33,087 nt of DNA from Lentisphaeria bacterium. Lineage in GTDB: Bacteria; Verrucomicrobiota; Lentisphaeria; Victivallales; Victivallaceae. Below the pieces are notes generated by a model. That model made no database searches, had not been told where the DNA came from, and was given only the letters and a program-made list of their open reading frames with translations. The stretch is from NCBI GenBank assembly GCA_017456285.1, contig JAFTJQ010000085.1:1-33087 (forward strand), in the 5' to 3' direction. How positions within the stretch are numbered: position 1 is the stretch's first letter; each line of letters starts with the position of its first letter. Shown in pieces: positions 1-33,087 of this stretch. The translations under genes were made by a program, and so were the position numbers.

Positions 1-41
1 AAAAGTTGTTGCCTTCGTCCATGAATATGGATAAAAATTTT

Positions 42-78
42 GAGATGTGAAAATTTGAAAAATTTTCGCATCTCTTTT
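42..78 (+). terminator. Hairpin with T-run, probable terminator of a gene left of the window
   Basis: Arms at 42-55 and 61-74 pair over 14 bases with one G-U, a 5-base loop, and TTTT at 75-78. The shape fits a rho-independent terminator for plus-strand transcription entering from the left. No coding region is recognised in 1-206. Confidence 0.5.
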
Positions 79-81
79 GGT

Positions 82-131
82 CAAGGGCTGATGCCCTTGC
101 GTAGGGGTGTGGGGACGGCGTTAGTCCCCAC
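82..131. other. Two small GC-rich hairpins in the 1-206 non-coding stretch
   Basis: CAAGGGC (82-88) pairs with GCCCTTG (93-99) and GTGGGGA (109-115) pairs with TCCCCAC (125-131). Flanking GTAGGGGT and ACCTCTAC could form an outer stem. They lie downstream of the alpha-galactosidase gene on the minus strand, but no T-run follows on that strand, so a terminator role is uncertain. Structured intergenic repeats of this kind may recur in the genome. Confidence 0.4.
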
Positions 132-206
132 AAAAAAACAAAACCTCTACCAACGCCCTCATGACCTTTCAACGGACACTCCATGCGTCCAAATAGCCAT
201 GAATTT

Positions 207-2303
207 TTACTCTACTCGCTCAAAAAGCAGCACATGACCGCTGAATTCAGCGGCATTATGCAATATTACTTTGCCATCTTTAACTTCAATTTCACCCGTA
301 TCAGCGATTGAAAACTTATCGCTTAAACGCCAAGTTCCTTCAGGAAGACGGTATTCAATTGTCTGTTGCGGACGATTAAATGCGTGGAATGCCAGCATTA
401 ATTCTTTGCCGTCACGGCGTACTCGCTCTACAATTTGACAGCCAATCGGGAATGCACGGCTTTTGCTGAAATCGCCTTTGATGTCAGAGATACCGTCTTT
501 CAGAGTCGGAACAAGTTTCAAATAGAAATTCAGAGCTTTTTTGACGATTGCCATTTGTGCTTCATTGAATTTGACTATATCGCCTGATAAGCAGATTCGA
601 CCGAGCATGCCGCCGCTTAAAACGTAGCCCAAGCGTTTGTCATCCGCTTCAGCTCGCAAAACTGCCCAAATCTGATTCTGACGGCAAGGCAAAAGCCGGT
701 GCATTGAGGCGGCAATTATCGGAATTGTTACAAGTTCATGGGCATCGGAAAATGAACTTAAGGCGGTTAATGAACACATTAATGGCTCAATCCTTTGTCC
801 TCCTGAAGCACAATTTTCAATTACTAAATCGGGATTGACCTCCTGCAAGCGTTTGAAAAAATTCTGTGAAGCAATTGCCTGAAGTCTTACTCCTTCGCCG
901 TTTGAGTCAGCATTATCAATGTAGCGACCGACATTCTCATTGTGGTCGACTTTTAAGTAGCCGAAGTTATTATTTTTGAGAAATTGTACAATTCTATCTT
1001 CAACAATTTTTACAGTTTCTTCTTTATTCAAGTCCCAGAATTTGCGAGAGCCAACTACGATTGATTTGCCGTCTTTTTTGAGACAGCAATTATCATGGTC
1101 ATTCCACGCTTTTGATTTAGAACCTACTGCTTCTGCTTCAAACCAGATTCCGGGGATCAGTCCTTTCTCTCGCAATTTATCGGCAACAAATTTAATCCCA
1201 TTCGGGAAAAGACGCTTATTTACTACCCAATCGCCCTGCATTAAGTGCCATTCAGGGGTTTCGTCATCTTGATACCATCCGGCATCCATAACGAGATATT
1301 TAATCGGTAAATCTTTGAGTTTGTCAGCCAAAGGTAAAACATTGTCTTCAGCAGGGCTTCCCCAACTTGTACACCATTCATTGAAAATAATCGGCAAATC
1401 TTCCTCAATCGGCAAATATTTTCGCATTCTATCCATGCCCTGCACCAAAAGATCGCACATTTGATTGAAAGTGCCTCGACAGCAAGTAATTAGAGCAGTG
1501 GGAGCGACAATTTTTTCCTGACTTTTTACCGCCTTTTTCCAATGCCCGAAGTCTCTATCCGCCAAGCCTCCGCTGATACATAAACCTAATGCCCGGTGAA
1601 ATGAATATTCCATCTGCCATGCTCCGCTCCAGCCTAAATATGCACCCCAGCAAATGCCGTTAAAGGGGTCTTCTGCCGCCGCAAATGGGTGGAAACTTGC
1701 AGTCGGCATGAGCCCGCCCTCTCCGAAACGCTCGTTGTAAATCGGGAAAAGCATCGGATAGCGTTCGATATTCCAATCAACCGCCTCGACGGTCTCCTGC
1801 ATGGCTTCACTGCACCAATGAGAACGGAATCGGTGTAATTTCAAGTGGCTGAACTCCTCATTATTCAAACTTTCACCAACTCCGCCCAGGGCAAAACTTT
1901 CTAATAACTCAAGTTCAACTGTTTCACTTGAATCATTGATAAATTCAGTATGCACCTGAAAAACCGGAAAATCATTCTGCCAATTCAGATAGTGGATTAA
2001 ACGGCAATTATCTTCACTGCGAAGTTCGGTAATAATTTCATTTGACTTTACTTGCTGGTCGAAAAAACGAAATCTATTCATTGTCGCATTATAACGCATG
2101 GTGCGACTATTGCCGAAACCGCAACCGCCGCTGTCATGGGGAAATTTAATGCTTGCAATTGGATTTAATTCTTTAAAATTATCTTTCTGTCTTTCTATCC
2201 CTACCGGCGAAAGTGAAAATTCAACCATTCCGCTATCGTGATCAATTCGATAATATACAGAAATATCACCAACAATTTTTTCTAAAAGGACTTCTACATT
2301 CAT
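207..2303 (-). CDS. Alpha-galactosidase-like glycoside hydrolase (GH36 type)
   Basis: A 698-residue protein that would hydrolyse terminal alpha-galactosides. It has an N-terminal beta-sandwich region (about 1-290), a TIM barrel beginning near IIFNEWCTSWG (306-316) and a C-terminal beta domain (about 610-698). Barrel motifs typical of clan GH-D are visible: VMDAGWYQ (338-345), GDWVVNKRLFPNG (357-369) and GIWFEAEAVGS (385-395). KVDHNEN carries the likely nucleophile Asp453, and the SFSDAHE region carries the likely acid/base Asp520 after ENCASGGQR. No signal peptide is seen, so it is probably cytoplasmic and acts on imported oligosaccharides. It is the last gene of an operon after an esterase gene (30 bases between them). 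The Shine-Dalgarno is weak. Exact substrate is uncertain; another GH-D alpha-glycosidase activity is possible. Confidence 0.88.
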   Translation of the reverse strand: MNVEVLLEKIVGDISVYYRIDHDSGMVEFSLSPVGIERQKDNFKELNPIASIKFPHDSGGCGFGNSRTMRYNATMNRFRFFDQQVKSNEIITELRSEDNCRLIHYLNWQNDFPVFQVHTEFINDSSETVELELLESFALGGVGESLNNEEFSHLKLHRFRSHWCSEAMQETVEAVDWNIERYPMLFPIYNERFGEGGLMPTASFHPFAAAEDPFNGICWGAYLGWSGAWQMEYSFHRALGLCISGGLADRDFGHWKKAVKSQEKIVAPTALITCCRGTFNQMCDLLVQGMDRMRKYLPIEEDLPIIFNEWCTSWGSPAEDNVLPLADKLKDLPIKYLVMDAGWYQDDETPEWHLMQGDWVVNKRLFPNGIKFVADKLREKGLIPGIWFEAEAVGSKSKAWNDHDNCCLKKDGKSIVVGSRKFWDLNKEETVKIVEDRIVQFLKNNNFGYLKVDHNENVGRYIDNADSNGEGVRLQAIASQNFFKRLQEVNPDLVIENCASGGQRIEPLMCSLTALSSFSDAHELVTIPIIAASMHRLLPCRQNQIWAVLRAEADDKRLGYVLSGGMLGRICLSGDIVKFNEAQMAIVKKALNFYLKLVPTLKDGISDIKGDFSKSRAFPIGCQIVERVRRDGKELMLAFHAFNRPQQTIEYRLPEGTWRLSDKFSIADTGEIEVKDGKVILHNAAEFSGHVLLFERVE

Positions 2304-2333
2304 TTTGCTTTTTTGCTTTCTTAAAATTCAATT

Positions 2334-3182
2334 TTATTCGCCCAAATAACGCTTTTCTGCCGCTACCTGATAAGCATTAGTGTATTTTTCTAACAGCAAA
2401 GTTTCATTTTCACGAGCTTGCCACTGATTTCGGAGGAAGTTATCTGCGGATTTTACCCAATCAGCAATATCCAAAGTGTCAAGTCCGAGCAACATTCCGT
2501 GCATTCCGTAAGGGAAAAGTCTTAATTCACAGGGGCGTTTTGCCTGAATCATCGCTTCCGCAAAAACGACACTATTACGGTAACTAACCATTTGGTCTGC
2601 TGCCGTAGCCCAGATAAATGCAGGTGGTGCTGAACTTAAATCGGCTTTTTCAAGCGAACACAATTTACGGAGTTCCTCATCGTCGCCGGCTAAGTTTTTA
2701 ATTGTCTGCTGATTACTCCAATCATTAAAAGTTAAAACTCCGTAAACCAGAATCATCGCATCAACTTTGCCGTCAACTTGATCATATTCATCGCCGTCAA
2801 TGGCTTCGATTTTGTCATAAAGAACTCCGATTGAACCTGCCAAGTGTCCGCCTGCAGAGAACCCGCATGATACAATTTTGTCAGCAATAACATTCCACTT
2901 GTCAGCATTGCCGCGGATAAATTTTACCGCACGGATTGCATCCTGCTGTGGTTCAGGATATTTCATCGGGGCAATGCGGTAATCAAGCACAAAAGCATGA
3001 TAACCGAGTTGATTGAAAACCTTTGCTACATGATGTCCCTCGCTATCCTCACAAACCATTCCATATCCCCCTCCGGGAATAACCAAAATTGCAGGGTGTT
3101 TTTCCCCATCTTCAATTAAAAATGGTACGATTGAAGCATGACTTACTTCACGATTTTTCCACAAATAAATTTTTTCACTCAT
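2334..3182 (-). CDS. Alpha/beta-hydrolase esterase (acetyl-xylan esterase/BD-FAE-like)
   Basis: A 282-residue alpha/beta-hydrolase fold enzyme. The oxyanion-hole segment is IPGGGYG (35-41), the nucleophile elbow GFSAGG places Ser109, and ATAADQMV and YGMHGM give the likely Asp196 and His228. This order and length match the small carbohydrate-deacetylating or feruloyl esterases found in polysaccharide-use clusters. There is no signal peptide, so it likely acts in the cytoplasm, for example removing acetyl groups from imported oligosaccharides. It sits between a nucleoside hydrolase gene (23 bases upstream) and the alpha-galactosidase gene, supporting co-transcription. The real ester substrate cannot be told from sequence. 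Confidence 0.85.
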   Translation of the reverse strand: MSEKIYLWKNREVSHASIVPFLIEDGEKHPAILVIPGGGYGMVCEDSEGHHVAKVFNQLGYHAFVLDYRIAPMKYPEPQQDAIRAVKFIRGNADKWNVIADKIVSCGFSAGGHLAGSIGVLYDKIEAIDGDEYDQVDGKVDAMILVYGVLTFNDWSNQQTIKNLAGDDEELRKLCSLEKADLSSAPPAFIWATAADQMVSYRNSVVFAEAMIQAKRPCELRLFPYGMHGMLLGLDTLDIADWVKSADNFLRNQWQARENETLLLEKYTNAYQVAAEKRYLGE

Positions 3183-3205
3183 AATATTGCTGTCCCATAA
3201 AAAAA

Positions 3206-4120
3206 TTATTGATTATGTTTTTTTACTCTGTCAAACATATCATTAAAAACCATATCTCTATCAATGTCAATTATTTCCATAATTTTTTCGGTATCATCGG
3301 TATAGTGCCAATAGCACTCATCATCCAACTTCGGTTTGGAGATGATGCGAGTTTTCATTGCTTCAGGAATGGTGATACAGGCAATTGCAGAAATATCCCA
3401 AATAATTTTATTGATTTGGTTATGCCACCAGGAAGCAAAGGTCTCCTTGAGATATTCTCCTGCCGCACCGCCGCCTTTTAAGTTCTCATGCAATTCTTCG
3501 GCGGCGATAGTGAGTTTACCTGCAACATTCCAGCATGGGATACGGATAAATTTCGCCTTTGATTCAACCATGACTTGAGCGGCAATTATATCGCCTTGCA
3601 AATTAAACTCTCTCGGAGTTTTATCGTAATCAATTTCATGTCCGCCGAGCCAGATTATTACGATATTTTCGGCAATTTCAGGAGCTTTAATCAGAGCTGA
3701 AGCGACATTTGTTACTGCTCCGATTGCGACGACAAAAAGTTTTTCATCACGAGCGGCGGCTTTTTTTGCTTCGCTGATAATGAAATCGACGGCTTCAGAT
3801 TGAACATATTCGCTTTTGTTTTTCAGAATGTTTGTTGAGCCTTTGAGTGCAGGAATTTTGTCTCGCAGTTTCAAAACGTCCAGAATTTTGCAAATTTCCT
3901 GATAACTTTTTTCCATGCCGTCGGCGTAACTGGCAGCGCGGCTGTTAAAAAATAATTCGGCGGTAATTCCCTTTAAATTAATTTTATCCGGAGACATAAT
4001 CGCATAGACAACCGCAAATTGGTCGTCAATTTCATTGAATGTATCAGTATCCAGAATGACCGGTACCGGATAGGAATTTGCAACAATTTCAAAACTTTCA
4101 TCGACAAAATTTTTGCTCAT
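3206..4120 (-). CDS. Nucleoside hydrolase-like protein (IunH family)
   Basis: A 304-residue member of the inosine-uridine preferring nucleoside hydrolase fold, which cleaves N-glycosidic bonds of ribonucleosides with a bound calcium. The N-terminal metal motif DTDTFNEIDDQ (about 24-34) replaces the usual DTDPGxDDA. GAVTN (about 133-137) and EFN (about 170-172) match other family blocks. The C-terminal block normally HDPLA reads WDISA, keeping the metal-binding Asp (about 241) but replacing the active-site His with Trp. Substrate or rate may therefore differ from classical enzymes. A strong AAGGAG lies 8 bases before the ATG. It is first in the operon with the esterase and alpha-galactosidase, so the substrate may be a sugar-linked compound rather than a nucleoside. 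Confidence 0.85.
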   Translation of the reverse strand: MSKNFVDESFEIVANSYPVPVILDTDTFNEIDDQFAVVYAIMSPDKINLKGITAELFFNSRAASYADGMEKSYQEICKILDVLKLRDKIPALKGSTNILKNKSEYVQSEAVDFIISEAKKAAARDEKLFVVAIGAVTNVASALIKAPEIAENIVIIWLGGHEIDYDKTPREFNLQGDIIAAQVMVESKAKFIRIPCWNVAGKLTIAAEELHENLKGGGAAGEYLKETFASWWHNQINKIIWDISAIACITIPEAMKTRIISKPKLDDECYWHYTDDTEKIMEIIDIDRDMVFNDMFDRVKKHNQ

Positions 4121-4138
4121 TTTTTTATCTCCTTGTAG

Positions 4139-4165
4139 TTAATCATCAGCAATTTTTTTGTTCAT
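4139..4165 (-). other. Possible 8-codon leader ORF before the nucleoside hydrolase
   Basis: ATG at 4163-4165 opens MNKKIADD and stops with TAA at 4139-4141, immediately before the AAGGAG of the next gene. It could be a translated leader or simply chance; its own ribosome binding site is weak. Confidence 0.15.
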
Positions 4166-4171
4166 TTTCTT

Positions 4172-4199
4172 AAAATATCACGTTAAAAACTATTTGCAA
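4172..4199 (-). promoter_or_regulatory. Probable promoter of the nucleoside hydrolase/esterase/galactosidase operon
   Basis: On the minus strand TTGCAA (4194-4199) stands 16 bases before TATTTT (4172-4177). The -35 is inside a perfect palindrome ATTTGCAAAT (4192-4201), which could be an operator for a sugar-responsive repressor. The operator idea is inference. Confidence 0.4.
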
Positions 4200-4242
4200 A
4201 TTTTTTAATAATATTTTTAGCTTTTTTTTGTGCTTATCGGTA

Positions 4243-4271
4243 TTGAAAATCGTGCCTTTTAGTAGTATATT
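4243..4271 (+). promoter_or_regulatory. Probable sigma70 promoter of the helicase gene
   Basis: TTGAAA (4243-4248) and TATATT (4266-4271) are 17 bases apart, and the gene starts at 4311. This gives a short leader of about 32 bases. Confidence 0.6.
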
Positions 4272-4310
4272 ATCAGGACTGTAAACTATTGGATTGAAGT
4301 TATAAAAAAT

Positions 4311-6611
4311 ATGATAAAGCCGAAAAATAAAAGTTTTGACGAATTAGAGAAATTTTCAGACATGCAGTATGAGAATATCGAAGAGGTTTTTGAGGAAGAT
4401 TTTGCTTTAGAAAACAGCTTCGATGATGATGATATTTGCGTGACTTTCGGGCGTGGTGAGATTGCTGAAATTATTGAAGATGAAGAAATTATGCTCAATG
4501 ACTTCAAAGAATTCGATGATGATAATTGGAATGAATTTGAGGATAGTGCTGAAGATGGTGATTGGAGTGATGATATATCATTAGAGCAGGCACTTGCGAT
4601 GTCGGATGAGGTAATGGATTTTGAAACGGAGCATTGCACCGAGGAGTTGCTTGCAAATTTGCGGAGAGAGGTTGAGGATTTTTTTAAGGAAGATGGAGTT
4701 CTAACTCAAAAATCCACCGAAATAAGTGGGCGTCAGGGTGAATATCGGCCGCAGCAATCGGCAATGGCTTTGAAAATTGTCGAAGCAATCGGCAAAGGCG
4801 AGAATTTGTGTGTCGAAGCCCCGACCGGAGTAGGGAAAAGTTTTGCCTATTTAATTCCGCTGATTTATCGGGCGAAATTCGCTAAATTTCCTGCGGTAAT
4901 CAGTACGGAGACCATTAATTTGCAGGAGCAGTTGATAGAGAAAGATATTCCTTTCCTGCAAAAAATTCTCGGACTTGATTTCAAAGCGGTAATTGCCAAA
5001 GGGCGAAGTAATTACTTGTGTTTGCGGCGATTGGCGATGCTTAATGGTGACTTGCGAGATTCGCTTTTGCCTAACCCCTCAATGGTGCTGGAACTTGAGA
5101 AAATTAATGATTCCCACGATTCAGCAGGTGGAGAAAGAAGCAATTTTAATTGTCGGATATCGAATGAAATTTGGTCGTTGATAGCGTCAGAAACAATTAA
5201 TTGTCAAGGGGTTAAGTGTCCGTTTTATCGTAGATGTTACTATTTTGGGGTTCGAAAATTGTGGGATTCCGCTGATATAATTGTCACTAATCACGCACTG
5301 TTTTTTACCGATTTGCGATTGAAATCAGAGGATGATGATGCTTCGCTATTGCCCAAGTTCGGAATGGCAGTTATCGATGAGGCTCACACATTGGAGGAGA
5401 ATGCGGCAGAGCATTTGGGCTTGTATCTATCCAAAGGCAGTATGATCGGGACAATGAATAAACTCTATAATCCCGAAAACGCTAAAGGTCTGCTATTGAA
5501 AGAGGGTAAAAATGCCCTTGAACTCAGGCGGAAAACTGTTGAACTTCGAGACGAAATTTACGGATTTTTTCACCAGTTTGAAAGTTACTTGACCAAACTT
5601 AATACAACTAATGCCCGAATTAAAAATACAGGGCCGTTTGTTGATACAATCAGTGGGTTGCTTTTGGATTATTCAAGAGCGTTGTCGCAGTATTCAAGCG
5701 AGATTACCGACGCCTCTTTCCGCACCGAAATTGAGGGCTATCAGGCGATAGTTAATGGTTTTATTGACGGGGTGGCGGAGTTTCTGCAAATGACTCGAAG
5801 CAATAGCGTTTACTATATCGAAAGTGAGAAAAATAATCTTATTCTCCGTCGATCGCCGTTGGATATTGCTGAATTATTGCGTGAGATGCTTTTTGATACG
5901 GTCTATCCGGTAATTTTGAGCAGTGCGACTTTGACGATTCGAGGGAAATTTGATTATTTCGCTAATAGGATCGGTTTTACTAATGGTGATAAATTGATAT
6001 TGGATTCGCCGTTTGACCATTCCAAAGTTAAACTTTTTGTGCCGAAAAATATGGTTGAAGCGACCCATGCGGACTATCAGAAAATTTTGGTTGCTTACAT
6101 TAAAGAATTTTTGCGTCAAACTCACGGCAAAGCTTTTGTACTTTTTACGAGTTACAGTTTGCTTCGTCAAGTTGCCGATGCGATGAGAGAATTTTTTGTC
6201 GAAGAGGGTATTCAATTGCTGGTTCAGGGCGAGAATATGAGCCGGAGTTTGATGTTAAAAGAATTTAAATCGGATGTCGATTCCGTCATTTTCGGTACTG
6301 ACAGTTTCTGGACGGGTGTCGATGTACCCGGAGAGAGTTTGAGCAATGTAATTATTACCAAATTACCTTTTGCCGTGCCGACTAATCCATTGGTCGCCGC
6401 TCGTTGTGAAGAGATTAAAAACCGTGGCGGTAATGAATTTTTTGAGTACAGTGTGCCTGATGCGGTTTTAAAATTCCGACAGGGGATAGGGCGACTTATC
6501 CGCAGTCGTGATGACAGCGGTATAATCGTTATTTTGGATAAAAGAATTATCTCCAAAGGCTACGGCAGGGAGTTTTCTGAATCTATACCGTACCCGATGA
6601 ATATTTTTTAG
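4311..6611 (+). CDS. DinG/XPD-family ATP-dependent DNA helicase with acidic N-terminal extension
   Basis: A 766-residue superfamily 2 helicase. Walker A EAPTGVGKS is at 169-177. Four cysteines at about 237, 298, 303 and 309 have the spacing of the XPD/DinG iron-sulfur cluster. The DEAH box (VIDEAHTLEE) is near 354-363, and motif VI QGIGRLIRS is near the C-terminus. Such enzymes unwind DNA 5' to 3' and process R-loops, flaps or G-quadruplexes in repair. Residues 1-130 are unlike the family: very acidic, with runs such as FDDDD and EDEEI, and without the DnaQ-type exonuclease found in some Gram-positive DinG proteins. The start at 4311 has only a weak Shine-Dalgarno, and a shorter protein from an internal Met (18, 61 or 97) is possible. 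It is transcribed alone, divergently from the hydrolase operon. Confidence 0.9.
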   Translation: MIKPKNKSFDELEKFSDMQYENIEEVFEEDFALENSFDDDDICVTFGRGEIAEIIEDEEIMLNDFKEFDDDNWNEFEDSAEDGDWSDDISLEQALAMSDEVMDFETEHCTEELLANLRREVEDFFKEDGVLTQKSTEISGRQGEYRPQQSAMALKIVEAIGKGENLCVEAPTGVGKSFAYLIPLIYRAKFAKFPAVISTETINLQEQLIEKDIPFLQKILGLDFKAVIAKGRSNYLCLRRLAMLNGDLRDSLLPNPSMVLELEKINDSHDSAGGERSNFNCRISNEIWSLIASETINCQGVKCPFYRRCYYFGVRKLWDSADIIVTNHALFFTDLRLKSEDDDASLLPKFGMAVIDEAHTLEENAAEHLGLYLSKGSMIGTMNKLYNPENAKGLLLKEGKNALELRRKTVELRDEIYGFFHQFESYLTKLNTTNARIKNTGPFVDTISGLLLDYSRALSQYSSEITDASFRTEIEGYQAIVNGFIDGVAEFLQMTRSNSVYYIESEKNNLILRRSPLDIAELLREMLFDTVYPVILSSATLTIRGKFDYFANRIGFTNGDKLILDSPFDHSKVKLFVPKNMVEATHADYQKILVAYIKEFLRQTHGKAFVLFTSYSLLRQVADAMREFFVEEGIQLLVQGENMSRSLMLKEFKSDVDSVIFGTDSFWTGVDVPGESLSNVIITKLPFAVPTNPLVAARCEEIKNRGGNEFFEYSVPDAVLKFRQGIGRLIRSRDDSGIIVILDKRIISKGYGREFSESIPYPMNIF

Positions 6612-6659
6612 TAATTTTGATTTAATGCAGAATTTTTAATTTTTTAATATTTCCCATGT

Positions 6660-6700
6660 AAAAAAACGGCATCAACTTAATAAAATTAAATTGATGCCGT
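6660..6700 (-). terminator. Rho-independent terminator after the propeller/LamG gene
   Basis: ACGGCATCAA (6666-6675) pairs perfectly with TTGATGCCGT (6691-6700). Read on the minus strand, the stem is followed by seven T's (A-run 6660-6666). It lies between two converging genes and may also slow plus-strand transcription from the helicase gene. Confidence 0.85.
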
Positions 6701-6715
6701 ATAAGCTATTAAAAT

Positions 6716-8944
6716 TTATTGTCCGAAGCGATATGAAAAAATATCTGCATCTTTTAACTCAAATAAAATTTTAATCGGGCGATTTGCCAATTGTGAAACA
6801 TCAGCATTGCCGCCCCAAGTAACAGTGCGATTCAAACTGTCATCATAAATTAAATCACAATCTTCAAGCGAATAACCGGGGATTGCTTTACCGGTTTCCG
6901 CATCCTGCAATTCAACTCTGATTGAACCGCGGGCAGAAGTTGAGCAGTTCAAAATCAACATGGTTTTGCCGAAAGGAGCGTAATTCGGATAGAAGCTGTT
7001 TTGCACTCCGTCTTTCGCCAAGCGGTCAATCAATGGCACTGTTTTTTCTGTTTCCATGGTATAGAGAACTCCCTCTTCTTTTTCAAGATTCAAGGTTTTT
7101 TCAGCACCGTTTTCAGCAAGTTCGGCAATTTCTTTTGCCGACATCGCCCGTTTCAAAATCAAGAGGTCATCAGCATAACCTAAAAATGGGCTGTACAACA
7201 TCCCATACGGCGGATAGTCACAGCCGAAACGCAAGTTGCCGAGAGTTGAGTTGATTGCCACATCTTTATACTCCACGTTATTTTCTGCAACTAATTTGCC
7301 ATTCATATAGAGTTTAATTTTGCCATGGTCGATTGTTGCGGCGAAGTGGTGGTGGGTGCTTTTAGCAATCTCTGCTTCCAGTGCCTCTCCCTTGAACTCC
7401 GCCTTGCCGAACGGAGTGTAGTAGCAACGCAATAAAGAGTCTTTGTAAATACTTTTGTGCGGCGCTAAATAGATATGAAAATAGAACATTTGAGCATTTT
7501 TATTAAATCTATCGTATGAAGAGAAAAATCTTCTCTCCTTGCCACGCTCCAAGCGATCAACTTGAATTGCAAAGGTTGCACTTTTGCCGAGTTTATCGGT
7601 ATCAGGAATCTCTTGTGAAATCGGGTAGGGAGCATACAAAACACCCTTGCCGTGATGATGAATATAATTTATACTCCCGCCTTGCTTGATGATTACTTTG
7701 GTTTTGTATAAATCGGATTTAGAGTTTTTCTGTAATTCTTTAGGGGTTTCGGCGAAAGTAAATGCTTTAGTTAAGACAGTACCCTTTTTCATGTTGCTAT
7801 GGATAGAAGCGAATCCGTCTTTTCGGATTGTACAGCGGCGAATTTTCAAGTCATCGCTTTCGCTGTATCCCTCGCTGTAATAGAGAGATAATTCGCCATT
7901 ATTTCCCGGCATATTGATCGGAGTTTCAATCATGCCCCAACTTGCATAATTACAGCGGTTGTACCAGCGATCGTTATTCAAGCCCGGACGCAAAAATGCT
8001 TCTTCAAAAAGATAGAAGTTTTTGCCGTCACGACTGCTCATAAAGCCGCCGTCGCCAAGTCCGATTCGCCAGTTGCCGTTACGGGTTCGGTCATCCCGGA
8101 AAAGCATCGGAAATCCGAGCAAATATTGAGTATCGCCGTAGCGGAGAATGGCATTGGTATAAAAATTCTCATCTTTGTTGTTATCATAAGAGAGCATTTC
8201 TCCATCTGTCCAGTTGCGGAAATCCTTGCTTGTGGCAGTGGCAATTCCTCTCATTCTGCCGACCCAGCGGCGGTAATAAGCAACATAACATTTTCTGACA
8301 TTATCATAAAAAATCAAATTCTGTGAATCAAATTCACCTTTATCCAAAATCGGTTTTTCCTGAACGAGTTTCCAATTAATTCCGTCAGGAGAGACCATGC
8401 CGTAAAGTTTACCGGGTTTTGCCGCATTGAATTGCACTCCTGCCGCGGCTTTGTAAAGTTCATCGGGAGGACAATCGGGATTGGTGTCTTTGAACGGGGT
8501 AAAGCAATGAGTTAAGTGCGGAGGAATATCTAATATATTATTGGCTTTTGAGCCATTAAATTCTACTTTGTTTAAAATCGGACGGGTCCAATTGATTCCG
8601 TCGGTACTCTCGGCAAGGCAGGTAAATTCATGATGTCCTTTGCGGTTAGCACCGATAAGATTCCATAAATTATAGTGGCTCCCATTGTAGTACATGCGGT
8701 ATTTGTCGCCGTCTTTCATAATGGTGAAATAGCATGAAACATTACCCTCATGCTCTCGGTCGAGGACAAAGACAATATCTTTTTCATCGGGTCGATTAAG
8801 TCTGATTTCTGCATTATCCATTTTTTCAATCATCTTGTCGTCAACAAAAAGTTCACGTCCTGAACCTAAATTGACAACTTCTGCATAAAGTGCAGTTGCC
8901 ATTGCTAATAGCGATAATGAAAAAAAAATTTGTTTTTTGAGCAT
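6716..8944 (-). CDS. Secreted five-bladed-propeller glycosidase-like protein with LamG domain
   Basis: A 742-residue exported protein. The N-terminus MLKKQIFFSLSLLAMATALYA is a Sec signal peptide with likely cleavage after ALYA (residue 21). Residues about 25-430 have repeated blade-like motifs (FTCLAESTDGINWTRP, LYGMVSPDGINWKLV, GIATATSKDFRNWTDG, GFMSSRDGKNFYLFEE) as in GH32/GH43-like and sialidase-like propellers. Residues about 440-630 resemble a LamG jelly-roll, with ATIDHGKIKLYMNGKLVAEN and GYADDLLILKRAMSAKEIAE. The last 100 residues form a beta domain with RGSIRVELQDAETGKAIPGY and ending in DADIFSYRF. Together these suggest binding or cleavage of an extracellular glycan. Catalytic acids cannot be assigned confidently. 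An AAAGGA lies about 13 bases before the ATG, farther than usual. The pseudopilin gene lies upstream and the terminator at 9023-9056 separates them. Confidence 0.75.
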   Translation of the reverse strand: MLKKQIFFSLSLLAMATALYAEVVNLGSGRELFVDDKMIEKMDNAEIRLNRPDEKDIVFVLDREHEGNVSCYFTIMKDGDKYRMYYNGSHYNLWNLIGANRKGHHEFTCLAESTDGINWTRPILNKVEFNGSKANNILDIPPHLTHCFTPFKDTNPDCPPDELYKAAAGVQFNAAKPGKLYGMVSPDGINWKLVQEKPILDKGEFDSQNLIFYDNVRKCYVAYYRRWVGRMRGIATATSKDFRNWTDGEMLSYDNNKDENFYTNAILRYGDTQYLLGFPMLFRDDRTRNGNWRIGLGDGGFMSSRDGKNFYLFEEAFLRPGLNNDRWYNRCNYASWGMIETPINMPGNNGELSLYYSEGYSESDDLKIRRCTIRKDGFASIHSNMKKGTVLTKAFTFAETPKELQKNSKSDLYKTKVIIKQGGSINYIHHHGKGVLYAPYPISQEIPDTDKLGKSATFAIQVDRLERGKERRFFSSYDRFNKNAQMFYFHIYLAPHKSIYKDSLLRCYYTPFGKAEFKGEALEAEIAKSTHHHFAATIDHGKIKLYMNGKLVAENNVEYKDVAINSTLGNLRFGCDYPPYGMLYSPFLGYADDLLILKRAMSAKEIAELAENGAEKTLNLEKEEGVLYTMETEKTVPLIDRLAKDGVQNSFYPNYAPFGKTMLILNCSTSARGSIRVELQDAETGKAIPGYSLEDCDLIYDDSLNRTVTWGGNADVSQLANRPIKILFELKDADIFSYRFGQ

Positions 8945-8995
8945 TTTTTAAAAAATTCCTTTCGCTTTATTAAGTTTTTCAGGTTTTTGCCCCCA

Positions 8996-9013
8996 AAAAT
9001 TGCATGCAATTTT
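8996..9013. promoter_or_regulatory. Perfect 18-bp palindrome with TTGCATGCAA core
   Basis: The 18-base palindrome centred on GCATGC lies about 55 bases upstream of the propeller/LamG start. The same 10-bp core occurs at 10871-10880 upstream of the GntR gene, which makes an operator role plausible. No binding data are available. Confidence 0.35.
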
Positions 9014-9022
9014 GCTGATTAG

Positions 9023-9056
9023 AAAAATTGGAGCGGTTGGAATTAACCGCTCCAAT
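9023..9056 (-). terminator. Terminator after the pseudopilin gene
   Basis: A perfect 12-bp stem (9027-9038 with 9045-9056, loop GGAATT) is followed on the minus strand by TTTTT. It begins about 15 bases past the pseudopilin stop codon, allowing the pilin to be expressed separately from the downstream glycosidase-like gene. Confidence 0.85.
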
Positions 9057-9070
9057 AGATTTTTTAACTA

Positions 9071-9775
9071 TTAATTATTACCTGACCAGAAACCTTTTTG
9101 ATCATTAGTAATTTGTTTTTCAGGATTAACAGCTTCGACGTGACCGTCGCAAAGAAGCATATTAACATATTCGCCGTGAATCTTCCAAATATTACCACTT
9201 GAGGTGATAGCCGCTGGCATAACATAATCTGAACCGCTTCTGGTTTCGCAAAGCAGCATCATACCTGATGCGTTTTTGATACTTCCGACTTGTCTTGTTT
9301 GATAGTCATCCCAGTTGTGAACGCCTGAACCGGTAGCGAAGTTTGCTTTGTAAGCCATGTTGATACCATAGGTAAGCCACAATTTACCGCTTGCTCCCAA
9401 ATTAAAGTCACACTGATTTGCAGTGTCACGGAGAGCACGATTTGCACCGCCCGGACAGATTAATTTATTGACAGAAGAATTCTTTTTCAATTCATCAGCC
9501 GGGTCACCGCCTGCGTATGGGATAAGTTTAAGTATGTGAAGCTGGAAATTGTCCCCGGTCGCTTTTCCGCAACGAGAAGTAGTAATGTAATCATTATTGT
9601 CATTCTGATACATCATGTGGAAAGTACCGATTTGTTTTAAGTTGCTTGTACAGTTGATCGCACGGGCTTTTTCGCGAGCCTTGTTTAATGCAGGAAGCAA
9701 CATTCCTGCGAGGATTGCAATAATTGCGATGACAACCAACAGTTCAATGAGGGTGAAATAAAGTGATTTTTTCAT
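9071..9775 (-). CDS. Type II secretion pseudopilin-like protein (prepilin N-terminus, HX9DG C-terminus)
   Basis: A 234-residue protein beginning [18 protein letters not shown], a type III prepilin signal with Glu5 of the mature form and a 20-residue hydrophobic helix. The residue before Phe is Tyr, not the usual Gly. The C-terminus contains [15 protein letters not shown], which matches the HX9DG motif of a large pseudopilin family common in Lentisphaerae and Planctomycetes. It is expected in the inner membrane and periplasm, perhaps in a type II secretion or pilus-like fibre. An upstream ATG at 9817 would add a lysine-rich 14-residue piece but lacks a Shine-Dalgarno. The ATG at 9773-9775 has AAGAAAGG 8 bases ahead, so I chose it. 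The gene lies between a GntR regulator and a secreted glycosidase-like gene. Confidence 0.88.
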
Positions 9776-9829
9776 TTTTTTACCTTTCTTTTTAATCTTT
9801 TCAGGTTTGTTTTTCATTTTTTTTACAAC

Positions 9830-9853
9830 TTGCAGTGACAGTTGTTACTGCAA
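9830..9853. promoter_or_regulatory. Imperfect palindrome upstream of the pseudopilin
   Basis: TTGCAGT (9830-9836) and ACTGCAA (9847-9853) are perfect inverted arms around a 10-base centre that is itself partly symmetric. The site lies 55-78 bases before the pseudopilin start, in the region where its promoter must be, and could bind a dimeric repressor such as the neighbouring GntR protein. That link is inference. Confidence 0.35.
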
Positions 9854-9982
9854 TTGCCTTAATTTGAACTTAATTGCATTTTTTTTGATTGAGTTAATTT
9901 TTTTTGTATGCTTTTTTTCCTTTCTTTTTTTGAGTTTTTATAGTTTCAGAGAGAGAGTGATAATTTATTACTCTAAACTAAA

Positions 9983-10651
9983 TTATTTACTTATTTTCTC
10001 AAGAGCCTTTCTTGCATTTGCAATGTGTTCAGAAACCTTTTTGCGGGCAAGTTTGGCATTGCCGGATTCTATGGCTTCAATTATTTCAGCATGTTCCTTG
10101 TGAATATCCCTCTGCTTTATCGGGCGTCCGCATTTTTTCAGTGCTGTTGTATAGACATTGCTTGCTGTATGGAAAATTCTTGAAAGCACGAGGTAGTTTT
10201 TAATCAACTGCTGCAACTGTTTGGAACCGCATTCATCACAAAGAAGCGTGTGAAAAAGCAGGTCATAGTGGTTGTAATCATCAGTAGTTTCAGCATTTTT
10301 TCTTAATTCATAATATTCCCATAATTTATCGGTCAAACCCTCCGGTACTCCGTTTGCAACAAGTTCATAGACTGCCAGCCCCTCAAGAACTTCACGAATT
10401 TTGAAAATATCGCACAAGTCCTCTGTGGTCATAAATGGGATGCTGAATCCTGCATTCGGAGTTGCTTCAAGTAAACCATCGCAAGTTAAAATATTTAATG
10501 CTTCACGAACGGGAGTTCGAGACACATTGTATCGCTCTGCCAAACTCTCGGCAGTAAGTTTATCTCCTGAAATGAAATTTCCTTCTTCCATATCAGTAAT
10601 CAAAGAACGACATACAAATTTTACAGTATTGCCACGTTTTTTCATAATCAT
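9983..10651 (-). CDS. GntR-family transcriptional regulator, FadR subfamily (FCD domain)
   Basis: A 222-residue regulator. Residues about 5-70 form the winged helix-turn-helix, with the family signature LTAESLAERYNVSRTPVREALNILTCDGLLE. Residues about 80-218 are an all-helical FCD ligand domain with the metal-binding pattern DLLFH, then HKEHAEIIEAIESGN and SEHIANA. FCD regulators usually sense sugar acids or other small carboxylates and repress nearby catabolic genes. It stands next to the pseudopilin and propeller/LamG genes on the same strand. Inverted repeats near its promoter and theirs suggest it may control itself and those genes, but the ligand is unknown. Met1 (ATG 10649-10651) has GAAAGAG about 11 bases ahead; Met3 is an alternative. 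Confidence 0.9.
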   Translation of the reverse strand: MIMKKRGNTVKFVCRSLITDMEEGNFISGDKLTAESLAERYNVSRTPVREALNILTCDGLLEATPNAGFSIPFMTTEDLCDIFKIREVLEGLAVYELVANGVPEGLTDKLWEYYELRKNAETTDDYNHYDLLFHTLLCDECGSKQLQQLIKNYLVLSRIFHTASNVYTTALKKCGRPIKQRDIHKEHAEIIEAIESGNAKLARKKVSEHIANARKALEKISK

Positions 10652-10702
10652 TTTGGTATATACTCTTTCGCTTTAGCAGTTACAATTACTGTTTTCACTT
10701 AT

Positions 10703-10731
10703 AGTATAGCACAAAGAATACAAAAAGTCAA
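10703..10731 (-). promoter_or_regulatory. Near-consensus sigma70 promoter of the GntR gene
   Basis: On the minus strand TTGACT (10726-10731) and TATACT (10703-10708) are exactly 17 bases apart. The leader before the ATG is about 45 bases and contains an imperfect palindrome of the form CAGT-N7-ACTG (about 10677-10691). A strong promoter with a nearby palindrome is typical of an autoregulated repressor gene. Confidence 0.7.
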
Positions 10732-10776
10732 TAGTTTTTTTGAAAAAAATGCAAATTTTTTTTGAATGTTACAATG

Positions 10777-10880
10777 GCAAATAATTTAGTTTTTAATTAT
10801 AAGATGTTAGTTGTTAATGATTTAGATTGTTTTTTATCTGTTCTGTTAATAGTTGGATAAAATAAATTATTTGCATGCAA
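10777..10880. other. Long-arm inverted repeat and TTGCATGCAA palindrome between argC and gntR
   Basis: GCAAATAATTTA (10777-10788) is repeated inverted as TAAATTATTTGC (10863-10874), 74 bases apart; next to the second copy is the palindrome TTGCATGCAA (10871-10880). An additional ATGGCAAA/TTTGCCAT pair encloses them. No ORF with coding character is present in 10732-10912. It could be a structured leader, operator pair or small RNA, or only an AT-rich coincidence. Confidence 0.3.
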
Positions 10881-10912
10881 TTAGTTGTTTGCCATAGAAA
10901 ATTAATGAAACT

Positions 10913-10945
10913 AAAAAGCAAGGGAAGCATGGTGCCATGCTTCCC
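10913..10945 (-). terminator. Terminator at the end of the argC operon
   Basis: GGGAAGCATGG (10922-10932) pairs with CCATGCTTCCC (10935-10945), perfect over 11 bases. On the minus strand it is followed by TTGCTTTTTAG. It is the second hairpin after the argC stop codon. Confidence 0.75.
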
Positions 10946-10956
10946 AAACCCTAATT

Positions 10957-10979
10957 GCAAGCAACTAAATAGTGCTTGC
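10957..10979 (-). terminator. Accessory hairpin just after argC
   Basis: GCAAGCA (10957-10963) pairs with TGCTTGC (10973-10979) around a 9-base loop, 15 bases past the argC stop codon. With the hairpin at 10922-10945 it makes a tandem terminator region. No T-run of its own. Confidence 0.45.
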
Positions 10980-10993
10980 GAGATTGTTTTTAA

Positions 10994-12022
10994 TTAGATG
11001 AGACCCATATTTTCAGGGAGTCCGAAGCGGATATTCATGCACTGAACTGCCTGACCTGAAGCCCCTTTGGTTAAGTTATCAATACAGGATGTTAAAATAA
11101 CTTTGTTGGTATGCGGATCATAGTTGAATCCGATTTCGCAGACATTAGTCATTGCAACATACTTGACTTCTGAAGTGCGTTTTGCAGGCAGAATACGGAT
11201 AAATTCTTCATTTCCGTAAGCGTCTAAAAATGCTTGTTCAACTTTTTCCAGAGTACATCCCTCCGCCGCATCAAGCAAAATAGTTGAGTTGATTCCGCGG
11301 TTAAAAGGTGCCAAGTGGGGGATGAAGTTGATTGTCACACTCTCGACTCCTGCTGCAACTGCAAGTTCCTGTTCAATTTCAGGTAAGTGGCGGTGTCCGA
11401 CCACTCCGTAAGCACGGATATTTTCGTTGCATTCAGGGAAAATGTAGGGCAAATCAACTTTTCTGCCGGCACCGGTAACTCCTGAACAGCTGACGATTGC
11501 GATATTGGTCGGCTTAACCAAGCCTGCTTTGAGAAGCACTGAAGTCGGCAGAATTGAACTGGTCGGATAGCAGCCTGCACAAGCAACCAAATCGGCAGTT
11601 TTCAATTCTTCACGATAACGCTCCGGCAAACCGTAAACTGCTTTTTTCAACAATTCCGGTGCAGGGTGGGGTACTTTGTAATACTCCTCGTATTTGGCGG
11701 TACTGCGAAGTCTGAAATCCGCACTGATGTCAAAAACTTTGATTCCTGCGTTTAAAAGCGGAATTGCAAATTCAGTTGCAGTTCCGTGCGGCAATGCCAA
11801 AATAGCGGCATCGCATTTGCCTTTTAATGACTCCACATCGGGAGCGACAAAGGTCAAGTTTGAATTGGTGAATCGCGGGAAAACCTTGCTGATTGGTTCG
11901 CCTGCATTTTTTCTTGAGGTGATTGCTACAATTTCGCACATCGGGTGACGGGTTAAAATTCTCAATAATTCCTCACCTGCGTAACCTGACGCACCGAAAA
12001 TTGCTACTCTGATTTTTTCCAT
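10994..12022 (-). CDS. argC: N-acetyl-gamma-glutamyl-phosphate reductase
   Basis: A 342-residue cytoplasmic enzyme that reduces N-acetylglutamyl phosphate to the semialdehyde with NADPH, third step of arginine and ornithine synthesis. The nucleotide-binding loop GASGYAG is at 10-16. AGCYPTS holds the catalytic Cys151, GHRHLPEI (209-216) the catalytic His region, and KGASGQAVQ lies near the C-terminus. Length and motif order match standard ArgC. AAGGAG lies 7 bases before the ATG. It is the last gene of the five-gene unit, 34 bases after the flavoprotein gene. No other arginine gene is in the window, so the pathway is split in this genome. Confidence 0.97.
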   Translation of the reverse strand: MEKIRVAIFGASGYAGEELLRILTRHPMCEIVAITSRKNAGEPISKVFPRFTNSNLTFVAPDVESLKGKCDAAILALPHGTATEFAIPLLNAGIKVFDISADFRLRSTAKYEEYYKVPHPAPELLKKAVYGLPERYREELKTADLVACAGCYPTSSILPTSVLLKAGLVKPTNIAIVSCSGVTGAGRKVDLPYIFPECNENIRAYGVVGHRHLPEIEQELAVAAGVESVTINFIPHLAPFNRGINSTILLDAAEGCTLEKVEQAFLDAYGNEEFIRILPAKRTSEVKYVAMTNVCEIGFNYDPHTNKVILTSCIDNLTKGASGQAVQCMNIRFGLPENMGLI

Positions 12023-12056
12023 TTTTTTCTCCTTAAATTGTATGTTTTATATGAAA

Positions 12057-13661
12057 TTATCGTATTAACTCAACTATTTTTTTTGCCAATTTAATGCCGT
12101 CGATTGCCGCCGACATGATACCGCCTGCACAGCCTGCACCCTCTCCGCCGATGAAAAGATTGGTAACTGAACTCATCAAAGTTGTTTCATCACGCAGGAA
12201 TCGTGCGGGGCTTGAGACACAAGTTTCAATACCGTGTAATTGCCCCTCTTTGATAAAACCGGGACATTTTTTATCAAAATCCTTTAACGCATAAGCAAGT
12301 GAATTATAGAGTTCTTCACTTAAAAGTTTGTCAATTCTGCCGGATGTAATTCCGGTTTGAGCAGAACTCTCCTCACGGCACAAACCCTCACGTTTATTCA
12401 AAAATGCCTCCGCACTTTGACCGACAATGGTGTAATTTTCATTTCCGCTCAAAAATGCCGCTTTTTCGTATTTTGTCAAGAATTTATACGCTGCCTCAAG
12501 TGTGCCGAAGCGGTCGCCGTCAATGGTCATTATCAAGCAGGAATTAGCAAATTTGCCGTCACGAGCATGGCGGCTCATGCCATTAGTTGTCAATTGCCCT
12601 TTCCACGCTGAAGCCATTACAATTTCGCCCCCCGGACACATGCAAAAAGAGCTGACTCCCAGAATTTTATCCTGATTATTTGCAGGGAGTTTGGAGACAA
12701 AATTATACTCTGCTGCACCCAGAGAATCAAATCGCTTCATCAATCGGTATTGGTGGCGGTCAATTAATAGTTGAGGGTGTTCAATTCGGCAGCCGATTTG
12801 AAAACTTTTGAGTTTATATTTGACCCCTTTTTTCGCTAATTCCAAGGTTAATTCACGCCCCCCGAGTCCGTGGGCAAGCAGTACATAATCTCCTTCAATT
12901 ATTGAACCGTCGCTTAAAATTACCCCCTTTACTTGATTATTTTCAGTTTTTATAGACACAACTTTTTTGCCGAAAGCAAATTCTCCGCCGAGTTCTTCGA
13001 TTTTTTTACGAAGATTTTTAGCAATTTCGGGGAGTTTATCAGATCCCAAGTGGGGGCGTTTCAAGTAAATTGTATCGGGGGACGCTCCGCAATCGACAAA
13101 AGTTTTCAGTATGTAGTTACTGCTTTTATCTTTAGTTCGAGTGTATAATTTGCCGTCAGAGAAAGTGCCTGCACCGCCTTCGCCGATTAGGAGGTTGCTT
13201 TCGGTATTCAGTTCTCTATCTCTTAAAAATTTCTCCCAGTCTTTTGCTCTGGTATCCACATCAAATCCGCGGTCGATAATTTGTACTTTGACCCCTGCTT
13301 CTGCAAGTGCCAATGCCCCGAAAATCCCGGCAGGGCCGCTGCCGACAACAATAGCTTTTGCCGAATTTTTAACTTTCGGAATTTCCAAAGATGGTGCGTA
13401 TTTTTCCCAAACGGTATTGTCACTGATTACTTCTGCTCTGCTTGAATCGAATTTGCAATTATCCGCAACTTCCGCAAAAATCGAATAGACAAATTGAGGT
13501 GTTCCCCGTCTGGCGTCAACTGATTTGCTGTTGATTAAATAACGCTTGAAATTTGCTTTGTCGATTCTCAGATACTTGATAAGCGGCTCCTCAAGCATTT
13601 CATCAATGTCAATTGGAACTGTCGCCGAATCAAGCAAAAAATTATTCGCTTTTATCCACAT
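12057..13661 (-). CDS. FAD-dependent dehydrogenase-like flavoprotein (COG2509 type)
   Basis: A 534-residue protein of the conserved but poorly characterised NAD/FAD-utilising dehydrogenase family. A small N-terminal domain (1-90) contains the SKSVDARRGTPQFVYSI block typical of this family. The dinucleotide-binding loop VVGSGPAGIFGALALAEAG is at about 106-124. GEGGAGTFSDGKLYTRT (about 160-176) and a C-terminal IGGEGAGCAGGIMSAAIDG complete the FAD site. The substrate is unknown. AAAGGAG lies 9 bases before the ATG. It is co-transcribed between the LptF/G-like permease gene (27 bases apart) and argC, but nothing in that arrangement identifies its reaction. Confidence 0.88.
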   Translation of the reverse strand: MWIKANNFLLDSATVPIDIDEMLEEPLIKYLRIDKANFKRYLINSKSVDARRGTPQFVYSIFAEVADNCKFDSSRAEVISDNTVWEKYAPSLEIPKVKNSAKAIVVGSGPAGIFGALALAEAGVKVQIIDRGFDVDTRAKDWEKFLRDRELNTESNLLIGEGGAGTFSDGKLYTRTKDKSSNYILKTFVDCGASPDTIYLKRPHLGSDKLPEIAKNLRKKIEELGGEFAFGKKVVSIKTENNQVKGVILSDGSIIEGDYVLLAHGLGGRELTLELAKKGVKYKLKSFQIGCRIEHPQLLIDRHQYRLMKRFDSLGAAEYNFVSKLPANNQDKILGVSSFCMCPGGEIVMASAWKGQLTTNGMSRHARDGKFANSCLIMTIDGDRFGTLEAAYKFLTKYEKAAFLSGNENYTIVGQSAEAFLNKREGLCREESSAQTGITSGRIDKLLSEELYNSLAYALKDFDKKCPGFIKEGQLHGIETCVSSPARFLRDETTLMSSVTNLFIGGEGAGCAGGIMSAAIDGIKLAKKIVELIR

Positions 13662-13688
13662 GAGGTAAAACTCCTTTATTCGGCATTA

Positions 13689-14918
13689 TCAGCATTGACT
13701 GTTTTTGACTTTGTAGTACCCGTATATCATGAAGCATATTGTCGGACCGAGTCCGGCAATAATCGGCGGCAGTGTTCCTTGCTTACCCATAATAAGTCCG
13801 ACATTGGCAACGATCATAAAGCCGATAACTACCCCGATTGCACTGATGATTGCCAGCATGATCCCGGAACGCTCTCCTTTGGTTGCCAAAGGTATGCCGA
13901 TCAGGGCGGCTAAAAAGCATGACCACGGCAAGGCTAAACGATAGAAAAACAGCGTCCAATAGACATTTTTTATCTTTTTAGACATGTTTTCTGATTTAAG
14001 CAATATATCCAAAATAATCCAACTCGGCAAATCTTCCTCCTCTTGAATTGCATTAAAAATATCATCAGGAGTTTCAGTGATTGCTGATTTGTCAAATGTT
14101 AATACCGGAAAAGTTTTAGATTCGTAGGGCAATAAACCGGTGTTGTTGTATTCGGTCTTTGTTACATCGGTAAAATACCAACCGTGATCGGCTACATATC
14201 TGGCATGTTTAGCATTGATATCATACTCCAAAGTCCCATCAGGTCGATAATATTTCAAGATAACATTTTCATGCAGTGCTTTTCGGTCAAAAACTTGAAA
14301 AAACCACGTTCTGCGACCATTGTTGCTGCGGAATGCCAACTGCTTTTTGGTTGTTACATCTACGATTTTTGCATTGGGTGTTTTTTTTGCATTAAAATTC
14401 GCATCGGCTTGTTTTTTTATTGTTTCTGCTGTGATTTTTGCGGTAGGAATCAGGTATTCATTGAGGCTGATATTGATAAAAGTCACTAAAAGCCCGATTA
14501 GTAAAATCGGACATCCGCAGCGAATTAATGATATTCCTGAAGCCCGCATAGCGGTAATTTCCTGGTATTTCCCCAAACTTGCCATTGTCCAAATACAACT
14601 TAAAAGCATGCAAATCGGCAGAATAAATTTGATATTTTCGGGTAATTTCAAAAAGAAGTAAGCAGTTGTGACACCCACTGAAGCTTCGTTCTCCATAAAG
14701 TCACCGAAACTGTCAAAAACTTCTCCCATAATAAAGCCGAAGTCGAAAACTAACAGCAAAATACTGAATTTAATCAGAAAATCATGCAGAATATATTTAT
14801 CTAAAATCGGCAAAACCCCCTTTCTGCGAGGCATGGTGCTTATTTTTGAAATTGCTTTTTTATCGTACAGATTGATTTTTAAAAGCTCTTTAATTTTTTT
14901 AATACAATTTAATTTCAT
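13689..14918 (-). CDS. LptF/LptG-family lipopolysaccharide export permease
   Basis: A 409-residue inner-membrane protein of the YjgP/YjgQ family. Six membrane spans are expected. Three follow ILDKYILHDFL (about 37-47), including the LPICMLLSCIWTMASLGKYQEITAMRASG block typical of the family. A periplasmic beta-jellyroll of about 150 residues follows, and three spans at the C-terminus begin after SKKIKNVYWTLFFYRLALPW. With LptB and LptC it would move lipopolysaccharide from the inner membrane to the periplasmic bridge, which implies a Gram-negative envelope. Only one paralogue is in this window, and LptF versus LptG cannot be decided. It starts 40 bases after the YhaN-like gene; the first 28 residues are an unusual lysine-rich extension, and Met29 is an alternative start without a Shine-Dalgarno. 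Confidence 0.87.
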   Translation of the reverse strand: MKLNCIKKIKELLKINLYDKKAISKISTMPRRKGVLPILDKYILHDFLIKFSILLLVFDFGFIMGEVFDSFGDFMENEASVGVTTAYFFLKLPENIKFILPICMLLSCIWTMASLGKYQEITAMRASGISLIRCGCPILLIGLLVTFINISLNEYLIPTAKITAETIKKQADANFNAKKTPNAKIVDVTTKKQLAFRSNNGRRTWFFQVFDRKALHENVILKYYRPDGTLEYDINAKHARYVADHGWYFTDVTKTEYNNTGLLPYESKTFPVLTFDKSAITETPDDIFNAIQEEEDLPSWIILDILLKSENMSKKIKNVYWTLFFYRLALPWSCFLAALIGIPLATKGERSGIMLAIISAIGVVIGFMIVANVGLIMGKQGTLPPIIAGLGPTICFMIYGYYKVKNSQC

Positions 14919-14958
14919 ATTTCACTCTGATTACAAATTTATTTACACTCTCTATAAC

Positions 14959-17214
14959 TTACCCCTTTTTAGGCTCATTTGCAAGTTTGAAAAGTAAAAC
15001 TTGCCGATTTTTTGCGAAATTTTTTACAATTTCCGTCATCCTGTCACGTCTTTGGTAGTCGAAGTTCACAAAAACATCGTCTAAAATAAGCGGTAAAGGC
15101 TCAAAACTTTTTTCAATATAATCAATTAAACTTAACCGCATTGCCAAAAGCAATTGCTCACGACTGCCGGTGCTTAATTCAGGAAGTTTCCGCTCGTAAT
15201 TATCTTTAGTTACGCAAATAATTTCTCCATTGGCAAGTGATTTTTTGATCCTGACATAGCGATTGCCGGAGATGCCGGCAAAATATTCTGCCGCTTTGGT
15301 GATAATTTCTCCCTGATGCTCTTTCTCAAACTTTTCAATTCCCTCTCGGATGTAGTATAAACTTAATTGTAAACTCAAATAATTGTCAGTCATCTGCTTG
15401 AATTGGTTTTTTAAAACCGACAAGTCATTTTTTACAATTTCCAAATCGCTGCTATTCATAAGTTCGTGATACTCATTTCTTTTAATTGCCGTTTGGGAAT
15501 TTATTTTGAAAACCGCAAGTCTCATCTCCTGTAATTTTTGCTCATCGGCATTTTGAAGATTTAATTTTTCCAATATCGGCAGTAATTTGCCGACTTCTGC
15601 TTCCAGATTTTTTAATTGTTCAGTTGCAATTTCTATCGTTTCCGCCAAACTTTTGCGACGCAAAACAATTTCACGATTATTTTTTAATTCACGCTTCAAC
15701 AGTTCAATTATTTCAGCGTATTTTTTGTCTGAATCGAACTTAACTGCTAATTTTTCACAAAGTTGCTTTACTTCAGCATCCATATCGTCAATTCGGGTAA
15801 TTTTCTGGCGGTAATCGGCTTTGATTACGGCTAATTTCTCACGGTCTTTTGAGATTTTTTTTGCCTCGGCGAAGCGATTGACTGCTCCGCTGATAGTGTT
15901 GTATTCTTGATTAAGCTCGAAATTGGTAATGAAATCAGCAAATTCCGCATTTAATTTTTCCAAATTATCAGTCGGATGCATTTTCATAATTTTCTGCAGC
16001 AGTATCTTCGCAATTATCAGCAAAGTAAAAATCACCGTTGAACTGATCATTGTGATTTTTCCATGCTCTGCATTGCCGAAATTAAACATCAGAAATCCGC
16101 CTAAAATTCCGATAATCATAAAAAATGTCAGCATGTGGATAATTGAAAAAATCTGATTGCGGCTCCCGATTAAGCGGCTATTGTAATCACCTGCTTCCCG
16201 GTCATGTTTCTCTGCAGTTTCTTCACGGATGCCGAAGTCCATAAGTTGATGTTGAAATTTGTCATTATCGATTAATTTTATTAACTCATTATCGGAACTT
16301 TTTAATTCTTTTTCCAGAGTTTCAACTTCAATTTTGCTTACGAGCAAGTTATTATGATACTCCTGATAAAGCAGCAGACTCTGTGATAAGTTTTCAATCT
16401 CCTTCTCGTGATTCAAAAACTCCTGCTTGAATGACATCTGATTTAATCTATCGGTCATCTCCTGAATTTTTGTCTGCTGTTCAGCGATTTTCTGCTTTAA
16501 TTCGAGGTGCTTGCCTAAAATGGTTTTATGCTCGTTAAGTAATTGAAATTCTTTTTCCAATTCGGCAATTTCCAAGTCAAGTTTCTCTGATTGGCGTAAT
16601 TTCTGCTCCAGTGCTTCAAACTCTTGCTGTTTCGATTTTAACAGCTCATAGTTGCGGAGCAGCTCCTGTGAACGACCCGCAGGTAAAAAAAGTTTATCTG
16701 ATTGTTCGGAAATTTTTTTGATTAAACCATTAATATCAATACTTCCTGAAGCATAATTCATCCCGTATAGACGGCGGCTGATCGCATTGTCCTGCTCCTC
16801 TAATACTCCGCCCCTTGCCAATTGAGCCAGAGTTAAAGCGTAAATTTCCCGATAGAAATTTTCGTCGATGTGGAAAATTTCCTCTGCATTTAATTCCTCT
16901 TTGGTTCGGTTATCAAAAATTGTAAAACGGCTTTTTTTGTTTTTGCCGAGCCGCTCAATAACTACTTCACGCCCGTCGGTAAGTTCGCAAATTAAGCGTC
17001 CGCCGTAATTGACATCATCGCAGGCGGCAGGGTAGGGATTTAAGCCTCGCCGCTTGTCCGGGAATCCGTAAAAAATTCGAGTTACAAATTCAGCAATAGT
17101 GCTTTTCCCAAATTCATTAAGCCCGGCAACTTCATTGATTCCGCAACTCAAATTCTCAAGTTTGAAGTTTGAGAAGTGGCCGAAATTATCGATTTGAATT
17201 TCTTTAATAATCAT
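14959..17214 (-). CDS. YhaN/SbcC-like ATPase with transmembrane segments inside the coiled coil
   Basis: A 751-residue SMC-like ATPase. The N-terminal half has Walker A GLNEFGKST (31-39). Residues about 180-345 are coiled coil. Two hydrophobic helices at about 357-378 and 387-406 sit where Rad50/SbcC proteins have a zinc hook. The returning coiled coil spans about 410-640. The ABC signature LSTGSREQLLLAMRL and Walker B LPLILDDVFVNFD are near the C-terminus. This layout matches the YhaN family, partner of the YhaO nuclease in DNA end processing, with the coiled-coil tip placed in the membrane. The start codon overlaps the stop codon of the phosphoesterase gene by one base (TAATG), so the two proteins are probably made together. 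Confidence 0.88.
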   Translation of the reverse strand: MIIKEIQIDNFGHFSNFKLENLSCGINEVAGLNEFGKSTIAEFVTRIFYGFPDKRRGLNPYPAACDDVNYGGRLICELTDGREVVIERLGKNKKSRFTIFDNRTKEELNAEEIFHIDENFYREIYALTLAQLARGGVLEEQDNAISRRLYGMNYASGSIDINGLIKKISEQSDKLFLPAGRSQELLRNYELLKSKQQEFEALEQKLRQSEKLDLEIAELEKEFQLLNEHKTILGKHLELKQKIAEQQTKIQEMTDRLNQMSFKQEFLNHEKEIENLSQSLLLYQEYHNNLLVSKIEVETLEKELKSSDNELIKLIDNDKFQHQLMDFGIREETAEKHDREAGDYNSRLIGSRNQIFSIIHMLTFFMIIGILGGFLMFNFGNAEHGKITMISSTVIFTLLIIAKILLQKIMKMHPTDNLEKLNAEFADFITNFELNQEYNTISGAVNRFAEAKKISKDREKLAVIKADYRQKITRIDDMDAEVKQLCEKLAVKFDSDKKYAEIIELLKRELKNNREIVLRRKSLAETIEIATEQLKNLEAEVGKLLPILEKLNLQNADEQKLQEMRLAVFKINSQTAIKRNEYHELMNSSDLEIVKNDLSVLKNQFKQMTDNYLSLQLSLYYIREGIEKFEKEHQGEIITKAAEYFAGISGNRYVRIKKSLANGEIICVTKDNYERKLPELSTGSREQLLLAMRLSLIDYIEKSFEPLPLILDDVFVNFDYQRRDRMTEIVKNFAKNRQVLLFKLANEPKKG

Positions 17215-18476
17215 TATTGCACCTCATCTTGCTGATTGTCGGCGAAAATTCCGAAAAGTGTCTCTTTCCCCTGCTGAATCAAATTGTCAATTTCTTCTTC
17301 AGAATAGAATTCAGCGAGCGGAAATTTATTTTTGAGAATCATTATTTTTTCTTTCAGGAAAGTTTTGGTTGCTTCGCCTGATTCATCGACGGAGAGAATA
17401 TCTCCGAGGAGCGGATTATTGGCGAGCAATGTATTTTTGTCAAGCTTGCGATAGAGATTTAATTTGAGGTTGTTGATGAAAAATCTATCACCTGCAATTA
17501 ATTTAAGTTCCTGAATAATCTCCTGTCGGGCTTCATTCAATAATTTACGGCAATAATCGCTTCTGCCGCTTAAAGTTACTTCAGTGAAAATTAATTCGCA
17601 ATTTTTATGAAGTTCAGCCACTTTTTCAGTCTCAATCGCTATTTTATCCGCAAAGGTTCGGTCGCTGTCAACATCGCTTAAGTCAATTTCCAAACTTACA
17701 AAATCTATTGTACTGCACTCAATAAATTCAATTTCTGTCTGCAAAGATTCATCAACTTTCACCAAATATGCCCCTTTTGGGGTGTCTTGATTGATATTTA
17801 AGCCCTGCAAACTTCCGGAATAGACAATTTGCGGTTTTTCGCTTCGCAAAATTCCGCCGTTATGAATATGCCCTAATGCCCAATAGTCAAACTTGGCAGA
17901 ACTTAAATCGCTCAAGCGGCAATTTGAGTAGCATCCGATTTCGTCATTATCGCCGTAACTGCTTGTGCCGCCGATATTTGCGTGTAAAAGAGCAATTTTG
18001 AAGTAATTTTCGTTTAAGTTGTTGCCATTAAAGTATTTACTCAAGTTTTCGGCGGCATTGTCATTGTGGTAACTGATTCCTGCGACAATGGTTTTTAGTT
18101 CAGGGAGTTCGATTGTTTCAACTTTTTCCGCAGAGAAAAATTTTACCTTGTCGCTGAATGAAAAATCTTCAAAAATTTTTATATTGTTGTCATGGTTGCC
18201 GCTTGTGGCAAAAACTCTGATATTTGCCTCGCTTAATTTATCCACGCCGTTTTTGAAACTCATTCTCTGCTTGAGCAGCGGCATCGGATTATCAAAAATA
18301 TCGCCTGCAATAAGCACGAAATCAACTTTCAATGTAATTGCTTTGTCGACTAATTTCTGCCAACTGAGCAAGGTTGAATCTGCAATAATTTTTTTAGTTT
18401 CCGCATCGCATTTGGCGGCGACACTTTTGAAAGTCGCCCCTAAATGCAGGTCAGCGCAATGTATAAATTTAACCAT
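17214..18476 (-). CDS. SbcD/Mre11-like metallophosphoesterase (YhaO type)
   Basis: A 420-residue nuclease of the calcineurin-like phosphoesterase family. All metal motifs are present in order: HCADLHLG (6-13), AGDIFD (about 57-62), SGNHD (about 91-95), LLHAN and GHIHNGG. The C-terminal 180 residues would form capping and ATPase-contact domains. It is the expected partner of the SbcC-like ATPase encoded directly downstream with a one-base overlap, together processing DNA ends or hairpins. A possible promoter overlaps the preceding terminator hairpin: TTTAAT (18534-18539), 17 bases, TAAAAT (18511-18516). The Shine-Dalgarno is weak (AAGAAA). Confidence 0.92.
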   Translation of the reverse strand: MVKFIHCADLHLGATFKSVAAKCDAETKKIIADSTLLSWQKLVDKAITLKVDFVLIAGDIFDNPMPLLKQRMSFKNGVDKLSEANIRVFATSGNHDNNIKIFEDFSFSDKVKFFSAEKVETIELPELKTIVAGISYHNDNAAENLSKYFNGNNLNENYFKIALLHANIGGTSSYGDNDEIGCYSNCRLSDLSSAKFDYWALGHIHNGGILRSEKPQIVYSGSLQGLNINQDTPKGAYLVKVDESLQTEIEFIECSTIDFVSLEIDLSDVDSDRTFADKIAIETEKVAELHKNCELIFTEVTLSGRSDYCRKLLNEARQEIIQELKLIAGDRFFINNLKLNLYRKLDKNTLLANNPLLGDILSVDESGEATKTFLKEKIMILKNKFPLAEFYSEEEIDNLIQQGKETLFGIFADNQQDEVQ

Positions 18477-18491
18477 AACAATTCTTTTTCT

Positions 18492-18528
18492 TAAAAAAAT
18501 AAGTGACTATATTTTAGCACATAGCCAC
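18492..18528 (-). terminator. Terminator after citrate synthase
   Basis: On the minus strand GTGGCTAT pairs with ATAGTCAC (18521-18528 with 18503-18510; one G-U) and is followed by TTATTTTTTT. It separates citrate synthase from the five-gene unit downstream. Confidence 0.75.
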
Positions 18529-18544
18529 CTATTATTAAACACTA

Positions 18545-19828
18545 TTATTTGCCGTAATCCGCAGGTACCTTGCCGATATAAATCTGACGAGGTCTTACAA
18601 TTTTGGTGTGATGTCCGATCATCTCTTTCCAGTGGGCAATCCAGCCGGGCAAGCGGGCGAGTGCAAACATTACGGTGAACATATTTGACGGGATACCTAA
18701 TGCCCGATAGACGATTCCGGTGTAGAAATCGACATTCGGATAGAGGTTTCTCTCGATAAAGTACTCATCATGCAAAGCAACCTGTTCAAGTTCCATTGCT
18801 ACTTCGTACAACGGGTCTTTGTTTTTCATAGTTGAAAGCAGTTTATGGCACTCGGACTTAATGATTTTCGCTCTCGGGTCGTAAGTTTTGTAAACACGGT
18901 GTCCGAAGCCCATCAAGCGGAAAGTATCATTTTTATCTTTGGCTCTGGCGACGAATTTTTTTACATCACCGCCGTCGGCAACAATCATGTCAAGCATCTC
19001 GACGACCGCCTGATTTGCTCCTCCGTGAAGTGGGCCTGAAAGTGCGGAGATACCTGCTGAAATGGTTGCATACAAATTCACCTGTGCCGAACCGATAGTG
19101 CGAACTGCTGTGGTTGAACAGTTTTGCTCGTGGTCAGCGTGGAGAATTAATAGAATATTCAATAGCTTCACAATTTCCGGCTTGATGTCATACGGTTTCA
19201 CCGGAGAATCGAACATCATATTCAGGAAGTTAGCACAGTAATTCAAATCGTGCCGCGGATAAACCACCGGTTCGCCGATGTTTTTCTTGTAAGCAAAAGC
19301 CGCCATGGTACGCACGGTTGAGATCAAACGGGCGGCAGATAAGTCAATATCCTCGTCCAGAGAGAGCAAGTCCACATTCGGATAGAATACCGCCAAAGCA
19401 TTAATCATGGTAGAAAGTATGTGCATCGGGTGCGCCCCGCGAGGGAAGTGGTCGAAAAAGTGACGCATATCCTCATGCAAAAGCGAATTTTGATTCAAAA
19501 GTTTTGAAAATTTCAAACGCTCTTCAGGGTTAGCAAGTTTGCCGTGGATAAGCAAATAAGCAACTTGGGTAAAAGAACACTTCTCTACTAACTCCTCAAT
19601 CGGAATCCCGCGGTAACGCAAAATTCCTTTCTCGCCGTCAACGAAAGTAATGCTGCTGTAGCATGAAGCTGTATTCATAAAACTCGGGTCGAGCGTCACA
19701 TAACCGGTTGTTTTCCGCAAGCCGCTGATATCTACAGCTTTTTCATTTTCTGTGCCGATTACGATAGGCAAATCGATTGATTTATCGCCTATTTTCAGTT
19801 CGGCAAATTGTTTTTTTTCTTCACTCAT
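18545..19828 (-). CDS. gltA: Citrate synthase (type II, hexameric-type length)
   Basis: A 427-residue enzyme that condenses oxaloacetate and acetyl-CoA to citrate, first step of the TCA cycle. The catalytic triad is visible: His268 in GPLHGGAN, His310 in GFGHRVYK and Asp366 in NVDFYTG. Length equals that of the E. coli enzyme, and the N-terminal beta domain (residues 8-60) typical of type II enzymes is present. A Met five codons upstream (ATG 19841-19843) has no Shine-Dalgarno and contains GGAG itself; that GGAG is 9 bases before ATG 19826-19828, so I placed the start there. It is a single-gene unit with its own promoter and terminator. Confidence 0.97.
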   Translation of the reverse strand: MSEEKKQFAELKIGDKSIDLPIVIGTENEKAVDISGLRKTTGYVTLDPSFMNTASCYSSITFVDGEKGILRYRGIPIEELVEKCSFTQVAYLLIHGKLANPEERLKFSKLLNQNSLLHEDMRHFFDHFPRGAHPMHILSTMINALAVFYPNVDLLSLDEDIDLSAARLISTVRTMAAFAYKKNIGEPVVYPRHDLNYCANFLNMMFDSPVKPYDIKPEIVKLLNILLILHADHEQNCSTTAVRTIGSAQVNLYATISAGISALSGPLHGGANQAVVEMLDMIVADGGDVKKFVARAKDKNDTFRLMGFGHRVYKTYDPRAKIIKSECHKLLSTMKNKDPLYEVAMELEQVALHDEYFIERNLYPNVDFYTGIVYRALGIPSNMFTVMFALARLPGWIAHWKEMIGHHTKIVRPRQIYIGKVPADYGK

Positions 19829-19878
19829 ATTATAAATCTCCATTCATTCAAAGATTTCGTCAACACAATCCAAACTAT

Positions 19879-19906
19879 ATTATAGCATTATTTTTGTTTT
19901 TTTCAA
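19879..19906 (-). promoter_or_regulatory. gltA: Promoter of citrate synthase
   Basis: On the minus strand TTGAAA (19901-19906) stands 16 bases before a perfect TATAAT (19879-19884). The leader before the ATG is about 45 bases. Confidence 0.65.
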
Positions 19907-19987
19907 ATATTAAAAAGAAAATATAATAGTTTTATTAATTTTTGTAAATGCGATTTGCAAAAAAACAACTTTTTTTTATAAAAATGC

Positions 19988-20016
19988 TTGCTTTTTGCTT
20001 GACCTTGGTGTATGTT
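19988..20016 (+). promoter_or_regulatory. Possible promoter in the gap before the giant gene
   Basis: TTGCTT (19988-19993) and TATGTT (20011-20016) are 17 bases apart, pointing to the small ORF at 20053. The match is partial and unproven. Confidence 0.25.
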
Positions 20017-20052
20017 GTACGGTGTGTAATTATTTTCACGGAGTGTGTAGAA

Positions 20053-20385
20053 ATGTATAAAATTGAAAACACAAAAGATGTAAGTATTTGCATATCAACG
20101 AGAAACGACTTTGATAAACGCGTTATCAATGGCGTAGTTTCTTCGTGTGATATGGGGCTTATTCTATGTGTCAAAATTGCGAATCACTTTGATACTCAAG
20201 CACTTACAACTTCGGCTTGTGCTTTTGACAGAGTTATTACTGTAAATGGTGCATTTTCAACTTGTGAAGGTGATTATAAATTCGGCATGGTCAGGATTGC
20301 AAAGTCTTGCCGTTGGGGTGAAGTTAAGAATAATTCATTGTATAACGGAGGACGGCAGAGAGTTTTTTGCCGGTACAGACTATGA
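20053..20385 (+). CDS. Doubtful small cysteine-containing ORF of unknown function
   Basis: A 110-residue frame from ATG 20053 (GGAG 9 bases ahead) to TGA 20383-20385. It begins MYKIENTKDVSICISTRNDF, contains about eight cysteines, and has no recognised domain, signal or membrane span. The same frame is open upstream to an ATG at 19948, which would add a hydrophobic N-terminal stretch but lacks a clear ribosome site. It could be a real orphan protein, a decayed gene remnant, or a chance frame. It lies between citrate synthase and the hairpins before the giant gene. Confidence 0.25.
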   Translation: MYKIENTKDVSICISTRNDFDKRVINGVVSSCDMGLILCVKIANHFDTQALTTSACAFDRVITVNGAFSTCEGDYKFGMVRIAKSCRWGEVKNNSLYNGGRQRVFCRYRL

Positions 20386-20429
20386 GCGAATGTGTTGTTT
20401 GGAAAAATACTGTAAATACTAAATCATCG

Positions 20430-20585
20430 GCAACCCCGTCACTCTAAAAAAAGAGCGGCAAGGGTTGCTTTGCGTTTTTTAGGAGAAAGGAAAAACTTTT
20501 TTCTTGACTGAAAGAAAAAAGGTTTTTCCTCTCTCCTAAAACCACTCACCTTTTCAAAAAAGAAAGCAATACTTTTTTGAGAAAA
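20430..20585. repeat. Three stacked hairpins in the leader region of the giant gene
   Basis: Hairpin A pairs GCAACCC (20430-20436) with GGGTTGC (20462-20468), with an inner CTCT/AGAG. Hairpin B pairs 20477-20503 with 20514-20541 over 26 base pairs, with one mismatch, one bulge and a 10-base loop. Hairpin C pairs 20551-20562 with 20572-20585, with a 2-base bulge. This dense structure resembles a mobile intergenic repeat or a strong terminator/insulator block. Which strand it serves is unclear. Confidence 0.6.
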
Positions 20586-20616
20586 TGGCAGGATAGTGAT
20601 TGATTTATAATGAGAG

Positions 20617-20650
20617 TATCTCAGGATTCTCAGGGATCTCAAGGCTCTCA
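20617..20650. repeat. Short tandem repeat of (A/T)CTCAGG-type units
   Basis: The core TCTCA is repeated four times at about 8-9 base steps (ATCTCAGG, TTCTCAGG, ATCTCAAG, CTCTCAAT), and the outer GAGAG/CTCTC can pair. It sits 85-118 bases upstream of the giant gene, just after a TATAAT (20606-20611). Function unknown; slippage could vary copy number. Confidence 0.4.
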
Positions 20651-20720
20651 ATAATGATAAAGAAAAATTAGAATATTATACATATTATATATATAAACAA
20701 AAAAATAGTTAACTATTAAC

Positions 20721-20728
20721 AGAAAGGA
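20721..20728 (+). promoter_or_regulatory. Ribosome binding site that fixes the start of the giant gene
   Basis: AGAAAGGA lies 6 bases before ATG 20735. The in-frame TAA at 20717-20719 excludes any longer protein. The preceding 20660-20700 is AT-rich with several TATATA-like elements but no convincing -35. Confidence 0.7.
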
Positions 20729-20734
20729 CTCGAT

Positions 20735-23700
20735 ATGAGTACAACAATTTATGTTAATTCCACTTGGAAGAGTGGAGAAAAAGTTACGATCGACGGAGTT
20801 GAATACACTGTCGGTACCGACGCATTTACAAGTTATGATGGTGCATTGAATTATGCAAAAAATAATTCAACAGCACGCAATGCAACTATCGTGATGATGA
20901 AGAATTCCAGTGTTTCGGGAAATTGCATTGATCAAAATACTCATAAGGGCTACTACAATTTGAAAGTAACAATTCAAGATGGGGCTGTTATGGGTAACGC
21001 AAATAGTAAATGGGATATGACTTATGCCTTTACTGTTGAAGCTGGTGGTGTATTGCAGTCTGCACGTCCTGCATCAGCAGGATATGGTTATACACATGTT
21101 AAAAATGTTATGACTATCGGTGAAGCCGATGCTGAAAAACAGGCGGTTGTAGATTTCATTAATTCTCCGACTATTCCATACAAAACGATGTGTATCAGTG
21201 TTCTTTACAATGGTACACTGAATGTTACAAATGCTATTTTTAAGGTCGGTGATCTCGGAATGATTGGAAAATCTGAATTTACTGACAGTACTATCGAAGT
21301 TGCAGGATCAATTGGTTTTGCTGCCGGAACTCAAACCTGTGCAGGCAAACACTCAATGACAAATTCCACAATGACAGTTAAAGGTCATGACTTGCGTGGC
21401 GATAGTACATATTCTGCAGCAGATTGCAATCGTATTGCTAATTTGATTATGGATAATTCAACAATTATCATTGATGACGGTGTTGAAAATACTGCTGCTG
21501 ATGTTGTTGAACTTGGTGTTCTGAAAAGCGGTTTCTTGAATTCTAAAAAAGAATTGATTATGCAGAATAACTCCAAGATTACGGTTGAAGCAGGTACTCA
21601 AATTAATTTGCTTTATAATGTTTCTATGTCTGATTCAGTAATTGAAGGAGGAAACTTCAGCATTGTTTCTGGCGATCTTACTATGACAGGCAAATCAAAT
21701 CTTGATATCGCAGTATTGGATATTGCGGCAGAGAAAAAGATTGTTATCGACAATACTGCTTCAATCGTTGCAGATGCTTTGACCGGTACCGGTACTATTG
21801 AAATTAATGTAGTTGATGCAGTTGCAGGATTGGATAAAGTTATTGATTTGGCAGACGGTGCAGATACTACCGGTTTGATTGATAGAATTACTGTTAAACA
21901 GGACGGTTATTCAGCACTTATCAAAGACGGTGATGTTTATGTGGCAGCTTATCTCTATGTGGAAAGCGGTGTAGTTTCCGATATTACTGCTGCTTTAAGT
22001 TCCGCAGAGGGTAGAGTTGTTCAGATCAGCGGCAGATATGTCGATGTCGATCAAGCAACTATGGATGCGATTGCAAACGGCAATGTCAAATTTGCCGCAG
22101 GTACAATGTTATTTTTGGCAGAGGGTGTAACAACTGCTTACACTGATGCTAATTTGACTCTCAAAGAATTCGGCGTAAAAACCGACCTCGTTGACGGTGT
22201 AGTTGATTTGGCTGCTGACAATGCGATTGTAGCAGAGGACATTGAAAGCGATGCAAATATCGAGCTTACCACCGGAAATACTGTTGAGGGTGATGCAGAA
22301 GTTCGTGCTGATGTTACCGGTAAAGATGTAACACTTTCAAACAGCAAAAACCTCGCTGTTACCGGTTCAGTAAGCGGTTCAAATGTTGAAATTAACAATG
22401 CTGACGATGCGGTTTTGGACGGCGGCAGTGATGATTACAGTGCTAAAATCAGTGCTGATGAAAAAATTACTTTCGTCAATGACGGTCACGCAGTTGTCAA
22501 TATGAGTGCTAAAACAATTGAAATTGAAAACAATAGCGTAAATACTATTACCGGTAGTAAGTTAGAGGCTGAAACTGTCATCATTGATGCGAAAGAAAAT
22601 GCTGACGGTGTCGTTTCTAAAACTGAAATCATTGCGACTAATGTTGAAATTGCTGATCAGACTGTTTCTGATAGCAAAATTACAGGTCGTGTTCAAATTA
22701 CTGCTGATACCAGCTTGATTGATACCGAGGCAACAGGTGTTGTTTCTGTCGGTTTCGATAAAGAAAATACGGCTGATACGACTTTGACTCTCGGCGGCGA
22801 AACTACCATTGATACTTTGTATGTCGGCAAAGAGGGCAGAGAAAATAATTACAAAGTGGAAGTTGCCGGAGAGGATGCAGATGTTACTTTGAACAACCTT
22901 TACTCTCGTACTGATTCAGAGTTTGTTGTTTCTGATAAGGCTGAAGTTAATATAGGTTACTGGCAGAGCAAGGGTAATGTTGTTGTTGACAATGCGACAG
23001 TCAATCACAATGGTTGGAATATGTATGTTTACAACAATGACAGCACTTCAGTTTCTAAAATTACTTTGAAAAACGGTGCAGTTTTGAATTCAAATAATAG
23101 CGTCGGCATCGTTCTCGGTAACAAAAATGACAGTTCGGCAGCAGCTATCGGTAATGCTGAATTGGTTTTGGAAGGTAAATCAACTTTGAATGTTACCAAC
23201 TTGACCTTGCAGGCAGAGGGTGAAGTCGAAGAAGTTGCAGGCGAAAAAGCCGCAACAAGTATGACTATTAATGATTCAGAAGTTAATGTTGCAACAACTC
23301 TTACCAATAACAGCGTAATTAATATCGTGATGGGTGCAGAAGATTTGTCTGACGGTGTTGACGATGTTAATATTAATGCAAAAGCAATCAAAGGCAGTGG
23401 TACAATTATTATCGATGCAACCAAGTTTGCCGGCGGAGTTGACAAAGTAATCAACGTCAGCGAAGCAGGCGATGTTACAGTTGTTTTCAAAGAAGGTACT
23501 GCGGCAGAGGGCGTAAAAATGCTCGTCAATGAAGAGGGCGACGTTTTCGTTTCTGATGTAAAGGCGGAAACTCTCTATGTCGATGCAAATTTCAAGGGCG
23601 AATTCGGCGATATGGTCGGCGAGGGCATGTACTTGGGTATCAATGCTTTTGTTGATATGGATTCAGCAGTAAACGCTCTTGAAAATAACGAAACAACTAT

Positions 23701-26700
23701 TGTATTATCAAGCGATGCTGCAATGACAGCAGATCCTGCTTTCAAATTGAATATTATTTCCGGCGACGGCAAAGATCATACTTTGAAGATTGATTCAGTT
23801 ATTGATGTTGATGCTGAATTTGCCAAAGAAATCAATATTGATTCTGCTTTGTTCATGGCATACTATAATAATCACAAAGTTGTGGTTAATGGTGACTTGA
23901 AAGGCGGTTTCTACAACTATACAGGTTCTATGACTTTTAATAACAGCAAGATTACTGATAGTTATGATAACTCAAATATCGGTGGTGTGGTTACTATCAA
24001 CGGTGATGGTAATTGGACTCTCGAAAATGCTCAGGCTGATAATTTGAAATATCTCAATATCGGGCGTTCTGATTGGTTGGGACAGGGTATTTTGAATTTG
24101 AATGATACCGTTGTTAAAGCAATTGGATTGAATGTTGATTCAAATAGTGCTGACAAAAAATCTCAAATCAATGCCGTTAACAGCACAATTGCTACTGTAT
24201 TGAATGATGGCATTCATGGTTACTTGACTGTCGGGGCTAACGGAGAAGTCAACTTAACTGACAGTAATTTGATTGTCGGCGGTGCTTTTACCAATAACGG
24301 TACAGTAAATGTTTCAGGCAAGAGCAGTTTGCAGCTCGGTACTATTTCCGGTGATGGTGTAATTGACATTGCCGCAGGTACAACTCTGGTTGATACCGTA
24401 ATTACCGCAGGCAATATTAATCGTCATTCAGGAACAGTTTACTTCGAAGGTGCAAATAAATTGACTGGTACTTTCTCAAACAACCCTGCTGATTGGGATA
24501 TTGTAATCAATAAGGGTGCAAGTTTGGAAATTGCCCGTAGTTCTTATGTTCTCGGTTATGACCGTGATATTACTATTAATGGTTTGATCGAAGATGCAAC
24601 CACTTTGACTGCTAATGATTTGGCAAATACAATTCTCTCTTTCAAATCTAACAGTTCATCCGGTTTCAGCGTCGGCGGAACAGGCACAAATGTAGTTACT
24701 GTCAATGATGCTTATGTCGATTTTGCAAGTACAAGCTGGAAAAATTCATACGCAACCCATACTTGGAGTTTCACTAACTCTTATGTTACTGCTGCAAGTT
24801 TCGGTAATAATAATGCAGGTGCAAGTGATACTGCTTCATGGACTGTAACTTTTGATGACAGTGTACTTGCTGCTAATTATATCAAAACCGGTAAGGGTAT
24901 GATTTATAACTTTACCAATGGTTCACAGGCAAGTGCAGGATCAATGAGAATTGAGGGTGTTTTGAATGTTACAAGCGGCAGTAAAGTTTCAATTACTGCT
25001 TACCAGAATAATAAAAACGATGCTGCTGACGAGCATGGTGATATTACAGGAACAGTTGTCGTTGACAATGCGACATTGGATATCAATGGTGCTAAAACCC
25101 AGGAAGTTGAGTTGTTCTCAGGCGCAGAACTTACTGTTAAAAATAATGGTAAGTTGAACTTGAATGGACGCGCTCTTGATGTTATGACAGGTGCTGAATT
25201 CAATGTAGAAAATACCACTTTTGAGGCTGCTGAAGTCAATAACGCAGGTGCAATCAACATTAACGGTGCTCATTTCAGTGTAGATACTGTGAATAATAAT
25301 GGTACTGTCAATATTTCAGGTGAAAGCAATATTAACGGTACATTTGCCGGAAAAGCAGTTAAATTTGCTGACGGTACGATTTTGACCTCAACTGACGGCG
25401 TTAAGTTTGATAACACGCTCAGCGGTGCTGATATGACTTTCGGCAAGGGCGATTTCGATATGAATGGCTTTTATGTTTATTCAAATGATGATGTTGTCTT
25501 TGCAGAGGGTGCTGATGTCGATGTTGCAACTACTTTCGCTACTTACGACAGCGGTACAGTTAAAGTTGAAAAGGGTGCAGTCGCTGATGCTCTGTCTATT
25601 TATTTCAACGGCGGAAACATTGAAGTAAGCGGTAAATTGAGTGCTAAGAAAACAAGTGACGGCGGTTTTATTTTGAATGGAGCAGATGATACTGTTACCA
25701 TTAATAAGGGCGGTGTTTTGGATGTAAACTATGTTGATATTGGCAAAGCAAGTGGAAATTCAACAGTTGAAGTTTACGGCGAGGCTAAAACTTCATTCAA
25801 ACTTTCTGATGGCAACAAGGGCGGCAAATTCACTTGGAATATCTATGACGGCGGTTCATTAACTGCTGAAAAATATGGTATTGAGATGAATAATGCTGAA
25901 TCTGCAATCAATATTTATGGCGATGTAACTGCGGCTCAAGTCTCTAACGCAGGTTCAATCACCGTTGATGGCGGTAACTTGAATGTCGCAGGTACTTTTA
26001 CCAATAACGGTACAGTTAATGTTTCAGGCGAATCAACCCTCAATATTGACAAGTATAATAACGGCGGGTTTGTTTGGGGCAAAGCAATTCAGTTGCTTGA
26101 CGGTGCGATTATCAAAGATTCTAATGTCGGCGGTTATGTCGATGCAGTCGGTAAAGTTACTTTCCGCGGCGATAATACTTTCGGCACAATTCAGGACTTT
26201 GAAGCAAGTTATATTGATAACAATGAAGCTGTAAATAATACTGAAATGATCATCGAAAAGGGTGCTTCCGTAACTACTGAATCTGCGAAGTTTAATCTCG
26301 GCTTCGGTGATAAATTGAGTGTTTACGGTAACTTGGAAGATGCAAAGGCTGCTTATGAGGCAGGAACTTTGACACCAGATGATTACTCTTTGGATGCTCA
26401 AAAGGGTATGTTATTCCAGGGCAATCGTGCTGATGATGTTACTACTTTCAACGTTAATGATGCTTATGTAAGACTCGGTGCAAATGAGCAGAGTGTCGCT
26501 AATGCGAAGGATGAATACAAAGACCAGCGTGTCGGTACTTATAACTTCAACTGGACTAATGCTGTTGTTGAAGCAGAAGAAACCTTTGATTTCAAGGATT
26601 CAGGTGAATACAACGGTAACTACAACTTCAACTTGGATAATACCGTTTTGAAAGTCGGTGCAGTTGAAACTGATAAATCTTATGCTGATGCTGAAAATAA

Positions 26701-29700
26701 TCCTGCTTATCGCGGTGCAATCAACTTCGCTGACAAGGATTCAACTTTCAAGGCAAAAGATTCAAATGTTGTAGTTATCGGTAAAGAAAGCAACAACTAC
26801 AATGCCGGTACTTTCGAATTTGATAATTCTGAATTGAATTTGAATGCAGCTTTGGTAAATGACGGTTCAGCAACTTTCGACGGCGAAAACGCTGAATTGA
26901 ATGCAACTAATGTAATCAATAGAGGAACTATCACCCTCGCAAATGGTGCAGAATTGAATGCAGGCAGTTACTCTACTGTATCTGCGAAAGTTGCATTCTA
27001 TGACGGCAGCGATGAGCCGGAAAATATTACCTTCGTTGCTTATGATGAAGCAGGTAATGAAATCGGCAGAACTACTGCTTTCATTAACGGAATAGCAAAA
27101 GATAAGATTGAAGATGCGGTTGAAGTTGCAGTTGTCAAGGGTGCTTCATACAAAGCATTTAAGGCTGACGGAACTCAGATTAATGATGCGACATTTGAAA
27201 TCGTTGCCGACAGTTCAGATGCTAACTTGGTTCTCGATGAAACTGTATCTGTTAAGGTTGATACTTTCTATCATGGCGGTACAATCACAATCAATGTTTC
27301 TGACAGCTTCAGCGGTACAAAGACAATTGTTGATGTCGTTGACGGTGCAACGTACGGTGAAATTACTTTGGTCGGCGGTGAAGATGTCATTACTACCAAG
27401 AATGAAGAGGGCGACCTCGTAATTTACAAGGTTGATACCAATACTCTCTTTGTCAACTCTGAATGGGCAAACGTTGCTGATCAGACCGAAATTGCAACCA
27501 ATTTGGTCAAAGGTGTTAATGCTTTCGCTAATACAACTGACGCTCTTACCAAGGCGAACTCAATTGCCGCTGATGAAGAGGGCAAAAAATTCGTCATTCT
27601 CAATGTTGACAATATGGGCGATGCAAGTCAAAATTCTGAATTTGCTTTGACCAGTGCAGGCGAGTATGTCGTTACCGGCGGTAACGGTTCTAAATTTACT
27701 CCGATTTTGGTTAATGGCAAAGATGTTAAACTCAAATTTGACGGTGCTTTCGTTACTTTGGGTAAATTGAGAGGCGGTAAAGATGGCACCGGTGTTTATC
27801 AGAAAAATTCTATCGAAATCGTTGACTCTGTTATCGCTCAAACTACTTATGCCGGATACGGCGGCGGTTGGGCAACTTTCTATGATTGCTCTGTAACCAT
27901 TTCAAATTCTATCTACGGTATCAATTTGAGCAAATATGATAACGCTTTGGAATTGCCGAGAAGTGCGGAAGATATCAAAGCTGCTATTGAAAAAGGTGAA
28001 TACACCTTGGCAAGCGGATTTGGTTATGACGGACAGCATATCGGTACTGTCGGCTTCTTCGATATTAATGATTCAACCGTCTTTACCGGATTCTTCTCTG
28101 TATCAGATCGCGGTTACGCTGATATTGACAACAGTGTAATTTATCTCTGCGGAGGTATGGGTATCGGCGATGGTGCAATTAAGAATGGCAGCGACTCAAA
28201 TGAATCCGGATGGGGTTCAACTTCTGCGGAAGATTACCGTGTCGGTGAAGTCGCAACCATGGATGTTACTGATTCAATCGTTCGCAACCTCTCATTGAAT
28301 GGCAATGGCGGCGGTCTCCAAGTCGGTGGTGATAATAAAGCAGGTGTCCTGAATATCACCAATTCAGAAGTTGATTTCTCTGTCAAAGCTGATAATTGCG
28401 ATAAAGTAGCAATTTATGAGAATGGTACAATCAATATGACTGATTCTGTCTTCAAGGCAGGTTCTGTTACCAACAACGGTACAGTCAGTATTGAAAATTC
28501 AACTTTGAGTGCAGATAGCGTAATCAATGACGGCTCTATCAATGTAAGCGGTGCAAGTGATATTAATACCACCGTTTCAGGTAAAGGCTGGATCTATATG
28601 AATAATGCTTCTTTGGATGCTGATACCAATATCCAAGGTGCTAATGTCCGCTTCACCAATGGTACAAGCACTCTTGACGGTGCAACCATTCAGGGTAATG
28701 CTTTCCAGGTAGGTGTCGGCGGTTATCAGCTCAAAGATGAGAGAGAAAATGTTGCTGACGTTGTTGTCAATGTCACTAATGGCTCATTCATCGGCGGTCC
28801 TGATGTCGATTACAGTGGCTGGGTCGGTACCGGTTGGTTCGAAGATGATGCAAGCAAGACTGCGGCAATGACTGCTGCTCGTTACACTTTGAATATCGAC
28901 AAGTCAAATGCTAATTTCGGTTACTTGCATGTATCTAATGACGGTATCTTGAATGTTACCGGCAATGCTGAAGAAATGCAGAAATACATCGGAGTTGACC
29001 ATAGCTTCTATACCGGTCGTTTCATCGTCAATGGTGTAGCAACTTTCGACGGAGTTAATACTCTGGTTCAATTTACCAATGTTTCACCTGATAACGGCAG
29101 CGAAATCCCCGGTAAATTGGTCATCAAGAACGGTGCAAATTACGTTTCATATTTGGATAGCACAAGCTTGCTGGAAACTGTTCAAATTTCAAAGAATGGT
29201 ATTATCGAAGTTGATAATGCTACTTTGGATGCTCGCCATACCACACTTATCGGTGAGGATGGTACTTTGAGTGTCAATAATGGTAATTTCCTCGGTAATG
29301 CCGTAACTAATAACGGTAACTTCAATGTCAGCGGTGAGTCTCACCTCGATATTGACAGCGTAAGCGGAAATTCAATCAGATTAAATGGTTCATTGACCGA
29401 TTCAACTCTCGGCAGCGGTAATGTTTTGGTTGTCGGTGATAGTGCGATTAAGGGTGAAGAATCAACCATTAATGGCATGGTCAAAGGAACAAACGGTTCA
29501 ACTTTGACTGTTGAAAGCGGAACAAAGTTGGTTGTTAAACAACTTGCTTTCGGCGATGATAATTATCCGTCATTGAATATCGGCAGTGTCGAAGATGCCG
29601 CAAAAGGCGGTAATATGGTTATCAAAGGTACTGTTATCGGTATGGATGGTGAAGCGGACGAGGAAAACAGCGGATTGAGTCTCAATGTGGATGCAAATGC

Positions 29701-32700
29701 AGTTGTTACTGTTGAGAACGGCGGTAAGTTGTACACAAGTCAAATCGCTGTCGAAAACGGCAACGTTGAATTGGGTGAAACTGATAAAGCAGGTGTACTC
29801 AATATTAAGGAGGGCGGTTATGTTTTCGCTCGCTTCTTCAAGGCATTTAATGGCGGTGTGATCAATGTTGACGGTACTGTCAGATTAACCCACTCTGATC
29901 CGAGACAAGCTTGCTTGCGGGCTATGGAGGGCGGTGTAATTAATGTCGGTACTACCGGAAGCATTGTTGTTGATAGACATCGTGCTATCGTTTACTCCGG
30001 CGGTGTATTGAATGTCAATGGCGGTAATGTTACTGTTTCACAAGCTGATACAACCAAAGGCGATGCGTTCTTGGTTGAGGCAGATGGTGTTCTTAATCTT
30101 ACTAATAACGCAACTATTAATGTCAGCGGTATTTTGACCAATAATGGTACAATTACTCTTGATGAAAAGAGTTCAATCGTGCTTGACGGTGCTTTCGCAA
30201 CTACTGACGGTATCATCTCTATCAATGTTACTGACGGTTGGGTGGGTTCAAAAGTCCTTATCGATGCTGAAGAGGGTACTGAATCATTCGGCAACGTCGT
30301 CGTTGATGAAGCAGACGCCGCAAATGGTGTTATGACTTATATCGATAAAGTTACAGGTGACCTCATCGTTTACAATGTTGCAAAAGATGTAATCTATGTC
30401 AACTCCGCTTGGGCTGACAAAGGTTATACTTTCGGTGCAGTGGTCGAAGACGGCAAAGTCTATGGCATCAATGCTTTCGATAATCTCGAAAACTTCACCG
30501 TAAATGCTGATGTCGCAACTTTGAATATTGCAGGCGGTACTTACACCCCGACAGCAGGTAACTGGGTAGAATTGTTGAAAGATGGTGTAACTGCTGTAAC
30601 TACTGACGGTCTCGTAGTCGCTGAAAAGGGTAACTTGTATTTCAGTAAAAGCGAAGCAGGTACTTACACAATCAGCGGTTCTTACCAGACAACCGGCACA
30701 GAAGGATTCTTGTGGGAAAATGGTCAGAACCTCGGCTGGAAGACAAACGGAGTTATCCGCTTCCAGGGTGCTGACGATGTCGTATTCAATATTACTGATG
30801 CCAATATCACTTCAAGTGCGGCAATTCAGTTCATCGGCGGCAAGAGCGTTATCGCTGCAGATTCTGTTGTAAGCAGTGATGCACAGAAAGAGTCAAAAAT
30901 GGCAGTTTACGGCGATGTTGTAAACTATGGCAAAATTGAACTCGTAACTACCGGCAACCCCGGTACTGCATTGCTTATCGGTCACAACAGTTATGCTTCA
31001 AATGCTAATAAGTTGACCGTTTCAGGCGAAAATGCTTCTGTCATGATTGATACAGGTGCTACTGTTGATGCAAATATTCACTCAACTGGTACTTTGATTG
31101 TTGAAAACAATGCTGAATTTACCGCGACAGGCAGTGTTGTCAATGACGGCAAAGTTACTGTTGACGGTGCTGATTTCAATGCAGGTAAATTGACCAATAA
31201 CGGTACATTCACCGCAACTAATGATGTTAACTTGAATATCGGCGATTTGGAAGGCAGAATTACTCTTGAAAATGCAACAATCAAAGACGGTTCAGTCATC
31301 GGCAATGCTGAGGCGCCTGCCGGATGTGTTGATATTATCGGCGAAGAAATCAATTTCGACGGTAAAGTTGTTATCAATTCAGCTGTAAATGCTAATATCG
31401 CTGATAAAGACGGTAACAGTATTAATACTGCTATCAATATTAATGAGGGTGCTGATGTTACTTTCAATACTAAACAGTTCGATGACGGTACTTATTCAGG
31501 CGGATTCAATACCAATGCAGGTGATAAGGTAAATGTCGCAGGTAAACTCACAATTACAGGTGCTAATGTTTACTTGAAAGCTGAAACTCTCGTCGCAGAA
31601 AACGGTGAATTCATCGTTGATGACGCAGGATTCCAGAATACTTACGGCAAGTTGACTGTCAAAGGTGATATGACCATTATTGATACCTATGAAGACGGTG
31701 CTTACCAGAATATTAAGTTGGCAGGTAATGACAATCCGAATACTACCGGCGAACTTGATGTTGACGGCGGTACTTTGACCATTGATGGTCCGTCTTTCGC
31801 TTTCGGCGGCGGTTACAAATCTAATGGTTGGGTTGATGTAAAAGAATCTTCAGTCCTCGTTCAGAATGGTGGTAAGATTACTGCTAATTCAATCATTTTC
31901 CGTAATGGTGTAAGCAATACTTTGACCTTGAATAACGGTACTTTCGAATTTACTGAAGCGCCTGACTTCACAAACGGTGGAACTAATACTGTAAATGAAA
32001 CTCTCGGCTTGACTGTTGATAATAAGGGTGTTATCAATGCAAGCAACGCAAGTACAGTTGATTTCGGCGATCGTGAACTTATCAACGACGGTTCAATCTC
32101 TATTGATTCTTCTGATTTCAGTGCTGGCAGCGTGGTAAATAATAGCGATATCACTCTTAAAGGTGATGCAAGTTTGAGTACCGAGGACTTCGATAACAAT
32201 GCTACTTTGACTCTCGACGGTTTCAACGGTACTTTGACCGGTGTCACCAAACTCGATGATGAAGCAGTTACAGGTAATATCGAGGTTTACGGCAAAACTG
32301 TTATCAAGGATAGTTTTGATACCGCATTGCTCTCTGTCGGTGCTAAACTTGCAGAAAGAAAACTCGGAAGTGATTCTTTGACTATTGCTGACGGTGTTAC
32401 TGCTAATATGGCAAATCTCTATGTCAAAGCAAGCAGCTCAATGAATATTGCTGCCGGTGCAGAGGTTAATGTAATCGGTTTCTACAACAAGACTGACAGC
32501 TTCGGCGGTGACGGGCTTTTCGCTTCATACGGCACTACTAATGTTGACGGTACCTTGAATGTAAGCAATAACTCCGGCTGCGGTGACAACAAGATCGGAT
32601 ATACCTCTTATGCTAATGAAAACGGCGTCGCAGTCGTTAATGTCAATAAGGGCGGTGTATTCAACTTGACCACTGTCGGCGCTGAGGGTGCAGAAAATTC

Positions 32701-33087
32701 ATTGGTAATTGATACTGATGGTACTCTCAATGTCAATGGCGGTACTTTCAACGCTGATGACAGAGCAACTGTTGTAAATAACGGTAACTTCAATGTCAAT
32801 GGTGAGGCAACTATCAATGCAGTTGTCAGCGGAAATGCTATCAATGTTGCTAAAGATGCAAACTTGGTTGACAGCGATATTACTGCTGACCTCAAGCTCG
32901 CAGGAAACATTACTTTGACTGACAGCAGCTTGGACGGTAAAGTCAGCGGCAAGAAGGACATTACTCTTGACGGCGTCAATACTGTCAAATTCGCTGAAGG
33001 CAGTGAAGTTGCTAACTTAATCGTTGACGGTGCAGTTGCTGATACAATTACTGCTGATTCAGTTATCGGAAACGTCGCAATTAAGGG
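20735..33087 (+). CDS. Giant modular beta-strand-repeat surface/adhesin-like protein, 3' end outside the window
   Basis: The frame runs without a stop for 4,117 codons and continues past the window edge. The residues present alone exceed 400 kDa. Composition is rich in Asn, Asp, Gly, Val, Ala and Thr, poor in Pro, Arg and Cys, and clearly acidic. Short beta-strand units such as G-x-L-N-V and TNNGTVNVSG recur throughout, which suggests a right-handed beta-helix or similar solenoid. Five large modules start near residues 5, 407 (divergent), 947, 2238 and 3220 with a (I/L)(Y/F)V-type segment, clearest as IYVNSTW and IYVNSAW, followed in most by G(I/V)NAF. No Sec or Tat signal is present at MSTTIYVNSTW, and an in-frame stop blocks extension. 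A C-terminal sorting or barrel domain, if any, is not visible. An extracellular adhesin or matrix role is inference from architecture. Confidence 0.9.
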   Translation, partial: MSTTIYVNSTWKSGEKVTIDGVEYTVGTDAFTSYDGALNYAKNNSTARNATIVMMKNSSVSGNCIDQNTHKGYYNLKVTIQDGAVMGNANSKWDMTYAFTVEAGGVLQSARPASAGYGYTHVKNVMTIGEADAEKQAVVDFINSPTIPYKTMCISVLYNGTLNVTNAIFKVGDLGMIGKSEFTDSTIEVAGSIGFAAGTQTCAGKHSMTNSTMTVKGHDLRGDSTYSAADCNRIANLIMDNSTIIIDDGVENTAADVVELGVLKSGFLNSKKELIMQNNSKITVEAGTQINLLYNVSMSDSVIEGGNFSIVSGDLTMTGKSNLDIAVLDIAAEKKIVIDNTASIVADALTGTGTIEINVVDAVAGLDKVIDLADGADTTGLIDRITVKQDGYSALIKDGDVYVAAYLYVESGVVSDITAALSSAEGRVVQISGRYVDVDQATMDAIANGNVKFAAGTMLFLAEGVTTAYTDANLTLKEFGVKTDLVDGVVDLAADNAIVAEDIESDANIELTTGNTVEGDAEVRADVTGKDVTLSNSKNLAVTGSVSGSNVEINNADDAVLDGGSDDYSAKISADEKITFVNDGHAVVNMSAKTIEIENNSVNTITGSKLEAETVIIDAKENADGVVSKTEIIATNVEIADQTVSDSKITGRVQITADTSLIDTEATGVVSVGFDKENTADTTLTLGGETTIDTLYVGKEGRENNYKVEVAGEDADVTLNNLYSRTDSEFVVSDKAEVNIGYWQSKGNVVVDNATVNHNGWNMYVYNNDSTSVSKITLKNGAVLNSNNSVGIVLGNKNDSSAAAIGNAELVLEGKSTLNVTNLTLQAEGEVEEVAGEKAATSMTINDSEVNVATTLTNNSVINIVMGAEDLSDGVDDVNINAKAIKGSGTIIIDATKFAGGVDKVINVSEAGDVTVVFKEGTAAEGVKMLVNEEGDVFVSDVKAETLYVDANFKGEFGDMVGEGMYLGINAFVDMDSAVNALENNETTIVLSSDAAMTADPAFKLNIISGDGKDHTLKIDSVIDVDAEFAKEINIDSALFMAYYNNHKVVVNGDLKGGFYNYTGSMTFNNSKITDSYDNSNIGGVVTINGDGNWTLENAQADNLKYLNIGRSDWLGQGILNLNDTVVKAIGLNVDSNSADKKSQINAVNSTIATVLNDGIHGYLTVGANGEVNLTDSNLIVGGAFTNNGTVNVSGKSSLQLGTISGDGVIDIAAGTTLVDTVITAGNINRHSGTVYFEGANKLTGTFSNNPADWDIVINKGASLEIARSSYVLGYDRDITINGLIEDATTLTANDLANTILSFKSNSSSGFSVGGTGTNVVTVNDAYVDFASTSWKNSYATHTWSFTNSYVTAASFGNNNAGASDTASWTVTFDDSVLAANYIKTGKGMIYNFTNGSQASAGSMRIEGVLNVTSGSKVSITAYQNNKNDAADEHGDITGTVVVDNATLDINGAKTQEVELFSGAELTVKNNGKLNLNGRALDVMTGAEFNVENTTFEAAEVNNAGAININGAHFSVDTVNNNGTVNISGESNINGTFAGKAVKFADGTILTSTDGVKFDNTLSGADMTFGKGDFDMNGFYVYSNDDVVFAEGADVDVATTFATYDSGTVKVEKGAVADALSIYFNGGNIEVSGKLSAKKTSDGGFILNGADDTVTINKGGVLDVNYVDIGKASGNSTVEVYGEAKTSFKLSDGNKGGKFTWNIYDGGSLTAEKYGIEMNNAESAINIYGDVTAAQVSNAGSITVDGGNLNVAGTFTNNGTVNVSGESTLNIDKYNNGGFVWGKAIQLLDGAIIKDSNVGGYVDAVGKVTFRGDNTFGTIQDFEASYIDNNEAVNNTEMIIEKGASVTTESAKFNLGFGDKLSVYGNLEDAKAAYEAGTLTPDDYSLDAQKGMLFQGNRADDVTTFNVNDAYVRLGANEQSVANAKDEYKDQRVGTYNFNWTNAVVEAEETFDFKDSGEYNGNYNFNLDNTVLKVGAVETDKSYADAENNPAYRGAINFADKDSTFKAKDSNVVVIGKESNNYNAGTFEFDNSELNLNAALVNDGSATFDGENAELNATNVINRGTITLANGAELNAGSYSTVSAKVAFYDGSDEPENITFVAYDEAGNEIGRTTAFINGIAKDKIEDAVEVAVVKGASYKAFKADGTQINDATFEIVADSSDANLVLDETVSVKVDTFYHGGTITINVSDSFSGTKTIVDVVDGATYGEITLVGGEDVITTKNEEGDLVIYKVDTNTLFVNSEWANVADQTEIATNLVKGVNAFANTTDALTKANSIAADEEGKKFVILNVDNMGDASQNSEFALTSAGEYVVTGGNGSKFTPILVNGKDVKLKFDGAFVTLGKLRGGKDGTGVYQKNSIEIVDSVIAQTTYAGYGGGWATFYDCSVTISNSIYGINLSKYDNALELPRSAEDIKAAIEKGEYTLASGFGYDGQHIGTVGFFDINDSTVFTGFFSVSDRGYADIDNSVIYLCGGMGIGDGAIKNGSDSNESGWGSTSAEDYRVGEVATMDVTDSIVRNLSLNGNGGGLQVGGDNKAGVLNITNSEVDFSVKADNCDKVAIYENGTINMTDSVFKAGSVTNNGTVSIENSTLSADSVINDGSINVSGASDINTTVSGKGWIYMNNASLDADTNIQGANVRFTNGTSTLDGATIQGNAFQVGVGGYQLKDERENVADVVVNVTNGSFIGGPDVDYSGWVGTGWFEDDASKTAAMTAARYTLNIDKSNANFGYLHVSNDGILNVTGNAEEMQKYIGVDHSFYTGRFIVNGVATFDGVNTLVQFTNVSPDNGSEIPGKLVIKNGANYVSYLDSTSLLETVQISKNGIIEVDNATLDARHTTLIGEDGTLSVNNGNFLGNAVTNNGNFNVSGESHLDIDSVSGNSIRLNGSLTDSTLGSGNVLVVGDSAIKGEESTINGMVKGTNGSTLTVESGTKLVVKQLAFGDDNYPSLNIGSVEDAAKGGNMVIKGTVIGMDGEADEENSGLSLNVDANAVVTVENGGKLYTSQIAVENGNVELGETDKAGVLNIKEGGYVFARFFKAFNGGVINVDGTVRLTHSDPRQACLRAMEGGVINVGTTGSIVVDRHRAIVYSGGVLNVNGGNVTVSQADTTKGDAFLVEADGVLNLTNNATINVSGILTNNGTITLDEKSSIVLDGAFATTDGIISINVTDGWVGSKVLIDAEEGTESFGNVVVDEADAANGVMTYIDKVTGDLIVYNVAKDVIYVNSAWADKGYTFGAVVEDGKVYGINAFDNLENFTVNADVATLNIAGGTYTPTAGNWVELLKDGVTAVTTDGLVVAEKGNLYFSKSEAGTYTISGSYQTTGTEGFLWENGQNLGWKTNGVIRFQGADDVVFNITDANITSSAAIQFIGGKSVIAADSVVSSDAQKESKMAVYGDVVNYGKIELVTTGNPGTALLIGHNSYASNANKLTVSGENASVMIDTGATVDANIHSTGTLIVENNAEFTATGSVVNDGKVTVDGADFNAGKLTNNGTFTATNDVNLNIGDLEGRITLENATIKDGSVIGNAEAPAGCVDIIGEEINFDGKVVINSAVNANIADKDGNSINTAININEGADVTFNTKQFDDGTYSGGFNTNAGDKVNVAGKLTITGANVYLKAETLVAENGEFIVDDAGFQNTYGKLTVKGDMTIIDTYEDGAYQNIKLAGNDNPNTTGELDVDGGTLTIDGPSFAFGGGYKSNGWVDVKESSVLVQNGGKITANSIIFRNGVSNTLTLNNGTFEFTEAPDFTNGGTNTVNETLGLTVDNKGVINASNASTVDFGDRELINDGSISIDSSDFSAGSVVNNSDITLKGDASLSTEDFDNNATLTLDGFNGTLTGVTKLDDEAVTGNIEVYGKTVIKDSFDTALLSVGAKLAERKLGSDSLTIADGVTANMANLYVKASSSMNIAAGAEVNVIGFYNKTDSFGGDGLFASYGTTNVDGTLNVSNNSGCGDNKIGYTSYANENGVAVVNVNKGGVFNLTTVGAEGAENSLVIDTDGTLNVNGGTFNADDRATVVNNGNFNVNGEATINAVVSGNAINVAKDANLVDSDITADLKLAGNITLTDSSLDGKVSGKKDITLDGVNTVKFAEGSEVANLIVDGAVADTITADSVIGNVAIK
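20744..20878 (+). repeat. Module-start segment, copy 1 (N-terminus)
   Basis: Reads IYVNSTW, then a short strand pair and GTDAFTSYDGALNYA. This is the protein's own N-terminus, so the polypeptide starts directly with a module head. Confidence 0.7.
21791..22020 (+). repeat. Module-start segment, copy 2 (divergent)
   Basis: The linker GTIEINVVDAVAGLDKVID and KDGDVYV match the linkers before copies 3-5, and LYVESG replaces LYVNS. The GINAF block is missing, so this copy is degenerate or a different class. Confidence 0.5.
23399..23760 (+). repeat. Module-start segment, copy 3
   Basis: Linker GTIIIDATKFAGGVDKVINV, then NEEGDVFV, then LYVDANFKGEF and LGINAFVDMDSAVNALEN. Closest to copies 4 and 5. 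Confidence 0.7.
24281..24319 (+). repeat. TNNGTVNVSG repeat unit, DNA copy A
   Basis: 39 bases encoding GAFTNNGTVNVSG. It matches 25991-26029 at 37 of 39 positions, about 1.7 kb away. Confidence 0.65.
25991..26029 (+). repeat. TNNGTVNVSG repeat unit, DNA copy B
   Basis: 39 bases encoding GTFTNNGTVNVSG, differing from copy A at two bases. More diverged relatives of the same unit occur near 25291, 28468, 29311, 30136, 31192 and 32776. Confidence 0.65.
27278..27660 (+). repeat. Module-start segment, copy 4
   Basis: Linker GTITINVSDSFSGTKTIVDV, then NEEGDLVIYKV, then LFVNSEWANVADQT and KGVNAFANTTDALTKA. The NEEGD(V/L) block is shared word for word with copy 3. Confidence 0.7.
30209..30540 (+). 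repeat. Module-start segment, copy 5
   Basis: Linker GIISINVTDGWVGSKVLIDA, then GDLIVYNV, then IYVNSAWADKGYTFG and YGINAFDNLENF. It is followed by a strand-rich block ending in GGTYTPTAG. Confidence 0.7.

Follow-up and report, generated by a model that had tools for sequence, protein, structure and literature searches.

Giant type I adhesins such as SiiE and the MpAFP- and Aeromonas-type RTX adhesins are very long, acidic and repetitive proteins without an N-terminal signal, extended by Ig-like domains of ~100 residues each. Self-associating autotransporters such as antigen 43, AIDA-I and TibA represent a different pathway, type V export, which requires an N-terminal Sec signal. A [FLI][VAI] pair at the last two positions has been described as characteristic of RTX substrates of type I secretion (PMC8861453), and the Lentisphaerae have been found to be enriched in huge proteins without a COG assignment (PMC11573180). 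Here we describe a giant gene from a gut-type member of the Lentisphaeria, lying at the 3' end of the window, that is, of the whole stretch of DNA analysed, which is the entire 33,087-base contig C79 of a 2.42-Mb assembly in 92 contigs. Comparison of sequences across the class suggests that its product is probably a giant surface adhesin with type I export via a C-terminal signal beyond the contig end.

A giant coding frame that runs off its contig

The frame and its parts are listed in Table 1. At 41% GC, where the chance of a stop is 0.066 per codon, a stop-free run of 4,117 codons has a probability of ~1e-123, and the remaining five frames across the same stretch contain 98-548 stops each. 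Codon-position composition is steady along the whole length of the frame, and over 270 codons aligned to a relative in L016 (73% amino-acid identity) the differences at the first, second and third codon positions number 52, 36 and 143. The predominance of third-position differences, together with the steady composition, indicates a coding frame under selection at the protein level, and makes a frameshift artefact, which the initial annotation had raised as a possible error, unlikely. The other features that it had read from the sequence stand as well: a frame open from its ATG to the contig end, an in-frame TAA that bars a signal peptide from lying upstream, and an acidic product that starts with its first module and has no N-terminal export signal.

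Table 1. Positions in the window of the giant gene, its modules and its start signals.
Feature	Positions	Strand	Description
In-frame TAA	20717..20719	+	stop that ends the reading frame ahead of the giant ORF start
Shine-Dalgarno-like AGAAAGGA	20721..20728	+	six bases before the giant ORF ATG
Giant ORF	20735..33087	+	ATG start, 4,117 codons (20735-33085), no stop, 3' end beyond the contig
Module 1	20735..23572	+	residues 1-946, opens IYVNSTW, without signal peptide
Module 2	23573..27445	+	residues 947-2237, opens LYVDANF...GINAF, closest to L016
Module 3	27446..30391	+	residues 2238-3219, opens LFVNSEW...GVNAF
Module 4	30392..33087	+	residues 3220 to the contig end, opens IYVNSAW...GINAF, incomplete

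Because the window is the whole contig, the giant gene is unfinished and its 3' end is missing. The last 300 bases have no other significant match in the assembly, and a search of the assembly with the module junction and the C-terminal third of an intact-tail relative found no continuation.

The other genes of the window are ordinary; those scanned include a melibiase-type hydrolase, an esterase, a helicase, a prepilin-like protein, a GntR regulator, an LptF/G permease, an AAA protein and a phosphoesterase. A long, near-perfect hairpin (20476-20546, -32.5 kcal/mol) occupies the intergenic stretch before the giant gene and has no counterpart in the other loci of the genome that were read. Farther upstream, an open frame of 145 residues (19948-20385) has no Pfam match and may not be a gene.

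Acidic modules with a predicted beta-strand-rich fold

The 4,117 residues at hand amount to 430 kDa with a pI of 4.2 and include 544 acidic residues, 254 basic residues and ten cysteines. They are arranged as four chained modules of ~900-1,290 aa, each opened by an [LI][FY]V[ND] motif (at residues 5, 947, 2238 and 3220) that is followed in the last three modules by G[IV]NAF. The start of module 2 reaches 67% identity with L016 in the best segment. At the N-terminus, the hydropathy maximum in a 15-residue window is 0.47, against 1.9-3.2 for genuine export and anchor sequences of the same genome.

Pfam and NCBIfam scans and a PDB sequence search of the giant protein gave no significant match, and the residues at hand contain neither the Gly/Asp-rich RTX nonapeptide repeats of PF00353 nor AIDA-type strand-loop-strand repeats (TIGR04415 / PF16168). 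RTX repeats may yet lie in the tail beyond the contig end, as they do in four paralogues. The first 420 aa, modelled from the single sequence, are beta-strand-rich (pLDDT 67), and the best solved-structure match to this model in a fold search was antigen 43 (E 6e-4, low TM-score); a search of viral folds returned no significant match. Structure prediction agrees with the beta-strand character first read from the sequence for this N-terminal part, but for module 2, modelled from two sequences, it reached a pLDDT of only 42. On the basis of the N-terminal model and its fold match, it is likely, with moderate support, that the modules are beta-solenoids.

Relatives end in different domains and a common dipeptide

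A profile of the module junction matched 27 of the 198 genomes of the class, in open frames of 991-6,172 aa that include relatives from another family of the order (L112, L113 and L114; 5,300-6,172 aa). Among named relatives, the closest is a contig from a sheep-colon Lentisphaeria MAG. The module family is apparently lineage-specific. It is apparently also new to the literature, as no paper describing it was found in the open-access literature, the scope of our search. An alignment of all giants over their full length, obtained by BLAST with composition correction off, was rejected as composition-driven.

Fourteen relatives have an intact 3' end; the start is visible in 10 of these, and the frame of the other four runs past the 5' limit of the retrieved sequence. 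A hydrophobic N-terminus is absent from all 10 with a visible start. The terminus [FLI][VAI] is found in 12 of the 14 and in 6 of 139 background proteins, the non-giant products of the same loci (Fisher p 7e-12, an optimistic value because the 14 include related sequences). Sorted by our own reading of the alignment, the intact tails fall into at least three types: about nine relatives share a beta-type domain with a consensus near EFGSSLSG...NDFxGDTL, two have FG-GAP-like repeats, and the remaining three end in some other way that matches no family. An autotransporter barrel or an RTX-type domain had been put forward as what such a tail might hold; no barrel was recognised by family match at the scanned tails of the intact-3'-end relatives, and RTX or FG-GAP repeats are present in some only. 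That unrelated tail types nevertheless have their last two residues in common argues for a shared terminal requirement.

RTX-type paralogues and type I machinery in the same genome

Proteins with an RTX-type C-terminus and without an N-terminal signal are encoded on contigs C7, C81, C23 and C73 of the same genome, and three of the four score above the PF00353 cut-off. The tails of the C7 and C81 proteins are intact, both ending in LA; those on C23 and C73 are truncated where their contigs end. N-terminal signals are equally lacking from the full set of five further RTX-type or giant-like proteins, the fifth being a giant-like protein on C74 (L090:4388-11563, ~2,350 aa) that has a weak module-junction match and ends in MN, off the [FLI][VAI] pattern. 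Of 25 RTX-type tails in genomes of the family, 17 have [FLI][VAI] as their last two residues. AIDA/strand-loop-strand repeats (TIGR04415 / PF16168) precede the RTX-type C-terminus in the paralogues on C73 and C7, and the genome encodes a TibC-type heptosyltransferase (585 bits, cut-off 200). An autotransporter-type passenger and its glycosyltransferase are here combined with a type I-type tail, and the AIDA-type, autotransporter-like passengers of this genome are apparently on type I secretion.

AIDA-repeat/RTX-tail proteins and a TibC-type heptosyltransferase occur in one genome, at L014:3662-8872, L007:4791-7271 and L060:1961-3277. Several RTX-tail genes are broken at contig ends (the end of L014 and the starts of L006 and L015) inside near-identical C-terminal sequence, and the last 74 bases of C73 recur in C81. 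Contig C77 opens with an orphan 54-residue tail of RTX type, which could belong to the giant gene or to C73; an assignment to the C23 protein was rejected, as C23 ends within the same stretch and its residues differ.

The genome also encodes an HlyB-like ABC transporter of 911 aa; among solved structures, E. coli HlyB is its best sequence match (480 bits). The transporter's C39-like N-terminal domain reads as lacking the catalytic Cys, and its TIGR01846 (HlyB) score of 627 is below the strict cut-off of 725.55. The adjoining gene encodes an HlyD adaptor (282 bits, above the cut-off of 208.65), and OEP/TolC-type channels are encoded elsewhere. Nearby ABC, MFP and TolC genes had been suggested as a pointer to the export route: no secretion gene was seen beside the giant gene within the window, and the HlyB/HlyD pair and the TolC-type channels lie elsewhere in the genome. 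HlyD is encoded by 63 of the family's 78 genomes; among the 16 with junction matches, the two without it are both incomplete. As HlyD is near-universal in the family, its co-occurrence with the giants is uninformative; its presence is required by the type I model and has no discriminating power.

Discussion

The product of this gene would be a giant, acidic adhesin of tandem, probably beta-solenoid modules, either surface-exposed or released. An uncleaved C-terminal signal beyond the contig end would be read by a type I system, and one-step export through the HlyB-like ABC transporter, the HlyD adaptor and a TolC-type channel would need no Sec or Tat signal. We infer that the giant protein itself has a type I-style terminus, is exported by the HlyB-like transporter of this genome and serves in adhesion or contact between cells. 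Homology explains the missing signal peptide: relatives and paralogues that also lack one mostly have type I-style termini. The initial annotation had left a choice between a C-terminal signal, type I-like or lineage-specific, and cytoplasmic storage, with neither described by the sequence at hand. This holds for the window, but the relatives, the paralogues and the HlyB/HlyD pair elsewhere in the genome point to type I secretion, which lends the C-terminal type I-like signal the support of homology and disfavours storage.

A type V, autotransporter-like passenger with a barrel beyond the contig end would fit with antigen 43, itself an autotransporter passenger, as the best fold match, and with the AIDA-type repeats and TibC-type heptosyltransferase of the same genome. 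We regard it as very improbable, since a Sec signal is absent from the giant protein and from the relatives with a visible start, none of the intact-3'-end relatives has a recognisable C-terminal barrel, and the AIDA-repeat paralogues bear RTX-type C-termini instead. A lineage-specific route other than type I, reading the conserved C-terminal domains, is unlikely in our view, even though most end domains of the relatives lack a family match, with RTX or FG-GAP repeats in some only, and the HlyB-like protein is both long (911 aa) and under the strict HlyB cut-off. Against such a route, tails of at least three unrelated types share their last two residues, the published type I mark (PMC8861453), and the genome encodes a full type I set. 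The missing signal peptide would also be expected of a cytoplasmic storage or scaffold protein, and is compatible with a decaying, functionless gene, but purifying selection in the stretch aligned to L016, the same architecture in 27 genomes, a composition and fold typical of surface proteins and the type I-style termini of the relatives leave this reading with very little credibility.

On a broader and tentative level, for which we see somewhat less than even chances, Lentisphaeria may have transferred beta-solenoid passengers of autotransporter style, and heptosylated ones of AIDA type, to type I secretion, giving a family of modular giants of up to ~6,000 aa whose interchangeable C-terminal domains share only the last export residues. 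A module family with a testable export route would explain signal-less giants in the Lentisphaerae, where huge proteins are uncharacterised (PMC11573180), and it suggests that beta-solenoid and heptosylated adhesins of gut bacteria are not tied to the autotransporter pathway. Whereas the survey of huge proteins (PMC11573180) gives no family, structure or export route, we define a module family, describe its tails and point to a likely route.

The giant protein resembles the self-associating autotransporters antigen 43, AIDA-I and TibA in its beta-solenoid-like passenger, as judged by fold match, and in having a TibC-type heptosyltransferase and paralogues with AIDA repeats in its genome. It departs from them in that neither the giant nor the checked relatives have a Sec signal, the relatives' tails have no recognised barrel, and the giant itself is without AIDA/TIGR04415 repeats. 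With SiiE and the MpAFP- and Aeromonas-type RTX adhesins, on the other hand, it shares great length, acidity, repetitiveness and the lack of an N-terminal signal; as in those systems, its relatives bear type I-style termini on C-terminal domains of RTX or other type, and its host genome has HlyB/HlyD/TolC-type genes. Its modules of ~900-1,290 aa, probably beta-solenoid, differ from their ~100-residue Ig-like extender domains, most of its relatives end in non-RTX domains, and no transporter genes stand beside the giant gene. Judged by its sequence and those of its relatives, the giant is most likely a variant of the giant type I adhesins.
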